Assembly: GCF_000621165.1 (NCBI RefSeq)
Contig: NZ_JHZA01000018.1
Location: forward strand, 1-64,000
Direction: 5' to 3'
DNA length: 64,000 bases
From: Enterovibrio calviensis DSM 14347
GTDB taxonomy: Bacteria; Pseudomonadota; Gammaproteobacteria; Enterobacterales; Vibrionaceae
In this document: positions 1 to 64,000 of the stretch, piece after piece
Layout of the letters: every line of letters begins with the position of its first letter
Position numbering within the stretch: position 1 is the first letter of the stretch
Notes under the pieces: model-generated
Told to the model about the DNA's origin: nothing
Seen by the model: only the letters and a program-made list of their open reading frames with translations
The model's database searches: none
Position numbers and translations under genes: made by a program

Positions 1-97
1 GGACGTTTACTCGTGGCGCATTTTTACATAGAAACGCTGTGATTTAGGCGCTTCAATCAGTTTTGGCTAGTAAACGCCCGTTATTAGAACGTTATAT
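1..97 (+). repeat. attC site, left end outside window
   Basis: Right part of an integron recombination site of the most common type in this array. It shows the TTTACTCGTGGCGC arm, the pairing arm AGTAAACGCCCGTTATT and the R' heptamer GTTATAT at 91-97. Near-identical copies occur at 5044-5159, 5412-5527 and 10013-10124. The cassette that owned it lies upstream of the window. Confidence 0.9.
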
Positions 98-118
98 TTA
101 AGGTGATATAGGGGTTCT

Positions 119-838
119 ATGAAAGAAATAGCTAGACCAGACTTTATCCAGGATGAGAGTCATGCAAAAGCAATAGCTCGAAATTGGATACGAAATGGTG
201 AAATAATGCACCAAGAGAATTTACCAAATTTTTTGTCTGGATATAGAGCAAGGACTCGTAAAAATTTTTTCAAAATGATTGATTCATTTGAAGAGCTTTA
301 TGGAAACCTAATGGTCAATCGGAGGGACTCAAAAAACTCAAGAGGAAATTCATCTAAAAAACCGAAATATGTCGAGTTAGCCTTTTTTTCTGATCGTTTG
401 ACATTGGAGTACCACAAATCAAAGTTACTACCGATTGTTGTTATGCTCTTTGATACAAAAACTCTCACTTTTACTAATCCTGTGTGTGCTTTTAATCTAT
501 CGGAGCATTTGTTAGCAAGGCTCATTATGCGCAGTGAAGCTTCGGGTTTAAAAGATATAGCACACTGGGCTAGTAAACATTATTTGTTCATTATGGAAGG
601 CAAAGTTAATGGAACTTTACCCACAAAAGACTTCATACTATTGACTAAATGTTCATTTGTTCCATTCACATATATCCACTCTATTGATGAGAGTAATGGC
701 TTAGTTGCAAAAACATGGATTCCGAAATCTGAATGGAGTAATAGTATGGTAGAAAAATTAAAAATTTATCTCGAAGAAATAGACCGACTTCCTGATTGCA
801 ATGGGGTTATTATTGAAGATGATAGTTTCGGAATTTAA
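119..838 (+). CDS. Hypothetical cassette protein, 239 aa
   Basis: An AT-rich cassette gene I do not recognise. The start has a good ribosome site (AGGGG, 6-8 nt upstream), and the gene lies between one attC ending at 97 and the next starting at 841, so it fills one cassette. The product is soluble, with no signal peptide or membrane segment. It has a basic N-terminal third with a Lys/Ser/Asn-rich stretch near residues 70-82 and ends in an acidic tail (IIEDDSF). No catalytic motif is evident. It could be the effector or immunity part of a conflict system, as many orphan cassette genes are suspected to be, but nothing in the sequence shows this. Confidence 0.75.
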   Translation: MKEIARPDFIQDESHAKAIARNWIRNGEIMHQENLPNFLSGYRARTRKNFFKMIDSFEELYGNLMVNRRDSKNSRGNSSKKPKYVELAFFSDRLTLEYHKSKLLPIVVMLFDTKTLTFTNPVCAFNLSEHLLARLIMRSEASGLKDIAHWASKHYLFIMEGKVNGTLPTKDFILLTKCSFVPFTYIHSIDESNGLVAKTWIPKSEWSNSMVEKLKIYLEEIDRLPDCNGVIIEDDSFGI

Positions 839-1039
839 ATATAACAAAGCATTTAAGACGGATTCTCAACGCTTGGCGATTTCTGCTTAGCTTGGCTTCA
901 GTGCTAAATGTGGCAAGGTTTAAGCTTGGGTGGTCGCGTTGTTCACCACTTAATGCGGCTACATGGATCCCCCCGTACGTCAAACATCCGCAAGACATTC
1001 TGAGATATGTTATGGACTGCCGCTCTACATTCGGCCTTT

Positions 1040-1212
1040 ATCTGACTCTCGTCATGGCCCTGATGACATTGCGCGGTTGCAGTGCCTTATTCGTTAGAAG
1101 GCATCAAATGTGCCCGCCGCATTAACAGGCTCTCTGCAAATGGTCTTAACCTATTCTCATCAGCTGCGTCTGCAATGACCCGGTTGGGGTGTTTCTCTAC
1201 GTGACTTGGGTG
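1040..1212 (-). ncRNA. Candidate guide RNA (seek/bridge RNA) of the IS1111-type element
   Basis: Non-coding DNA immediately 3' of the transposase gene, where IS1111-type elements encode their target-choosing RNA. Read on the minus strand it contains TTAATGCGGC (1125-1116), identical to the attC bases left of the insertion (950-959). About 20 nt later comes TAACGAAT (1096-1089), complementary to ATTCGTTA at the right junction (2300-2307). The second segment sits in the loop of a TGCCTT/AAGGCA hairpin. Ends are not determined; the call rests on family knowledge plus these matches. Confidence 0.5.
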
Positions 1213-2235
1213 TTAGGCCGCGTAGTCTTGATATTCAGTTTGATTGTGTAATAACGCCCAGATAATTCGTGCGTTCTTAGCGGCGAGTGCGACAATCGCT
1301 CGGTTCATGCCTCGCCGTTCAAGTACATCTCGTCCCCAATTACTGAGCCTGTCCTGCTTCTCACCGATATTGGTGATTGCGGCTCGAGCACCGTGGACGA
1401 GTAATGTTCGTAGGTATTTGTCGCCATGTTTAGTGATCCGCCCAAGTCTGGGCTTACCACCGGTGGAATACTGTTTAGGGACTAACCCTAGCCAAGCGGC
1501 AAAGTCTCGACCTGAATCAAATTGTTCCCCTTTGCCGATAGTGGCGATAATTGCGGTAGCCGTTTGAGGGCCGATACCTCTTACTTTCATGATGCGCATA
1601 GCACTAGGACTCGCTTTTACCACAAGATCAAAGCTTTGCTCTGCTTCACTGATGCGCTGATTAAGCGTTTGAAGATGTTCGAAACAGTCAGCTAAGACCG
1701 CACGTGCAATGTCGGGCAAACCGTTTTCCGCCGCTTCAAGAATGAGTGGCACTTCACGATGAATAGCAGCGCGACCTGTGGGAAAAACAATACCGAACTC
1801 AGCCAGCAGAGCGCGAATACGGTTGATGAGAGCCGTGCGCTCTCGTACCCAGTGTTCACGCATTCGGTGAATGGACAAGATAGCTTGTCGCTCAGGCGAT
1901 TTAACGGGGACAAAGCGCGTATTGGGACGCTGAACCGCTTCACAGATAGCGATGGCATCGTTAAGGTCATTTTTGCCTTTGGTACGATACGGTCCCACAT
2001 ATTTCGCCGCCATAATGCGGGCATCATGACCGAGTTTAATGAACTCTCTCGCCCAATAATGCGCACCACTGCAAGCTTCGAGACCTATACGCATAGGTGG
2101 CATATTTGCTAATTTATACAGCAATTTAGCGCGAGACACCGATTTGTGAAGAGTGACTTTTCCTCGCTCATCGACAGCGTGCAATGAGAAGTGGTGTTTG
2201 GCGAGGTCAACACCGCAAAAGATTAAAGAAGACAT
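1213..2235 (-). CDS. IS110-family transposase, 340 aa
   Basis: DEDD-type recombinase of the IS110/IS1111 family. The N-terminal RuvC-like domain shows D10 (CGVDLAKHHF), E53 (GLEACSGAHYW) and D90/D93 (KGKNDLNDA). The C-terminal Transposase_20 domain shows VRGIGPQTATAIIA, AAWLGLVPKQ and TGGKPRLGRITKHGDKYLR. I chose the ATG at 2235 because GGAGG lies 5 nt upstream. A longer reading frame begins at 2301 inside the inverted repeat and is unlikely to be used. Full length for the family and no frame breaks, so probably active. It moves the element together with an element-encoded guide RNA. Confidence 0.92.
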   Translation of the reverse strand: MSSLIFCGVDLAKHHFSLHAVDERGKVTLHKSVSRAKLLYKLANMPPMRIGLEACSGAHYWAREFIKLGHDARIMAAKYVGPYRTKGKNDLNDAIAICEAVQRPNTRFVPVKSPERQAILSIHRMREHWVRERTALINRIRALLAEFGIVFPTGRAAIHREVPLILEAAENGLPDIARAVLADCFEHLQTLNQRISEAEQSFDLVVKASPSAMRIMKVRGIGPQTATAIIATIGKGEQFDSGRDFAAWLGLVPKQYSTGGKPRLGRITKHGDKYLRTLLVHGARAAITNIGEKQDRLSNWGRDVLERRGMNRAIVALAAKNARIIWALLHNQTEYQDYAA

Positions 2236-2341
2236 GGAACCTCCGGTTTTGAATATGGCACTTAAGTGTGGCAAATCCACATGAGGGGGGATCCATGTCA
2301 TTCGTTATGTGATAGGAGCTCCCATCAGAACTCCTAGTAAA

Positions 2342-2794
2342 TTACAGTCTTTTGATGAACGTAATTTTGTGGTCATTATCGTCGTAATAGTGTTCTATAG
2401 CCCCTTGTTGAGCATAGCCAATAGCACTATAAAACGATCTTGCTGTCTGAAAATCGTCTGTGCTTGAGGTTTCTACAATAAGAAGTCTTTGCCCTTGCTT
2501 GGTCAAAGTGCTTTCCATTAGTTGCATCAAGTCTCTACCGATTCCATTACGATGATGCTCAGGATCAACGAGCAACATTAGTACATTCCATGTTGCGTTG
2601 GTCATTTCCATTGGTACGCAGTACGCGACACCGGTCATTAGTTCGTCGTCAAATTTGCCGAACCAAATAGCTTCACTGGATTCACCTTCAAAAGTCTCAG
2701 CGATAAATGAAACTTCTTCTGCTTCAAACATTTGTGTCTTGTTCACAAGCTCAAGCATTTTTTCTTTATCAGCAAGCTGTAATTGTCTTAGCAT
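2342..2794 (-). CDS. GNAT-family N-acetyltransferase in a reversed cassette, 150 aa
   Basis: A complete GNAT protein: central strand NATWNVLMLLVDPEHH followed by the acetyl-CoA pyrophosphate loop HRNGIGRDLM (Q/R-x-x-G-x-G/A pattern) around residues 81-91, and a C-terminal ARSFYSAIGY motif. The acceptor substrate is unknown. The gene runs against the array, between the split attC (right end 2310) and the attC at 2849-2972. An upstream cassette promoter could not express it, so it should carry its own promoter to the right of its start. It is one of three GNAT genes in this array. Confidence 0.88.
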   Translation of the reverse strand: MLRQLQLADKEKMLELVNKTQMFEAEEVSFIAETFEGESSEAIWFGKFDDELMTGVAYCVPMEMTNATWNVLMLLVDPEHHRNGIGRDLMQLMESTLTKQGQRLLIVETSSTDDFQTARSFYSAIGYAQQGAIEHYYDDNDHKITFIKRL

Positions 2795-2848
2795 AAGTAC
2801 TCATATGTGTTTGTTTTCCATCAGTATATACGATGTGGAAAGTATCAC

Positions 2849-2972
2849 ATAACAAACAATTTAAGCAGATTCGCAACGCTTGGCATTCTCGGTTTGAATC
2901 GGCTTTAGTGATTACGGTGCAATGTGTTAGGTCGGGTGGCAGCGTTGCTCACTACTTAATTGGGCGTTATCC
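2849..2972 (+). repeat. attC site, VCR-like type
   Basis: 124 bp from ATAACAAAC to the R' heptamer GTTATCC at 2966-2972. It has the CGCAACGCTTGGC arm and the paired right arm. Closes the reversed GNAT cassette. Confidence 0.88.
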
Positions 2973-3098
2973 CGTGTTCATAATGAATGTACTTTGCTTC
3001 GAGGTTTGGATAACTGAACCTGCTTTTCATAGAAATGCTCTGATTCGGGCGTTTCAATCAGTTTGGGTTAGTAAACGCCCGTTATTCGAACGTTATAT
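2973..3098 (+). repeat. ORF-less mini-cassette with half an attC
   Basis: About 126 bp without an ORF. The first 60 bp match the start of the ORF-less cassette at 4785. At the shared CATAG (3028-3032) it switches to the right half of a common-type attC, ending GTTATAT at 3092-3098. The left half of the site is missing, so it should not fold into a proper recombination hairpin. Confidence 0.75.
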
Positions 3099-3133
3099 GT
3101 TTTCAATCTAATTACATCAAACTTGGAGTTGAG

Positions 3134-3421
3134 ATGACCAATTGTCCACATTGCAAAAAACGTTGTAACCCTATAAGGTTCCTTTTGGTAACAAAGTGGT
3201 CACCATATAAGTGTCCTAATTGTAAAGGTAAATCCCACTTCTCAACTTATAGCTCTTCGGTTCTTGGTGGAGTACTTGGATTTCTTGGTTATGTTATATA
3301 CACATATTTGTTCTCAACTTTTGATAATCCTTGGTACTTAAATTTCCTTATGACGGTACTGCCGTTGACTAGTATTGCAATATTACTACAGTGGTATTTT
3401 TCAGAATTAAAAGCCGAGTAA
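3134..3421 (+). CDS. Zinc-ribbon two-TM small protein, 95 aa
   Basis: The N-terminus carries two CxxC knuckles, NCPHCKKRC (about residues 3-10) and KCPNCKGK (about 28-34), which together look like a zinc ribbon. Two hydrophobic helices follow, near residues 43-63 (VLGGVLGFLGYVIYTYLF) and 70-88. Similar zinc-ribbon/TM proteins are frequent in Vibrio cassettes, but the function is unknown. GGAG 5-6 nt upstream supports the start. The gene fills its cassette, with its attC beginning 8 nt after the stop. Confidence 0.78.
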   Translation: MTNCPHCKKRCNPIRFLLVTKWSPYKCPNCKGKSHFSTYSSSVLGGVLGFLGYVIYTYLFSTFDNPWYLNFLMTVLPLTSIAILLQWYFSELKAE

Positions 3422-3428
3422 TCAACAT

Positions 3429-3526
3429 ATAACAAGGCACTTAAACGGAACTAAAACAGTGGGTTACGTTCCGCTTCGCTCCACAGTATAACCCACCATT
3501 TTAGTCCGCTTAGTGCGGCGTTATGT
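3429..3526 (+). repeat. attC site, distinct short type
   Basis: 98 bp from ATAACAAGG to R' GTTATGT (3520-3526). The arms GTGGGTTA and TAACCCAC flank a central GCTTCGC-containing segment, giving a long near-perfect hairpin. Its sequence differs from the common type, so this cassette probably came from another array. Confidence 0.85.
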
Positions 3527-3538
3527 GACTGGTGGGTT

Positions 3539-3901
3539 ATGAAATACAAAAACATTAAGTCAGCGATACATAACTTCGGACATAGTTACATAAGCTATGA
3601 AAACTATGTTGACGGTGACTTTGTTTTATATGAGTTAACTAGTATTCATAGGAAAGGGTACGACATATCAATTGATTGGCTCAATGGGCATTTCGAGCCA
3701 TACCAGCTTTGCAGCGAAAGAATTGAGAAATCTATCGGCTATTGGTTCGCCGGTCTAAGTAAGCATCTTATAAATCAGAACGTTAAGCTCGAATCATTAA
3801 CAGCACTGCATTTTCAATGGCCTGCAAAACAAGGACCTTTTATTTTGGCAGTTGATGATCGTGGTGTAGAGCACAAAAAGGAAATTGAGTATCCGAGATG
3901 A
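3539..3901 (+). CDS. Hypothetical cassette protein, 120 aa
   Basis: Soluble protein of unknown family, rich in Tyr, His and Ile, with no signal peptide, membrane segment or recognised catalytic motif. The start follows R' GTTATGT by 12 nt, with a GGTGGG ribosome site. The stop falls just before the next attC at 3907. Its size and composition resemble immunity proteins of toxin systems, but no toxin partner is beside it, so I leave the function open. Confidence 0.7.
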   Translation: MKYKNIKSAIHNFGHSYISYENYVDGDFVLYELTSIHRKGYDISIDWLNGHFEPYQLCSERIEKSIGYWFAGLSKHLINQNVKLESLTALHFQWPAKQGPFILAVDDRGVEHKKEIEYPR

Positions 3902-3906
3902 TTTAC

Positions 3907-4026
3907 ATAACAAGGCAATAAACGTGGACGCTTTGCCACTGCGGCAGTTTTTAAAAGTTTAGTGTATACAAAGGATTAAAGCAGTTTTGGGCGGTTTGGT
4001 AAGCGCCCGTTATTGCGACGTTATAC
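3907..4026 (+). repeat. attC site
   Basis: 120 bp, ATAACAAGG to R' GTTATAC (4020-4026). It combines an atypical left arm (GTGGACGCTTTGCCACTG) with the common AGCGCCCGTTATT right arm. Confidence 0.85.
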
Positions 4027-4195
4027 GTCAAAACGAACCACTGTTCATCCATCCAGTATTTGTAGGTAAGGTGTATAATACCGAAGCACGCCGTTTTGGG
4101 GTATTTCTCCAAACACAATTTTTAAAAATCGGTTAAAGTGATTATGAATTAGTGCATTACAAATTATTACATTCATACGTACTGTTATTATTGGA

Positions 4196-4225
4196 CAAAA
4201 TGGGGTGTTTAAACACCCCATTTTG
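4196..4225. promoter_or_regulatory. Perfect 30-bp palindrome before the GNAT cassette gene
   Basis: Arm CAAAATGGGGTGTTT is followed directly by its exact reverse complement, with a GTTTAAAC centre. It lies 36 bp upstream of the likely GNAT start, in a cassette with about 230 bp of leader. It could be an operator, a cruciform or an RNA hairpin. It lacks the T-run of a terminator. Confidence 0.6.
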
Positions 4226-4261
4226 GGGTTGAATACACTGTTATGTGACAAGGAGGTCACA

Positions 4262-4678
4262 CTGAAGATTGAGTATAAGGTTAATCAGCAAATTTCTGCT
4301 GAACTATTTATTGACCTGCTTAAGCGAACGACTCTTGGAGAACGTCGCCCAGTAGAAAATACCAACTGTATTAGAGGGATGCTGGATAATAGCAATCTCA
4401 TCGTCACTGCTTGGGATAGTAGTAAGCTGGTAGGTGTTGCCCGTTCAGTTACAGATTTCCATTATTGTTGCTATTTATCAGATCTAGCGGTTGATGAAAA
4501 ATATCAAATGTTAGGTATTGGGAAGCAGTTACAGATTCAAACTCAAGCGCAAATACAGTCTACTTGCAAACTGTTCCTAATCGCCGCACCAACAGCCAAT
4601 GAATATTACGAGCAGCTTGGTTACACAAGAAATGAGCGTTGCTGGGTGCTCGATCGTGGTCGAAAAATCATTACATAA
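4262..4678 (+). CDS. GNAT-family N-acetyltransferase with probable CTG start, 138 aa
   Basis: GNAT fold with LSDLAVDEKYQMLGIGKQL as the acetyl-CoA binding strand and loop (Q-x-x-G-I-G-K) and EYYEQLGYTR as the C-terminal motif. The substrate is unknown. The reading frame extends up to an ATG at 4205, but that ATG is inside the 30-bp palindrome and lacks a ribosome site. A strong AAGGAGG at 4250-4256 sits 5 nt before an in-frame CTG at 4262, and from there the protein begins with the usual KIEYKV strand. I therefore place the start at CTG, a rare initiator. The stop overlaps the beginning of the cassette's attC. Confidence 0.8.
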   Translation: MKIEYKVNQQISAELFIDLLKRTTLGERRPVENTNCIRGMLDNSNLIVTAWDSSKLVGVARSVTDFHYCCYLSDLAVDEKYQMLGIGKQLQIQTQAQIQSTCKLFLIAAPTANEYYEQLGYTRNERCWVLDRGRKIIT

Positions 4679-4784
4679 CAAGAGCATGAACGGGACGTTT
4701 ACTCGTGGCGCATTTTTCAAAAACGGTGATTTAGCCGTTTCAATCAATTTGTGCTAGTAAACGCCCATTATGCTGACGTTATCC
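4675..4784 (+). repeat. attC site, common type
   Basis: 110 bp, ATAACAAGA to R' GTTATCC (4778-4784). It has the TTTACTCGTGGCGC and AGTAAACGCCC arms; the centre is slightly shorter than in the other copies. Confidence 0.88.
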
Positions 4785-5043
4785 CGTGTTCACAATGAAT
4801 GTACTTTGCTTCGAGGTTTGGCGGGCTAAACTTGCTTTTCATAGCTGGTGATTTGTATCTAGTTTGATCGTGATTGAAGCTTCATCGGTTTGTGTCCAGA
4901 GTCGAAACGGTCACTGAGGAATTTGAATTCAAAGCAAAGCTGTTATTTCTTTGTTGTTTAAACAAGCAATTGTATCGACGTCTCGTGCAGTGATTTGTTT
5001 CTAGAGCGGGTTGGCGGCAAGCCGCGGAAGTGCGGAGCAAGGG
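4785..5043 (+). other. ORF-less integron cassette body
   Basis: About 260 bp between two attC sites with no credible ORF on either strand. Its first 60 bp recur in the mini-cassette at 2973. Its last 33 bp (5011-5043, TTGGCGGCAAGCCGCGG plus a short tail) recur at the end of the next cassette. The GGCGGC/GCCGC segment can form a short hairpin. It may encode a small RNA or carry promoter or terminator functions, but the sequence does not decide this. Confidence 0.6.
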
Positions 5044-5159
5044 TTAACAAGCAAATCAACGCGGACGTTTACTCGTGGCGCATTTTTACATAGAAACGCT
5101 GTGATTTAGGCTTTTCAAACAGTTTGGGCTAGTAAACGCCCGTTATTCGAACGTTATCC
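5044..5159 (+). repeat. attC site, common type
   Basis: 116 bp, TTAACAAGC to R' GTTATCC (5153-5159). Nearly identical to the site at 5412. Confidence 0.9.
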
Positions 5160-5411
5160 GTCAGTTCTTTCCGTGTTTAGAATGCGATGTTTGGCTAGCT
5201 AGTCCCTCACTTTGTCGCAGGCTGTATAATCTCAAAACCCTCCTCAAACCAATCCCATATTTGATGCAAAACCATGCGGAGATCTTTGCTAAGTTGAATT
5301 TAATGTCCTTGGTTTTATTGAATGGTTTTATCTTTAGGGGCGAAGTTGCATTCACAAAACGGAGCGTTCTTTGGGTGTTGGCGGCGAAGCCGGGAAAGTG
5401 CGGAGCAAGGG
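5160..5411 (+). other. Second ORF-less integron cassette body
   Basis: About 250 bp. Short frames on both strands run through the attC or lack ribosome sites, so I do not call them genes. The last 34 bp (5378-5411) repeat the TTGGCGGCGAAGCCGGG...GCGGAGCAAGGG module seen at 5011-5043, just before the attC. Confidence 0.6.
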
Positions 5412-5527
5412 CTAACAAGCAAATCAACGCGGACGTTTACTCGTGGCGCATTTTCACATAGAAATGCTGTGATTTAGGCGCTTCAATCAGTTTGGGCTAG
5501 TAAACGCCCGTTATTAGAACGATATGC
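5412..5527 (+). repeat. attC site with altered R' triplet
   Basis: Common type, CTAACAAGC onward, but the R' heptamer at 5521-5527 reads GATATGC. The otherwise constant GTT is GAT. That triplet contains the integrase cleavage point, so this junction may recombine poorly. Confidence 0.85.
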
Positions 5528-5557
5528 GTACTACTCAATCAGACAATGGATCTGTAA

Positions 5558-5986
5558 ATGAGCACGAGACAAATACATGTTTTTATTAGCCATGCCTGAT
5601 CTTATTCCAATCACTACGACACGCTAGCTGATTGGGTCTTTAACCATAATTGGAGTGTTGGTCAGGCGTCCTTAGACTTGCGTGATTATTCAGTACCTAA
5701 GAATGATCCTATACACAATGCTAATAATGACACACAACTTCGTCAGGCTCTCGATAATCAAATTTCTAGAGGCCACGTAATTGTCATTCCGACAGGAATG
5801 TATGCTAACTACAGCAAGTGGATTCAAAAAGAGATTGATGGTGCGGTGGCCTATGGCAAACCAATACTTGCTGTAAACCCTTGGGGAGCACAGCGTACCT
5901 CTAGCGTTGTTGGGCAAGCGGCAAGTAAAACTGTGGGTTGGAATAAAGAAGTCGTTGTTGGTGGTATTTGGGAGCTATTTAAATGA
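5558..5986 (+). pseudogene. TIR-like domain gene (ThsB/DUF1863 type) with in-frame TGA
   Basis: From ATG 5558 the frame reads MSTRQIHVFISHA, then TGA (5597-5599), then SYSNHYDTLADWV, and stays open to 5986. The pattern HVFISHA-W-xYSxHYD is the usual N-terminus of MTH538-type TIR domains, so TGA replaces the conserved Trp codon TGG at position 14. The rest is intact: RDYSVPKNDPIH, the YSKWIQKEID segment holding the likely catalytic Glu92, and KPILAVNPWG with ERTS-like QRTSSVVG. Such TIR proteins process NAD or make nucleotide signals, as ThsB does in Thoeris. It sits 9 nt before a SLATT gene in the same cassette. A sequencing error, a natural null or readthrough are all possible. Confidence 0.82.
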
Positions 5987-5995
5987 GGTAAAACT

Positions 5996-6457
5996 ATGGA
6001 TGAAAGCGCATATTTAAAAGATCGAGTTGATGACCAAATCAACTGGTATGGCACTAAAAGTAAGTCGAACCAAAGGTGGTTTAAATATTTAAGGGTCGTT
6101 GAAATAGTAAGTGCAGCGATTATTCCTTTTATTGCTGGTTATAGCAAATCAATTCCTTACGGTACGGTTGTTATTGGCTTGTTTGGGGTTGTAATTGCCA
6201 TTTGTGCAGGGTTGGCTGCACTCAATAAGTACCAAGAAAACTGGCTAATGTATCGAACTACTTGCGAAACATTGCGCCATGAGAAGTATTTATTCATGAC
6301 GGCAACTAAGCCTTATGATGGTGATGATGCTTTCGGTCACTTCGTAACTCGTGTAGAAAGTTTGATTTCCAAAGAAAATACACAGTGGGCTCGCGCCGCC
6401 AAAGAGAAATCACATAACAAGCAAAGCAACCGGACCACGCTAACGCGTGCTCTGTGA
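5996..6457 (+). CDS. SLATT/DUF4231-type membrane protein, 153 aa
   Basis: Two membrane helices near residues 34-51 (VEIVSAAIIPFIAGYS) and 56-76 (TVVIGLFGVVIAICAGLAAL) are followed by a cytosolic helix with YQENWLMYRTTCETLRHEKYLF, the signature of DUF4231/SLATT proteins. SLATT proteins are predicted pore-forming effectors that open when a partner enzyme makes a nucleotide signal. TIR domains are among their known partners, which fits the adjacent TIR gene. GAGG lies 8 nt before the ATG. The stop lies inside the following attC, so the last 12 or so residues are encoded by attC sequence. Confidence 0.85.
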   Translation: MDESAYLKDRVDDQINWYGTKSKSNQRWFKYLRVVEIVSAAIIPFIAGYSKSIPYGTVVIGLFGVVIAICAGLAALNKYQENWLMYRTTCETLRHEKYLFMTATKPYDGDDAFGHFVTRVESLISKENTQWARAAKEKSHNKQSNRTTLTRAL

Positions 6458-6471
6458 TTTGGGCATTATCC
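6413..6471 (+). repeat. Short attC site with altered R' triplet
   Basis: About 59 bp, ATAACAAGC to ATTATCC (6465-6471). The constant GTT of R' is ATT. It is much shorter than other sites in the array, and the coding frame of the SLATT gene ends within it. Confidence 0.65.
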
Positions 6472-6589
6472 GTAAATACCTAATTTCAATTGAAATTGGA
6501 CATACCCCATATAAGACCAAGTTGTATCTACAAACAAAGAAGAAAGGCAACTAGTTAGTGGCGAATAGTAACATGACAGGTTTTTTTCA

Positions 6590-8104
6590 ATGGTTCTAGA
6601 ACAAGATTCTAATTCAGAAGAACACGAACGACTTAAAGACCTAGTTCTTGAAGGAGCGCGTTTACTACGCGAGGGTATTCCTGAAGATGTCGTTCTCGCT
6701 GAGCTGCAACGCGGAGTAATTCACCCTAAATCTGCAAAGTTACTGCTTAATAAAGCTAAGTATGTAGCAAACAACAGGTCTCTTGAGATTTTGCCAGAAG
6801 AGTTAGAAGAAAGTTTAGACTTCCATAAAGTAATTCGTAAATGGGAAGAGGGGTGCCGCCCCTTAGAAAAATGTATTTTAGGATCGTTCGAAAACGATGG
6901 GTTCTTAAAGAACCTAATTCAAATCAGGGAAGGTCTTAGCCTACATGATAAAGAGCGTGAAGAAAAACTTGTTAAGGCCGGTTTGCCAACTGAGGTTGTG
7001 ATTAGAAAATTTCCTGCCAATTTGACTGATGCACCCCAACTTACATTGCCTGAAAAATTGGGTATAAAACAGGTGGCAATGACTACGTATCTAGGTCTCA
7101 TGGAAGGCCAGAGTAAAGAAGAGGTAGCTATTAGGCTAGCCTATGTTCTAGATCTGGAACTAGATGCAACATATCGTTTAGTTAAATACATTTCTCTGCA
7201 TACAAAACCCGAATTACGTAAAATTGAGAAACCTAAAAATAAAGGGGCGGCAATTATGATGTTCGCTCTAGCTGTTCCTTTTTCGATTGCCATGCTTATC
7301 AAGTCTGTCGCAAAGACAATACCCATTGAAGCTATAGGTGTGTTAGCAGCGGTAGTTGCTCTATTATCTTTTCCTTTGTTTAGACGTTATATTGGGGAAA
7401 AAACAATCGAATACCGTCGGGAGAATGCGCCTGATGGCCTCATTTCACTCGCTCACGATGAAAGGGCTCCGATTCTCTACCTTCGCTCCCACATCGTAGA
7501 TGGCGCTGGGAAAGATCCTAATGGCTACATATCTCACTTTCTCAATTCTACAGATATGAAGACTACCGAGGAAAAGCTCAGTCAGGTGTTCGATGTAGAA
7601 GGCCCCTTGATTGCTCTGGAAGGCCCTAGCGAAGGTCTACCTAATCTCGGTGCGAGCCGTGTTCGAATTGAGGATGTAGAAAAACTCAAATGGCAGGAGC
7701 TGGTTCTAGGTCTCATAGCTCGGGCGGCACTTGTGGTGGTGCGCTTTCGTCCCACGCAAGGTGCGCGCTGGGAAGTTGAGCAATTACTGCGTCTTTGCCC
7801 TCCGCATCAACTCGTATTCATCTTGACAAGTCCGGAAGACACTGCAGAAGAACGTGAGACATCATGGCGTGAACTTCATATGCTCCTCGAAACACATGTT
7901 AGAACTGGTTTACCCACAACGTTGGGAAAAGATGACTACTGTCTAGGTTTCAACACGGAATTTCAGCCGCGGATATTCAGCGGGAAAAGCACTTTTTTTG
8001 GAAAACAATCGGCCTTTTTGGATGCTGTCGTGGAGGCTTCAGCTTTTAGTAATCCATTATTCGACAAGCACAAGGCAAAAATGCAAGCAGCAAGTATTTT
8101 TTAA
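6590..8104 (+). CDS. Two-TM protein with TIR/deoxyribosyltransferase-like C-terminal domain, 504 aa
   Basis: Layout in order: a charged, helical N-terminal region with three short repeats of amphipathic helices (residues 1-210), two membrane helices (about 221-240 and 245-265), then a cytosolic alpha/beta domain. The domain reads YLRSHIVDGAG, FDVEGPLIALEGPSEGLPNLGASRV, KWQELVLGLIARAALVVVRFRP and ARWEVEQLL. This order (LRS..., GP-I-AL-GP-E-LP-LGA-R, WQE...ARLVVVR, WE-E) matches membrane-bound domains I place near the TIR and nucleoside deoxyribosyltransferase folds; Glu in WEVEQ is a candidate active residue. This is a fold-level inference. The start has only a weak AGG upstream. It is followed after 19 nt by a small two-TM gene in the same cassette. 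A role as a defence effector is plausible but unproven. Confidence 0.75.
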   Translation: MVLEQDSNSEEHERLKDLVLEGARLLREGIPEDVVLAELQRGVIHPKSAKLLLNKAKYVANNRSLEILPEELEESLDFHKVIRKWEEGCRPLEKCILGSFENDGFLKNLIQIREGLSLHDKEREEKLVKAGLPTEVVIRKFPANLTDAPQLTLPEKLGIKQVAMTTYLGLMEGQSKEEVAIRLAYVLDLELDATYRLVKYISLHTKPELRKIEKPKNKGAAIMMFALAVPFSIAMLIKSVAKTIPIEAIGVLAAVVALLSFPLFRRYIGEKTIEYRRENAPDGLISLAHDERAPILYLRSHIVDGAGKDPNGYISHFLNSTDMKTTEEKLSQVFDVEGPLIALEGPSEGLPNLGASRVRIEDVEKLKWQELVLGLIARAALVVVRFRPTQGARWEVEQLLRLCPPHQLVFILTSPEDTAEERETSWRELHMLLETHVRTGLPTTLGKDDYCLGFNTEFQPRIFSGKSTFFGKQSAFLDAVVEASAFSNPLFDKHKAKMQAASIF

Positions 8105-8123
8105 TAATTAAAGGAGAAAAATT

Positions 8124-8420
8124 ATGCACCCCTACTGGACTCCATTCTTCTATATCAAGTTTGGCCTCGCATTTTATGGTGGTTTTTATTTTGGTTCTGA
8201 ATCTATTCCAATGGGTATAGGTGTTTTCATTGGTGCAATTGTTGGGGTGACCATCATTGCAAACATACTTTATCCTGTATTACGGGCAATTGTGCCAGAG
8301 TTGGTCGCGAAGTGGGAACTAGCTGAGGCCAGAGCTATTCTAGGCAGCAATGAGCCAGATGATGTTGAAAATGCTCTGGATGAGATGGATTTTGAAGAAT
8401 ATGATAACCAAAATAAATAA
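8124..8420 (+). CDS. Small two-TM protein, 98 aa, partner of the 504-aa protein
   Basis: A short N-terminus is followed by two hydrophobic helices (about residues 8-30, FYIKFGLAFYGGFYFG, and 32-55, MGIGVFIGAIVGVTIIANILYPV) and an acidic cytosolic tail (DDVENALDEMDFEEYDNQ). The gene has the strongest ribosome site in the cassette region (AAGGAG, 9 nt before ATG) and lies 19 nt after the 504-aa gene, so the two are surely co-transcribed. I do not recognise the family. It could be an assembly partner or an inhibitor of the larger protein. Confidence 0.75.
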   Translation: MHPYWTPFFYIKFGLAFYGGFYFGSESIPMGIGVFIGAIVGVTIIANILYPVLRAIVPELVAKWELAEARAILGSNEPDDVENALDEMDFEEYDNQNK

Positions 8421-8452
8421 GTGAAAACGCATAACACATATGAGCCCTTCTC

Positions 8453-8890
8453 CGGTCAATAGGCAATAGCATTCTTTTGGCTGCCTTAGCAGCCAATGCT
8501 CTTGAACAACAAAGCCGTCTACTTCGTTCTGTCATTTCCGCCATTAAGTCGTTGCTTACGGCAAACACATATAGAGGGTCGCTTACTGCGGTCTCACCGC
8601 TGCCTGCCACTTGTGTGACAGGGCCACTAGACATTCATCGGTTAACCCAGGCTGGCACTATTCAAAAAGAAGGCTAAACAATGGTTTTCCAGTTATCTTC
8701 AGGCTCAGGCTAGGTATAAGCAACTTTGTTGTTCGTTGTAATGCGCACCAATGGGGCGGCTAATCAAAGCAATCGGGCTTGGACAACATTTGGCACAGCA
8801 GACCATTCGGGTTTACTACCCACAGAGCTTAGTCAGCAACGTGCTCTTTCTCAGCACCAGTTAGGCCTTCAGCTTACCCCATTGTGCGAC
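8453..8890 (-). ncRNA. Non-coding end of the second IS, candidate guide RNA region
   Basis: 438 bp without a convincing ORF, 3' of the transposase gene. On the minus strand CGCATTACA (8745-8737) matches the left target flank CGCATAACA at 8 of 9 bases. After 13 nt, TTGCTT (8723-8718) is complementary to AAGCAA of the right flank (10014-10019). Order and strand sense are the same as in the other element. The match is shorter, so the call is tentative. Confidence 0.35.
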
Positions 8891-9934
8891 TTATTCGGGT
8901 AAGAACCGACGTTCATCAAACACGGTTTGGTTCCTCAACATAAAGTAAATGCATCGCCCAAGCTTGTGGGCGAGAGCAGACAGTGCTTTAGCTTTGCTCA
9001 TCCGTTTTTGCAAACGAGTGAGGTATTTCTTGGCTTTTTCATTACCACGAAGGTAAAGCACGGCGGCTTCTGAGAACGCCCATTTCAGGTGGGCATTCCC
9101 GATTTTATTTCCACTGGTACCATATTGTTTTCCTGCTGATTCAGCTTTGCATTTAATCAAACGGGAATAAGAGGCGAAGTGCTGAACCGTTGGAAAGCGC
9201 TGGATATTGCCAATCTCATAGAGAATGGTCAGCGCCAGAATGCGGCCAATACCGGGGACCGTTTGTAGCAGTTGGTAATCGTGCGGGTTATGTTGTTTGG
9301 CGCTTTGTTCGATGAAGTGTTCAACGTTCGCCAGCTCTTTGCTGTAAAAGGCAATGACGTTCAAATCGATATCGAGGTTGCGGTTAATCGCAGGCTCATT
9401 GAAGCGGTTGCGGACTTCTTCTCTGGCATAGGGATAGCGAAGTTGGAGATTAGGTGCAGGGAGATTGTACTGGCTGAAGTTGTTGGACACATGCGCTTTT
9501 AAGTTAGCACCATGACGCACGATTTTGGTTCGGCGGCGGAGTAAGTCTCGGGTAGCGCGCATGACCTTCGGGTAAGCATAGGCCAATGGGAAATTCCCAC
9601 CGCGAAGCAGCGAGGCTATTTTAAATGAATCGATGCGGTCGTTTTTGGTTTTGCCGCCGTGAATAGCCTTCATGTACAAGGCGTGACCCAGCACAAAATC
9701 AAAAGCATAATCGAGGCAAAGGTCACTGACCCAATACCAGCAATGCATGCATTCGACACCGACGACGATTTCATCTTGAAATGGCGCGAGTATTTCCAGT
9801 AAAGCATCAGGGTCAGCGCCAATCTTCTTATGAAGGATTTTATTGCCCGTTGCGTCGAGAATACAGACGTAAAGAATGCGCGCATGCAGATCGATGCCGC
9901 AGTAATAGTTATGCTGTTGGTTATAAAATCTCAT
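8891..9934 (-). CDS. IS110-family transposase, 347 aa
   Basis: DEDD recombinase with D15 (CGIDLHARILYV), E61 (VGVECMHCWYW), D99 and D102 (GKTKNDRIDSFKIA). The C-terminal Transposase_20 domain has QTVPGIGRILALTIL, FASYSRLIKC and SGNKIGNAHLKWAFSEAA. GGAGAAG 6 nt before the ATG supports the start, and the frame is intact at normal length. The first codons overlap one arm of a hairpin: CTCATTGAG near 9931 pairs with CTCAATGAG at 10001-10009, around an inner CCAGCTTA/TAAGCTGG stem. This could regulate translation. Confidence 0.9.
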   Translation of the reverse strand: MRFYNQQHNYYCGIDLHARILYVCILDATGNKILHKKIGADPDALLEILAPFQDEIVVGVECMHCWYWVSDLCLDYAFDFVLGHALYMKAIHGGKTKNDRIDSFKIASLLRGGNFPLAYAYPKVMRATRDLLRRRTKIVRHGANLKAHVSNNFSQYNLPAPNLQLRYPYAREEVRNRFNEPAINRNLDIDLNVIAFYSKELANVEHFIEQSAKQHNPHDYQLLQTVPGIGRILALTILYEIGNIQRFPTVQHFASYSRLIKCKAESAGKQYGTSGNKIGNAHLKWAFSEAAVLYLRGNEKAKKYLTRLQKRMSKAKALSALAHKLGRCIYFMLRNQTVFDERRFLPE

Positions 9935-10137
9935 TGAGTCTTCTCCGTTTTGGTTTTGTCGCCTTCCAGCTTAGCCCGAGGGTTAAGCTGGAGGAGAAGG
10001 CTCAATGAGTATCAAGCAAATCAACGCGGACGTTTACTCGTGGCGCATTTTTTCATGAAAACTCTGTGATTAAGGTGCTTCAATCAGTTTGGGCTAGTAA
10101 ACGCCCGTTATTAGAACGTTAAATGCTCAGGGAAGAT

Positions 10138-10605
10138 ATGGTGGAAGACTTAGAATTGAAAGCCCCGGCTAGAGGCTTAGGTAAACAGTGTAAAGCGATA
10201 CTCAGAACAGTGCCGGATTGGTTTGGTAGGGAGGACGCCTTGCTCTGTTATGCAAGGGAAATTGATGAGTTAGATACCTACACTGCGTGGTGCGAAAACA
10301 AATTGGTTGGGTTCTTCTCGGTAAATTATCACAATGAGCATACAGCTGAGTTACATGTATTAGCCGTCAGCGCAGATTATCACCGAAAAGGAGTAGGTAG
10401 AGCTTTATATTTGGCTATAGAGTCAGATTTAAAAGCTGGGGCAGTTAAGTTTGTTCAAGTTAAAACTCTTGGTGAATCCGCGGGTGATACTAACTATGAA
10501 AAAACGAGACAGTTTTATATGGCACTAGGCTTCTACCCACTCGAAGAAATCACAGACTTCTGGGGCGAGGGTACCCCTTGTTTGTTCATGGTTAAGAGCA
10601 TTTAA
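10138..10605 (+). CDS. GNAT-family N-acetyltransferase, 155 aa
   Basis: LHVLAVSADYHRKGVGRALY is a textbook GNAT acetyl-CoA strand and loop (R-K-G-V-G-R), and TRQFYMALGFYPLEE is the matching C-terminal motif. The N-terminal half has KAILRTVPDWFGREDAL, a segment common in GNATs of the YkkB/AAC-like group. I use ATG 10138, with AGGGAAG 5 nt upstream. An ATG at 10123 lies inside the R' box of the preceding attC. The stop overlaps the next attC. Substrate unknown; third GNAT gene of the array. Confidence 0.9.
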   Translation: MVEDLELKAPARGLGKQCKAILRTVPDWFGREDALLCYAREIDELDTYTAWCENKLVGFFSVNYHNEHTAELHVLAVSADYHRKGVGRALYLAIESDLKAGAVKFVQVKTLGESAGDTNYEKTRQFYMALGFYPLEEITDFWGEGTPCLFMVKSI

Positions 10606-10805
10606 CAAACAAACTGTTTAAGAGTGATTCGCAACGCGTGGCATTTTTACCATGCGTTGGTTTTAGTGTTTTAGGTGGTATGCGGGAGCTTCGGTATTGC
10701 GTTGCTCACACCTTAACAGGACTACATGGATCCCCCCGTTCGTCAAACATCCGCAAGACATTCTGAGATATGTTATGGACTGCCGCTCTACATTCGGCGT
10801 TGTCA
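10602..10805 (+). repeat. attC site interrupted by an IS end fragment
   Basis: VCR-like left part at 10602-10720 (TTAACAAAC, CGCAACGCGTGGC) and R' GTTGTCA at 10799-10805, with 78 bp of IS sequence between. Confidence 0.78.
10721..10798 (-). mobile_element. 78-bp end fragment of the IS1111-type element
   Basis: The stretch from TACATGGATCCCCCC to CATTCGGC matches 959-1036 of the intact copy with a single clear difference (GTTCG against GTACG). It holds the outer repeat and the distal part of the non-coding end but none of the transposase. It lies at the same place in an attC, between the right arm and R'. Confidence 0.85.
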
Positions 10806-10887
10806 GTTTGTCTTTAATTTCAGTGATTAAGTCAGTAAAATTCAGCTAAGTCTGTATCGTAGCAAACGTATGATGCAGGCGTTATGT
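10799..10887 (+). other. ORF-less mini-cassette of about 80 bp
   Basis: Between R' GTTGTCA (10799-10805) and R' GTTATGT (10881-10887) there is no ORF and no complete attC, only a GCAGGC right end. It is probably a collapsed cassette. Confidence 0.5.
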
Positions 10888-11457
10888 ATACCCAGGAAAT
10901 ATAAAATTGAAGTGGAGTTTCATTTGTTATTAATAGTTTTGGGCTGTGGGATTTTTATATTCATCGTTTCAGTGTCAGTGCCGTATCTAATGCCAGTGAT
11001 TAATTACTTTTTTGATACCGGTATCGATATCCAACCTACGGAACATCATTTGACTTTAGTCGCTATGTGTATAGCTATTAGCGCTTTTTTAGTTGCTTTT
11101 GCTAACTTCAAGTTGAAGTCTGAAAGTGAAATTAAATTTATAGTATCTAAAGTTGAGGATCAAAACCCACAAAAAAAACGTTTACATCTGATCAATGAAA
11201 AAGATAGAAATGAGGTGATTCTTCATGTCTATTTGAGGTCCAAGGGTTCTGAAAGTATCTGTATATACTCAATGAAAGATAAGCCCTTAAACCTCCCGTC
11301 GTTCGGTTGTACTTCTTTTGATTTTGACGCGCTGAATGAAATTCGAAACCGTAACCATAATGCTGCTGCTAAAGTAACGATATTGCTCGGTTCAGGAAAA
11401 AAACTTGTCGCTTCTCCTGTTAAGGGGTGGTGGGATTGGGGTACTTACAGTGGTTGA
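10870..11457 (+). CDS. Two-TM hypothetical protein, last cassette, 195 aa
   Basis: Two membrane helices (about residues 19-43, LLLIVLGCGIFIFIVSVSVPYL, and 63-80, LVAMCIAISAFLVAFANF) are followed by a cytosolic beta-rich domain ending WWDWGTYSG. Family not recognised. The ATG at 10870 lies before the R' box of the preceding site, so the first residues are attC-encoded. No ribosome site clearly supports it, and an in-frame GTG at 10912 is an alternative. No complete attC follows; instead decayed IS sequence begins about 15 bp after the stop, so this cassette can no longer be excised. Confidence 0.68.
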   Translation: MMQALCIPRKYKIEVEFHLLLIVLGCGIFIFIVSVSVPYLMPVINYFFDTGIDIQPTEHHLTLVAMCIAISAFLVAFANFKLKSESEIKFIVSKVEDQNPQKKRLHLINEKDRNEVILHVYLRSKGSESICIYSMKDKPLNLPSFGCTSFDFDALNEIRNRNHNAAAKVTILLGSGKKLVASPVKGWWDWGTYSG

Positions 11458-11474
11458 CCATATACATAGCAAAC

Positions 11475-11880
11475 GACTATGGCGTCAATAATTGATTTTA
11501 GCGTCGTCTTTATTCCACACTACGCCGTCTCTGAGCATAGAGTTTAAGATAACAACCATCTTTCTCATACAGTAATGATGGCGACTTTCTTGGGCTTCCA
11601 GCTTCCACCAAGCGTGTGTAAGTTGCCTTGAAATCGGATTACATTTCATTTCTACATCAACGCCATATAAAGGACAGTTCTCACTTGTGCGCGTCCTCCT
11701 TGGATGACACGTTTACCTTTATTGCGGCTCTTTCATTCGCCATAGGAGCAACAACGATGAGGGTAGCTGCCTGCTTAATGGCATGCTTTGCGGTGGTTAT
11801 GACGTCAAGGGATCGACCGAGTTTAGTCAGCGTAAGATAAGCCCCGTCGATTGAGGATTGAGTCGCAAGCATCAGAGAGT
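11475..11880 (-). pseudogene. Decayed IS110-family transposase, C-terminal fragment
   Basis: Three minus-strand frames together spell the Transposase_20 C-terminus: KQAATLIVVAPMANE, then NKGKRVIQGGRAQVRTVLYMALM, then GKPKKVAI and MRKMVVILNSMLRDGVVW. At least two frameshifts and internal stops separate them, and the N-terminal half is gone. It is a different lineage from the two intact elements. It sits exactly where the cassette array gives way to ordinary chromosome. Confidence 0.8.
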
Positions 11881-12082
11881 GAGCCCGTTTTTATGAATAC
11901 TGGGACACTGATTTTGTAGAGTATATTGTAGTATTTGAATATTGCGTATCGTTCTTTCCTTTTGGGTGGAACGTTGTTTTCGCGCAGTTCATTAGAACAA
12001 GGGTAGGGTGCATGTCTTTCTCATTGTTAAAAAAGGATGTTGAGGAGAGAGCTATCGCTAGGCGTTGGCTACAACGAGGGGT

Positions 12083-12562
12083 ATGGATAGAAAAGAGCCA
12101 CGATTGGGAGATTTGTCTGATGCACTTGTGGAGCATGCTGATATGCCACAAGAGTATTTACCAGAGGATCCTAATTTTTTGCCAGCGCCGCTACGCGCTC
12201 GTTTTTTTGCGCAAATGGCAGATTCTTTAATCAGTGTGCTTATTTTTATCAGTGTGTTTTACATACTCAGTGAAGCTAAATTTGAACCCGAAAACGTGCG
12301 CATATATTCACTTTTATTTTCAGTGTCTTACTATCTTTTATGTGACTCGTTACCAAGGGGGAAGAGTATCGGAAAGTGGTTTTTTAAAATTTCGGTGATT
12401 AATAAGCGGACAGGTGCATATTGTTCATTCATTCAGTCATTTTTTAGAAACCTTCTTTGCCTTACTCTCGGAATCATAGATTCAGCGTTTATTCTAGGTA
12501 AGAAAAGAAGACGTTTAGGAGATTTATTGGCTAGAACAATTGTCATAAAAGATCGAAAATAA
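12083..12562 (+). CDS. RDD-family membrane protein, 159 aa
   Basis: RDD proteins are small membrane proteins, some linked to sodium/proton exchange. Here the diagnostic features are RARFFAQMADSLI at the start of the first helix, then LPRGKSIGKWFFKISVI, the RN of SFFRNLL and RRRLGDLLARTIV at the end. Three hydrophobic segments lie at about residues 45-65, 70-88 and 118-140. The start is uncertain: ATG 12083 gives a natural N-terminus, while TTG 12065 is in frame upstream. First intact chromosomal gene after the integron. Confidence 0.82.
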   Translation: MDRKEPRLGDLSDALVEHADMPQEYLPEDPNFLPAPLRARFFAQMADSLISVLIFISVFYILSEAKFEPENVRIYSLLFSVSYYLLCDSLPRGKSIGKWFFKISVINKRTGAYCSFIQSFFRNLLCLTLGIIDSAFILGKKRRRLGDLLARTIVIKDRK

Positions 12563-12691
12563 GGGTTTCAACCTGTATGCAAAACGTAGGACTTATCGTG
12601 ATGCAATCGGCTTTTTTGATTTAGATGGTATGTTTTGGTTGAGAGTCAGTTTTGTGCCCATCAAGTTGACGTTAAGTAAAAGAAGAGAGAC

Positions 12692-13045
12692 ATGATCCCA
12701 GTAGCCGTTCTTATCCATGTTCCCGATGTCACTGAGGGGCTCACTTGGTATCAAAAAGCGTTTCCTGAAGCTACTCCTGTCTACTATCCAGAATCCGACT
12801 TTACGGTACTTGAACTAAGCGGTTTTTGTTTGGAAATAGTGCAGGCTGATGAGAAAGTAACCGCTGGGAAAAAAGGAACCGTTGTTTACTGGTTAGTCGA
12901 ATGCCTGAGTGATCGACTCGCTCACTTTGAGCAACTCGGCGCAACGTTGTATCGTGGCCCTATGAAAATAGAACACGGGCTAACGATGTGTCAGCTAGAA
13001 GATCCTTTTGGTAACTTAATTGGCTTACGTGGACAAGTAATTTAG
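12692..13045 (+). CDS. VOC-superfamily (glyoxalase-like) protein, 117 aa
   Basis: A single vicinal-oxygen-chelate domain: MIPVAVLIHVPDVTEGLTW, then YPESDFTVLELSGFCLEIV, and a second half with EQLGATLYRGPMKI and CQLEDPFGNLIGLRG, the usual C-terminal DPFGNxxGL signature. Members bind a metal and catalyse varied reactions or act as antibiotic-binding proteins, so the substrate is open. GAGAGAC lies before the ATG. The GGCT-like gene follows after 26 nt in what is probably one transcript. Confidence 0.85.
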   Translation: MIPVAVLIHVPDVTEGLTWYQKAFPEATPVYYPESDFTVLELSGFCLEIVQADEKVTAGKKGTVVYWLVECLSDRLAHFEQLGATLYRGPMKIEHGLTMCQLEDPFGNLIGLRGQVI

Positions 13046-13071
13046 ATTCAGGGAAAGAAGAGGTACCTAAC

Positions 13072-13416
13072 ATGGAAAGACTGTTTATTTACGGGACATT
13101 GGCACCAGGAAGGCCAAATCATGGTGTTGTCGCTGATATTCCGGGCGACTGGGTAGCTGCATCCATGAAGGGGCATTTGGTGAATGAAGGCTGGGGATCA
13201 GAACTTGGTTGTCCTGGTATTGTGCCGTCAAATGAAGGCGAGAAAGTGGAAGGTTTTCTTTTTTCTTCAAGCCACTTATCGCAACATTGGGCAAGGCTAG
13301 ATGATTACGAAGGGACGGGTTACAAGCGAGTTCCTGTGTTGGTTAGCACTGAAAGCGGACAAAATGTTGAAGCTTATGTTTACGCACTCAACCAAGTAGA
13401 GAAAAGCGGCCTTTAA
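13072..13416 (+). CDS. Gamma-glutamylcyclotransferase/AIG2-like protein, 114 aa
   Basis: The N-terminus LFIYGTLAPGRPN is the substrate-binding YGTL loop of the GGCT/AIG2 family. GFLFSSSHLSQHWARLDDYEG supplies the conserved acidic DxYEG element with the likely catalytic Glu, and YKRVPVLV follows as usual. The family removes gamma-glutamyl groups or forms 5-oxoproline; the exact substrate is unknown. It follows the VOC gene closely. An imperfect hairpin (TAGCGCC/GGCGCTA) at 13417-13453 may terminate the transcript. Confidence 0.85.
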   Translation: MERLFIYGTLAPGRPNHGVVADIPGDWVAASMKGHLVNEGWGSELGCPGIVPSNEGEKVEGFLFSSSHLSQHWARLDDYEGTGYKRVPVLVSTESGQNVEAYVYALNQVEKSGL

Positions 13417-13574
13417 ATAGCGCCGACACAAGGCGATATCCAAGGCGCTATCTCTCAGTTCCCTTCCTGCTGTGATTCTTGAAGTGGGTCGGGGCTGTCA
13501 TCTAAAACTGTGACGTGTCAGTTTCTTATCACAATCCCTCAAACCACTTTAGTGTCCCTTTCAACAATTAACCG

Positions 13575-14078
13575 CTAAGACAAGTGTGGCCCGATCATGC
13601 TTGCCGACAAGTACAAGCCAAAACCAAAAATGATATGGGTTATTACGCTGCGAAATCTTGCTACTGATGGTTTAGGCGTTTTTGATGCGGCTATCCCTAA
13701 CCCCATGGCGGGTTGCATGACAAAAAAGGGGAGTCCTACAGTGAGGGCGCCAAAGCAGATGGCAGGAAAGACACTCGGCGTGGTTATCCAACTATTGTCT
13801 AGTACCATTATGAGTGTGGCGGCGAATATCACGCCCGTTAAATAATGTAGTGTCCAACCAATCAATAATTCTGCTCTGACGGGCTTCGCCTTAGATATAT
13901 TCTCGTGTCGAAAGGTTCCTTTTCCCATATGTACTGCCCAACGCCCCACCAATCCATAATTTAGTGGCATTATTCCCAAGAATTTGCGAAGTGTCAGTGC
14001 CCAAATATCCATTACCAATGTGGCTCCAACACCGATGACTACGCTGGTAACGATAAAATTGAGTGTCTCGCTGTTCAT
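13575..14078 (-). CDS. DUF2938-family membrane protein, 167 aa
   Basis: Four hydrophobic segments (about residues 7-30, 72-95, 100-122 and 143-162) with the conserved GATLVMDIWALTLRKFLGI start and HYLTGVIFAATLI, MQPAMGLGIAASKTP and HIIFGFGLYL segments match DUF2938, inner-membrane proteins of unknown function. It is transcribed divergently from the MerR-family regulator at 14211, with a MerR-type promoter reading toward it. Regulation by that protein is the best inference. Confidence 0.85.
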   Translation of the reverse strand: MNSETLNFIVTSVVIGVGATLVMDIWALTLRKFLGIMPLNYGLVGRWAVHMGKGTFRHENISKAKPVRAELLIGWTLHYLTGVIFAATLIMVLDNSWITTPSVFPAICFGALTVGLPFFVMQPAMGLGIAASKTPKPSVARFRSVITHIIFGFGLYLSASMIGPHLS

Positions 14079-14171
14079 GTTCCATTATCCTTTTTTGTCG
14101 TTAAATAACGTTGTATTTCTTTTTCCATCAACGAGTTCTGGCGTTGCGTTTGTTGATGTGTCAGTTTATTC

Positions 14172-14202
14172 ATCATGCCACTTCAAGTTGACTTTAGGTC
14201 AA
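14172..14202 (-). promoter_or_regulatory. MerR-type promoter with 19-bp spacer for the DUF2938 gene
   Basis: On the minus strand a -35 TTGACC (14202-14197) and a -10 CATGAT (14177-14172) are separated by 19 bp. The spacer holds the dyad CCTAAAGTCAACTTGAAG. An overlong 19-bp spacer with a central dyad is the hallmark of MerR-family activation by DNA untwisting. Confidence 0.6.
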
Positions 14203-14210
14203 GGGACAAA

Positions 14211-14642
14211 ATGAAAAAACACACAATGGATATTGGAGAAGTAGCGAAACAGTCTGGGCTTCCTGCCTCAACCTTGCGCTATTACGAAGAGAAAGGATTG
14301 ATACAATCCATTGGTCGTCATGGATTACGGCGTATATTTGAAACCAAAGTATTGAAGCAACTTTCTTTGATTTCTTTGGGACGTTTGGCGGGCTTTTCTC
14401 TAGAGGAAATCCATGAGATGTTTTCAAACCGTGATGGTTTGACAATAGACAGACAGCGACTTTTAGATAAAGCAAAGGAACTAGATCAAACAATTCTGCA
14501 GATTACGGCGGTGCGCGATGGTCTTCGTCATGCCGCTCATTGCCCAGAGCCAAATCACCTAGAGTGCCCAAAGTTTAATGAAATGCTGCAGGTCGCAAAT
14601 CGAAAGGTGAGAAAGGAAAATAAAAAATCACGGCCGACTTGA
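14211..14642 (+). CDS. MerR-family transcriptional regulator, 143 aa
   Basis: The N-terminal winged helix reads MDIGEVAKQSGLPASTLRYYEEKGLI, followed by RRIFETKVLKQLSLISLGRLAGFSL and a dimerisation helix. The C-terminal tail has HAAHCPEPNHLECPKF, two cysteines 9 apart with nearby His, suggesting a metal or redox sensor. I start at ATG 14211 (AAGGGAC upstream, natural N-terminus) rather than the longer frame at 14175. It is divergent from DUF2938 with the MerR-type promoter between, and it probably controls both genes. Confidence 0.9.
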   Translation: MKKHTMDIGEVAKQSGLPASTLRYYEEKGLIQSIGRHGLRRIFETKVLKQLSLISLGRLAGFSLEEIHEMFSNRDGLTIDRQRLLDKAKELDQTILQITAVRDGLRHAAHCPEPNHLECPKFNEMLQVANRKVRKENKKSRPT

Positions 14643-14816
14643 TAGCCCTCTAATAACTATTGATTCGACTGTGCGCTTCTTACTGTACGTTTCTGGGTGC
14701 TTTTGCTAACTTAGTCAATTAGTTACTGCGTAAAAAAGACGTTATTCATAGTGTGTTTTGACGCATCTAAATGGGTTGGTTGGAATGCAGGAAAGGCGCT
14801 GCAGATAGGGGTGGTT

Positions 14817-15719
14817 ATGACAAATTCAGTGTTTAGAAAAGACGGTACTGCTCAGGGCGTAGCCAAGCAGCGTTTAATGGAAACACTTGCTAAACCTGTG
14901 CAACGCATCATTGATGATCCTTATGCTGATCGGTTTGTGGTTGGGGCTGGCTTAATCAAGCTGATGGGGCATAAATTGAGTGTTTGGGTGACCCAACAGT
15001 TTTCCCCCGGTTTTCATGAGCATTTGATTGCGCGTACGCGTTTTATTGATGATTTGGTAAGAAGTAGCGCAGTTGATGGGATAGAACAATACGTTATTTT
15101 AGGCGCTGGCTATGATTTGCGAGCGCATCGGCTAGATCTCCCTCCTGCGATGAAAATTTTTGAAGTGGACCAAGCCGAGGTTCAGGAAAGAAAGCGCACG
15201 AAGTTGCCCAAAGAAATACCTAACTCAGATAATGTCACCTACGTGAGTGTTGATTTCAATCGCCAGTCGATATCTGAACGATTGCTCGCTGCTGGCTTTG
15301 ATCAAACCAAGTCCACGATTTTCACGCTCGAAGGTGTCTCTCAATACATCACGAAAGAAGCCGTGGCTGAAACAGTCAAAGACATGGCAGCGTTAACGCC
15401 TGAAGTCAGTTCAATGTTTTTTATCTCCTACGTTGATGAGCGTCTTAATGACGACCCTAAAGCATGCTTTGGTCAGGGATATCCCAATGCGGTGAAGCGA
15501 GCCGAAACCATAAAGCGCTTATCTGCCAAAGTGGGAGAGCCTTGGATATCCTTCTATACGGCGGAAGAAATGGAAACGCTGCTTAATCAAAGTGGTTTTC
15601 TATTGAAAGAGAATCAATCACTGGCAGATCTCAACGATGTCTATTTTGCGCCAGTCGGAAGAGCGCTGCGTGAAGATCAGATTTTCAACCTAGAAAAGTT
15701 CGTGATTGCAAAGTCTTAG
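14817..15719 (+). CDS. SAM-dependent methyltransferase, LCMT/PPM1 family, 300 aa
   Basis: Bacterial class I methyltransferase of the TIGR00027 type. The N-terminus carries RPxR-like KDGTAQGVAKQRL and DPYADRFV. The SAM loop is YVILGAGYDLRAHRL, the ribose-binding acidic strand is MKIFEVDQAEVQERKR, and TIFTLEGVSQYITKEAV is the later family motif. Substrates of this group are carboxylates or O-methylated secondary metabolites and are unknown here. ATG 14817 (GGGGTGG upstream) gives the family's normal N-terminus; a GTG frame at 14751 adds 22 unlikely residues. Confidence 0.88.
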   Translation: MTNSVFRKDGTAQGVAKQRLMETLAKPVQRIIDDPYADRFVVGAGLIKLMGHKLSVWVTQQFSPGFHEHLIARTRFIDDLVRSSAVDGIEQYVILGAGYDLRAHRLDLPPAMKIFEVDQAEVQERKRTKLPKEIPNSDNVTYVSVDFNRQSISERLLAAGFDQTKSTIFTLEGVSQYITKEAVAETVKDMAALTPEVSSMFFISYVDERLNDDPKACFGQGYPNAVKRAETIKRLSAKVGEPWISFYTAEEMETLLNQSGFLLKENQSLADLNDVYFAPVGRALREDQIFNLEKFVIAKS

Positions 15720-15841
15720 TGCATTGATATTCGACTCAATACCACCGTGTTACTGCGAAGAAATATTATGAACGTCACTTTTGTCGATATCTCGCCGCCA
15801 ATTCGCTAGATTGAATAGAGCTATCAATGCAGGGACGGGTT

Positions 15842-16522
15842 ATGAACAAAGAAATCGTACTTTTTGATATCAATGAAACCGTACTTAATCTGAATTCACT
15901 GAAGCCAGCGTTTAGTGAGGCATTTGGCAGTGATGAAGCGCTGCCGCGATGGTTTTCCACCTTGCTGCATGCTTCTACTGTGTGTATCTCCACTAAGGTT
16001 CAAACCCAGTTTGCAGAACTGGCCGGTGTGGCACTGGATTCCATGTCCGCCAAATACCATGTTGAACTCACTGATACCCAGCGCACTGCGTTGCTGGTAG
16101 CGTTCGCGAATCTAAAACCGCATTCAGATATTAGAGGCGCTTTAGAGACCTTGCGCTCACACGGATTTAAAACCGTGGCATTTTCAAACTCTTCACTGAA
16201 CCTCATTTCCGCCCAAATGAGAAACTCAGGGTTAGACCAAGTTTTTGATGAAATCATCTCGGTTGAAGAAACGGGCAGTTTCAAGCCCGACCCGAGGGTG
16301 TACGAGTTTGCTGCTCGTACTCTTGGCGTTTCAGTTGGCGACCTTCGGCTTGTTGCAACACATGATTGGGATACCCACGGCGCATTGTCCGCTGGTCTGA
16401 AAGCCGCGTATATCGATCGTTCTGGCGTTCCATATCATCCGCTCTATTTAAAACCAGATATTCAATCCGCCACTATGGATGGCATTGTTGAACAAATTAT
16501 TGCCATTTATTCATCGTCTTAA
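15842..16522 (+). CDS. Haloacid dehalogenase type II, 226 aa
   Basis: HAD-superfamily hydrolase. The nucleophile motif is VLFDINETVLNL (Asp at about 9; the usual DxxGT is DINET, as in several L-2-haloacid dehalogenases). Motif II is TVAFSNSS, motif III lysine is TGSFKPDPRVY, and motif IV is RLVATHDWDTHGALSAG. The HDWDxxGA pattern identifies the haloacid dehalogenase branch, which replaces halogen by hydroxyl on 2-haloacids. ATG 15842 is preferred over 15827 because GGGACGGG precedes it. Confidence 0.87.
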   Translation: MNKEIVLFDINETVLNLNSLKPAFSEAFGSDEALPRWFSTLLHASTVCISTKVQTQFAELAGVALDSMSAKYHVELTDTQRTALLVAFANLKPHSDIRGALETLRSHGFKTVAFSNSSLNLISAQMRNSGLDQVFDEIISVEETGSFKPDPRVYEFAARTLGVSVGDLRLVATHDWDTHGALSAGLKAAYIDRSGVPYHPLYLKPDIQSATMDGIVEQIIAIYSSS

Positions 16523-16566
16523 GTCCGTTATCATCAAATCATAATGCAGGGATATTTGAAGGGAAT

Positions 16567-17013
16567 ATGGAGATTAAAGCAGTAAACCTTAGTGATGTGG
16601 CGGCGGTGCAGACCTTGATCGCGACGGTGTCAGAGCATGACGTATTGCCGTTGTTCAATGCGCAAGGAAGAGAAGAATACAAGACTCGTGTACTGCCAGA
16701 TATTCAAACGACCTTTGATGAAAGCCAGTTTACGACGATAAAAGCTGATCATGATGGGGAAGTGGTGGGCTTTGCCGCGCTTCGAGATGGCAACTACGTT
16801 ACGCACCTGTTTGTGTCTAAATCCTGCCAAGGGACTGGGCTAGGAAGAAAGCTGCTCACTTCGTTGTTGAATTCGACGACTGAAAAGGAAATTCGTTTAC
16901 GTTCGTCGGTTAATGCCGTGCAGTTTTATGAGCATGTCGGTTTTGAAACCGCAGGAGATGAAGCATCGTTTAACGGGATACGTTTTGTGCCCATGACATT
17001 GGTTCGCCCTTAA
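16567..17013 (+). CDS. GNAT-family N-acetyltransferase, 148 aa
   Basis: YVTHLFVSKSCQGTGLGRKLL gives the acetyl-CoA loop (Q-G-T-G-L-G-R) and NAVQFYEHVGFETAGDE the C-terminal motif. The segment PLFNAQGREEYKTRVLPDI in the N-terminal half is typical of one environmental GNAT subgroup. Acceptor unknown. GAAGGGAAT precedes the ATG by a few bases. It lies alone between the dehalogenase and the DUF3297 gene, same strand. Confidence 0.88.
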   Translation: MEIKAVNLSDVAAVQTLIATVSEHDVLPLFNAQGREEYKTRVLPDIQTTFDESQFTTIKADHDGEVVGFAALRDGNYVTHLFVSKSCQGTGLGRKLLTSLLNSTTEKEIRLRSSVNAVQFYEHVGFETAGDEASFNGIRFVPMTLVRP

Positions 17014-17162
17014 CGGACATTCACGTATCGCCATCACTGTGGGTGCTGCCGTTTTGCACTTTGTTGCTTACAGAGTGCTTGCAACGATTTATAACGCAGT
17101 ATCTTGAGCGCGAAAGGCATATTGTCTACAATGTCGCACTTTTACATTTACAGGTCATGACC

Positions 17163-17411
17163 ATGAACGACACTACTTCGCTTCCAGCTTTGCCGGATCG
17201 CCTATCAGGCAACCCACGCAGCCCACACCATGTTGCTGAGTGTTTCGAGCACAACATTGGTATTCGCTTTAACGGCAAAGAGCGTTTCGATGTCGAAGAA
17301 TATTGCATCAGCGAAGGTTGGGTGAAAATTCCTTCTCCGAAAGCACTAGATCGTCGCGGTCAACCGCTTTTGATCACACTAAAAGGCACGGTTGAAGCTT
17401 ACTACAGCTAA
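17163..17411 (+). CDS. DUF3297-family protein, 82 aa
   Basis: A short conserved protein (LPDRLSGNPRSPHHV, HNIGIRFNGKERFDVEEYC, GWVKIPSPKALDRRGQPL) matching DUF3297, found widely in proteobacteria and of unknown function. The proposed start is ATG 17163 with AGGT 8 nt upstream; ATG 17157 is an equal alternative. The frame runs further up to 17043 without a ribosome site. A strong terminator follows. Confidence 0.87.
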   Translation: MNDTTSLPALPDRLSGNPRSPHHVAECFEHNIGIRFNGKERFDVEEYCISEGWVKIPSPKALDRRGQPLLITLKGTVEAYYS

Positions 17412-17446
17412 TCCCGACCGACCCTTTGTAAAAAGGGAACCTTTTG

Positions 17447-17483
17447 AAAAGAGAGCCTAATGCATTTAGGCTCTCTTTTTTTA
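17447..17483. terminator. Rho-independent terminator
   Basis: Stem GAGAGCCTAA/TTAGGCTCTC with a T-run on the plus strand and an A-run upstream, so it can serve both DUF3297 and the convergent thiamine-binding-type gene. Confidence 0.85.
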
Positions 17484-17491
17484 TGCCTGTT

Positions 17492-17836
17492 TTATGCTTT
17501 ATCGACAAACATATGGTTCGCCTTAGTCACACCTCGATCGTAGGTGCAGAAGGTATCTGTGGCAGCTTCAGTTTTGCTATGGATTTTGATGTTGGTAATC
17601 ACCTCAAGCGCACCCGCGTCGTAACACGCTTGCTGGGCGGCTTTTACGATATCAAGCAATTGATTTAGCTCGCCGCGCATCGTGGTTTCCATTGCGCCAA
17701 CTTGGTAAGGCACATTAGCGGCTTTCACCACCTCTATAGCCTTATCGACCACTTCAAAATTATTGCCTTCTTTAAGTCGTGGAATGACTTGGAATGCGAC
17801 ATAGACATCTTTGACTTGGGGGTTATTTACTGACAT
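17492..17836 (-). CDS. Thiamine-binding/MTH1187-family protein, 114 aa
   Basis: Matches the Thiamine_BP (former DUF77) family: VAFQVIPRLKEGNNFEVVDKAI, VKAANVPYQVGAMETTMRGELNQLLDI and GALEVITNIKIHSK. These small ferredoxin-like proteins form tetramers, and some bind thiamine or its pyrimidine. I start at ATG 17836 (MSVNNPQ); the frame continues to 17872 without support. The gene faces DUF3297 across a shared terminator. Confidence 0.85.
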   Translation of the reverse strand: MSVNNPQVKDVYVAFQVIPRLKEGNNFEVVDKAIEVVKAANVPYQVGAMETTMRGELNQLLDIVKAAQQACYDAGALEVITNIKIHSKTEAATDTFCTYDRGVTKANHMFVDKA

Positions 17837-18101
17837 GAAAAAGCGTTCTCTAATAGGGAAGATCTCGCGCATGTTATCAGTTTTTGGTGTTTGTGCTAGC
17901 AGTGAATAATGCTCTGTTTTACTTGGTTCAATTGCTATTTTACTGGCGTGTTAAACCGCGCCTTACTTCGCATGAGAGAGTGCTTTTTTGATTCATGTTC
18001 TGGTGGCTTAGCCTTGAAAGTTTCTTTCGGTAAATCTGCTTCTGTATTCCGAGAAATGGGCGGATAATGTCGTATTCGCAGTGTGCGTTTTGAGGTGTTA
18101 A

Positions 18102-18641
18102 ATGAAGATTGTGGCTTATATGGCGCAGAGTCTGGATGGTTTTATTGCTGGTGTGAACGGTGAGCTGGACTGGCTTGAAGTGATTGAAAACCCTGAAGGC
18201 AGTGATTTTGGTTTCGCTGAATTTATGTCTTCGGTTGATGCACTGCTGATGGGGCGAAATACCTTTGAAAAAGTGTTGTCGTTCGGTATGTGGCCTTATG
18301 ATAAGCCCGTGTATGTGGCGAGTAACGCCTTGACGGAAGTGCCGAATGAGCTGGCTGGAAAAGCACATATTATTTCTGGCGAACTACCAAGCATGTTATC
18401 TGAGTTGCAAAAGCAAGGTATCAATACTGTTTACTTGGATGGCGGTAAGCTGTTTCAAAGCGCACTGAGTTCTGGTGTATTGAATGAAATGACGGTCACA
18501 ACGGTGCCTGTTGTGCTTGGGCAAGGGATCTCGTTATTTGGTGATTTAGAAAACCAAGTACAGTTGAAATTCGAAAGCTCAGAAGTGTTGTTGAATCAGC
18601 TGGTGAAAACCAAGTATCGCGTTGTGACTCAGCAAGGGTAG
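18102..18641 (+). CDS. Dihydrofolate reductase-family (RibD C-terminal) protein, 179 aa
   Basis: MKIVAYMAQSLDGFIAGVNGELDWL is the NADPH-binding start of the YyaP/YwjB-type RibD_C family. ALLMGRNTFEKVLSF, IISGELPSMLSEL, INTVYLDGGKLFQSALSS and TTVPVVLGQGISLFGD follow in family order. These proteins resemble bacterial DHFR/riboflavin reductases, but most have no assigned substrate. The ATG follows GAGGTGTTAA closely. A hairpin terminator follows at 18679. Confidence 0.88.
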   Translation: MKIVAYMAQSLDGFIAGVNGELDWLEVIENPEGSDFGFAEFMSSVDALLMGRNTFEKVLSFGMWPYDKPVYVASNALTEVPNELAGKAHIISGELPSMLSELQKQGINTVYLDGGKLFQSALSSGVLNEMTVTTVPVVLGQGISLFGDLENQVQLKFESSEVLLNQLVKTKYRVVTQQG

Positions 18642-18678
18642 ATAACGATTTATCCTAGCTCCCCCCAACAACGCATAG

Positions 18679-18731
18679 AAAGGGGCGTTTTGCCCCTTTT
18701 AACATCATCCTGCCCCTTTTAAAATCATCCT
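18679..18731 (+). terminator. Terminator with a duplicated 20-bp tail
   Basis: Stem AAAGGGGC/GCCCCTTTT (18679-18700). The following 20 bases (TGCCCCTTTTAACATCATCC) are repeated at once with one change (18711-18730). The copy overlaps the 3' end of the trmK gene, which ends at 18725. Confidence 0.75.
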
Positions 18732-19435
18732 AGATGCTTTTCCAATCCCATCTGATTTCTGTTCAGGGTGACTGTTTGATACGCCTGAATGATATGTCCG
18801 CCCGTGGCAGCATTGCTTTGTTGAATTCGCGAATAGTGCGCCAAGGATTTGGTGAGGTACTTTTGGGCAACATGGGATTGAACATCGCAGTTTGTATGCC
18901 ACATTTTGTCACCAACAGGGCTTATTGGAGCCAGTTCATTTGCGCGGTTTGATACCAGCAATATTTCATAGAAACGTTGGTTGTCTTCGACTAAGGCTTC
19001 GTCTTTTAGGCTAAATGACATATCAATCAGCTTTTCACGCAATGCAAACTGGTGATGAACAGGACACAGCAGGAAATCAATTTCCATGTCCGGATGTGAG
19101 CGATGAATAGCGCTAATGAACTCGTTCATCAGATCTCCACCGACGCCGGCGATAATCACTAAGTGCGTTCCCTTATAATCGGCCAGCGGTAACGTGGCGA
19201 CGTCAATGCAATGGGTTTGCCATTGAGACGGGATGTGCGAATAGAGTCGATTCAAGTGCGTATTTAGCGTCGCCATGAGATTTGGCACTATATCGACGAA
19301 GTGAACCTTGTCAGCAGCATCTCGTTTCAACAAAGCCGCACCAAGAAAACCGTGGTCACAGCAGCAATCCCATATGTGGGTGTAACGCGACGTCACCATC
19401 TGTTCGATGTGCTTCAATCTATTGCTGAGTTTCAA
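18725..19435 (-). CDS. trmK: tRNA (adenine22-N1)-methyltransferase family, 236 aa
   Basis: TrmK-family Rossmann methyltransferase. The N-terminus MKLSNRLKHIEQMV is family-typical. The SAM loop reads IWDCCCDHGFLGAALL, the acidic strand VHFVDIVPNLMATL, and the catalytic-region motif HLVIIAGVGGDLM (usual IAGMGG). FLLCPVHHQFALREKLI follows. TrmK methylates N1 of A22 in tRNA. Gammaproteobacterial members are less well characterised than the Bacillus enzyme, so specificity is inferred. The stop lies in the duplicated terminator tail. Confidence 0.82.
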   Translation of the reverse strand: MKLSNRLKHIEQMVTSRYTHIWDCCCDHGFLGAALLKRDAADKVHFVDIVPNLMATLNTHLNRLYSHIPSQWQTHCIDVATLPLADYKGTHLVIIAGVGGDLMNEFISAIHRSHPDMEIDFLLCPVHHQFALREKLIDMSFSLKDEALVEDNQRFYEILLVSNRANELAPISPVGDKMWHTNCDVQSHVAQKYLTKSLAHYSRIQQSNAATGGHIIQAYQTVTLNRNQMGLEKHLG

Positions 19436-19618
19436 GAAGATAGCCTACGGGATGTAAAAAGGGCGCGCATTGTAAGGCTTTTCTCATTTTTAGCGAAGTA
19501 GGTTTGAAGTGATTTGGTGTGAAAAAAGGCGACGGTGGCGTCAATCAAATATTGCATCACTATTTAGAAGGATTTCACTGCTTTTTGAAGTATTATGCGG
19601 CAATTGAGTTAACCGTAG

Positions 19619-19909
19619 ATGTCTATGACTATCCCCGTTAAAAATGTCACGCCAGAAGTATTATGCTCTAACTGCCGAGCATGTTGTTGTCGATTGGAAG
19701 TGATGATCATCTCGGACACGGGTGTCCCTGAAGAGCATATTGCTTACGACCAATGGGGCGGAGAGACCATGTTACGTTTAGACGATGGCTGGTGTTCTGC
19801 GTTAGATCGCGAGACATTCATGTGTACGATTTATGAAAACCGACCGTGGATTTGCCGAGAGTTCGAAATGGGTTCTTGGGAATGCAAAGACGAAAGGAAA
19901 GGGCTGTAA
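19619..19909 (+). CDS. YkgJ-family cysteine cluster protein, 96 aa
   Basis: CSNCRACCCRLEV (C-x2-C-x2-CCC) near residues 16-24 and the later CTIYENRPWICREFEMGSWEC make the cysteine pattern of the YkgJ/UPF0153 family, thought to bind an iron-sulphur cluster or zinc. The family is often shorter than 130 residues, as here. Function unknown. Terminator at 19968. Confidence 0.88.
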   Translation: MSMTIPVKNVTPEVLCSNCRACCCRLEVMIISDTGVPEEHIAYDQWGGETMLRLDDGWCSALDRETFMCTIYENRPWICREFEMGSWECKDERKGL

Positions 19910-19967
19910 GCCTAATTTCCTTCTGCTAGTTAGACGGGCGTGTCAGCCGCCGCAGCTTGCGATTAGC

Positions 19968-19999
19968 AAAAAAAATGGGCAGTTTATCTGCCCATTTTT
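19968..19999. terminator. Rho-independent terminator
   Basis: AAAATGGGCAG/CTGCCCATTTT stem with A-run and T-run on opposite sides. Confidence 0.85.
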
Positions 20000-20028
20000 G
20001 TGTCTGAATTTTGCGGTGGTTTGGTATT

Positions 20029-20190
20029 ATACCAATCGTAGTAAATATCTGCTCATCCTAGCTTGTTAAAATACGCGATAACTGCGTTGGAAAATTTGGT
20101 TGTAGAATAACTACTTATCGAAATTTTCCGCCTTGTTCTCGAGCATTTTTCCTACGCTATTTCTGATCACCTACCTATTGTGATTGGTAT
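20029..20190. repeat. MITE-like intergenic repeat, about 162 bp
   Basis: Bounded by ATACCAATC (20029-20037) and its exact inverse GATTGGTAT (20182-20190). The interior has two palindrome-prone halves (TTGGAAAATTTGGTTG against ATCGAAATTTTCCGCC). I recognise the ends and the GTAGTAAATATCTGCTCATCC start as a dispersed Vibrionaceae repeat, from memory only. The right end overlaps the stop codon of the next gene by one base. Confidence 0.65.
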
Positions 20191-21095
20191 TAACCAAATA
20201 ACTCCTGCATCACCAATTTAGGTGTGCGGTCAACCTTAAACAAGCCCCAGTGTTTTTCTGGTTCTTGTGGGTGGGAGTCACCTTTCCATGGCTCATCAAA
20301 CGCTTCGAACACAAACGTGAGGATCTTCTCTTCACGTGTCCAGTTCAACAATTGCTCGTAGTAAGCCGCTTGCAACTCTTCTGATGCGTTCCACTCGTCA
20401 ATACCACGGCCATTTGATGCGGTAGCCCAGCCTGCTTCCGTGATGATAACAGGCTTGCCTGGGTAGCGATTAGCGACAGCAAAGTAATTCTGCTTTGTGT
20501 ATTCCAACGCATCATCAATGGTTTTGTATTCCCAAACCGGATAGGTGTGAAGAGAAATAAAGTCTAGCTCTGCCACCAAATCATCGAGCTTGTACGTCCA
20601 AGGTACATAGTTTTCACAGAAGGTCACTGGCTGAGAAATCGCAGATTTAACACGCTTAACGTGTTCAACTAACTTCTCTACAGAGATCAGGTGATCGGTC
20701 CATTCAACACTGGCTTCGTTGCCGACAGAGACATATCCAACAGTGTCAGGGTAGGCATTTGCTAGGTCGATCAATCGTTCGATTTCTTGCTCGTTGGCTT
20801 TGCGATTTTCTGCCAGCGTTTCTTCACTAAATTGTGCGCCCCAAGGACAATCAGGGTTATTCATCTCAGCGCCAACATCCGCACCCAGCATGACTTTGAA
20901 ATCCAGACCTTCGTTTGTTATTACGTCCAATACTAAACGTGCATGCGTGCTGCAATCGTATAGGCGTAGGGCTGACCAGTTTTGAGAGAGGATCAGTAGA
21001 TCTTCTTTCACTTGGTTGTAAGACGGGTAGATCCCTTCACGAGGGTTTTGACCTTCTCGATACCCTGAGTAACAAATAGCGTTTCTGTATTCCAT
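20190..21095 (-). CDS. GH17-like beta-1,3-glucanase/exoglucanase, 301 aa
   Basis: TIM-barrel glycosyl hydrolase resembling family 17 (Scw11-type). AICYSGYREGQNP is the first strand, WSALRLYDCSTHA the second. YVSVGNEASVEW carries the acid/base Glu, LDFISLHTYPVWEYK follows, and PVIITEAGWATASNG carries the nucleophile Glu. FVFEAFDEPWKGD and HWGLFKVDRTPK close the barrel. There is no signal peptide, so it acts in the cytoplasm, perhaps on imported oligosaccharides. It lies 62 bp after a paralogue. The last codon abuts the MITE-like repeat. Confidence 0.85.
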   Translation of the reverse strand: MEYRNAICYSGYREGQNPREGIYPSYNQVKEDLLILSQNWSALRLYDCSTHARLVLDVITNEGLDFKVMLGADVGAEMNNPDCPWGAQFSEETLAENRKANEQEIERLIDLANAYPDTVGYVSVGNEASVEWTDHLISVEKLVEHVKRVKSAISQPVTFCENYVPWTYKLDDLVAELDFISLHTYPVWEYKTIDDALEYTKQNYFAVANRYPGKPVIITEAGWATASNGRGIDEWNASEELQAAYYEQLLNWTREEKILTFVFEAFDEPWKGDSHPQEPEKHWGLFKVDRTPKLVMQELFG

Positions 21096-21157
21096 AGCGA
21101 TATACCTTGTTTCCTTTTTTCCAGATAATAGAAAAAGACGGTTAGAGAATGCGAAGA

Positions 21158-22033
21158 TTAAGCGTTGTACTTAAAGTTGCCGTCTTTGTCCCAAAGTCCC
21201 CAATAAGCGCCTACGGCGCCTTCATCTTCTACTTTCCAAGCTTCATCGAACGAAGAAAAATAGAAGACTTCGATGTTGTCTTCCTCTGCCCATGCATAGG
21301 TATCAACAAAATATTTCAGTGCGTTAATCTCTGAAGGCTCAGCACCACGTTCAGCAACGCCCTGATTTGGCCAACCGGTTTCAGATACGATCACCCGTTT
21401 GCCTTTACCGACATTCATTACACGGCGATACATCTCTTTCATGTATGGCACCGCGAAGTCTTGCGGGCAGCCTTCCCAAAACGGGTAGCAGTTGGTGAGC
21501 AATACTTGGCATGCATCCGTCACGCGTGGGTGGTTCTCAAATAAGAAATACGCATCCACATACCCAACTTCAACATTCGGTAGGGCAGCTTTGGCGCGAT
21601 CAATGTAGTCGATTAAGTCGTCTTCAGATAAGTCACCACGCAATAGCACTTCGTTGCCAATGGCCAAGATATCGACATGGCCTGCTTTGGCGACTTCGAT
21701 AGCGTTGTTGAATTCGATTTCATTCTTTTCTTTGTCATGATCAATCCAAACACCAACCATGGTTTTTAATCCATATTCTTTGGCGATTCTTGGAATGTTC
21801 TCGTGACCTTCTGTGCAGGAAAACGAACGTACCCAATTCACGTGAGGGACGATGATTTGCAATCTTTCGTGAATTTGCGCCTCGCTAATTTCAGAGCCAG
21901 GTCCTTGTCCATCAACATAAGGACTGAACGAAATACCGTGAATCTTGTTATCCACGATTTGGCGCGTTTTCATTTTCAACTCAGTTAACCCGTCACCGTT
22001 TTGCTGGTACAGGTAGGCCATTTTGCTCGACAC
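21158..22033 (-). CDS. GH17-like beta-1,3-glucanase, 291 aa
   Basis: Paralogue of the gene downstream. ISFSPYVDGQGPGSEIS is the first strand and VNWVRSFSCTEGHENIPRI the second. ILAIGNEVLLRGD carries the acid/base Glu and RVIVSETGWPNQG the nucleophile. FYFSSFDEAWKVEDEG and YWGLWDKDGNFK match the same end of the barrel. The start is GTG with AGGGAG about 9 nt upstream. No signal peptide. The two genes form an operon behind a LacI-type operator at 22157. Beta-glucan use (laminarin-type) is the likely theme, but no transporter is in the window. Confidence 0.85.
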   Translation of the reverse strand: MSSKMAYLYQQNGDGLTELKMKTRQIVDNKIHGISFSPYVDGQGPGSEISEAQIHERLQIIVPHVNWVRSFSCTEGHENIPRIAKEYGLKTMVGVWIDHDKEKNEIEFNNAIEVAKAGHVDILAIGNEVLLRGDLSEDDLIDYIDRAKAALPNVEVGYVDAYFLFENHPRVTDACQVLLTNCYPFWEGCPQDFAVPYMKEMYRRVMNVGKGKRVIVSETGWPNQGVAERGAEPSEINALKYFVDTYAWAEEDNIEVFYFSSFDEAWKVEDEGAVGAYWGLWDKDGNFKYNA

Positions 22034-22156
22034 TGTCTAACTCCCTTTGGATAGCTGCTATCCTAACGTCAATGTCACATTACTAATCAGTGACTTATGA
22101 TTTTATGGTTGCGATTTTCGTCTCGTTAGTTATCCAACGTGTTGCATTCAAACTAC

Positions 22157-22176
22157 AAAAGAAAGCGCTTTCTTTT
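22157..22176. promoter_or_regulatory. LacI-family operator palindrome
   Basis: Perfect 20-bp palindrome with core GAAAGCGCTTTC, the central CG typical of LacI/GalR-family sites. It lies 124 bp upstream of the first GH17-like gene. The regulator gene itself is not in the window. Confidence 0.7.
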
Positions 22177-22550
22177 TGATTTTTGCCACAAGAGACGCAT
22201 AACACAACCAAGAATATTGCGAAGGTAAACATGGATCACACTTGTCGTTTTTTGCGCTATTCCACTAGCGCATAGGTGTGTTGATTCTTATTGCGGAGTA
22301 ACTTTGTCTATAAAACAAACAGTTGAGGTGGCTTATCAGAGAGTTAGGGAAGGGGTGAAAATCGAGCATGATACGTTCACCCGTTATTGAATATTTTGCA
22401 CAGAAATTTATGGGAATTGATGATCTATCTATACATCGTAAGAAACGGCAAAAAATGCAAGAGCTTGGGCATAGACCGTAAGCAGAATGGAAGTGGTTAA
22501 TGCCGAGCAGAGATGGAAGATGTGAGCGATTTTGTCGTCGTCTAGGCAAA
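22177..22550. other. Intergenic stretch with one possible small ORF
   Basis: A plus-strand frame at 22368-22481 would encode 37 residues (MIRSPVIEYFAQKF, later HRKKRQKMQELG), basic and helical. Its ribosome site is poor (AGGGG about 13 nt upstream). It may be a small protein of the kind often found beside chemoreceptors, or chance. Nothing else is evident here. Confidence 0.3.
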
Positions 22551-22582
22551 CAAAAACGGGCACATTGATGTGCCCGTTTTTA
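22551..22582. terminator. Rho-independent terminator
   Basis: AAAAACGGGCACAT/ATGTGCCCGTTTTT. It serves the chemoreceptor gene on the minus strand and is symmetric enough to work both ways. Confidence 0.88.
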
Positions 22583-22594
22583 TGGGGTTACCGT

Positions 22595-24598
22595 TTAAAC
22601 GGTGAACTTATGAACCAGTTCGTTTTGACTCACAGCTTGTTTATCAAGTCTCTCACTGGCGCCAGCAACATTCTGCATGGCGCTGTAGCTGTTATCGGCA
22701 ATAAAGCTGATGTGTTCAACATTGCGCGCGATATCGGCTGACGTGGTGCGCTGCTCTGTTGCGGCTTGGGCAATTTGGCTGCTCATGTCGCTGATCATCA
22801 TGATGATGGCTTCAATTTCTTCCATCGCAGAGTTGGCATCAGACGCTTGCGTCACGCTGTTACCCATCTCTGTCACGCATTCTTGCATCACTGACACGGC
22901 ATCTTTTGATTGTGTCTGCAGCTTGCTGATCATCTCTTCAATTTCAGAGGTGGAATCAGATGTGCGTTTCGCCAACACGCGCACTTCGTCCGCGACCACG
23001 GCAAACCCTCGGCCTTGGTCACCCGCACGTGCTGCTTCAATCGCTGCGTTAAGCGCCAGCAAGTTAGTTTGGTCAGCAATGTTGCTGATCACGTCGAGAA
23101 TGGTTTCGATGTTCGCGGTCATCTCTTGGAGAGACGATACCACGGAGACCGATTCATCAAGGCGACTTGAAAGCTGGTGGGTAGTGCTGATGCTGCGCGT
23201 CATGATCTCGCGACCTTTGGCTGCGGCATCACTCACTTCCATCACCTTGTCCATCGTTTGCTGTGCGCTGCTGGCGACATCTTGAACGGAGTGTTCCATT
23301 TGCGTCATGGCAGCCGCAACCGCCGTGGTTTGTTGGCGCTGCTCGTTGAGCTGCTCTTTGGCCGTTTGAGTGGTTGATTGGTTCTCAGCGGCAACCTGCG
23401 CTTGATCTTCTGCCGCATCGCGTAACTGTTTCAATATGCCTTGAAGGTTAGAGGCCAGCGTATTGATGTGATCAGCGAGTTGACCAAATTCGTTGTGTTC
23501 CTTCACCTCAATGCGCTGAGTCATGTCACCTTCGGTAATGGCTTCCAATACCGTCAACGTGCTACTCAATGGTTTGCGAACACTGCGTGCGATGTGCCAA
23601 CCAATGAAGAAAGTAATGGCAAGAATTAAGGCACCAATAAAGATGGTCTGTTTTACGCCGTTTTGGAATGAGGTGTTAGCTTGTTCAATGGAGGCCATCA
23701 TCACGCCATCTGCTTGTTGGCGGAATTGATCCAATATTGCCATCGCATTATCTACTTCAGCGGCGAGGTTGGCGATGTTGTCGTACAGCTCGCCGGTTGC
23801 GACCAAATAAGCGTAGTGCTGGTCAAGAACACCGCCTTCTCTAGACACATCATATGTAAAGGAGTCGAGGTCTTTCTGGAACTTCTCTTTTAGCTCAGGC
23901 AGCTGAGACGTGAGAGAGCGGAAAGAATAGTTCAGCTGTTTAATGCTACGTCTATTGCCTGAAATGGCTTTGGTAACGTCATTGAGGTCATTACTGGCGA
24001 GTGCATCGGAGGTGTGAGTTTCGGTTTCCTGTAGCTTTCTAAAGTAGGTTTTTGAAATGATTTTAAGCGTTGTGGAACCGTTATTGGCAACAAAGTCTTG
24101 CATGCCAAGGGCCAGTGCCGTGTTCATGCGTTGAAATTGACGGGCGGCTTTTACGCCACTATCTTTTGCCGTTTGTTGACGCTGGAAGTTACCCATTGCA
24201 ATAGATGCTTCTTCGAAATAGCGCTTTTCAATCTCACGTAGGGCTTCAAGTTGCCCAACCAGTTCAGGTTGGTTGGAGGTGGCCTCATAAAGATTACCAA
24301 GGTTTACATCGAACTTTTGTCTTGCTGCTTCAAATTGCTCAAGCACTTCCTGACTCGCGGTTACCGTGCCGCTGGTTAGGTAGTCTTTGAAGATTTTGTC
24401 CGCAGCGAGCAAGCTCACACTGGCTTTATTGGACATGGATACTAGAGGTAGAGCCTCAGTGGTAACCACTTCCAGTTGTTCATGAATGTTTTGAGAGCTA
24501 TTTATGTTTAGTGTGTTTGTTGCTACTAAACTGACTGCTAGCACTGCAAACCCAGCGTACATCCGACGTATAACAGAACTCTGTCGCTTCTTAGCCAT
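22595..24598 (-). CDS. Methyl-accepting chemotaxis protein, 667 aa
   Basis: Layout: an N-terminal membrane helix (about 10-30, [17 protein letters not shown]), a long helical periplasmic sensor of about 280 residues with no PAS/Cache signature, a second membrane helix (about 318-338, [20 protein letters not shown]), a HAMP domain, and a cytoplasmic signalling rod with the hairpin tip [20 protein letters not shown]. The all-helical sensor of this length suggests a helical bimodular type. ATG 24598 has GGGAGGA upstream; an ATG 5 codons earlier lacks this. Ligand unknown. Confidence 0.92.
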
Positions 24599-25031
24599 TT
24601 GTTTTCCTCCCACTAGCCACGGGCTAATGTCTCCCAGAATTACGACCTAAATTGAGGCCGAAAAGTCGTTGCTACGGAAGGGGGACTTGCTGCAAACAAA
24701 CCACCTACCGTTAATAAAAGTTAATTACTGACTTCTAACACATCGCTATTCTTATCATCCGCAAGTATTTCAAAAACTTTACGTTTAAATTTGGTTAGCT
24801 TTTCCAGTCTTTGAAGTGAGACGCAAAATTGTTGAGAAGATGATTAATAAGTAGCTAATCATTGATAAGTGCAGCCAGAGGTTGGCTGAAAAGTCGCCAT
24901 GTTTTGTAACGAAACGTAAAGTTCGAGAAATCCTTTTGATTAGCACTGATAAAAACACTGTTCATTATTGCTCAATCTGTTGGTCTCTAGCATACTTAGA
25001 CCTTCATGAAATCATTCATTTGGAGCTGCCC
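24599..25031. other. Intergenic region between divergent MCP and hinT genes
   Basis: 433 bp that should hold both promoters. I see no strong operator or RNA element. The reading frame upstream of hinT is open but has no ribosome site until 25032. Confidence 0.5.
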
Positions 25032-25382
25032 GTGGCTGAAGAAACTATTTTCAGTAAAATCATTCGTAAGGAAATTCCAGCAGACATCGTTTATCAGGAC
25101 GATCTTGTTACTGCCTTTCGAGACATTAATCCTCGCGCGCCAAGCCATATGCTCATCATCCCCAATAAGCTGATCCCAACCGTTAATGATATCGAAGCTG
25201 AAGACGAAGCGACCATGGGTCGTATGTTTACGGTTGCTCGCAAACTGGCGGAAGAAGAAGGCATTGCAGACGACGGTTACCGTTTGATCATGAACTGCAA
25301 TAACTATGGTGGCCAAGAGGTGTATCACATACACATGCACTTACTTGGTGGACGCCCGTTGGGCCCGATAACTGTCGGTTAA
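25032..25382 (+). CDS. hinT: HIT-family purine nucleoside phosphoramidase, 116 aa
   Basis: Histidine-triad protein: [20 protein letters not shown] at the start, [16 protein letters not shown] in the middle and the catalytic triad [13 protein letters not shown] near the C-terminus. HinT hydrolyses AMP-lysine-type phosphoramidates and acyl-adenylates. I start at GTG 25032 (GGAG upstream, natural VAEETIFS start); the open frame extends to 24882. The length is the family norm. Its stop overlaps the ATG of the next gene (TAATG), so a six-gene envelope transcript probably begins here. Confidence 0.93.
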
Positions 25383-26827
25383 TGAATCATTACTCCTCTA
25401 AAGCCCTCGCCATGACGCGTAGGGCTTTTAGTCAATGTCATCGAAAAAATATCGCGGTAGGCCTCATTAGCCTTGGCCTGATTGGCTGTGCCAATTTGTC
25501 CGTCCAAGGCTTGTTTAGCCATTATTCTGCGGCATTGAAGCCATCGCACCTGCTGGCAACTCAGGGGCAATATGAGCAAGCGTTAGATGCGTTGCCTGAA
25601 TCTGTTGACGGTGACCTACTTGATGGCATGGAACGCGGACGATTAGCGCTACTTGCTGGCGATAACGTCGTGAGTAAAGAAGGTTTTGATCAAGCGGACG
25701 TTGCGGCGGTTGAGCAACAGAAGCAAGCTGTGATTCAAGTGTCTGAAGGGTTTAACCAAGCAGGCGCTTTGCTTTCTAACGACAACATATTGACCTATAC
25801 GCCGCCAGATTATGAATTGGGATTTTTGCATCTGTACCTGATGTTAGGGTATTTGCAGGACGGCGATTTGACGGCGGCATTAGTCGAGTCTCGACGCGCG
25901 AATAGGGTGCAAGAAGAAGCCCGTAAGATTCGTGATGCGGAATTGCGAAATGCATCGAAGTCGGCAAAAACCAACGGGATTTCAGACAACGTTGGCGCGA
26001 TACTGTCACGTTATCCTGACGCGGGTGATAAGCTAGGGGCGGTACAAAACGGATACCTGTTTTATCTATCGGCCTTGTTATATGAAGCCGAAGGCAACCT
26101 TAACGGTGCGTTCATTGATTACAGCCGAGCGCTGACGGTTGCTCCCGATAATCAATACATTGCTGATGCGACAATGAGAGTGGCGTTCAAGCAAGGTCGT
26201 CACAGTGAATTGGATTTACTTGAAAAGCGCTATGGCGACTATCGACGTCCGCTCAGAAGTCAATCTCAGCTTGTTGTAATTAACGAACAAGGTGTGGTGA
26301 ATGCACGTCAAGATTGGCGCTTGCCGATTTGGCTGACAGATAGCGATGGCTATTTGGAAACCTACAGTTTGGCACTTCCGTATTACACTTTTTTTAGTGC
26401 TAAGCCTCAGCAATCTATCGGTATAGATGGCATGACGGTAACGCCGTCTGCGTTGGTGAATGTGAATGCAATGGCTCAACATGCACTTAGCGAAGCCATG
26501 CCAGCGATGAGTGTTCGTCAGATATTAAGGCTTGTGGCAAAAAACGAAATGCGTAAGTCTTTGTCTAAAAATGATGAAAGTGGTGTTGGAAATCTTGTGG
26601 CCAATATTTTCAACGTATTAACAGAACAACCGGATACACGCAGTTGGCAAACACTGCCCGAAAGTGCGGGTGTGTTCGCTGGCGTGTATTCTGGCAACCA
26701 ACACGTTGTAACAGTGGATGGTCAATCCATTGATGTAACGTTGGAATCGGGAAAAACGACATTGTTATGGCTATCTCGACAGGGTGGTAACGTCGTGCAC
26801 TGGCAAGGGATTTTAGGAGATATATGA
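25382..26827 (+). CDS. COG3014-type lipoprotein, 481 aa
   Basis: Lipoprotein: a basic start, a hydrophobic stretch and the lipobox LIGCANLS place Cys36 as the acylated residue. Tetratricopeptide-like segments follow (QYEQALDALPE, LFYLSALLYEAEGNLNGAF). It belongs to the COG3014 family, which sits before ycfL-lpoB in Vibrio, so a role with the LpoB-PBP1b system is inferred from position. ATG 25382 overlaps the hinT stop; an in-frame ATG at 25412 gives a more usual signal peptide. Confidence 0.82.
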   Translation: MNHYSSKALAMTRRAFSQCHRKNIAVGLISLGLIGCANLSVQGLFSHYSAALKPSHLLATQGQYEQALDALPESVDGDLLDGMERGRLALLAGDNVVSKEGFDQADVAAVEQQKQAVIQVSEGFNQAGALLSNDNILTYTPPDYELGFLHLYLMLGYLQDGDLTAALVESRRANRVQEEARKIRDAELRNASKSAKTNGISDNVGAILSRYPDAGDKLGAVQNGYLFYLSALLYEAEGNLNGAFIDYSRALTVAPDNQYIADATMRVAFKQGRHSELDLLEKRYGDYRRPLRSQSQLVVINEQGVVNARQDWRLPIWLTDSDGYLETYSLALPYYTFFSAKPQQSIGIDGMTVTPSALVNVNAMAQHALSEAMPAMSVRQILRLVAKNEMRKSLSKNDESGVGNLVANIFNVLTEQPDTRSWQTLPESAGVFAGVYSGNQHVVTVDGQSIDVTLESGKTTLLWLSRQGGNVVHWQGILGDI

Positions 26828-27213
26828 TGCGATCTGCACTTATTTTGCTAACGGCAACATTGTTTTTGGCGGGGTGTGCGAATAATACGTCCGGAATTAG
26901 CATTGATAGCAGTAATCAAAATGTTGTTTTGGGTAACGAGGTACTGGGCAAGTCTTTGGAGTTTGGCAATGCCAAAACCAGCGAGGTCAATGACCGTCTG
27001 CTCGCACAAGTGATGGTCACGAATAAAAGCAGTGATGAACAGAACCTTCAATACCGCTTTAATTGGTATGACGAGCAGGGACTGGAAGTTGATAGCGGCC
27101 GCTCTCCGTGGCGTCAGTTTACAATTTACGGTCAAGACTCTGTGACGCTTCAAGGCGTGGCACTGAACCCAGCAGCTAAGAACTTTCGAGTATCACTGCG
27201 CAACGTGCAGTAA
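26824..27213 (+). CDS. ycfL: YcfL-family lipoprotein, 129 aa
   Basis: Small outer-membrane lipoprotein with lipobox LAGCANN (Cys18). The conserved body is VVLGNEVLGKSLEFGNAKTSEVN, then LLAQVMVTNKSS, YRFNWYDEQGLEVD and WRQFTIYGQDSVTLQGVA, as in DUF1425/YcfL. The start overlaps the end of the preceding gene by 4 bp (ATGA). Function unknown; it is constantly linked to lpoB. Confidence 0.88.
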   Translation: MMRSALILLTATLFLAGCANNTSGISIDSSNQNVVLGNEVLGKSLEFGNAKTSEVNDRLLAQVMVTNKSSDEQNLQYRFNWYDEQGLEVDSGRSPWRQFTIYGQDSVTLQGVALNPAAKNFRVSLRNVQ

Positions 27214-27272
27214 TACTTTGTTCATGAAACATGAATAGCAACCGAATATAGACAACTTGACGGGTGAGAAGA

Positions 27273-27863
27273 ATGAATAAAAGCGTGATTGCGCTGATGG
27301 GTGTCGCACTCATCATGGGCGGGTGTTCACAGAAAGTGAGCTACGGCGATGCTCAGGAAGTAGAAACGACGACGATCGAGTTTGGCTCGACGGATCTTCA
27401 AAAAATAGCTGTCGAAATGACTGACAGCATGCTGACCTCAGGTTCAGTCGCGGCAATCACTCGTGACAGCCGACCAATTGTGTTTGTTGAGTCAATCAAG
27501 AACAAAACTGCAGAGCACATTGATACTGAATCAATCACTGATTCTATTAGCACGCGCATGCTGAACTCTGGCAAGTTCCGTTTCGTGGACATGACTCGTG
27601 TGGAAGCCGTTCGTGAGCAGTTGGATTTCCAAAACAACGATGCGTTAGTTAACCCAGGTACCGCTATTCAGTTCGGTAAAATGGTGGGTGCGCAGTACAT
27701 GTTGTATGGCAACCTATCAAGCATCGACAAGCGCAGCGGCAGCGATGCTGACGTCTACTACAAAATGACGATGCGTTTGATGGATATTGAAACGGGCCTG
27801 ATTGAATGGGCTGACGAGACTGAAATTCGTAAGAAAGAGTCTAAATCTCTGATTGGTTGGTAA
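27273..27863 (+). CDS. lpoB: Penicillin-binding protein activator LpoB, 196 aa
   Basis: Outer-membrane lipoprotein that reaches through the periplasm to switch on the peptidoglycan synthase PBP1b. The lipobox is IMGGCSQK. The globular domain shows RPIVFVESIKNKTAEHIDT, STRMLNSGKFRFVDM and GAQYMLYGNLSSIDKR, all LpoB landmarks. ATG 27273 (GAGAAG upstream) is better than the frame start at 27264. The disordered linker is short compared with E. coli LpoB. The next gene overlaps the stop. Confidence 0.92.
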   Translation: MNKSVIALMGVALIMGGCSQKVSYGDAQEVETTTIEFGSTDLQKIAVEMTDSMLTSGSVAAITRDSRPIVFVESIKNKTAEHIDTESITDSISTRMLNSGKFRFVDMTRVEAVREQLDFQNNDALVNPGTAIQFGKMVGAQYMLYGNLSSIDKRSGSDADVYYKMTMRLMDIETGLIEWADETEIRKKESKSLIGW

Positions 27864-28711
27864 TACTGTTGCAGACCATAGCGCTTGATAAGGCCGCAGT
27901 CGTACAACGACTGCGGCCTCATTTTATTATTGAAGATGCACAATGGCTGGAAGGCGGTTTAAGCAACCGCTGTATGAAGCTGTTAGCCTCTGACGGACGT
28001 CAATTTGTGTGGCGGCCGAGCGGTCGGCCTACGCAAGTATTTGGCTTGAGCCGTCAAAATGAACATGATGCCTTGTTGATAGCGTCGGCGGCGGGTTTAA
28101 CGTCGAAACCAGTTGCGCTATACCCTGAAGGCCTGCTCAATGAGTGGGTCAAAGGAGAGGTGGTTGAGACGATCTCTTTGTCGTCTCTGGCTAGCTTGCA
28201 AGCCAAGATTCATGCATTACCAGCGTTGGCAAATCGATTCGATCCTTTTGAGAAAGGTGCGCATTACTTCCGTTGTCTGTCTACGGAGTCATTGACTGAA
28301 GATGTCGTTGCTATCCATCAACATTTTCAACGCAATGCGTTCAAGAGTGGGTTGCCATTGACCACTAGTCATTACGATTTGGGTGTGTATAACCTTATCA
28401 GGCAACCTAACGATGAAGTGAAAATCATTGATTGGGAATATGCCGCTTTAGGCGACCCCGCGCTGGATTTGGTTATGACCTCTTTCGCAAATGACGTTGA
28501 TCTTGAAACCTTGGTGGATCGGTACTGTCAAATACGACGTATACAGAATGTTGGTTTATGGCAGGCAACCTGCAAGCAATGGGTCCCCGTTGCGAATTAC
28601 TTAGGCTTACTCTGGTTTTTGCTCGGGTTTGAACTCTACGGTCTTCTCATATACCAAGAACGCGCATTGCTGCTAAGCGAGACGTTGAACGCGCAACGGA
28701 CATCATCGTGA
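27857..28711 (+). CDS. thiK: Thiamine kinase-like phosphotransferase, 284 aa
   Basis: Aminoglycoside phosphotransferase/choline kinase fold. The catalytic loop is SHYDLGVYNLI (usual HxDLxxxN), the metal motif is KIIDWEYAALGDPALDL, and the N-terminal lobe has LEGGLSNRCMKL. In E. coli the gene after lpoB is thiK (thiamine to thiamine phosphate), and the same order here supports that name. It starts at TTG 27857, overlapping the lpoB stop by 7 bp. A 9-bp hairpin (CATCGTGAT/ATCACGATG, 28704-28735) spans the stop codon. Confidence 0.82.
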   Translation: MVILLQTIALDKAAVVQRLRPHFIIEDAQWLEGGLSNRCMKLLASDGRQFVWRPSGRPTQVFGLSRQNEHDALLIASAAGLTSKPVALYPEGLLNEWVKGEVVETISLSSLASLQAKIHALPALANRFDPFEKGAHYFRCLSTESLTEDVVAIHQHFQRNAFKSGLPLTTSHYDLGVYNLIRQPNDEVKIIDWEYAALGDPALDLVMTSFANDVDLETLVDRYCQIRRIQNVGLWQATCKQWVPVANYLGLLWFLLGFELYGLLIYQERALLLSETLNAQRTSS

Positions 28712-28800
28712 TTGAACAGTGTATATATCACGATGGTAATCTAGCGGTGGCTATGTAGCGCTTATTCATCGATAAAATTGTTATGAGTGAGGGAGCATTG

Positions 28801-29649
28801 ATGAAACACCTTAGTTATTCGGTCAAAAACGTGGTTTTTGCTGCCCTCATTGCTTTGTCCCTCACTGCATGCACTAACCAATTTGCTTATAACACACTGC
28901 CTTTTTGGATTGACTACTATTTGTCTGACTATGTTGATATGACATCGTCTCAGCAAGCGCAACTGGACAAAGACTTAGAAGCTTTTCATGCTTGGCACAG
29001 GCAAGTTGAACTCCCTAAAATACAAACATTGCTCAATCAGCTTGAGCGAGACACTGCATCACCATTGTCCTATTCGAAAATAGGGGCCTACCACCAGCAA
29101 GTGAACGATACCATCCAAGCGTCACTTTTTGGTTTAACGCCGACTTTAGCCAATCTGATTCGGTCACTGAGTGACGAGCAAGTCGAGCAATGGGTTCGCA
29201 CCCTCAAAGAAAACATCGATGAGCGAGTTCAAGAGGCAAATGAAGGATCACCTGACGATCAGGTAGAGCGTCGTCAAACGCGATTGGTCGAGCGAATGGA
29301 AGTCTGGGTGAACACGGTGAATGACAAACAGCAATTACAACTCTCTGAAATGGCAACATATCAGATTGAGATGCGCCCTGTTTTCTATGACATTCGTGAT
29401 GGTTTGGTTGCAGAGTTAACAGCGATCCTCACTGAACGGAAAGCCCCCGATCTAGAGCAGCGCATTAATGCGTATTTCTCTCGACTTATCCGTTTTCAAA
29501 GTGACGCGCACCAAACTGATATGGCTATTTATCTCGCGCGACGATATGAATTACTCCAGCGATTAGATCGTCATCTTAGTGAAAAACAGCGTCGCGCGTT
29601 ACGTGATAAATTGGCCTCTTACAGTGACGACATCAGCGGTGTGCTTTAG
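28801..29649 (+). CDS. DUF6279-family lipoprotein, 282 aa
   Basis: Lipoprotein with lipobox SLTACTNQ. The mature part is nearly all helical: FAYNTLPFWIDYYLSDYVDMTSSQ, then LEAFHAWHRQVELPKIQTLL and a C-terminal RYELLQRLDRHLSEKQRRAL, as in DUF6279. Function unknown. It occupies the place where E. coli has nagZ, between thiK and ycfP. GTGAGGGAG precedes ATG 28801. The earlier ATG 28783 is that ribosome site's own region and is unlikely. Confidence 0.85.
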   Translation: MKHLSYSVKNVVFAALIALSLTACTNQFAYNTLPFWIDYYLSDYVDMTSSQQAQLDKDLEAFHAWHRQVELPKIQTLLNQLERDTASPLSYSKIGAYHQQVNDTIQASLFGLTPTLANLIRSLSDEQVEQWVRTLKENIDERVQEANEGSPDDQVERRQTRLVERMEVWVNTVNDKQQLQLSEMATYQIEMRPVFYDIRDGLVAELTAILTERKAPDLEQRINAYFSRLIRFQSDAHQTDMAIYLARRYELLQRLDRHLSEKQRRALRDKLASYSDDISGVL

Positions 29650-29911
29650 CGACGTATTTTATGCGACGTACTTCAGCGGCCAATGGTATTGATGATATGC
29701 CGCTCCCAAAGGACATGGTCGGCGAGAACATTGCAGGTGAGAGCATGGTCGTTGAGAACATAACCAATTCGCGTTGAATTTATTGACCCCTTCGAGGCTT
29801 TGTTCTTTAACCTTAAGTAAAGTGTGTGAATGCATGATAGATTGTGTTATCACCATGACACAGACTTAGAAGATAATGGCGTTAGCCAAACAAGTGTGAG
29901 AGGGAGTTTCA

Positions 29912-30454
29912 GTGATTATCTATCTTCATGGCTTTGATTCAACAAGCCCTGGCAACCACGAAAAGGTCATGCAACTTCAGTTTATCGATCCTGATGTTCG
30001 CTTCCTGAGTTACAGCACGCGTCATCCGAAACATGACATGCAACATCTACTCAAAGAAGTCAGCAAGCAAATTGAGATGTCAGATGACAAGCATCCTTTG
30101 ATTTGCGGTGTTGGCCTCGGTGGTTACTGGTCAGAGCGTATCGGCTTTTTGAGTGGATTAAAGCAGGTTGTTTTTAACCCTAACTTGTTCCCACAAGAAA
30201 ACATGGAAGGTCGCATAGACAGACCTGAAGAATATGCGGATATCGGCACTAAATGTGTAGAAGACTTCCGAGTCAAAAACACGGGTCGTTGCTTGGTCAT
30301 TCTATCGAAAAATGATGAGGTGCTTGATAATTCGCGCTCAGAAGATGCATTGAGTGCGTTCTATGATGTGGTTTGGGATGAAACTCAAGGACACAAATTC
30401 AAGAGTATTTCCCATCACCTTCAAGCGATGAAGGCATTTAAAGAACAAGCGTAA
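29912..30454 (+). CDS. ycfP: YcfP-family esterase-like protein, 180 aa
   Basis: Alpha/beta-hydrolase-like: [18 protein letters not shown] at the start, [18 protein letters not shown] where the nucleophile elbow GxSxG would be (here GVGLGG, no serine), [10 protein letters not shown], and a late [15 protein letters not shown] with the His. The lost serine is shared by YcfP proteins, so enzymatic activity is doubtful. It starts at GTG with GAGGGAG upstream. Synteny with ndh downstream matches E. coli. Confidence 0.87.
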
Positions 30455-30593
30455 TTCTCATCCTACCCCACGATAAGGACACCTGCGTATAACGTGGCTG
30501 TCCTTTGTTGATTTTCCAGCGAGCACTTTCCCGATCACAACGGATAGATTGCGCATTTTCACGGCAATTGGCGGCGACTTTTAGATATAAAAA

Positions 30594-30621
30594 TTGATTG
30601 AGATCAAGTGAGCTGTATAAT
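30594..30621 (+). promoter_or_regulatory. ndh promoter with consensus FNR box
   Basis: TTGATTGAGATCAA (30594-30607) is a perfect FNR site (TTGAT-N4-ATCAA). TATAAT at 30616-30621 is a perfect -10. The FNR box covers the -35 zone, a repression position. FNR repression of ndh without oxygen is established in E. coli. The leader to the GTG start is about 215 bp; a weak AAGGACA/TGTCCTT hairpin lies upstream at about 30475-30507. Confidence 0.8.
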
Positions 30622-30843
30622 AGAACCTACAAATTGGTCGTGACGTTAAGCGCAAAAAAACAAACTAAAAAGCGCAGATACACAAAAAATAATAGATACA
30701 TCTGCGACTTCACATTACCGCTAGCGATCAAGTTTTACCTCATCACCTACACACGTTAGAACACACATATTTTGTCATCACGCATTTTCGGCTGCGGGGT
30801 GAAGCACATTTTTTCGTTTTAAATTCATGGTGAGGAAGTAATC

Positions 30844-32136
30844 GTGACCAAAATTATTGTAGTCGGTGGCGGTGCGGGTGGTTTGGAGTTAGCAACCAAA
30901 CTAGGTCGCACGCTTGGACGTAAAGGACGCGCCCAAGTCACTCTTGTTGATCGCAAAGCGAGTCATCTTTGGAAGCCTTTGCTGCACGAAGTGGCAACAG
31001 GTTCATTGGATGAAGGTGTTGATGCCATCAGCTATCGTGCCCATGCTCGTAATCATTATTTTGATTTCCAACTGGGTAGCTTGGCCAATATCGATCGTGA
31101 GAACAAAACCATTCAGTTGGCCGCATTGCACGACGAAGAAGATGGCGAACTGTTAATGCCTGAGCGTGAACTGAGTTATGACGTTCTCGTTATGGCAATT
31201 GGCTCTACATCGAATGACTTCAATACCGAAGGCGTTCGTGATAACTGCATCTTCTTAGACAGCCCAGAGCAAGCGCGTCGTTTCCGTAACGACATGAACA
31301 ATGAGTTCCTGAAACTGCATGCTAAATCGGGTAACGGCACGGTTGATATTGCGATTGTTGGTGCAGGCGCGACGGGTGTCGAACTGTCTGCAGAGTTGCA
31401 TAACGCAATTAAAGAGCTTCAGAACTATGGTTTCCGCGACTTAGACAGTTCAAAGCTGAACGTGACGTTAGTTGAAGCGGGTGAGCGTATTCTCCCTGCG
31501 TTGCCTCCTCGTATCTCAGGTGCGGCACAGCAAGAATTGATTAAGTTGGGCGTGAATGTGCGTACCGCAACCATGGTCGTTAAAGCCGAAGAAGACGGCT
31601 TGGTGACTAAGGATGGCGATAAGATTAATGCGCAAATCATGGTGTGGGCAGCAGGTATCAAAGCCCCTGATTTCCTAAAAGACATCGCAGGTTTGGAAAC
31701 TAACCGTATCAATCAGCTTGTGGTTAAACCAACGCTACAAACCACGCGTGATGACGATATCTTTGTGCTGGGCGATTGTGCAGCATGTGAGCAAGCGGAT
31801 GGTTCGATGGTTCCACCTCGTGCTCAGTCTGCACACCAGATGGCGAGCCGCTGTTTCTCGAACATCGTTGCGAAACTGACTGATCGTGAGCTTAAAGCAT
31901 ATGTCTATAAAGACCATGGATCTTTGGTATCACTTAGCCGTTTCTCCACCGTGGGTAGCTTGATGGGTAACCTGACTCGCGGATCGATGATGGTTGAAGG
32001 TCGTTTGGCGCGTGTGGTGTATATTTCGTTGTACCGCATGCACCAAATTGCGCTTCACGGCGTGATTAAAACGGGCTTAATGATGCTTGTTAGCCGTATC
32101 AACCGCGTGTTGCGTCCATCGCTGAAACTTCATTGA
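30844..32136 (+). CDS. ndh: NADH:quinone oxidoreductase type II, 430 aa
   Basis: Single-subunit, non-proton-pumping NADH dehydrogenase. The FAD fold is [19 protein letters not shown] at the N-terminus, the NADH fold is [20 protein letters not shown] near residue 178, and the second flavin motif is [13 protein letters not shown] near 305. The membrane-anchoring amphipathic C-terminus reads [17 protein letters not shown]. It starts at GTG with GAGGAAG upstream. It is followed by a strong terminator and preceded by an FNR-box promoter. Confidence 0.95.
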
Positions 32137-32177
32137 TGGAGTGGGTTGGCCGCAAGTAGGCTAGCCCGTTAACGCAT

Positions 32178-32206
32178 AAAAAAGCTGCCATTGGCAGCTT
32201 TTTTTG
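32178..32206 (+). terminator. Terminator of ndh
   Basis: AAAAAAGCTGCC/GGCAGCTTTTTT stem-loop with T-run. Just after it a 17-bp unit (TTTTTGATCTTGATGAT) is tandemly duplicated. Confidence 0.88.
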
Positions 32207-32262
32207 ATCTTGATGATTTTTTTGATCTTGATGAGTGGTGTTGTGGGATTGCTGGCGTCGTT

Positions 32263-32817
32263 TTAAAGCCCAAAATCTGATGGAATCAAGCTATACACTA
32301 AGCCTTCTTTGGCTTCACCATCATACATATATCGGTTTCTGGCTTTGCATTCAAAGCTTGCGCCTAATTTTTCCGCGATACGAATGCTGGCGAGATTGGC
32401 GGGATCCATAACAAGCTCAAGTCGGGTTAGCAGTAGGTGACTAAACGCCAGTGTTGCTGCCACTTCTGTTGTTTCAATCGCAAACCCTCGACCTTGGTGG
32501 CACGAGGCAATCCAATACCCCAAATTGGCGAGGTTAGCGACTTTGTCGATGCTAGAGATATACACACAGCCAACGAGCGCTCCGGTTTCTAAATCAAATG
32601 CGGCAAGCTCATAGCTTGTGCCTGTCAGCCACCCTTGACGGCTACGATTAATCCACGCTTCTGAATCTAAGTCATCAAACCCGTCATGACACCAATCTAA
32701 CCACGGTGAAATGGTGTCAGAGGAGTCTCTGATAGCGTCGCGTAGCGCAATGGCATCTACGCGATTGAGTGCACGCAGGAGAAGGCGGTCTGTTTGAAAT
32801 TCCAAATGAGCTTGCAT
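32263..32817 (-). CDS. RimJ/RimL-type GNAT acetyltransferase, 184 aa
   Basis: LEFQTDRLLLRALNRVDAIAL and AIRDSSDTISPWLDWCHDG are the start of the RimJ/L (Acetyltransf_3) family. LGYWIASCHQGRGFAIETTE gives the acetyl-CoA loop and LVMDPANLASIRIAEKLGASFEC the end. Family members acetylate ribosomal proteins or small amines. It lies between the ndh terminator and csiV, on the same strand as mfd but beyond a terminator, so it is probably a separate unit. Confidence 0.88.
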   Translation of the reverse strand: MQAHLEFQTDRLLLRALNRVDAIALRDAIRDSSDTISPWLDWCHDGFDDLDSEAWINRSRQGWLTGTSYELAAFDLETGALVGCVYISSIDKVANLANLGYWIASCHQGRGFAIETTEVAATLAFSHLLLTRLELVMDPANLASIRIAEKLGASFECKARNRYMYDGEAKEGLVYSLIPSDFGL

Positions 32818-32908
32818 GGGTTATTCGTTGTCTTTCTTTGTGATGTATTGATTGAGTATATCCAAACCTAATGCCATTCAGCGTGACGACACTCAAGCTT
32901 GAAAAAGT

Positions 32909-32934
32909 AACGCCCTCGAAAGAGGGCGTTTTGA
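32909..32934. terminator. Terminator of the mfd-csiV transcript
   Basis: AACGCCCTC GAAA GAGGGCGTT, a 9-bp stem with a GAAA loop. On the minus strand it follows csiV and is trailed by CTTTTTC. Confidence 0.75.
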
Positions 32935-32986
32935 TATGCCAAAGCAACCTGACATTGAGCATCTTCCGGTTGCTTGTTTATACCGA

Positions 32987-33799
32987 TTACTCGACGCGAG
33001 TAACTTGAATAATCAGCCCCATCAAAGGGTGGTCGAGATAGTGGATCTCGCCGCTGCGCATTCTGCGCTTTTGCTCAAAGGCATAAGGCTTCAAATATTT
33101 CTCCACCGCATAAGTGCGCTCAAGCTTTTGAAGACCCGCGAAGGTATCCGCCTCTGCGGGTAAGTTGGCTACCGAGCCATCCGCTGAAACAGTTTCAATG
33201 TCAGTGATGGGTTGGTTGCTCAGCGGTGCTGGCACTTCACTCACGTCTTGCAGCACTTTTCGCTCACCAGGCTCACGCAGCACGAGGTCGGTTTCAATAA
33301 ACAAGTAATGCTGAACGTAAACGCGAATAAAACCATCTAGCTCATACATTGAGCCACTTTGCTTCTCATTGCTGTCATAAGCGTTATCAGCATTAAGGGC
33401 GATATTTTTTGGGGTGCCGTCCGTGTAGTAAGCGTCACCAAAGTTTTTGCCCGCCGTGAAGCGCAGTTTTGGCATGGCATTCTTGCTACCGTCATTTTGA
33501 CGCCAAGCCGTATGCAATAACGGCTTGAAGCCCGCATGATTCGCCAATCTGTTGTATTCTGCGTTCAGCTGCCAATTACTTTTTGGCAGAACTTGAAGCC
33601 CTTTAGCTGATAAAGTCGCTGAGTCGAAAACAGAGACCGCATTTGACAAATTAATGTTCGGTTGGGTGTCCGGCCAGTTTTCCTGAACACTGTCAGGGTT
33701 CTGATTACGTTTAAATACAATCACTTCAACGTCAAACCAACGTTCTGCAAGTGAAGGCCAGCTAATGGTGCACAGAAGCAGGAAAATTAGCTTTTTCAA
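32987..33799 (-). CDS. csiV: CsiV-family periplasmic protein, 270 aa
   Basis: Signal peptide MKKLIFLLLCTISWPSLAE, then the family start RWFDVEVIVFKRNQNP. QLNAEYNRLANHAGFKPLLHTAW and YVQHYLFIETDLVL follow, and the end is QKRRMRSGEIHYLDHPLMGLIIQV. CsiV was found in V. cholerae as a periplasmic protein that supports the PBP1a cell-wall synthesis system with LpoA. Its constant place is next to mfd, as here (37 bp after mfd). The two are probably co-transcribed. Confidence 0.88.
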   Translation of the reverse strand: MKKLIFLLLCTISWPSLAERWFDVEVIVFKRNQNPDSVQENWPDTQPNINLSNAVSVFDSATLSAKGLQVLPKSNWQLNAEYNRLANHAGFKPLLHTAWRQNDGSKNAMPKLRFTAGKNFGDAYYTDGTPKNIALNADNAYDSNEKQSGSMYELDGFIRVYVQHYLFIETDLVLREPGERKVLQDVSEVPAPLSNQPITDIETVSADGSVANLPAEADTFAGLQKLERTYAVEKYLKPYAFEQKRRMRSGEIHYLDHPLMGLIIQVTRVE

Positions 33800-33836
33800 A
33801 GCATTACTCCGTTAATAGCATCTTGTCGCCAATGAC

Positions 33837-36800
33837 TCAGGCGACCAATAGGTTGTCAGCAAATTGGGTCAGTAGTGTCTCAACGAACTCAACCCTTTCT
33901 CTGCGATCAGTCAGCGACTCCACAATTCGCAGTTTGGTTGGTCCATCGAAACGATATCGAGTTGGGTGCGATTGTAACAGACCCACCAAGAAGCCGGGAT
34001 CAATTTGGGCGTTTTGGTTAAACTCGATCACACCCCCTCTGTCGTGAGCGTCGATCTTACGTACACCTAGTTTCGCTGCATCTAGTTTAATCTGTTGCAC
34101 TTTGAGCAAATTCGATGCGGCATCAGGTAATAAACCAAATCGGTCAATCAGCTCGACCCTGATCTCTTCGATCTCATCTTGTGACTTGGTACCCGCAATA
34201 CGTTTGTATAGCGACAGGCGAGTATTGATGTCTGGAATATAGCTATCAGGCAACAGCGCAGGTAGACGTAATTCCACATCGGTTTGCTGGTTGAGCAAGT
34301 CTTCTAATGATGGCTCTTTGCCTTCTTTCAGCGCTTCTACCGCTTGTTCAAGCATTTCCATGTAGAGCGTGAAACCCACAGAGTGGATTTGACCGCTCTG
34401 CTCTTCACCCAAGAGTTCACCCGCACCACGTATTTCTAGATCATGTGTGGCAAGTGTGAAACCAGCACCGAGATCTTCTAGTGATGAGATGGCCTCAAGT
34501 CGCTTCACTGCATCTTTCGTCATGCGTTTCGGGTGAGGAGTCAGCAGGTAAGCGTAAGCTTGGTGGTGTGAGCGTCCTACACGGCCACGCAACTGGTGAA
34601 GTTGAGCAAGGCCTAAGCGATCGGCTCTATTCATCAATATGGTATTGGCGGTTGGAACGTCGATGCCCGTTTCGATAATGGTGGTACACACCAGAACATT
34701 GAAGCGCTGGTGGTAGAAATCAGACATGATGCGCTCGAGTTCGCGCTCGCGCATTTGTCCGTGTGCGACGGTCACGCGGGCTTCTGGCACAAGCTCTGCC
34801 AATTCGTCTGCGGCTTTTTCAATACTGTCGACATCGTTGTGAAGGAAATAGACCTGACCACCACGCATGATTTCACGCAGCAGTGCTTCGCGGATCATGG
34901 CGTCTTCTCGCTCTCGCACGAAGGTCTTGATGGCTAATCGACGTGACGGTGGTGTGGCGATGATAGACAAATCGCGCATGCCACTCATGGCCATATTCAG
35001 GGTACGAGGAATAGGGGTAGCGGTCAGCGTTAGAATGTCGACATCCGCTCGCATCGCTTTCACTTTTTCTTTCTGTCGAACACCAAAGCGGTGTTCTTCA
35101 TCAACAATCAGTAACCCCAGATCTTCAAACTTCACATCGCTTTGCAGCAGTTTGTGTGTACCAATGAGGATGTCGATTTTGCCTTCGGCGCAATCAGCGA
35201 GAATCGCTTTTTGCTCTTTGGCAGATTTGAATCGAGACAACACTTCAACGCGAACCGGTTGGTTGGCAAATCGGTCACGGAAGTTCTCAAAATGCTGCTG
35301 TGCCAGCAGTGTGGTTGGCACAAGCACGGCAACTTGTTTGTTGTTGTTTACTGATAGGAAAGTCGCTCGCATGGCGACTTCCGTTTTACCAAAGCCCACG
35401 TCACCACATACCAAGCGATCCATGGCAATTGGCTGACACATGTCAGACAGTACCGCATTGATGGCTTGAGATTGGTCTGGGGTCTCTTCAAATGGGAAGC
35501 TTGAGCAGAAGTCCAAGTAGGCTTCTCGGTCATGCTTAAATGCAAAGCCAGGTTTGGTCGCTCGCTTGGCATACACATCAAGCAGTTCAGCAGCCACGTC
35601 TCTGACTTTTTCTGCGGCTTTCTTACGTGCTTTTTCCCATGCTTCGCCACCAAGACGGTGCAATGGGGCGGTTTCTTCTGCACCGCCACTGTATCGGCTG
35701 ATCAAGTGCAGTGATGCGACTGGAACATACAACTTGGAACCTTGTTGATATTCCAGTGTGACGTATTCCGTTTCAATGCCGCCAGCTTCTAGCGTTTGAA
35801 GCCCAAGGTAGCGACCCACGCCATGTTCGAGGTGAACCACGGGTTGTCCGATCTGCAATTCTGCAAGATTTCGGATCATGGTATCGCTGTTAACGGCCGC
35901 TTTTTTGTCCCCGCGGCGGCGTTGCTGTATTACGCGCTCACCGAGCAAGTTGCTTTCACAAATCAGCGCAAAAGCAGGTTTCTCGCAAACGAAACCTCGC
36001 TCAGCTGGGCCAACCACCATGGCGAAAGGTGTTGGCGCGTTGAGCGCCTCTTCGAGGTTCGCACTCACGAAAGGACGAATCTTGATGCGAGCGAGAAGAT
36101 CCAACATGGCTTCTCGGCGTCCTTCCGTTTCTACGGAAAACACCACTTTGCCTTTGAAGTCTTCTGTGAATTTGCGCAGCGAGCCTAGTGGCTCTTTAAG
36201 TTGTTGATTGACTGTGAGGCAAGGCAAATTCGTAATCGGTGCGTTTTGTCGTCCCGCTTTGTCTTCTGTTGAATCAATCTGAAGTTTGATTCGCGGATAG
36301 GCTTTAAACGCTGAAAACAACTCGTCAACGCTCTGCCAAATCTCTATGGGAGGAAGTAGGGGACGCAACGGATCGACGCGACGTTGGTCGAAGCGATACT
36401 CTGCATCGGTCAAAAACTGCTTAGCGGCAGATTCTAGATCCCCTTTGGCGAGTATAAGGGTGTCGCTTGGCAAATAATCAAACAGGGTTTCTGTGTGTTC
36501 AAAGAACAGTGGTTGCCAATACTCAATGCCCGCTGGCCATGTTTTCTTGCTGACTTGCTGATAGATGGACTCAGGTTCACGTCTTGCTTCAAATCGCTCG
36601 CGCCAACGGACGCGGAATTGCTCGACGGCTTCGTCATCGGTTGGGAACTCGTGCGCAGGTAGCAAATTGATATGGTCGAGTTCTTGGGTAGAACGCTGGT
36701 TTTCTGGGTCAAACTCTCGAATGGTATCCACTTCGTCATCGAAGAAATCAATGCGGAAAGGATGGTTTGAGCCCATAGGGAACAGATCAAGAATTGAACC

Positions 36801-37301
36801 ACGACTTGCGTATTCACCGTGTTGGATAACTTGATCGACATGGCGATAGCCAGACAATTCGAGTTGATGACGTAGCTTTTCAAGTGATAACAGATCACCC
36901 TTTTTTACCATCAACGCATGCTGAACCAAGAAGGACTTCGGCATGACGCGTTGCAGCAATGTCGATACCGGAATGATCAGAATGCCAGCGGTTTGCTTTG
37001 AGAGCTGATAGAGCCTTGCAATACGGTCAGAGATGATATCTTGGTGCGGAGAGAAGTTGTCGTAAGGCAGTGTCTCCCAATCAGGGAAAACATGGCAAGG
37101 TTGCCCTGTAAACTGCTGTATTTCTGGCTGAAGCTTAAGCGCAGTTTGGTTGTCAGGGACAACTAGCAACATCAATCTTTGTTGCTTATCCGCAATATCG
37201 GCAATGGTTAGAGGCAGTGAAGCGCCAAGGAGATTGGCAATAACACGTGTGTCGCCAGCTTTAGTCGGCGAAGGCAAGGTAAATAAGGCGTTATCTTTCA
37301 T
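33837..37301 (-). CDS. mfd: Transcription-repair coupling factor Mfd, 1154 aa
   Basis: Removes RNA polymerase stalled at DNA lesions and recruits UvrA. In order: a UvrB-like N-terminal module, the RNA-polymerase interaction domain (QIGQPVVHLEHGVGRYLGL), the Walker A motif CGDVGFGKTEVAMR, the DEEH box LLIVDEEHRFGVRQK, motif III LTLTATPIPRTLNM, the helicase C-terminal part with ETGIDVPTANTILM and QLRGRVGRSHHQAYAYLL, and the TRCF domain. Length equals E. coli Mfd. It follows the PilZ gene by 10 bp on the same strand. Confidence 0.97.
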   Translation of the reverse strand: MKDNALFTLPSPTKAGDTRVIANLLGASLPLTIADIADKQQRLMLLVVPDNQTALKLQPEIQQFTGQPCHVFPDWETLPYDNFSPHQDIISDRIARLYQLSKQTAGILIIPVSTLLQRVMPKSFLVQHALMVKKGDLLSLEKLRHQLELSGYRHVDQVIQHGEYASRGSILDLFPMGSNHPFRIDFFDDEVDTIREFDPENQRSTQELDHINLLPAHEFPTDDEAVEQFRVRWRERFEARREPESIYQQVSKKTWPAGIEYWQPLFFEHTETLFDYLPSDTLILAKGDLESAAKQFLTDAEYRFDQRRVDPLRPLLPPIEIWQSVDELFSAFKAYPRIKLQIDSTEDKAGRQNAPITNLPCLTVNQQLKEPLGSLRKFTEDFKGKVVFSVETEGRREAMLDLLARIKIRPFVSANLEEALNAPTPFAMVVGPAERGFVCEKPAFALICESNLLGERVIQQRRRGDKKAAVNSDTMIRNLAELQIGQPVVHLEHGVGRYLGLQTLEAGGIETEYVTLEYQQGSKLYVPVASLHLISRYSGGAEETAPLHRLGGEAWEKARKKAAEKVRDVAAELLDVYAKRATKPGFAFKHDREAYLDFCSSFPFEETPDQSQAINAVLSDMCQPIAMDRLVCGDVGFGKTEVAMRATFLSVNNNKQVAVLVPTTLLAQQHFENFRDRFANQPVRVEVLSRFKSAKEQKAILADCAEGKIDILIGTHKLLQSDVKFEDLGLLIVDEEHRFGVRQKEKVKAMRADVDILTLTATPIPRTLNMAMSGMRDLSIIATPPSRRLAIKTFVREREDAMIREALLREIMRGGQVYFLHNDVDSIEKAADELAELVPEARVTVAHGQMRERELERIMSDFYHQRFNVLVCTTIIETGIDVPTANTILMNRADRLGLAQLHQLRGRVGRSHHQAYAYLLTPHPKRMTKDAVKRLEAISSLEDLGAGFTLATHDLEIRGAGELLGEEQSGQIHSVGFTLYMEMLEQAVEALKEGKEPSLEDLLNQQTDVELRLPALLPDSYIPDINTRLSLYKRIAGTKSQDEIEEIRVELIDRFGLLPDAASNLLKVQQIKLDAAKLGVRKIDAHDRGGVIEFNQNAQIDPGFLVGLLQSHPTRYRFDGPTKLRIVESLTDRRERVEFVETLLTQFADNLLVA

Positions 37302-37311
37302 GATTTGGGGC

Positions 37312-37878
37312 TTAGTTATCTCTTTCTAATGCACGTTGTCGGAGAAGCTTCTGCTGTTGATGAAGAGCAGCACGGATCAGCACATCTCTGTCTTCTTCTT
37401 GAAGGCGAGTGTATTTAATACCCACGGCAAACTTACCATTTTTTTCTTTGCATCCGTACACGGTACCGTAGCAGTAAATGGCTGAAGGAGGGTTCTCAAG
37501 AAAGAGTTTTAGGCGAAGATGCTGTCCCTTCTGGAATGCTTTCTTGGCGATAAATGTCAGGCTGCTGGCTCCGAACGTTTCGGTTTGAAATCGAAGGTTG
37601 GGATCATCTTGTTGGGACAACATAAATCCAAGGAGCAAGTTGATCTTTTCATTTTGAGCGGTAAGAAATTTGCTCAATGCATGACCCTGATCGTGATGCA
37701 ACGTATGGATTTCTTTTTCGACGCTACCATCAATATCACTGCAGTCGCTAGCAATACGAAATGCAATGGGGATTTCACGGCCAAACGCGACGTCAGACGG
37801 GACATGCTCGCCATCACCTAATTCTTCAACGTTGATTTTTAGGTGCGCATGTACGGAAAAGTATTCGTCCTGACTCAT
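37312..37878 (-). CDS. PilZ-domain protein, 188 aa
   Basis: An N-terminal VpYcgR-like part (VHAHLKINVEELGDGEHVP) is followed by a middle helical stretch (KFLTAQNEKINLLLGFML) and a C-terminal beta-barrel with TFGASSLTFIAKKAF and CKEKNGKFAVGIKYTRLQEEDRDVLIRAAL. The canonical c-di-GMP contacts RxxxR and D/NxSxxG are weak here (FGASSL), so binding is uncertain. This gene sits before mfd in many Vibrio. Only 10 bp separate it from mfd, so the two are likely an operon. Confidence 0.75.
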   Translation of the reverse strand: MSQDEYFSVHAHLKINVEELGDGEHVPSDVAFGREIPIAFRIASDCSDIDGSVEKEIHTLHHDQGHALSKFLTAQNEKINLLLGFMLSQQDDPNLRFQTETFGASSLTFIAKKAFQKGQHLRLKLFLENPPSAIYCYGTVYGCKEKNGKFAVGIKYTRLQEEDRDVLIRAALHQQQKLLRQRALERDN

Positions 37879-38447
37879 TGTGTGTCCTAATGCGTTGTAA
37901 TCTGTTGATTATACCCAAACTGACCCAAGATGCATGTTTCTGTGCTTAAGGCATTTGATTCTTTGCCTGTTTATGGAGATGTGCGTCAGTGAACCCGCGG
38001 GATTCACTAAAGCTACGAGATAGTTAGGTTCTTGGTTCTTGGTTCTTGGTTCTCTGTTCTCGGCTCACGGCTGCGCCCATGTATTTATGGGCATCCGTTG
38101 GGCATCGTCAGCGTGCGATTCCTGACGGCGATCTCTTGGAGTATTGTGTTAGCGCACGTCACAGTATCAGCGAATGAAAAAGCGGTGTTGTCAGAAGAAT
38201 GGAACGATTTGCGTGAAAAAGCACCTAACCGCTGGTGGCGAGGCTGCGATTCATGGCAATCCGCTGACCTTAAAGGTATTCTTGCTTTTCACGATACCCA
38301 CGCAATTTAAAGAGTTGATACGATCAAAAGCGATCATCTCACCCTAAGAGCTTGTGAAGCATTTTTGCTTTAGGGATATACACAAACAACAACGGACTAC
38401 TGAGTGATGTTTTTCGTAGTCCAAATGACTCGTTGAGAATTCGATTT
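37879..38447. other. Intergenic region with heptamer repeats and a doubtful ORF
   Basis: TGGTTCT is repeated head to tail about four times at 38027-38060 (GGTTCTTGGTTCTTGGTTCT and degenerate units), followed by a GCCCAT/ATGGGC hairpin. A plus-strand frame ends at 38310; from GTG 38112 it would give a signal-like start (VRFLTAISWSIVLAHVTVSA) and NDLREKAPNRWWRGCDSW. It has no ribosome site and may be chance. Promoters for the PilZ-mfd unit and lolC must also lie here. Confidence 0.4.
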
Positions 38448-39644
38448 ATGTATCACCCTTTATCGGTGTTTATTGGCTTACGTTATTTACGCGGACGATC
38501 AGGCGACAAATTTGGTCGGTTTGTATCTTATATGTCGACCGCTGGTATCACCATTGGTGTCATGGCACTCGTGACTGTGCTGTCGGTGATGAATGGTTTC
38601 GAAGGTCAGCTAAAACATCGTATCTTAGGTGTATTGCCGCAAGCGGTGATTTCGGGAGACGCAGAGCTTGCTCCCGATGTAAACACTATTGCTAACTGGG
38701 ATAACGTAACAGGGACTGCACCGATCGTAAGCACTGATGCGGTAGTACAAAGTCCTATTTCCATTGCCGCTGGTCGTTTGCTAGGCGTTGAGCCTAATAG
38801 CACTGAGCCGATTCGCGAATTTATGGTGCGTGGCTCATTCGACATGCTAAAACCTGGTGCTTATCATTTAGTGCTAGGCAGGAAGATAGCGCGTGACTTG
38901 GATGTGTCCGTGGGCGATAAAGTTCGCGTGATGATAACCAGTGCGAGCCAATTTACCCCTGTTGGTCGTATTCCTTCTCAGCGCAATTTTACGGTTGCTG
39001 GAATCTATGACACTGCAACGGATGTTGATGGCCAACTTATGTATGCCAACCTCAATGACGTTGCACGATTAATGCGTCTTCCTCGTTCACAACCTGCAGA
39101 CCTGCGACTCTTTCTTGACGATCCTTTTGATGTGCCAACCCTTAAGCAAATTGCTGAGGGTATGGGGTACGAATGGTCAGATTGGCGCGAGCTACGCGGT
39201 GAGCTTTTTCAAGCCGTGAAAATGGAAAAGAACATGATGGGGTTAATGTTGAGCCTGATCATTATGGTGGCTGCATTCAATATTATCTCTGCGCTTATTA
39301 TGGTGGTCATGGAAAAACAAGCTGAAGTTGCCATATTGAAAACACAGGGCATGAGGCACAAAAGTATTGTGGCCTTGTTTGTTGTGCAGGGCGCAAGCAG
39401 CGGTGTCATTGGTGCGATGCTTGGCGGTTTGCTTGGCACTGCGCTGGCAATGAATATCAATGAAATTATGCATCTTTTCAATTTGAGTCTGCTTGGTAAC
39501 GGCATTGCTTTGCCTGTTGTTGTTAAAACTGAGCAAGTTCTTTCTGTCGTCGTGGGCGCAATTGTGCTCAGCCTGCTTGCTACTTTGTTCCCATCATTTA
39601 AGGCGGCATCTGTTCGTCCTGCTGAGGCTCTTCGCTATGAGTAA
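38448..39644 (+). CDS. lolC: Lipoprotein-releasing ABC transporter subunit LolC, 398 aa
   Basis: Inner-membrane permease of LolCDE, which extracts lipoproteins bound for the outer membrane. Four membrane helices: one near residue 25 ([23 protein letters not shown]), then three in the C-terminal third ([51 protein letters not shown]), flanking a periplasmic domain. [16 protein letters not shown] is the coupling-helix region. Start ATG 38448 gives the E. coli length. lolD begins inside its last codons. Confidence 0.94.
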
Positions 39645-40338
39645 TACGCTACTTACCTGTTCTAATGTTGTGAAAACCTATCAAGAAGGCGAGCTAACAA
39701 CGCACGTGTTGAAAGGTGTGTCCTTCTCTATCGATAAAGGTGAGCTGGTGGCAATAGTGGGTGCGTCTGGATCAGGAAAGAGCACCTTGCTGCACGTACT
39801 GGGCGCGCTGGATACGCTAACTGAAGGTTCGGTGAATTTTGATGGCAAAGACCTGATCAAAATGCGCGCATCCGATCAAGCAACCCTTCGAAACCGCAAT
39901 ATCGGATTCATTTACCAATTTCACCACCTTCTCGCCGATTTCACGGCACTGGAAAACGTGGCAATGCCTCTGATGATTGGCGGGGAAAAACCAGTAGAAG
40001 CCAAGCGTCGAGCATTGGAAATTTTAGATGCGGTGGGCATGTCTCATCGTGCGGAGCATCGTCCTTCAGAACTTTCTGGTGGTGAGCGCCAACGTGTTGC
40101 TATTGCTCGTGCAGTGGTGAATCGTCCAGCGCTGGTCTTGGCGGATGAACCTACAGGTAACCTCGATCATAAGACCGCGCTTGATATCTATGACCTGATG
40201 CGCGAACTCAACCGCGAGTTCAACACGGCATTTTTGGTGGTAACACACGATCAAGAACTGGCTGGCAAAATGGACCGACAACTGTCGATGTTGGACGGGC
40301 AGTTCGTGGAACAACAAGGTGAGGTTGTTTCAGCATGA
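39637..40338 (+). CDS. lolD: Lipoprotein-releasing ABC transporter ATPase LolD, 233 aa
   Basis: Cytoplasmic ATPase of LolCDE. Walker A is [13 protein letters not shown], the Q-loop is [20 protein letters not shown], the signature is [14 protein letters not shown], Walker B is [12 protein letters not shown] and the switch His is [12 protein letters not shown] 39637 overlaps the lolC stop by 8 bp (ATGAGTAA), so translation is coupled. The open frame runs back into lolC but the family start is [15 protein letters not shown]. Confidence 0.96.
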
Positions 40339-41579
40339 TCGAACCTTTAGCGCTGTTCATTGGGCGTCGATTTAGCAAAGCAAAAAGCCGCAATAAACTG
40401 GTTTCGTTTATTTCTGTTTCCTCAATGATTGGTATTTCAGTCGGCGTCATGGTGATTATTGTTGGTTTGTCTGCCATGAATGGTTTCGAGCGAGAACTTA
40501 ATAATCGCGTATTGGCCGTGATCCCCCATGCTCAACTTGAAGGTGTGAATACGCCAGTTAGCGAATGGGAAGAAATGCAAGAGACAGCGGTCGCGAACCC
40601 CCGTGTGGTGGCGGGTGCGCCTTATGTCACTCTGACTGCACTGCTTGAGAAAGGCGCGAACCTAAAGCCTGTTCAACTTCGCGGTATTGATGCGTCGCAA
40701 GAGGTTAATGTCAGTAGTATTAAAGACTACGTGCTGGGTGATGGCTGGTCTTCGCTTACGCCGGGAAGTAATGCGGTAGTGCTTGGCAAAGGAATTGCCG
40801 ATGGTTTGGGCGTAGATGTTGGGGATTGGATAACGGCATTAGTGCCTTCTCCTGACCCAGATCTTAAATTGCGCGCACCTAAGCGCATTCGTCTTCAAGT
40901 ATCGGGCATTCTTAGTTTGGCAGGCCAAGTTGACCATGGTTTAGCTTTGATTCCAATACAGGACGCACAAGCTTACTTGGGCATTGGTGGAATGGTTTCT
41001 GGTGTCGCGTTAAAGTTAACCGATCCTCTCGACGCAAGAAGCATTGTGCGAGAAGTAGGCCGAACACTAACAGCCTATGTGTACCTCAAGAACTGGACGC
41101 AGGAATATGGCTTCCTATATCGCGATATTCAGATGGTACGTGTGATTATGTACTTGGTAATGGTGCTTGTGATTGGTGTTGCTTGCTTCAATATCGTTTC
41201 AACATTGATGATGGCGGTGAAAGACCGTGCTGCTGATGTGGCAGTGCTCCGCACGATGGGCGCCAAAGATGGCTTAATTCGCTCAATTTTCGTGTGGCAC
41301 GGTTTGCTTTCTGGTTTGTTAGGCAGCGTGATGGGATCTGTGGCTGGATGTTTGATCGCACTCAATCTCACTAGCATTGTTGGCAGTATAGAGCGACTAA
41401 CGGGACAAGACTTCCTGTCTGGTGACATCTATTTTGTCGATTTCTTACCGACAGAATTGCACTACAGTGATGTGTTCATGGTTTCTGCAACAGCGGTTGT
41501 TTTGAGCTTGCTGGCTACATGGTATCCCGCACAGCGTGCCTGTAAGTTGCAACCAGCGACAGTACTGAGCGCACGTTAA
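40335..41579 (+). CDS. lolE: Lipoprotein-releasing ABC transporter subunit LolE, 414 aa
   Basis: Second permease of LolCDE, similar in layout to LolC: a helix near residue 30 ([24 protein letters not shown]), a periplasmic domain, then three helices ([55 protein letters not shown]). [17 protein letters not shown] is the coupling segment. It starts 4 bp inside lolD (ATGA). A terminator at 41677 ends the operon. Confidence 0.94.
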
Positions 41580-41676
41580 CATTAGGTATTAGTTCGGACG
41601 ACGTCTCGTTGATAATTCATAGAGTTACAGCCAAGAATCGGTTCAACACCTAGCGTCTCGCATCTTATTCGATACG

Positions 41677-41709
41677 AAAAAAATACCCCGCAAAAGCGGG
41701 GTATTTTTG
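41677..41709. terminator. Rho-independent terminator between lolE and DUF2062 gene
   Basis: AAATACCCCGC AAAA GCGGGGTATTT, 11-bp stem, flanked by A-run and T-run; shared by convergent genes. Confidence 0.9.
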
Positions 41710-41721
41710 TATGTATGTCTT

Positions 41722-42273
41722 TTAGTTGTCTGACTTTTTCTTTTTCAGCACTTTGATTTTTGGTAAGCGCAACCGCCGCTTTTGCCAGCTTCTCACTACC
41801 GAATAGCGCCAAAGACCGCGAACACTAAAGTAGCCGACAGCAGCAAAGAAGAAGGCGCATACCAAGCTACCCAGCAAAAACGGTGGTCCAATTTGATGCA
41901 TTTGACCGAAAAGAAAGTCCCATGTCAGTTCAAAATGAAAGTGCACATTGGGTGTCCCCAGAATCCACGTACCGACTTTGTAAGCGCCATAGAAAATGAC
42001 GGGCATGGTGACTGGGTTAGTGATCCACACCAAAGCGACAGACAGGGGGAGATTCACCCCAAACATAATGGCAAGGCCTGCGGCCATGATCATTTGGCTG
42101 GGAAGAGGAATGAATGCCATAAACAAGCCGACAGCAAACGCACCAGACGCCGAGCGGCGATTCAAACACCACAGGTTTGGGTCATAAAGCAGATTGCCAA
42201 ACACCGCGAGTGCTTTTTGTTTGCGGATCACGTCATGTCTGGGGAGGAATTTTTTAATTATTTTTCTTGGCAT
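41722..42273 (-). CDS. DUF2062-family membrane protein, 183 aa
   Basis: Three or four membrane helices with the family landmarks PNLWCLNRRSASGAFAVGLF, FIPLPSQMIMAAGLAIMFGVNLPLSVAL and WITNPVTMPVIFYGAYKVG. The basic N-terminus (MPRKIIKKFLPRHD) and C-terminus (KKRRLRLPKIKVLKKKK) face the cytoplasm. Function unknown; it commonly sits beside comEC in Vibrio. It is divergent from comEC with only 32 bp between starts. Confidence 0.88.
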   Translation of the reverse strand: MPRKIIKKFLPRHDVIRKQKALAVFGNLLYDPNLWCLNRRSASGAFAVGLFMAFIPLPSQMIMAAGLAIMFGVNLPLSVALVWITNPVTMPVIFYGAYKVGTWILGTPNVHFHFELTWDFLFGQMHQIGPPFLLGSLVCAFFFAAVGYFSVRGLWRYSVVRSWQKRRLRLPKIKVLKKKKSDN

Positions 42274-42305
42274 AGATTTTCATTTAACACGGAATTGATA
42301 CCTTC

Positions 42306-44627
42306 ATGAAATTGTTATTGGGTATCGTGGTGGCTATCGTCACGCTCAAATGGTGGCCAGACATTCCAGAAATCAGCACATTGGCGATGGGCTCAGTTCT
42401 TGTGCTTGTCGTTTTGCTTGCCTTAAAAAAGCACGTCTCCGTGTTTTTCATTGGTCTCACCCTTGGCTGTCTAGTGGCATCCAGCTCTGCGGCACTGTTT
42501 ACATTCAAAACCATTTCCGCTCTGACAGTGGCTCAGAATATTACCATAGCAGGAAAAGTTGGCAGCCTTTTTACAGAGGAAAAACGGCAAACAAGTGTAA
42601 TCTTTGATGTCGACACAGTGAATGGACGCAAATTAACCACTTTTGAGACATTTAGAGTACGTCTCTATTGGCGAAGCGACGAGTCTGTGAAGCAAGGGCA
42701 GCGTTGGAATATCACGGCAAGGTTGAGAGAGCCCTATGGCCGAGTCAATGAAGCGGGCTTTGATGCCGAGACCTATTTTCTGTCCCGACACATTCATGCG
42801 AAAGGGTCGGTGTTATCTGCAGAAATACTCGATGATTCGATATCGTATCGACAGTCTATATTCGACCAAGTGACGAGCGAAATTAGAGACTACCCATCCT
42901 TTCGATATTTGGTCGCGTTGGCGTTTGGTGAGCGTTTTTTGTTGCAACAGGCTGATTGGCAAAAACTTCAAGATTCAGGGCTAGCCCATTTGCTCGCCAT
43001 TTCAGGGCTACACATCGGTTTGGCATTCTTCTTTGGTTACAGTGTCACTAAAATGATCATGCCTTTGTTGTTCAGACATGATCAAGGGCTTTGGGTTGCC
43101 GCGATGGTGGGGCTGCTCTTTGCGTTAGGTTATGCGTGGATGGCGGGTTTTTCTTTGACCGCGCAACGTGCGCTTATTGCACTCTTCACGTTCTCTCTCA
43201 TTCGCCAATCAGGTTTCAGTGTCAGCCCATTTAACACATTCTTGATTGTTCTTTCGGTTGTGTTGGTTGTTGATCCTTTGTCGATCTTTTCCGCGAGCTT
43301 TTGGTTATCCTTTGGCGCGGTGTTTGTGCTGTGTCTCATGTCATTAATGGGGCACAGCACAAAGAGTGATAATCTAGAAAATCAAATGCGTGGCACCGAA
43401 GCTGTTACGAATAGGTGGTCGTTTATTGGGTCGGTTAAGCGCTATTTCAAACTTCTATTTCTGATGCAGTGTTTGCTTACCGTCGGCATGTTGCCATTTA
43501 TGTGGGCATGGTTTGGTGGCATCAGCATAACGTCAATTTTCTACAATGTATTTGCTGTTCCTCTAGTTAGTTTGGTGACGGTGCCTCTGGTTCTCTTTGC
43601 CTTATTCTTCTCTCCATTTTTCTCAGCCAACTGGATATGGATGGCTGTAGATTGGTCATTGCGCCCTTTGCTGTTTGCATTAGATACGGCTTCGTCAGGC
43701 TGGTTGGGTATCGAGCACGTGCCGTGGCTTTGGTTACTAGTGATGGTCATGACGATTTGTCTTGGGTTGATGCTCAAATTGCGGCGATTTGCAGTACTGT
43801 TCGGATCGCTAGGTGCGATCTTACTGATGTGGGATAGCGGAGGTGGTGAACCAAATAACTGGACCGTCGACGTCCTTGATGTCGGGCATGGGTTAGCGGT
43901 TTTGATAGAAAAAGACGGGGAAGCCGTGCTCTATGATACTGGCGGGGCATGGTCATCTGGCAGCATTGCAGAAAGTGTTGTGTCGCCCATTTTGCAATCA
44001 AGAGGCAGTAGTTTGGCTGGGCTTATTCTTAGTCATCGAGATAACGACCATGCTGGCGGGATGGAATGGGCAATCGATAACTTCGAGCCTCAATGGGTGC
44101 GTATTAGCGAGAACCACCCAGATATGCTGCCTTGTCACCGTGGTGAGCAATGGATCTGGAAAGGTTTACAATTTCGCGCTCTCTATCCTCAAGAGCTTGT
44201 TGATGAAGCAAGGAACCCTGATTCCTGTGTCGTGCTTGTATCAGATGGTATTCATCGCGTGATGTTGACCGGGGATGTGCCAAGAGTAGGGGAGTCATTC
44301 CTAGTGGAACACGAAGACAAACTTGACGCTGATGTGTTGATAGTGCCGCACCATGGCAGCAAAACATCTTCATCGGTTAGGTTTATCGAACGCGTACAGC
44401 CAAAAGTCGCTATTGCCTCAACCGGACGTTACACACCTTGGAACTTGCCACACCCAGACGTTGTTGCGCGCTATCAACAACGAAATATTACATGGTACGA
44501 AACGGGTAGCCATGGTCAGGTGAGTGTGCAATTTTCACTATCAAGTTGGCGAATTCTTAGTCGACGTCTTGATCTGGAGCCATTTTGGTACCGGAAGATG
44601 TTTGGACGCCCCAAAAGAAAAGAGTAG
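42306..44627 (+). CDS. comEC: ComEC/Rec2-family DNA uptake channel, 773 aa
   Basis: Inner-membrane channel for single-stranded DNA in natural transformation. N-terminal helices are followed by an OB-like DUF4131 region (QNITIAGKVGSLFTEEKR), then the Competence domain with AISGLHIGLAFFFGYSVTK and WMAGFSLTAQRALIALFTFS. A C-terminal metallo-beta-lactamase-like part has DVLDVGHGLAVLIEKDGEAVLYDTG, SHRDNDHAGGM and VLIVPHHGSKTSSS. The HxDNDH motif suggests a metal-bound nuclease. Full length, no frame breaks. msbA follows after 35 bp. Confidence 0.95.
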   Translation: MKLLLGIVVAIVTLKWWPDIPEISTLAMGSVLVLVVLLALKKHVSVFFIGLTLGCLVASSSAALFTFKTISALTVAQNITIAGKVGSLFTEEKRQTSVIFDVDTVNGRKLTTFETFRVRLYWRSDESVKQGQRWNITARLREPYGRVNEAGFDAETYFLSRHIHAKGSVLSAEILDDSISYRQSIFDQVTSEIRDYPSFRYLVALAFGERFLLQQADWQKLQDSGLAHLLAISGLHIGLAFFFGYSVTKMIMPLLFRHDQGLWVAAMVGLLFALGYAWMAGFSLTAQRALIALFTFSLIRQSGFSVSPFNTFLIVLSVVLVVDPLSIFSASFWLSFGAVFVLCLMSLMGHSTKSDNLENQMRGTEAVTNRWSFIGSVKRYFKLLFLMQCLLTVGMLPFMWAWFGGISITSIFYNVFAVPLVSLVTVPLVLFALFFSPFFSANWIWMAVDWSLRPLLFALDTASSGWLGIEHVPWLWLLVMVMTICLGLMLKLRRFAVLFGSLGAILLMWDSGGGEPNNWTVDVLDVGHGLAVLIEKDGEAVLYDTGGAWSSGSIAESVVSPILQSRGSSLAGLILSHRDNDHAGGMEWAIDNFEPQWVRISENHPDMLPCHRGEQWIWKGLQFRALYPQELVDEARNPDSCVVLVSDGIHRVMLTGDVPRVGESFLVEHEDKLDADVLIVPHHGSKTSSSVRFIERVQPKVAIASTGRYTPWNLPHPDVVARYQQRNITWYETGSHGQVSVQFSLSSWRILSRRLDLEPFWYRKMFGRPKRKE

Positions 44628-44662
44628 AATGCCCGCTACTTGCAGAAATATAAGCAAATAAA

Positions 44663-46417
44663 ATGTCAAATTACCAAGATAAAACCACCCGAGAAACGTT
44701 CAAAGCCCTTTGGCCGTACATTGCCAATTACAAATTAGGACTGGTGGTTGCCATCATTGCGTTAATTGTTAACGCAGCAAGTGACACGCTCATGCTCTCC
44801 ATGATTAAGCCTCTACTAGATGAAGGCTTTACCTATGACAGCGTGGATAGCGATTTCCTGAAAATGATGCCGTTCTATCTTGTCGGCCTAATGCTCGTTC
44901 GCGGTGTTTCGAGTTTTGTTTCCGCCTATGGCCTTTCATGGGTGTCAGGCAATGTTGTGATGGTAATGCGACGTCGCATGTTCAATCACTTCATGAAGAT
45001 GCCTGTGAGCTTCTTCGATAAAGAATCCTCCGGTGCCTTGCTTTCACGGATTACCTACGACTCTGAACAAGTGGCGAATGCGACCAGTGGCGCTTTGGTC
45101 AGCCTGGTTCGCGAAGGTGCATCTATTATTGGTCTGATGACCTTGATGTTCTATTACAGCTGGGAACTATCGGCGATCCTGTTGGTTATCGCGCCTGTTG
45201 TGGCGTGGGCCATCGGCTTTGTATCTAAGCGCTTCCGTAAAATCTCCTCCAACATGCAAGAAGCCATGGGCTCAGTGACGTCTTCTTCTGAGCAAATGCT
45301 TAAAGGCCACAAAGTGGTATTGAGCTTTGGCGGTCAAGATGTTGAAAAAGAGCGCTTTGAGAAAGTCAGCAATGGTATGCGCCAACAAACCATGAAGTTG
45401 GTGTCTGCGCAGGCGATTGCTAACCCAGTTATTCAGCTTATAGCGTCATTCGCACTGGTGGCGGTCTTGATGCTGGCAAACACCGAAGCGATTCGCTCAG
45501 AGCTCACTGCGGGTACTTTCGCCGTGGTCTTCGGCGCAATGTTTGGTTTGATGCGCCCACTGAAAGCGCTGACTAACGTCACCTCGCAATTTCAGCGCGG
45601 TATGGCAGCGTGTAATAGCTTGTTTGAGCTAATGGAAATGGAAACCGAAAAAGACAACGGTAGCCATGAAGTTGAGCGTGTGAAGGGTGACATCAAAGTC
45701 AATGACGTGGTGTTTACCTACCCAACCAAAGATACGCCGGCCTTGAATAAGGTGAACTTTGAGCTTGAGGCGGGTAAAACGCTTGCGCTCGTGGGGCGTT
45801 CTGGTTCGGGTAAAAGTACTATCGCGAATCTGCTGACCCGTTTTTATGACATCGATAGCGGTGGTATCACTATCGATGGCGTGCGTATTGAAGATTACAC
45901 ATTGAGTAATTTGCGTGATCACGTGTCGGTAGTTTCTCAGAACGTACACCTGTTTAACGACACCATCGCTAACAACATCGCGTACGCGGCAGAAGAGAAG
46001 TTCACCCGTGAAGAAATAGAGCGAGCTGCTAAGCTGGCTTACGCCTCTGACTTTATTCAGAACATGGATAACGGTTTCGATACGATTATTGGTGAAAACG
46101 GTGTGAGTCTTTCAGGTGGTCAGCGTCAGCGTATCGCTATCGCGCGAGCACTGTTGCGTAATGCACCTGTTTTGATTTTGGATGAGGCAACCTCAGCACT
46201 AGATACCGAATCAGAACGTGCGATTCAATCGGCGTTGGATGAACTGCAAAAAGATCGCACCGTGTTGGTCATTGCACACCGATTATCGACCATTGAAAAA
46301 GCCGATGAGATCTTGGTTGTCGATGAAGGTGAAATTATCGAGCGCGGAAATCATGCTACCTTGATTGAGAAAGATGGCGCATATGCGCAGCTTCATCGAA
46401 TTCAATTTGGAGAATAA
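44663..46417 (+). CDS. msbA: Lipid A export ATP-binding/permease MsbA, 584 aa
   Basis: Flips lipid A-core from the inner to the outer leaflet of the inner membrane. The six-helix transmembrane half starts [22 protein letters not shown] and includes [25 protein letters not shown]. The ATPase half has Walker [17 protein letters not shown], the Q-loop [15 protein letters not shown], signature [17 protein letters not shown], Walker [13 protein letters not shown] and switch [14 protein letters not shown]. lpxK begins 3 bp after its stop. Confidence 0.96.
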
Positions 46418-46420
46418 CGC

Positions 46421-47452
46421 TTGGCGGGTTTGGTCGAAAAAATTTGGTTTGAAAACCACCCGCTAGGTTGGCTCGCTGCGCCACTATTGTGGCCGTTGAG
46501 TAAAGTGTTCGGTGCAATTGCCAGACAGCGTCGCAACGCGTTTTTGACGAAAAGCGGCGAGCCGTACAAAGCGCCAGTCCCTGTTATCGTGGTGGGTAAT
46601 ATCACCGTTGGTGGTAATGGCAAAACGCCAGTTGTGATTTGGCTGGTGGAGCAACTTCAAGCGCTTGGTATGACCCCTGGGGTTGTCTCTCGTGGTTATG
46701 GAGGAAATGCAAAGCAGTATCCTCTGGTATTGGATGACACAACCACCACTGATGCGGCCGGCGATGAACCAGTATTGATTTTCCAAAGAACGGGTGCCCC
46801 CGTTGCTATAGACCCTGTTCGAAGTGAGGCAGTGAAAGCCTTGCTGCCTCTTGGTGTTGATATTGTCATCACTGATGATGGGTTGCAGCATTATAAACTA
46901 GATAGAGATCTTGAGTTTGTAGTGGTGGATGGTGAGCGTCGTTTTGGCAATGGTCATTACATGCCGTTTGGGCCACTGCGTGAGCAGGTTGACCGTCTAA
47001 GTAGTGTTGATTTCATTATCTGTAACGGTGATATCGCGCTACCTGGCGAGATTGGTATGGCCTTATTGCCGCATGAGTTGGTCAATTTGAAAACGGGTCA
47101 GCGTGTCGTTGCCAATAGCTTACCAAATGCCGTTGCGATGGCCGGAATAGGCAACCCTCAACGTTTTTTCAATACACTTAATGAATTAGGTCAACACCCT
47201 ATTCATTGCGAGCCCTTTGCGGATCACAAAGCGTTTGAATTGGACAGATTGATGGCGTTAGCTGAGCAAGGCGAACATTTATTGATGACGGAAAAAGATG
47301 CCGTCAAATGTCGCGCCCTATTACAACAGCAACCAGAAATTGAGAATTGGTGGTATTTACCCGTTGATGCAAGTTTCAATGCGGATGATACTGCGAACGT
47401 AATGAATACCATTAAGAAAGTGAAGGATGGATATGGATCACCGACTGCTTGA
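46421..47452 (+). CDS. lpxK: Tetraacyldisaccharide 4'-kinase LpxK, 343 aa
   Basis: Phosphorylates the lipid A precursor at the 4' position on the inner membrane. The N-terminal anchor is [22 protein letters not shown]. Walker A is [27 protein letters not shown] and [12 protein letters not shown] and [16 protein letters not shown] (catalytic Asp region) follow in order. The start is TTG at 46421, just after msbA. The last 20 bp overlap the ycaR start. Length slightly exceeds E. coli LpxK (328). Confidence 0.95.
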
Positions 47453-47612
47453 AATCGTCGCTTGCCCTGCGTGTAAAGGGAAGCTGAACTACAACAAAGA
47501 AAAGAACGAGTTGGTTTGTAAATTTGACCGGTTAGCCTACCCCATTCGTGATGGCATTCCTGTCATGCTGACACCGGAAGCACGTGAACTGTCTTCTGAA
47601 GAGGTTAAGTAA
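47433..47612 (+). CDS. ycaR: Trm112/YcaR-family protein, 59 aa
   Basis: Small zinc-ribbon-like protein: [25 protein letters not shown], then [21 protein letters not shown]. It keeps CPxC and one further Cys of the Trm112 pattern. The conserved position between lpxK and kdsB is as in E. coli. Trm112 proteins activate methyltransferases in eukaryotes; the bacterial role is open. ATG 47433 overlaps lpxK by 20 bp, and its stop overlaps the kdsB ATG (TAATG). Confidence 0.93.
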
Positions 47613-48364
47613 TGAAATTTACCGTGGTGATCCCTGCGCGGTATGCGTCAAGCCGTTTGCCTGCAAAACCCTTAGTGGATATCGGCGGAAAGCCGATGAT
47701 TCAATGGGTTTACGAGCAAGCACTGAAGTCTGGCGCAGACAACGTGATTATCGCAACGGATGATCAGCGTATTGTTGATGCAGCGAACGGCTTTGGTGCC
47801 GAAGTGTGCATGACTCGTGAAGATCACCAATCAGGCACTGAACGTCTTGCTGAAGTTATCGAGAAATACAACCTCGATGCTGATGAGATCATCGTGAATG
47901 TGCAGGGCGATGAGCCACTGATCCCACCAAGCGTGATTCGTCAGGTTGCCGAGAACTTAGCCAAGAGTGTTGCGCCTATGGCGACGCTGGCGGTTAACAT
48001 CGATCATGCTGACGAAGTGTTTAACCCTAACGCAGTGAAAGTGGTGACGGACAAAGACGGTTATGCGCTGTATTTTAGCCGTGCAACCATCCCGTGGGAT
48101 CGTGACAATTTTGCCAAAGTCCCAATGGAAATTCACCACAACCTGAAACGTCATATCGGCATTTACGGGTACCGTGCTGGCTTTATCAATACCTACATCA
48201 ACTGGGCACCAAGCCCGATTGAACACATCGAGTGCTTAGAGCAACTGCGTGTGCTTTGGTATGGCGAGAAAATCCATGTGGATGTGGCTATCGAAGTGCC
48301 ACCTGCTGGGGTGGATACGCCTGAAGATCTTGAGGTTGTGCGCCAGTTGGTTAGCAATCTTTAA
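47612..48364 (+). CDS. kdsB: 3-deoxy-manno-octulosonate cytidylyltransferase KdsB, 250 aa
   Basis: Makes CMP-Kdo, the activated sugar for the LPS inner core. The nucleotidyltransferase signature is [25 protein letters not shown] at the N-terminus. [41 protein letters not shown] and the late [31 protein letters not shown] complete the enzyme. Length is as in E. coli. Coupled to ycaR by a 1-bp overlap and followed by a terminator. Confidence 0.97.
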
Positions 48365-48403
48365 ACGAGCTATTGCGTAGAATTTGCTGATACAAGTGAA
48401 TAC

Positions 48404-48431
48404 AAAAAAAGCTGCCGAATGGCAGCTTTTT
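48404..48431 (+). terminator. Terminator after kdsB
   Basis: AAAAAGCTGCC GAAT GGCAGCTTTTT. It ends the comEC-kdsB transcript and may also serve the convergent elyC. Confidence 0.87.
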
Positions 48432-48474
48432 GTCGTTTAGCGAACAGCAATTGGCCTGTCGGCCAGTGCGAATT

Positions 48475-49332
48475 TTAGTTTGCTGGTGCGATATTCTCGA
48501 TGCCAGTCTCTATTACAGGCTCAACTGGCTCTGGTGACGTCACAGGGTCTGCTTGTAGTACCGCTTCTTGCTGTGCGACTTTATCGCGTAGACGCTGCCA
48601 CAATTGCCCTAAACGCTCGTGCCAGAAACGTTCGAACTGTTCGAGGTATTGCGCGCGAGGGCTGTATTTTATCCAAGGCTGTTGGATTTCTTTCTGTGCC
48701 ATGTAATTTGTCGGTGCAGGAATAGGATTAAGGCCAGCACTTTGGAATTCATATAGTGCACGAGGCATGTGGCTGGCAGAGGTCACCAACACCAAGTTGC
48801 TGTCGCCAACAACAGATGCCGCTTGAAAAGCTTCTTCCCATGTATCCTTTGCTGTTTCTAGCAACAAGATGTTGTTCTTGTTCACACCCATTGCCATGGC
48901 TACACGCGCCAGCATACGAGCATGACTCACTTCATAGCCTCCATCGTAGCCAGATAAAATCAGTTGTGAGGTCGGATACATGAAATGGATGCGGATCCCT
49001 TCAACGAGGCGCATCAATGCGACCCGTGACAATTCAGACGTGGGAGGGATCTCATCATCAACGACGTGACCATGCCCGAGCACCATCACGAAATCGACGG
49101 GTTCTTCAGGTGGCAAGAAACGTGTGTGCTGTCTTTCTAAGTCCATTAACAACGACGAAGATATTGGCTGAAAAGACACCAGCGCAATTAACAGCAGTGA
49201 AACAAAAACAAAGAACGAACCAAACCCTTTACGCTGCGTGAACCAAATCAAAAACAGGCCAAAAAATCCAATAAGCAGTAGTGCAGGGAGGGGCATCAGT
49301 AAAGTTGATATAAGTTTTTTTAGTTCAAACAT
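48475..49332 (-). CDS. elyC: ElyC-family envelope biogenesis factor (DUF218), 285 aa
   Basis: Two N-terminal membrane helices (about 8-30 and 35-55) are followed by the DUF218/YdcF domain with VDFVMVLGHGHVVDD, RLVEGIRIHFMYPTSQLILSGYDGG, LLLETAKDTWEEAFQAASVV and LVLVTSASHMPRALYEFQSAGL. ElyC in E. coli supports peptidoglycan and undecaprenyl-phosphate metabolism. The C-terminal tail (EPVEPVIETGIENIAPAN) is longer than in E. coli. Minus strand between kdsB and cmoM, as in E. coli synteny but inverted. Confidence 0.9.
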   Translation of the reverse strand: MFELKKLISTLLMPLPALLLIGFFGLFLIWFTQRKGFGSFFVFVSLLLIALVSFQPISSSLLMDLERQHTRFLPPEEPVDFVMVLGHGHVVDDEIPPTSELSRVALMRLVEGIRIHFMYPTSQLILSGYDGGYEVSHARMLARVAMAMGVNKNNILLLETAKDTWEEAFQAASVVGDSNLVLVTSASHMPRALYEFQSAGLNPIPAPTNYMAQKEIQQPWIKYSPRAQYLEQFERFWHERLGQLWQRLRDKVAQQEAVLQADPVTSPEPVEPVIETGIENIAPAN

Positions 49333-49445
49333 GAAATGTCGCCCGAAATATAGTCAAACAGGGGCCAATAAGTACAACAAACCTTTATTAACGGCAGTCT
49401 TATGCGAAAATAACCCCTTCAGTAGAATATGATAACGAAGGCACT

Positions 49446-50228
49446 GTGACAGAGGATAGAAATTTCGACGACATTGCCCACAAATTTGTTAAAAACATTT
49501 ACGGCTCGGGCAAGGGAGAAATCCGCCAAGCCGTTGTTTGGCAAGATCTCGAATCAATTTTGAGACAACTGGGTGAATCTAAACCACTGGACATTTTGGA
49601 TGCCGGAGGCGGTTTAGCGCAGCTTTCGCAGCAAATTGCACACCGTGGTCATCACGTCACTTTGTGCGATCTTTCTTCACAGATGCTCGAGTTGGCGGAA
49701 AAAGATATCGAAGCAGCAGGATTGCTTCCTCAATATCGCTTTGTTCATGCGCCAGTGCAGGAAATTACGCAGCACGTGGATAAGCAGACGGATTTGGTGC
49801 TTTTTCATGCAGTGATGGAATGGCTCGCCGATCCGAAAGACGCGCTGAATGTCATACTTTCGCAAGTAAAGCCTGGTGGCATTGCTTCAGTGATGTTCTA
49901 CAACCAAAATGGTTTGCTTTTCAAAAATTTGATATGCGGCAATCTTACCCATGTGGAAGAAGGCATGCCGCATAGAAAGCGTTTTAAGCTTCAGCCTCAA
50001 AAAGGTCTTCAACCAGAAGACGTCTATCAATGGATAGGCGACGCTGGTTTTGAAATTTTAGGGAAAAGTGGTGTACGCACGTTCCATGACTACATGAAAG
50101 ACACGCGAACGGGTGAATATACCTTTGAACAGGTCGTGGCAATGGAGCAACAGCTCTGCCGCCAAGAACCTTTTATATCGCTAGGGCGCTACATCCATGT
50201 GTGGGCGCAAAGACCTCTCGATAAATAA
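49446..50228 (+). CDS. cmoM: tRNA 5-carboxymethoxyuridine methyltransferase CmoM, 260 aa
   Basis: SAM-dependent enzyme that methylates cmo5U34 in certain tRNAs (formerly smtA). [21 protein letters not shown] is the family start. The SAM loop is [22 protein letters not shown], followed by [11 protein letters not shown], then [15 protein letters not shown] and [18 protein letters not shown]. It begins at GTG (49446) after ATGATAACGAAGGCACT. Always just upstream of mukF in enterobacteria and Vibrio. Confidence 0.95.
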
Positions 50229-50254
50229 TTAGAAATAGACAACAAGGATTACGG

Positions 50255-51577
50255 ATGAGCGAATTCTCTCAGACTGTTCCTGAGTTGGTCGGTTGGGTGA
50301 AACAGAATGACTTCTCTCTCAATCTGCCGCCGGAACGGCTGGCATTTCTCCTTGCCGTTGCAGTACTCAGCAGCGAGCGTTATGAGGAGGAGCTAGGGGA
50401 AGGGGAACTTGTCGATGCATTTCGCATTGTCAGTGACCAATTCGATCAAGCTAGCGAAACCATCGGGTTTCGCGCAAACAATGCCATTAACGATTTGGTG
50501 CGCAGTCGCCTGTTGAGTCGCTTTACCAGCGAATTGACGGACGGCGCGAGCATCTATCGTCTTACACCGCTTGCGCTGGGTATCAGCGATTACTACGCAC
50601 GTCACCGTGAATACAGCTCGTTGAAGCTGTCTATTCAGCTATCTATGGTGGCCGATGAGATTGATAAAGCCCTTTCAGCAGCGTCAGAAGATGGCGATGC
50701 GGATTTTTGGCGCAAAAATGTTTACGGCGTACTTAAGTATTCTGTGGCAGAAATCTTCGATCGCATCGATTTGAACCAACGCACCATGGATGAACAACAG
50801 CAGAAGGTCAAAGAAGACATCGCTGCGCTGTTAAACCAAGATTGGCAAGCCGCGATTGCTAACTGTGAGCAACTGCTAAACGAAACATCCAGCACACTGC
50901 GTGAACTGCAAGATACCTTGCAGTCTGCGGGTGACCAACTGCAGACACAGCTATTCAATATTCAGGAACAAGTGCAAGGCCGAGACGATCTCGATTTCGT
51001 TGATGCCATGATCTACAACTTGCAAATGAAGCTAGACCGCATCGTTAATTGGGGGCAACAAGCCATAGATCTGTGGATTGGTTACGACCGCCACGTACAC
51101 AAATTTATTCGTAATGCCATCGACATGGACAAAAACCGCGCCTTTAGCCAGCGTTTGCGTCAATCGGTGACAGAATACTTTGATAACCCGTGGTTCCTAA
51201 CGTTTGCAGATGCCGAACGCCTTCGCGATATGCGTGATGAAGCCTTGGTGCTTCGTGACGATGAAGTGACGGGCGAAATGCCTGCGGAAGTCGAGTTTGA
51301 AGAACTCACACTGGTTACCGACCAATTGGGCGATCAAATCGCTGACATGCTGTCTCGTCATCGAACGACAGGCGAGGGCATCGATTTGGGCGTTGTTTTG
51401 AAAAACTATCTGGCTCAACACCCACAAGCTCGCCATTTTGATTTGGCTCGGATAGTGATTAATCAGGCGGTACGTCTGGGTTACTCACAATCAGATCTCA
51501 ATGCGATCCAACCGGATTGGCAGGCAATTAATGAATACGGAGCCAAGGTACAAGCGAATGTCATCGATAAATATTGA
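50255..51577 (+). CDS. mukF: Condensin kleisin subunit MukF, 440 aa
   Basis: Bridges the two MukB heads in the MukBEF condensin. The N-terminal winged helix reads [32 protein letters not shown], followed by a long helical middle domain (FFDRID-like [21 protein letters not shown]) and the C-terminal winged helix ([32 protein letters not shown]). Length equals E. coli MukF. Its 3' end overlaps mukE by 20 bp. Confidence 0.96.
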
Positions 51578-52292
51578 AGAATTGATGCCAGAGGAACTGG
51601 CAAAAGCGATTGCGAACCCGTTGTTTCCAACATTGGATAGCGCGCTGCGTGCTGGCCGTCATATTGCCAGTGAAGATTTGGATAACCACGCGTATCTGAT
51701 TGAGTTTGAAAACCCGCTGCAGCACTTCTATCAGCGTTACCATGCTGAGCTAGTGCGTGCGCCAGAAGGCTTCTTCTACTTGCGCCCTCGCTCAACATCG
51801 CTGATCGGTCGCAGTGTGTTGTCCGAGCTAGACATGCTCGTGGGCAAGGTACTGTGTTTTCTTTACCTCAGCCCTGAGCGTTTGGCACAAGAAGGTATTT
51901 TCAATACCCAAGAGCTATTTGACGAACTGCTGACGCTAGCCGATGAGAAAAAGCTGATGAAGCTGGTGACCTTGCGTGCCAGCGGCTCTGATCTTGATCG
52001 TGAAAAGCTGTACGACAAAGTGAAAACGTCTCTGCGTCGCCTTCGCCGTCTTGGCATGATTGTCCCAATCGGTGAGAACGGAAAATTCCGCGTTAGCGAA
52101 GCCACGTTCCGCTTCGGTGCTGATGTGCGAGTGGGAGACGACATGCGTGAAGCGCAACTGCGTTTGATTCGTGATGGCGAAGCGGTAGTTCATACCCAAG
52201 AGCATGCGCAATCAAGTCTATTGAATAACGACGAGAGCGATGAATTAGACATCGACGCGTTAAGCAACGACGATCAGGAGGTTCAGGCATGA
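51558..52292 (+). CDS. mukE: Condensin subunit MukE, 244 aa
   Basis: KITE-type winged-helix subunit that binds Muk[28 protein letters not shown] is the family start after a short extension, followed by [22 protein letters not shown] and [22 protein letters not shown]. The acidic C-terminal tail ([17 protein letters not shown]) is typical. ATG 51558 is used; the frame is open to 51501 inside mukF. Its stop overlaps the mukB start. Confidence 0.95.
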
Positions 52293-55200
52293 TCCAACGC
52301 GGTAAATACCAATCGCTGACCATGGTTAACTGGAACGGCTTTTTTGCTCGCACCTTTGATATCGATAACCTAGTGACTACTTTGTCTGGTGGTAACGGTG
52401 CAGGTAAATCGACCACGATGGCGGCGTTTATTACAGCCTTGATCCCCGATCAAAGCTTGCTGCACTTTCGTAACACCACCGAAGCGGGCAGTTCAACGGC
52501 ATCACGCGACAAAGGGCTTCACGGTAAGCTGAAACCAGGTGCGTGTTATGCCGCGCTAGACGTGGTGAACTCACGTAACCAACGTATTTTGTTCGGTGTT
52601 CGCCTTCAGCAAGTGGCTGGACGAGACAAGAAAGTCGACATCAAACCTTTCATCATTCAAGGTCTGCCGTCGCACGTAACACCAACGGATATTTTGATCG
52701 AAAGCGTGTCTGCTAACCAAGTACGTGTTCGTCAGCTTAATGACGTGAAAGACGCGCTAGGTGAGCACGAGACGGCACATTTTAAAGCGTTTACGTCTGT
52801 AACCGATTACCACTCGCAGATGTTTGAATTGGGCGCATTGCCTAAGAAGCTGCGTAATCAAACCGATCGCTCGAAGTTCTATCGTTTGATTGAAGCGTCG
52901 CTTTACGGTGGTATTTCAAGTGCGATCACCAAGTCACTACGCGATTACTTATTGCCGCAAAACGGTGGTGTGAAGAAAGCCTTCCAAGACATGGAAGTGG
53001 CACTTCGCGAGAACCGCATGACGTTGGAAGCCATTAAGCTAACCCAGCGTGACCGTGACTTGTTCAAGCACTTGATCACTGAATCGACCAACTATGTTGC
53101 GTCTGATTACATGCGCCATGCCAATGAGCGTCGTAAGAAGCTTGAATTGGCATTGCAGCGTCGTGGCGAGTTGCTGGGTTCGCGTCGTCAGCTAAGTGAT
53201 TTCCAAGGAACGTTCGGTCGTATGACCGATGAACTGGATGTGCTTACCGACGGTCAAGCGCACTTAGAGCAAGACTATCAAGCAGCATCTGATCACCTTC
53301 AGCTAGTGCAAACCGCGGTTCGCCAGCAAGAGAAAGTAGAGCGTTACCAAGAAGATTTGGAAGAGCTTGCTGTTCGTTTGGAAGAACAGATGATGGTGGT
53401 GGAAGAAGCCACAGAACAGCTTGCGATGGCGGAAGAGCAAACCCACCTCAATGAAGAGGAAGTGGACAGCCTTAAAACGCAATTAGCCGATTACCAACAA
53501 GCGCTGGATATGCAGCAAACGCGTGCGCTTCAGTACCAGCAAGCCGTTAAAGCACTTGAAAAAGCGCAAGAGATGACTGGCAACGATGACTTGGAGCACC
53601 ACAACGCTTCTGTCTTGTTGAATTCACTGAAAGCGGATGAAGAAACGCAAACCGCGCAACTTCTGAGCCTTAAGCACAAACTGGATTTGTCGTCAGCGGC
53701 GGCAAAACAGTTTGAACGTGGTTTGCAGCTAGTGCGTCAAATCGTTGGTGAGGTCTCTCGCGAAGATGCATCAACGAAAGCACGCGAAGTGATTGCGAAA
53801 GGTCGTGAATTTGCCAACTTGGCCAATAACAGCGACCAGTTAACTGCACAGCATCGTGACCTTGAACGTCAGTTGCGCAGTTACCAGCAAGCCAAAACGC
53901 TTTCTGAGCAATATCAACGTCAGTTCAACACAGCGATTGATTCAGAAGAGCTGACTGAGCTTGAAATGGCGCGCCAGCAAGAACGTCTTGAGTCAGCAGA
54001 GGAAGCGGTTGGCGAGCAAGCGGATAAACTTCGTGAACTTCTGCGCAGCGAAAATGACATCAATGGCAAGGTGACGGCGTTTGAAAACGTTGCTCCCGCA
54101 TGGATTGCAGCTCAAGAAGCGCTAGAAAAGCTGTCTGATCAAACGGAAGAGAGTCTATACGACAACCAAGCGGTTCTCGACACCATGCAAAAAGTGATGG
54201 TGAGAGAACGTCAAACGCTAGATACCCGTGACAAGTTGGCGACGGAAAAACAAGCGCTTGAAGCGGAAATTGAACGTTTAGCACAGCCTGGCGGTAGCGG
54301 CGATGCTCGCTTGCAATCACTGGCTGACACCTTAGGTGGCACACTGCTTTCAGAAATCTACGATGACATCACCATGGAAGATGCGCCGTACTTCTCTGCA
54401 TTGTACGGCCCTGCGCGTCACGCCATTGTTGTTCCTGACCTTAAGGGCATCAAAGAGAAGCTGGTTGATATTGAAGATTGTCCCGACGATCTTTATGTCA
54501 TTGAAGGTGAGACTGACGGCTTTGATGACAGCGTATTCGATGCGGATGAAATGGAAGGGGCGGTTTGCGTTCATCTGAATGATCGCCAGTTGCGTTATTC
54601 GCGTTTCCCTAAAGTGCCATTGTTTGGCCGCGCGGCGCGTGAGCATCGTCTTGAAGTATTGCGTGAAAAGCGTGAAGAGCTGGTGGAAGACTACGCCAAA
54701 GCGTCGTTTGATGCTCAGAAGCTTCAGCGTCTAACCCAGAGCTTTAACCAGTTCGTTTCGCACCACATGAACGTTGCGTTCAATGAAGACCCTGAAGCGG
54801 CATTGAAAGCACTGCGTGAGCAGCGTAATCACGTTCAGCGTCAATTGGGTCAATTGCGTGATAACGAGCAGCAAATTCGCAGCCAGCTGACGGGTGCAAA
54901 AGAAGCCATTGCGTTGCTGAACAAGCTTCAACATGTGGTGAATGCACTCGAAGATGACACGGTAGAAGCACGCTTAGAAGAGGTTCAGGCGCGTTTGGCA
55001 CAAGCTGATGAGGCTCGCCATTTTACTCGAGAACACAGTAAAACATTGGCAGAACTAGAACCTCTGCTGTCTACGCTTGATGCCGATCCAGAGCAGTTTG
55101 ATGCATTGAACGATGCTTATGTTCAAGCTGACGAGTCCTTGCAACTTCTTAAGAAGAAGTTGTTTGCGCTGTCAGATCTCGTAGAACGTCGTCATCATTT

Positions 55201-56752
55201 CGGTTATCAAGATGCGGTGGCCTTGCTTGATAAGAGCAGCGAGCTAAACGAACAACTGAAAACCAAACTGGTTGATGCAGAGCGCGCACGTACGCGTTCT
55301 CGTGAACACGTTAAGCAAGTACGCGACCAAGTGAACCAGTACAACCAATTACTGGCATCACTGAAAAGTTCTCATCAAGCGAAACAAGAAACCGTCGCTG
55401 AATTTAAGCGCGAATTGATGGAACTGGGTGTTCGTGCTGATGTGGAAGCGGAGGAACGTTCACGTGTTCGTCGCGATGAGTTGAATGCACAGCTGTCACA
55501 ATCTCGTCAGCGTAAGAGCGAACTTGAGAAGGGCTTAACGTCGGTTGAGCTAGAGATGAAGTCGCTGCTCAAAACACTGAAGAAAGTGTCGAAAGAGTAC
55601 GCTGATCTTCGTACTTTTGTGGTGAACGCGAAAGCGGGTTGGGTTGAAGTACTCAAAATCGCACGTAACAGTGGCGTAGAGAAACAGCTTAACCGTCGTG
55701 AAATGGCGTACATGTCAGCCGATGAATTACGTTCATTGTCCGATAAATCCTTGGGTGCGTTGCGTCTAGCTGTTGCAGACAATGAAACACTGCGTGACGC
55801 GCTGCGTTCGTCAGAAGACATGGCGCGTCCAGAACGCAAAGTGTTGTTCTATGTTGCGGTATACCAACACCTGCGTGAACGTATTCGCCACGACATTATT
55901 CGTACGGATGACCCAGTCGAAGCTATCGAAGAGATGGAAGTTGAACTGGGCCGTTTGACGGAAGAACTGACACAGCGTGAGAAACGTTTGGCGATTAGCT
56001 CAGAGTCGGTTGCGAATATTATTCGCAAAACGATCCAGCGTGAGCAAAACCGTATTCGCGTCTTGAACCAAGGCTTGTCGAATATTGGCTTTGGTCAGGT
56101 GAAAGGCGTTCGCCTGAATGTGTCGATTCGCGATACGCACGCGCAACTTCTGGCTGGATTGGCAGAAAATGCTGAGCAGCACCAAGATTTGTTTGGTAAC
56201 AATCGTCTGACCTTCTCTGAAGCGATGGCGAAATTGTTCCAGCGCTTGAACCCGCATATCGACATGGGTCAACGTTCACCGCAAATTTTGGGCGAAGAGC
56301 TTCTGGATTACCGCAACTACCTTGAGCTAGGTATTGAAGTTAACCGTGGTACTGACGGTTGGCTGCGTGCTGAATCGGGTGCACTGTCAACGGGTGAGGC
56401 GATCGGTACGGGTCAAGCTATCTTGTTGATGGTCGTTCAAAGCTGGGAAGAAGAGTCTCGCCGCCTACGTGGTAAAGATGTGATTCCATGCCGTCTGTTG
56501 TTCCTTGATGAAGCCGCACGTTTGGATGCGAAGTCTATCTCGACGCTGTTCGAGCTATGTCATCGTCTGGATATGCAGTTGCTCATCGCAGCACCGGAAA
56601 ACATCAGCCCAGAGCAAGGCACAACCTATAAATTGGTGCGTAAGATCTTTAACGATAAAGAGCATGTGCATGTAGTGGGTCTGCGTGGTTTTGGCGATGT
56701 ATCTCAGACAAGCTTTCCGACTCAAGCGTCATTAGAAGAAGCAGTCGAGTAA
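52289..56752 (+). CDS. mukB: Chromosome partition ATPase MukB, 1487 aa
   Basis: SMC-like ATPase of MukBEF. The N-terminal head carries Walker [22 protein letters not shown] near residue 36. Two long coiled-coil arms enclose the hinge, recognised by DALKGIKEK-like [22 protein letters not shown] and [17 protein letters not shown] near 715-790. The C-terminal head has [24 protein letters not shown] (signature) and [13 protein letters not shown] (Walker B). Length matches E. coli MukB (1486). The hinge is the topoisomerase IV contact in E. coli. The start overlaps mukE by 4 bp. Confidence 0.97.
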
Positions 56753-56790
56753 TATTCGCTTCTATTAAAATGGGGCTTAACCCTCGATAC

Positions 56791-56820
56791 GAAAAGGCCA
56801 GCAATGCTGGCCTTTTTTAT
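56791..56820. terminator. Terminator after mukB
   Basis: AAAAGGCCAGC AAT GCTGGCCTTTT with T-run; ends the cmoM-mukFEB operon. Confidence 0.9.
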
Positions 56821-56864
56821 TGAGTCGCGGCATACCAAGCAACGTTGGATGATTTGGTCATCCC

Positions 56865-59180
56865 TTAAGCGATTTTAAATAAACCAATTTGTTCAGTCAG
56901 TTTCTTGGCTTGAGTATCGATACTTTGGGCTGTGGTGTCAGTGTCAAGCGTCCGCTCTGATACCGAACCTGCAGATCGGGCAATGTTGTTGACGTTAACC
57001 GTGATCTCTTCCGTGACAGAAGATTGTTCATTGGTTGCGGTGGCAATTTGAGTATTCATGTCGTTAATCGCAGTCATCATTTGGGCGATTTCTTCTAGCA
57101 TTTGATTATTTTTATTACAGTTTTCAACACTGCTCGCCACATATTGGTTCGCACCGCTGATACCCCCAACCACTTTCTTCGTTTCCGACTGAAGCGATTC
57201 GACTTTTGCACGAATCTCTTCTGTTGAAGTTTGCGTACGAATCGCGAGCGATCTTACTTCGTCGGCGACCACGGCAAACCCGCGGCCTTGCTCGCCCGCT
57301 CTCGCGGCTTCTATTGCTGCATTTAGCGCCAGAAGGTTGGTTTGCTCAGCAATCCCTTGAATAACATCAAGAACAGAACCGATGGAGTCGCTTTCGGCGG
57401 AGAGTTGCTTCATAGACTCAGTCGCATCCCCCATTCGTGAAGAAAGTTGCGAAATCTCGCCCACTAACTCCTTACCAACGTCAGCACTTTGTCGAATAGA
57501 CTGTACAACGGTTTCTGACGAGTCAGAGGCATTACTTGCATAACTTGCCACTTCACTGATTGACGCGCTCATTTGGGTGGCTGCAGTAGCGACCTGATTG
57601 GAATTTGTTTCTTGTTGATCCACTTCGTTTCGCATTGAATTTATATTGTTTTGAATATTCTTCGATGCAATTCCCAACGAATTTACCGTGGTATTGGCTC
57701 CCTTGATAAGCTCAAGGAAGTCATCAAGCATGATGTTCATCGATTTTGATAATTCGGCGATTTCATTTTTTCCTGAGGAATCCAATCGTATTGTCAAATC
57801 GTGCTCTCTGGCAATGTGTGAAATACGTTGAGTCAGCGCAGTGATGGGCTTGCTGATACTTGCTGCAACCAGCCATGCGATGACGAGAGAAACTAGAATC
57901 AAGGCAGCACCGATAGCAAAAGCGAGTTGGTGTAAGGTTTGCTGCAGTTGATGCACTTCAAACAGAGATTCTGCTGTCTCTATCTCTGCGATTAATGCCC
58001 ATTCTTGTCCGAGTATTGAAATGGGGCTGTAGGCCGCAAACACATCTTTTCCTACATGGTTTGGTCCTGACGTAAACCCTTTTTCGCCATTCAGTGCTGC
58101 TATGGTGTGGGCAGATTGGATCGTTTGTTGCCCTGATGACGACTCCGTAAGACCAATTCGTTCGACTACAGCGTCTGGAATACCATTGTTTCGCAGTGAA
58201 TCAAGGTAGGCCGGTTTGTCTTCGGCAAGCAAACGAGATTGAGACCGTATTAATTGGTCGGGCCCGACAAGGAAAGTCTCTCCGGTATTGCCCATGCCAT
58301 CAAGCTTCCAGTTACCGTCATAGGTCATGATGGCGTTGATACTATCGATAGGCATTTGGAAAATAAGAACACCAACATTTTTGCCATTTTTTACCACGGG
58401 TGTACCGACAAAGGATGCAGGACTGTCGTAAGAAGGGTAATAGGGGGAAAAATCAATAAAACTGTACGCACCTTTTTCGAGATCTTTAGCCTGCATGAAT
58501 GCATCAGCCAGACCGCTTTGGCGGTATGGGCCATTAATCAAATTGGTGGCATAGTCGAGTTCTTTGAATACTGAATAGACGACGTCGCCGCTGGTATCGA
58601 CCAAGAAGATATCGTAATAGCCAAACGATTCTAAAAATTGTCGAAAGTTGCTATGAAAAACATCGTGAATTTCGCTGTACGTGGTTTCATCAGAAGCTTT
58701 GTCGAGCAGATGTTTATTGCCAAGCTCATGTTCATTCAAACCAATGTAAGCCTGTTGCAGTAATTTGCCATTGAGACCTATCTGCTCGAGGTTTCGCAGT
58801 GCATCGGATGGCTTTTGGTTTGTGTCTTGATATGTACTACCAAACTCATCGGTGTAATATTTTTTCAGTGTGCCTGCCTGATTCGGGACCAGCACCGCTT
58901 CCGTTCCGACACTTTGGAAGCTCGTTGAAAACTGAAGCATCGCATCTTCAGTCATGGTGGAATTAGCCAGATTGGTCAACTGCTTTACGATAGTGTCAAA
59001 GTAGCGCGTAACCTCCGACTTCTTCACCTCTCGCGCTGACATCAATTGGTTCTGAATTTGATGCTCTAGGGCGTCGGCAGATGTTTTATCTGCCGTAAGG
59101 GTTAGCAGTGTTGCGGTAGCAATGACCGTTGCCGCGCTAACAGAGACAAAAATAACTTTGATTTTTGTAGAGATGTTCAT
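56865..59180 (-). CDS. Methyl-accepting chemotaxis protein with large periplasmic sensor, 771 aa
   Basis: First membrane helix near residues 8-28 ([20 protein letters not shown]), then a periplasmic region of about 385 residues containing [24 protein letters not shown] and [22 protein letters not shown] plus [20 protein letters not shown], which read as a double Cache sensor. A second helix lies near 416-440 ([22 protein letters not shown]), followed by HAMP and a signalling rod with tip [24 protein letters not shown] 7 nt upstream supports the start. Ligand unknown, perhaps an amine or amino acid given the sensor class. Confidence 0.92.
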
Positions 59181-59512
59181 GCTTTTTGCTCCAAATTTTA
59201 GTCATTGGTTGCAAATGTGATTCTCATTAAGTGTAGAAAATTTGACATGCTTTGTTGGCGAATCTGGAGGTTTTCCGCCAAATGTGTGTTAACGCTATGA
59301 ATTTGAAGATTAATAATTTTATCGTATTGATATCCGTAGCTTGCCGTCAAAACGCAGACCATTAACTCGTCAACTAACTGACAAATGTCTAACGTTTTGT
59401 TGGCTTTATACGGTGTTGAAAGTGTATGTTTTGCCTAAATGAGTGGACATAACCTAAAGGGGTGAACATGTCCATCATTTGGTTTTGGGTGTGATGCGAT
59501 ATCTGTTATTTT
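59181..59512. other. Intergenic region upstream of the chemoreceptor
   Basis: 332 bp, AT-rich. It contains an imperfect inverted repeat, ATGAGTGGACAT against ATGTCCATCAT (59439-59477), of unknown role. It must carry the chemoreceptor promoter; no recognised operator is seen. Confidence 0.45.
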
Positions 59513-60019
59513 TTAGTCGGTTACCAATGCGCGTTCTAAAATAGCGACCGAGTAGTATTGTTCAAATTTATAGCCAACATCTGTCAGATATCCCACCTGC
59601 GTAAATCCAAATTTTTCATGCAAGCGTAATGACGCGGCATTGGGTAATGTGATGACAGAATAGGCGCGTCGAATAGGGGAGCTGCTCATTTTTTCTAACA
59701 ATGCAGCCATGAGTTCAGAACCCATACCTTTAGCTTGGCACTCATGGTGCAAGTAGATGGTGATTTCGCTACTGATTTTGTAGGCCAGCTTCTCGCGAAA
59801 TTCACCGTTATAAGCAAACCCAATCACGTGGCCGTGCGGATCTTCTTTCACCAATACATGATAATAGCCATCACTGTCAGAAAGCTTTTCAAACCATGCT
59901 TGTCGCCGTTGGATTGACCAAGGGTCATAGTCAAAAGTGATTGCCGTATTCAATACATAATGGTTGTAGATGTCATTGATGGTGTCTAGATCCGACACGC
60001 TTGCATTTCTAATTGTCAC
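59513..60019 (-). CDS. GNAT acetyltransferase, phosphinothricin-acetyltransferase-like, 168 aa
   Basis: IRNASVSDLDTINDIYNHYVLNTAITFDYDP is the start of the Pat/YwnH-like group, with the acetyl-CoA loop YLHHECQAKGMGSELMAAL and SVITLPNAASLRLHEKFGFTQVGYL at the end. Related enzymes acetylate phosphinothricin or methionine sulfone/sulfoximine; specificity here is not shown. It lies 24 bp after the racemase gene on the same strand, so the two probably form an operon of amino-acid-type enzymes. Confidence 0.88.
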   Translation of the reverse strand: MTIRNASVSDLDTINDIYNHYVLNTAITFDYDPWSIQRRQAWFEKLSDSDGYYHVLVKEDPHGHVIGFAYNGEFREKLAYKISSEITIYLHHECQAKGMGSELMAALLEKMSSSPIRRAYSVITLPNAASLRLHEKFGFTQVGYLTDVGYKFEQYYSVAILERALVTD

Positions 60020-60043
60020 TCAGTCATTCCTTCTACGCGGTGT

Positions 60044-60739
60044 TTACTGTTCTTTTAGCGCCAGCTCGACGGCAGCGTTGGCGTGCAACTCAGTGGTGTC
60101 ATACAGTGGGATACCGGTGTGTTTTTGCTGAACCAGCAACCCGATTTCTGTACAACCAAGAATGACGGCTTCAATGCCTTGCTTTTGCAGTTCGTCGATA
60201 ACTGAGAGGTATTGCTTACGTGATTGTGCGGAAATCTTACCTTGGCAAAGCTCTTGGTAAATGATCTCGTGAACAATGTCTTGGTGCCACTCAGGGGGAA
60301 CGGACACTTCAATGCCGTGCTCGTTGAGTCGTTCTTTATAAAATGGCTGAGACATGGTGAACCGTGTCCCAAGCAGCCCTACGTGCTTGATACCATCATG
60401 TTTTAACTGTTGCGCGGTTGCATCAGCGATATGAAGTAAAGGGATAGAGGTGGCGGCTTGCACTTCCGAAGCGACTTTATGCATGGTGTTTGTGCCGATC
60501 ATAATAAAGTCGGCACCCGCCGTTTCGAGCTTCTTCGCTTCATTGGCTAGCAGAGCTGCTGCAGCTTGCCAATCTCCAGCGCGTTGAAGTGATTCAATGT
60601 CAGCAAAATCGACACTCGTCAGGATCATTTTTGAGGAATGATGGCCGCCAAGCACTTCCTTGGTTTTTTGATTGAGTAGGCGATAGTAAATTGCTGTCGA
60701 CTCCCAACTCATCCCACCAATTAAACCTATTGTTTTCAT
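60044..60739 (-). CDS. Aspartate/glutamate racemase-family protein, YgeA-like, 231 aa
   Basis: MKTIGLIGGMSWESTAIYYRLLNQ is the YgeA-type start. The first active-site loop is DFIMIGTNTMHKVA with Thr where most racemases have Cys. The second, AVILGCTEIGLLV, keeps Cys. A Thr/Cys pair is also described for E. coli YgeA, which acts on acidic L-amino acids, so activity is likely but with altered selectivity. I start at ATG 60739; the frame extends 9 codons up. Upstream gene of a probable pair with the GNAT. Confidence 0.88.
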   Translation of the reverse strand: MKTIGLIGGMSWESTAIYYRLLNQKTKEVLGGHHSSKMILTSVDFADIESLQRAGDWQAAAALLANEAKKLETAGADFIMIGTNTMHKVASEVQAATSIPLLHIADATAQQLKHDGIKHVGLLGTRFTMSQPFYKERLNEHGIEVSVPPEWHQDIVHEIIYQELCQGKISAQSRKQYLSVIDELQKQGIEAVILGCTEIGLLVQQKHTGIPLYDTTELHANAAVELALKEQ

Positions 60740-61211
60740 GTGCACAATCCTTGTATATCCGAGCACAGATGTAGTGATGTAACTATGTTGATGTAGTTAT
60801 ATGCTTCCGTTAACTAAACAGTAAATACCATATAATCTCCGAAAAGGCACTGTTACTTGCTGAGACAGATCAGAAGTCGTGCTTTCTCAACATCATTGCA
60901 ACTATTGCGTTGAGGGGGAATAGACAGACTGATGTTTAAAAAGGGAATGAAAAAAGGGGTGTATGGTTGTGAAAGCGTCAAGCTGGGTGGTGTTTTCAGA
61001 ATGGATTCAAGGTTACTTGGGATATGGTGTTTGGGATATGGCACTTAAGGTGTGTTGTTTAACAAAAGTTAGCCTCTATTAAACAACACATTTAAGTAAC
61101 ACATTTGAACAATGCATTGATACCGGCATTGATACCGGCATTGATATCGGGATTGTTCTTGTGGTTCAGGCGAATGACTTTTTTGGTAACCGTTTTGGAA
61201 ACACGTTTGTG
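60740..61211. other. Intergenic region with a long inverted repeat and 12-bp tandem repeats
   Basis: ACTTAAGGTGTGTTGTTTAA (61043-61062) faces TTAAACAACACATTTAAG (61079-61096), a stem of about 17 bp around a 16-nt loop. Immediately after, CATTGATACCGG is repeated nearly three times (about 61115-61148). No ORF with a ribosome site is present. The stem could terminate leftward or rightward transcription, though it lacks a clear T-run. Confidence 0.55.
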
Positions 61212-62438
61212 CTAGCCACTCGTTTTTGATGTCGTCGCATTGGCGCTGACACCTTTCAACCAGCTGCTATACCAACTGCCCAGGCTTTCTATGGCCTTCG
61301 GTCGGCAGATCAAAAAACCTTGCAACAATATGCCGGGGTACCTGGAATAGAGATAATCGAGATCCTCAAAGTGCTCAATGCCTTCTGCTACCAAATCTAC
61401 GTCAAATGAATTGGTAATCTCAGCGAGTGATTGAACAATCACCTGACTGAATTGATCTTGATGGATGTGGTTGATCAAGGTTCTATCAATTTTTACTTCG
61501 GTAAAAGGCAAGCTTCTTAGCTGATTAATATTGGTAAAACCCGTGCCAAAATCATCCATTGATAGCCCATACCCCCTGATCCGTAGTCGGTTGAGTGACT
61601 CCATTTGTTCGGGGGTTTTAAGCGCATATTCCTCAGTGATTTCTAACACTACACGGGATTTATCGATATGTTTTTCGCTGAAGAGAATTTCAAGTCGATT
61701 CGGGATCTCTAGGTCCGCGAGCTGTTGAGCGGATAGGTTGATACTGACGTGTACGTTGTCGCCAAAGATTTCCGAGAGCTTATCCATATCATGTGCAGTC
61801 GCTTCTGCCAGCTGCATCGTCATTAAGTCCATCAGGTCATGTTCTATGGCTGTGGGTATAAAGCGACCCGGTAGAACGGCATCGGTTTCTCCCGGCAGTC
61901 GAATACGTGCAAGTACCTCTAGGCTTTCGACACGGTTTGTCTGAGGGTTTAACTTAGGTTGGTAATAAGGGATGACTTGATGGCGCTCAATACAGTGTAA
62001 TAACTCTGATTTACTCATTTTTTGAAAATGAGTAAATCGTCGTTCTTCAATTTGGTCCATTCTATCGAGTATCAGTTTTAAAGCGTCGACTTTCAGCGGT
62101 TTGGATACATTTCCAAGTAGGCAGATTGACTGCTGTCTGGCAACTTCAGCAGCGAGTTCAATGATCCGCACATCAAGGTCAGAAATAATGCACACGCCAC
62201 CTTTAAAGTCCATTTTTCCTAACTCTCGAATGACGCCCATGCCATCAATTTCGGGCATGTTGAGGTCGGTGAGGACAATGTCATATTTGGTGGGGAAATG
62301 CTGCAGTTCCTCAATGGCCTCAACGGGTGATGAAAAGCGAGTGACGTCGCTATAGCCCAGCTCTCGCAGCATTCCCTCAACTAACGCTAAGATGGCGATG
62401 GAATCGTCAACTATCAAAATTCGCCTATCTTTGCTCAT
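61212..62438 (-). CDS. Response regulator with EAL phosphodiesterase domain, 408 aa
   Basis: The receiver domain (1-125) has RRILIVDDSIAIL (D11, D12), phospho-acceptor D58 in IVLTDLNMPEIDG, and the conserved Lys in NVSKPLK. The EAL domain (145-395) has E174 in SLEVLARIRLP (EVL in place of EAL), HVSINLSAQQL, VLEITEEYAL, DDFGTGFTNINQLRSLPF, VKIDRTL, LVAEGIEHFED and LLQGFLICRP. All metal and catalytic residues are present, so c-di-GMP hydrolysis is expected when phosphorylated. No cognate histidine kinase is adjacent. Confidence 0.92.
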   Translation of the reverse strand: MSKDRRILIVDDSIAILALVEGMLRELGYSDVTRFSSPVEAIEELQHFPTKYDIVLTDLNMPEIDGMGVIRELGKMDFKGGVCIISDLDVRIIELAAEVARQQSICLLGNVSKPLKVDALKLILDRMDQIEERRFTHFQKMSKSELLHCIERHQVIPYYQPKLNPQTNRVESLEVLARIRLPGETDAVLPGRFIPTAIEHDLMDLMTMQLAEATAHDMDKLSEIFGDNVHVSINLSAQQLADLEIPNRLEILFSEKHIDKSRVVLEITEEYALKTPEQMESLNRLRIRGYGLSMDDFGTGFTNINQLRSLPFTEVKIDRTLINHIHQDQFSQVIVQSLAEITNSFDVDLVAEGIEHFEDLDYLYSRYPGILLQGFLICRPKAIESLGSWYSSWLKGVSANATTSKTSG

Positions 62439-62694
62439 TTCTAATCCCTAAAAAAAGTGTCTCAATAGTAAAACTAGATGGATATTAGAAAAACACAAAC
62501 GTCTACAAGGTATGAAAAAGCATACAATGCGAAGTCAGGCGAAAATTTTGAATCGGTTTAGACACTTAGTGACAGAACATTGATTTGAAGAAATGTTTTT
62601 ATTGAAGTTTTGTTGATACATCCGATTCTGGCGATTGGTGATCGCAGATCGAGTTAAAGTCACCACGAAGGATAAACACTATGCAGGATTTTTC

Positions 62695-63582
62695 ATGGAA
62701 ATGAATAGAAAAGACACACTTGATCTGGTGCTGCTCGCCGCGTTATGGGGGGCTTCATTCATACTCATTCGCTACGCCGTGCCTGAATTTGGCCCGTTTG
62801 CTCTGATTTTGGTGCGTGTGGGGTTAGCTGCCTTATTACTGCTACCGATTCTAATGATTCGCCGTCAACTCCCTATTTTCAAGGCGCACTGGTTTCACGC
62901 CTGCACTGTCGGTCTATTTAGTTCAGCCGTACCTTTTTTACTTTTTGCCTATGCAATGATGAGTGTAACGGGAAGCTTCGCATCAATCGTTAATGCCGGC
63001 ACGCCGATATGGGGAGCAATTATTGCTTACCTATGGTTGGGTGAGTCTATGACAAGAAATCGCGTTCTTGGGCTCCTTTTGGGTGTGCTCGGTGTGGTGA
63101 TTCTTGTTTGGGGGAAACTGGACTTTGGTGACCAGGGATTAGGCTTTCCAGTGTTGGCTGTATTGGGTGCGACGTTTATGTACGGAATTTCAGCGAGTTA
63201 CACCAAGCGATTCTTACATGATGTTCCACCTTTAGTCACGGCAACAGGCAGCCAAATAGGGGCAACCTTGTCTTTAATTCCGTTCGGTTTTTATTTTTGG
63301 CCTGATGCTGCGCCAAGCACAGCAAGCTGGATCGCTGCCATGGTGCTGGGTTTTGCCTCAACGGGTTTTGCCTATGTCATATTCTTCCGCTTGATTGGTA
63401 ACATTGGGCCAGCGAACACGATGACGGTGACCTTCTTGATCCCATTGTTTGCAGCAGTGTGGGGAGCGATGTTCTTGGGAGAAATTATTACCGTGAGAAT
63501 GATGCTTGGCGCGTTAGCCATCTTCTTAGGAACAGCGTTAGCAACGGGTTTCCTATCTCGCAGGCAGAGGAAAAACGCATAG
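62695..63582 (+). CDS. EamA/DMT-family transporter, 295 aa
   Basis: Ten membrane helices in two EamA repeats: LVLLAALWGASFILIRYAV at the start, then GTPIWGAIIAYLWLGESM in the first repeat. The second begins at FPVLAVLGATFMYGISASYTKR and has NTMTVTFLIPLFAAVWGAMFLGEII. The family exports amino acids and metabolites; substrate unknown. ATG 62695 has AGGA 7 nt upstream, and the frame is open to 62635. It is convergent with the MarR-type gene, across a terminator. Confidence 0.9.
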   Translation: MEMNRKDTLDLVLLAALWGASFILIRYAVPEFGPFALILVRVGLAALLLLPILMIRRQLPIFKAHWFHACTVGLFSSAVPFLLFAYAMMSVTGSFASIVNAGTPIWGAIIAYLWLGESMTRNRVLGLLLGVLGVVILVWGKLDFGDQGLGFPVLAVLGATFMYGISASYTKRFLHDVPPLVTATGSQIGATLSLIPFGFYFWPDAAPSTASWIAAMVLGFASTGFAYVIFFRLIGNIGPANTMTVTFLIPLFAAVWGAMFLGEIITVRMMLGALAIFLGTALATGFLSRRQRKNA

Positions 63583-63629
63583 TGTAGGGAAGCGGGGGTG
63601 AAACCGCCTGCATTGAACATGAATAGACA

Positions 63630-63654
63630 AAGAGCCCATGAGGGGCTCTTTTTT
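63630..63654. terminator. Rho-independent terminator
   Basis: AAAGAGCCC ATGA GGGGCTCTTT with T-run on the plus strand, after the transporter gene. Confidence 0.88.
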
Positions 63655-63672
63655 GTGGGTGCTGACTGTCGC

Positions 63673-64000
63673 TTATTGTGACTCTGAGGTAGTCAGTGCA
63701 GAGACTTCTAGTAGCGGTGCTGCATCAATATTGTCAGCATTCATCATCGAAGAGATTCGCTGAACTGAAGATATCAGTAGCGACTGCTCCCATTCTTCCA
63801 ACGATTGAAAGCGCGAAATAAAACTGTCTTGTAACGGTTTAGGTGCTTGCTCAAGTGCTTTTTCACCTTCCGGCGTTAAATGCGCATGGACTTTACGCTT
63901 ATCAAGGTTACTTCTGACACGCACGATGAGATTGCGGCTTGCGAGACGATCCAAGATGGTCGTCGCAGTGGCTTGGCTCATATTGGTATGGTTAGACAGC
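63673..64000 (-). CDS. MarR-family regulator, 5' end outside window
   Basis: C-terminal 109 residues of a winged-helix repressor. LSNHTNMSQATATTILDRLASRNLI is the recognition helix, and RVRSNLDKRKVHAHLTPEGEKAL is the wing with the DKR signature of MarR proteins. A dimerisation helix and an Ala/Ser-rich tail follow. The frame continues past position 64000, so the N-terminus and start are not visible. Ligand and targets unknown. Confidence 0.9.
   Translation of the reverse strand, partial: LSNHTNMSQATATTILDRLASRNLIVRVRSNLDKRKVHAHLTPEGEKALEQAPKPLQDSFISRFQSLEEWEQSLLISSVQRISSMMNADNIDAAPLLEVSALTTSESQ

Follow-up and report, generated by a model that had tools for sequence, protein, structure and literature searches.

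How does an insertion sequence come to lie exactly between the body of an attC site and its R′ box? The window, that is, the whole stretch of 64,000 nucleotides of Enterovibrio calviensis DSM 14347 analysed here, starts with an integron cassette array, and one attC in this array is interrupted by an IS1111-type insertion sequence of 1,344 bp with an open transposase gene. The features of the interrupted site and of the element are as follows.

842..959, plus strand: body of the interrupted attC, with the R″ box TAAC and the 3′ arm TTAATGCGGC; the partner arm scores 4.0, a value reached by 0 of 30 shuffles
2304..2309, plus strand: R′ box GTTATG of the interrupted attC, severed by the element
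960..2303, minus strand: whole IS1111-type element, with a 7-bp left and a 3-bp right extension outside the inverted repeats, flanked by the attC arm and by GTTATG
2285..2303, minus strand: left end, GAATGAC and the subterminal repeat ATGGATCCCCCC
1213..2235, minus strand: transposase gene of the DEDD type, 340 aa, with GGAGG upstream of the ATG at 2235
960..974, minus strand: right end, the subterminal repeat GGGGGGATCCAT and GTA

The R′ box is found only at 2304 because the element sits exactly between it and the attC body. The element, which the sequence-only reading had also recognised as IS1111-type, has its borders at 960 and 2303. On the minus strand, the order is GAATGAC, ATGGATCCCCCC, the transposase gene, a non-coding region of 253 bp (960-1212), GGGGGGATCCAT and GTA. 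Subterminal inverted repeats of about 11-13 bp with extensions of 7 bp (left) and 3 bp (right), as well as a long non-coding region downstream of the transposase gene, are what is expected of an IS1111 element. The transposase has the motifs D10, E53, D90/D93 and GLVPKQYSTG, in keeping with the 330-350 aa DEDD enzymes of this group and their GL-P----S/TG motif. A second in-frame ATG lies upstream at 2301, inside the left end, and the 362-aa ORF matched the Pfam families DEDD_Tnp_IS110 (3.5e-15) and Transposase_20 (1.1e-24). The genome has one full copy of the element and six partial matches, one of them at window 10703-10801. At 10724-10801, the remnant of a second copy consists of the right end and about 65 bp of the non-coding region; it stops before the guide described below and adjoins an attC-like arm, TTAACAGGAC. 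Matches to the element were found in 10 of the 18 genomes of the genus searched, and a scan of a named collection put copies in Enterovibrio baiacu and in Grimontia species among the nearest.

Does the non-coding end carry the address of the insertion site? As the sequence-only reading had noticed, TTAATGCGGC on the minus strand at 1125-1116 is identical over 10 bases to the plus-strand attC arm at 950-959, and the match grows to 11 bases, TTAATGCGGCG, in the empty site reconstructed by joining the flanks with a script. It had also pointed out that TAACGAAT (1096-1089) is the reverse complement of ATTCGTTA at 2300-2307. This is correct; given the borders 960 and 2303, ATTC at 2300-2303 is part of the element itself, and the target share of the match is limited to GTTA(T), which begins at 2304. 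When the non-coding end was shuffled 20,000 times in 2-base blocks, a word of at least 11 bases in common with the 32-bp empty site appeared in 0.235% of the shuffles; for words of at least 10 bases the value was about 0.95% in an earlier run in which one base of the site was wrong. With such chances a single copy is suggestive, and it is the comparisons with other copies that bear the weight.

Folding the non-coding end by covariance with homologous elements, a check that had been proposed with the original observation, yielded compensatory changes that back a target-loop fold. The predicted parts of the RNA are as follows.

1014..1151, minus strand: predicted guide RNA segment (seekRNA/bridge RNA) of 138 nt, a 24-pair structure with two internal loops
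1115..1125, minus strand: target guide 1, TTAATGCGGCG, complementary to the attC arm that flanks the right end
1100..1114, minus strand: inner hairpin closing the target loop, GGCA/TGCC, with GGTA/TACC, GACA/TGTC and GGCG/CGCC in relatives
1089..1097, minus strand: target guide 2, CTAACGAAT, including TAAC of the left flank and GAAT of the left end
1063..1069, minus strand: donor loop strand 1, ATGTCAT, the complement of ATGACAT in the left end
1024..1030, minus strand: donor loop strand 2, ATGTAGA, identical to the ends as joined in the circle, ATGTA|GA

The alignment of 19 relatives supports a target loop of the internal type, in which GTTAATGCGGCG lies opposite TTCTAACGAATA. The 24-pair fold has 99.1% of its cells paired and 21 two-sided changes, against 5.3 in shuffles; by helix, two-sided changes occur in three of the six, two do not vary, and one varies without any two-sided change. 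Further pair types number 9, fewer than in shuffles (11.9). The TGCCTT/AAGGCA hairpin, which the sequence-only reading had drawn around the second segment, exists as letters but was ruled out as the fold in favour of the internal loop: only 84.1% of its cells are paired, its second pair fails in 7 of the 19 relatives, and neither a compensatory pair nor a two-sided change was seen among them. Rfam at its gathering thresholds gave no matches in the window.

I then searched for distant relatives with a covariance model of the RNA (R1). Genomes with a match numbered 13 among the 369 of the class, 11 among the 398 of the phylum and 23 among the 394 of the order. These groups overlap, and the own genome is in each of them; some of the matches retain the scaffold and not the guide. 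From 158 listed matches (19 + 67 + 72), 138 were entered, the other 20 being omitted by hand as second views of entered copies; 11 of the 138 lacked a clear right end or fell outside the guide region, which left 127 matches with 42 distinct guides. The comparison of guide bases with the flanks of other copies, likewise proposed beforehand, was carried out on these. For the right flank, the mean match of a guide to its own flank is 6.52, compared with 4.34 when flanks are permuted, and 0 of 100,000 permutations reached the observed value, although the distinct guides in these permutation tests are not all independent by descent. The same 0 of 100,000 was obtained for the 22 guides outside the TAACGA class, the 20 inside it and 23 taken one per cluster, and the match also holds in three draws of random copies. 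Examples are the loci L118 (TATTGTAC), L111 (CGAGAGCA), L114 (ATAGGACA), L147 (TAAATAACT) and L105 (CTGATGCGA). The match is not equally good everywhere, since the own flank is the best match for 19 of the 42 guides and not the best for 23, and 12 guides score below 6, with L059 at 3. For the left flank, which is compared with the second strand of the loop, borders were set from the repeats, copies without a found left end were dropped, and L067 was removed by hand; the own match is 4.57 compared with 3.92 (0 of 100,000 permutations, 35 distinct guides), and 2 of 100,000 permutations reached the value for the 15 guides with flanks other than AAC. Loops that match both target strands and change with the target, which define a seekRNA or bridge RNA, are thus seen here as sequence covariation.

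The second internal loop behaves in a similar way toward the ends of the element. Its two strands track the own ends with mean matches of 6.31 vs 4.81 and 5.27 vs 4.27, each reached by 0 of 100,000 permutations over 26 distinct elements (copies without a found left end were dropped, and L067 and L115 were removed by hand). The junction ATATA|AG goes with the donor strand ATATAAG, ATATA|TC with ATATATC, and ATATA|TG with ATATATG. A second loop that matches the donor ends is a mark of bridge RNAs and is present here as covariation. This agrees with PMC11208160, in parts of which IS110-type bridge RNAs are described as possessing a donor loop, on hand inspection of three elements per IS110 group, IS1111 included.

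Is the guide also variable among close relatives? In the near clade, represented by 54 non-redundant copies from Vibrionaceae and relatives after removal of two copies without a right end, TTAATGCGGCG is exact in 43 of 54 copies and CTAACGAAT in 51 of 54. A copy of Enterovibrio baiacu (L071/L008/L034), whose non-coding end is 96% identical, keeps the guide and occupies GCCCTGTTAAG instead of GCCGCATTAAG. Retention of the same two segments in unrelated targets had been named as one observation that would speak against a guide. The segments are indeed kept across sites, yet the sites are related: all 40 distinct left flanks have TAAC as their last bases, and of 51 distinct right flanks next to elements with this guide, 40 have an arm of the form TTAAnnnGGC. 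Where relatives occupy other targets, their segments differ as well. Among the 51 flanks, the arm is TTAACGCGGC in 18, TTAACAGGGC in 8, TTAATGCGGC in 6 and something else in 19, one of which is a join within a transposase gene rather than an attC. Of 48 distinct right flanks, 31 have a partner arm beginning with TAACAA, 22 beat all 30 shuffles, and 10 have no GTTA in range; attC is therefore not proved for every copy. The finder used here looks for TAACAA and a local arm match; an earlier one, with thresholds of 6-8, missed the type of the present site, whose own arm scores 4. These flanks show the fixed insertion point and orientation in attC that characterise IS1111-attC elements.

Because the occupied sites vary at the three central bases, the 11-base match in the window is partly the luck of this site. 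The occupied sites were compared with 72 empty attC sites from 1.08 Mb of fetched DNA, found with a pattern that requires the arm to begin with TTA and end with C, a bias favouring the empty sites. TTAAnnnGGC is found in 40 of 51 occupied and 23 of 72 empty sites (Fisher p 2.9e-7), the two sets coming partly from different places and genomes. When U-G and G-T wobble is allowed, 26 of 51 occupied vs 8 of 72 empty sites fit the guide throughout the ten positions, again with sets partly from different genomes; inside the TTAAnnnGGC class the difference is modest (25 of 40 vs 8 of 23, p 0.03). The third central base is changed from C to G in 13 of 51 occupied sites, which is a plain mismatch. From these site counts, I infer that the guide may tolerate wobble. 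If so, TTAATGCGGC and TTAACGCGGC would be the best target arms, TTAACAGGGC a lower one, and TTAATTGGGC and TTATTAGAAC poor ones, each before GTTATG.

Another IS1111-type element was found in the genome G163 (L134), with the guide TATGCTCACA and the second strand AAGGTGAT. It sits in the same attC arm as the first element, 12 bp past the latter's border, and G163 has the two nested within a single attC. Its RNA region has matches in 25 of 324 Vibrionaceae genomes, and this type of guide fits TTAAGG|TGTGAGCA (L134:145-282, minus strand; L197-L214). A motif scan covered 25 loci (L197-L221); among the 11 shown, nine have both flanks, and in all nine the left flank is TTAAGG and the right flank TGTGAG; for the two without a found left flank, the right flanks are TGTGAA and GGTGAA. 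My interpretation is that there are two IS1111 lineages whose guides would read the same attC at two points.

It might be asked whether the transposase, or the folded single-stranded attC hairpin, picks the target, the RNA segments being kept for folding or protein binding and merely resembling attC. The near clade lends itself to this view, as its segments are almost constant though right flanks vary, and its targets look like attC, a folding site. However, relatives with the same scaffold and other guides occupy flanks matching their own guide, outside attC too; the second lineage, with a different guide, inserts into the attC arm 12 bp from the first; and, as reported in parts of PMC11187229, an ISEc11 insertion was moved to an unstructured site by a matched change of guide and flank. 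I regard such a choice by protein or hairpin as very improbable. Still harder to believe, to the point of being negligible, is an accidental capture of target DNA, in which the segments would date from a time when the element took flanking attC with it and would have no guide role. The exact 11-base identity with the present site suits a capture, whereas the persistence of the segments in copies at other attC variants, their opposition in a conserved internal loop and the guide-flank covariation of the relatives do not.

A variant of the main reading, which does not exclude it, is that RNA guides the insertion but only the target loop matters, the downstream part being a processing scaffold. 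According to the sections of PMC11187229 on ISEc11, an 82-nt form is enough, whereas what the longer one does "remains to be established". Against this stand the tracking of the right-end/left-end junction by both strands of the second loop and the donor loop described for IS110-type bridge RNAs in parts of PMC11208160, and I consider the variant unlikely, though clearly less so than the two explanations above. The preferred reading, to which I give a probability of roughly 0.93, is that this is an IS1111-attC insertion sequence whose RNA (1151-1014) would guide insertion through a target loop and a donor loop. It holds because the guides, on average, track their own flanks and the second loop tracks the joined ends. 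The proposal of the sequence-only reading, that the two segments form the target-binding loop of a seek/bridge RNA reading the R′ end of attC, is likewise backed by the guide-flank covariation in distant relatives.

Under this reading, the ends of the element would join in a circle, as predicted from the sequence, and create a promoter (TTGACG, 16 bp, TAGAAT) that may drive the transposase gene and the non-coding end together. The RNA from 1151-1014 would bind the DEDD transposase. Its first internal loop would pair with both target strands over the insertion point, TTAATGCGGCG with the attC arm and CTAACG with the R′ side, and its second with the joined ends of the element. Such pairing would lead to entry mostly at attC sites of the form TTAAnnnGGC|GTTA, in one orientation, with the R′ box split from the attC body. 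Since the insertion separates the two, such elements should freeze cassettes.

An IS1111-attC group was reportedly treated by Tetu and Holmes in 2008 and by Post and Hall in 2009. The system is not new in kind, as IS1111-attC elements with seekRNAs have been published: parts of PMC11187229 describe attC homing of IS1111 elements, seekRNAs matching both target strands for ISKpn4 and ISPst6, a predicted seekRNA for ISPa25 and experimental proof of RNA-guided insertion for ISEc11, which moves with an 82-nt RNA, too short for both loops of the 138-nt segment found here. ISKpn4 and ISPst6 share with the present element the DEDD transposase, the subterminal repeats with 7- and 3-bp extensions, the downstream non-coding region and insertion at one end of attC, and their seekRNA is described there as matching both target strands in the same order, with the complement of the top strand first (PMC11187229, in part). 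The present element differs in clade and attC type (Vibrionaceae, TTAAnnnGGC|GTTA), the likeness being drawn from the published description. The bridge RNA of IS621 (IS110 group) also has two internal loops, for target and donor, each reading both strands, as far as described in parts of PMC11208160. In the present element, the RNA lies in the right end after the gene, the subterminal repeats are longer, and the order of the two guides is reversed, as stated for IS1111 vs IS110 in parts of PMC11187229. Among the plasmid matches listed, the nearest with IS names are ISShdy1 (48-51% transposase identity) and IS5708 (46-49%). The locus annotated as IS5708 (L115) contains R1 matches, while the R1 search of the ISShdy1 locus (L116) gave no RNA match with E up to 1. 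On a related plasmid locus (L118), the guide is the same as that of one L115 match, and the right flank fits that guide and is not attC.

What seems new is the detail that the guide of the Vibrionaceae clade is nearly constant while the occupied attC sites vary, chiefly at the three central bases, changes at two of which wobble would tolerate. Nothing was found on Vibrionaceae guides, the wobble reading or a second attC address in a search of titles and abstract openings that left most subscription journals outside. A broader proposal, which I would accept or doubt with equal ease, has three parts: one near-invariant guide may read a class of attC ends, since U and G, which make up two of the three bases at its centre, can pair or wobble with both transition states; separate IS1111 lineages may have evolved their own RNA addresses on one attC, at the R′ border and 12 bp inside the arm; and the long RNA may be bispecific, its second loop reading the circle junction, for which the short seekRNA in the literature offers no explanation. 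A near-fixed guide with varied targets, beside relatives of the same scaffold with other guides, amounts to a natural experiment on RNA-guided insertion, in which it can be tested how far mismatches are tolerated, what the long RNA does and how several elements converge on integron sites.

Several further observations were made. The own genome has an empty attC with the arm TTAATGCGGC before GTTA, at which all ten guide bases match (L192:16963, on contig C7 near 274962); this contig also holds an integron integrase. Four variant RNAs (L009, L033, L078 and L080) have a loop strand 16 bases longer, with TAACGCC in place of TAACGAAT. TAACGCC matches the empty target and not the junction of flank and element, possibly biasing these elements toward insertion over excision. 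A further family (L157-L159), in genomes that also hold the main clade (G284, G313 and G240), has the guide TTTAATTGGG; among three of its sites inspected, the arm is TTAATTGGGC in two and TTAACAGGGC in the third. In G240, two copies on different contigs with different attC flanks (L170 504-2229 and L171 537-2262) have a 366-bp tandem of the 3′ part, comprising the gene end, the RNA and the right end, so that both the RNA gene and the right end are present twice. Within the gene, GAGGAATG, a sequence that resembles the left end, adjoins the inner of the two right ends, and the arrangement may have moved as a unit.
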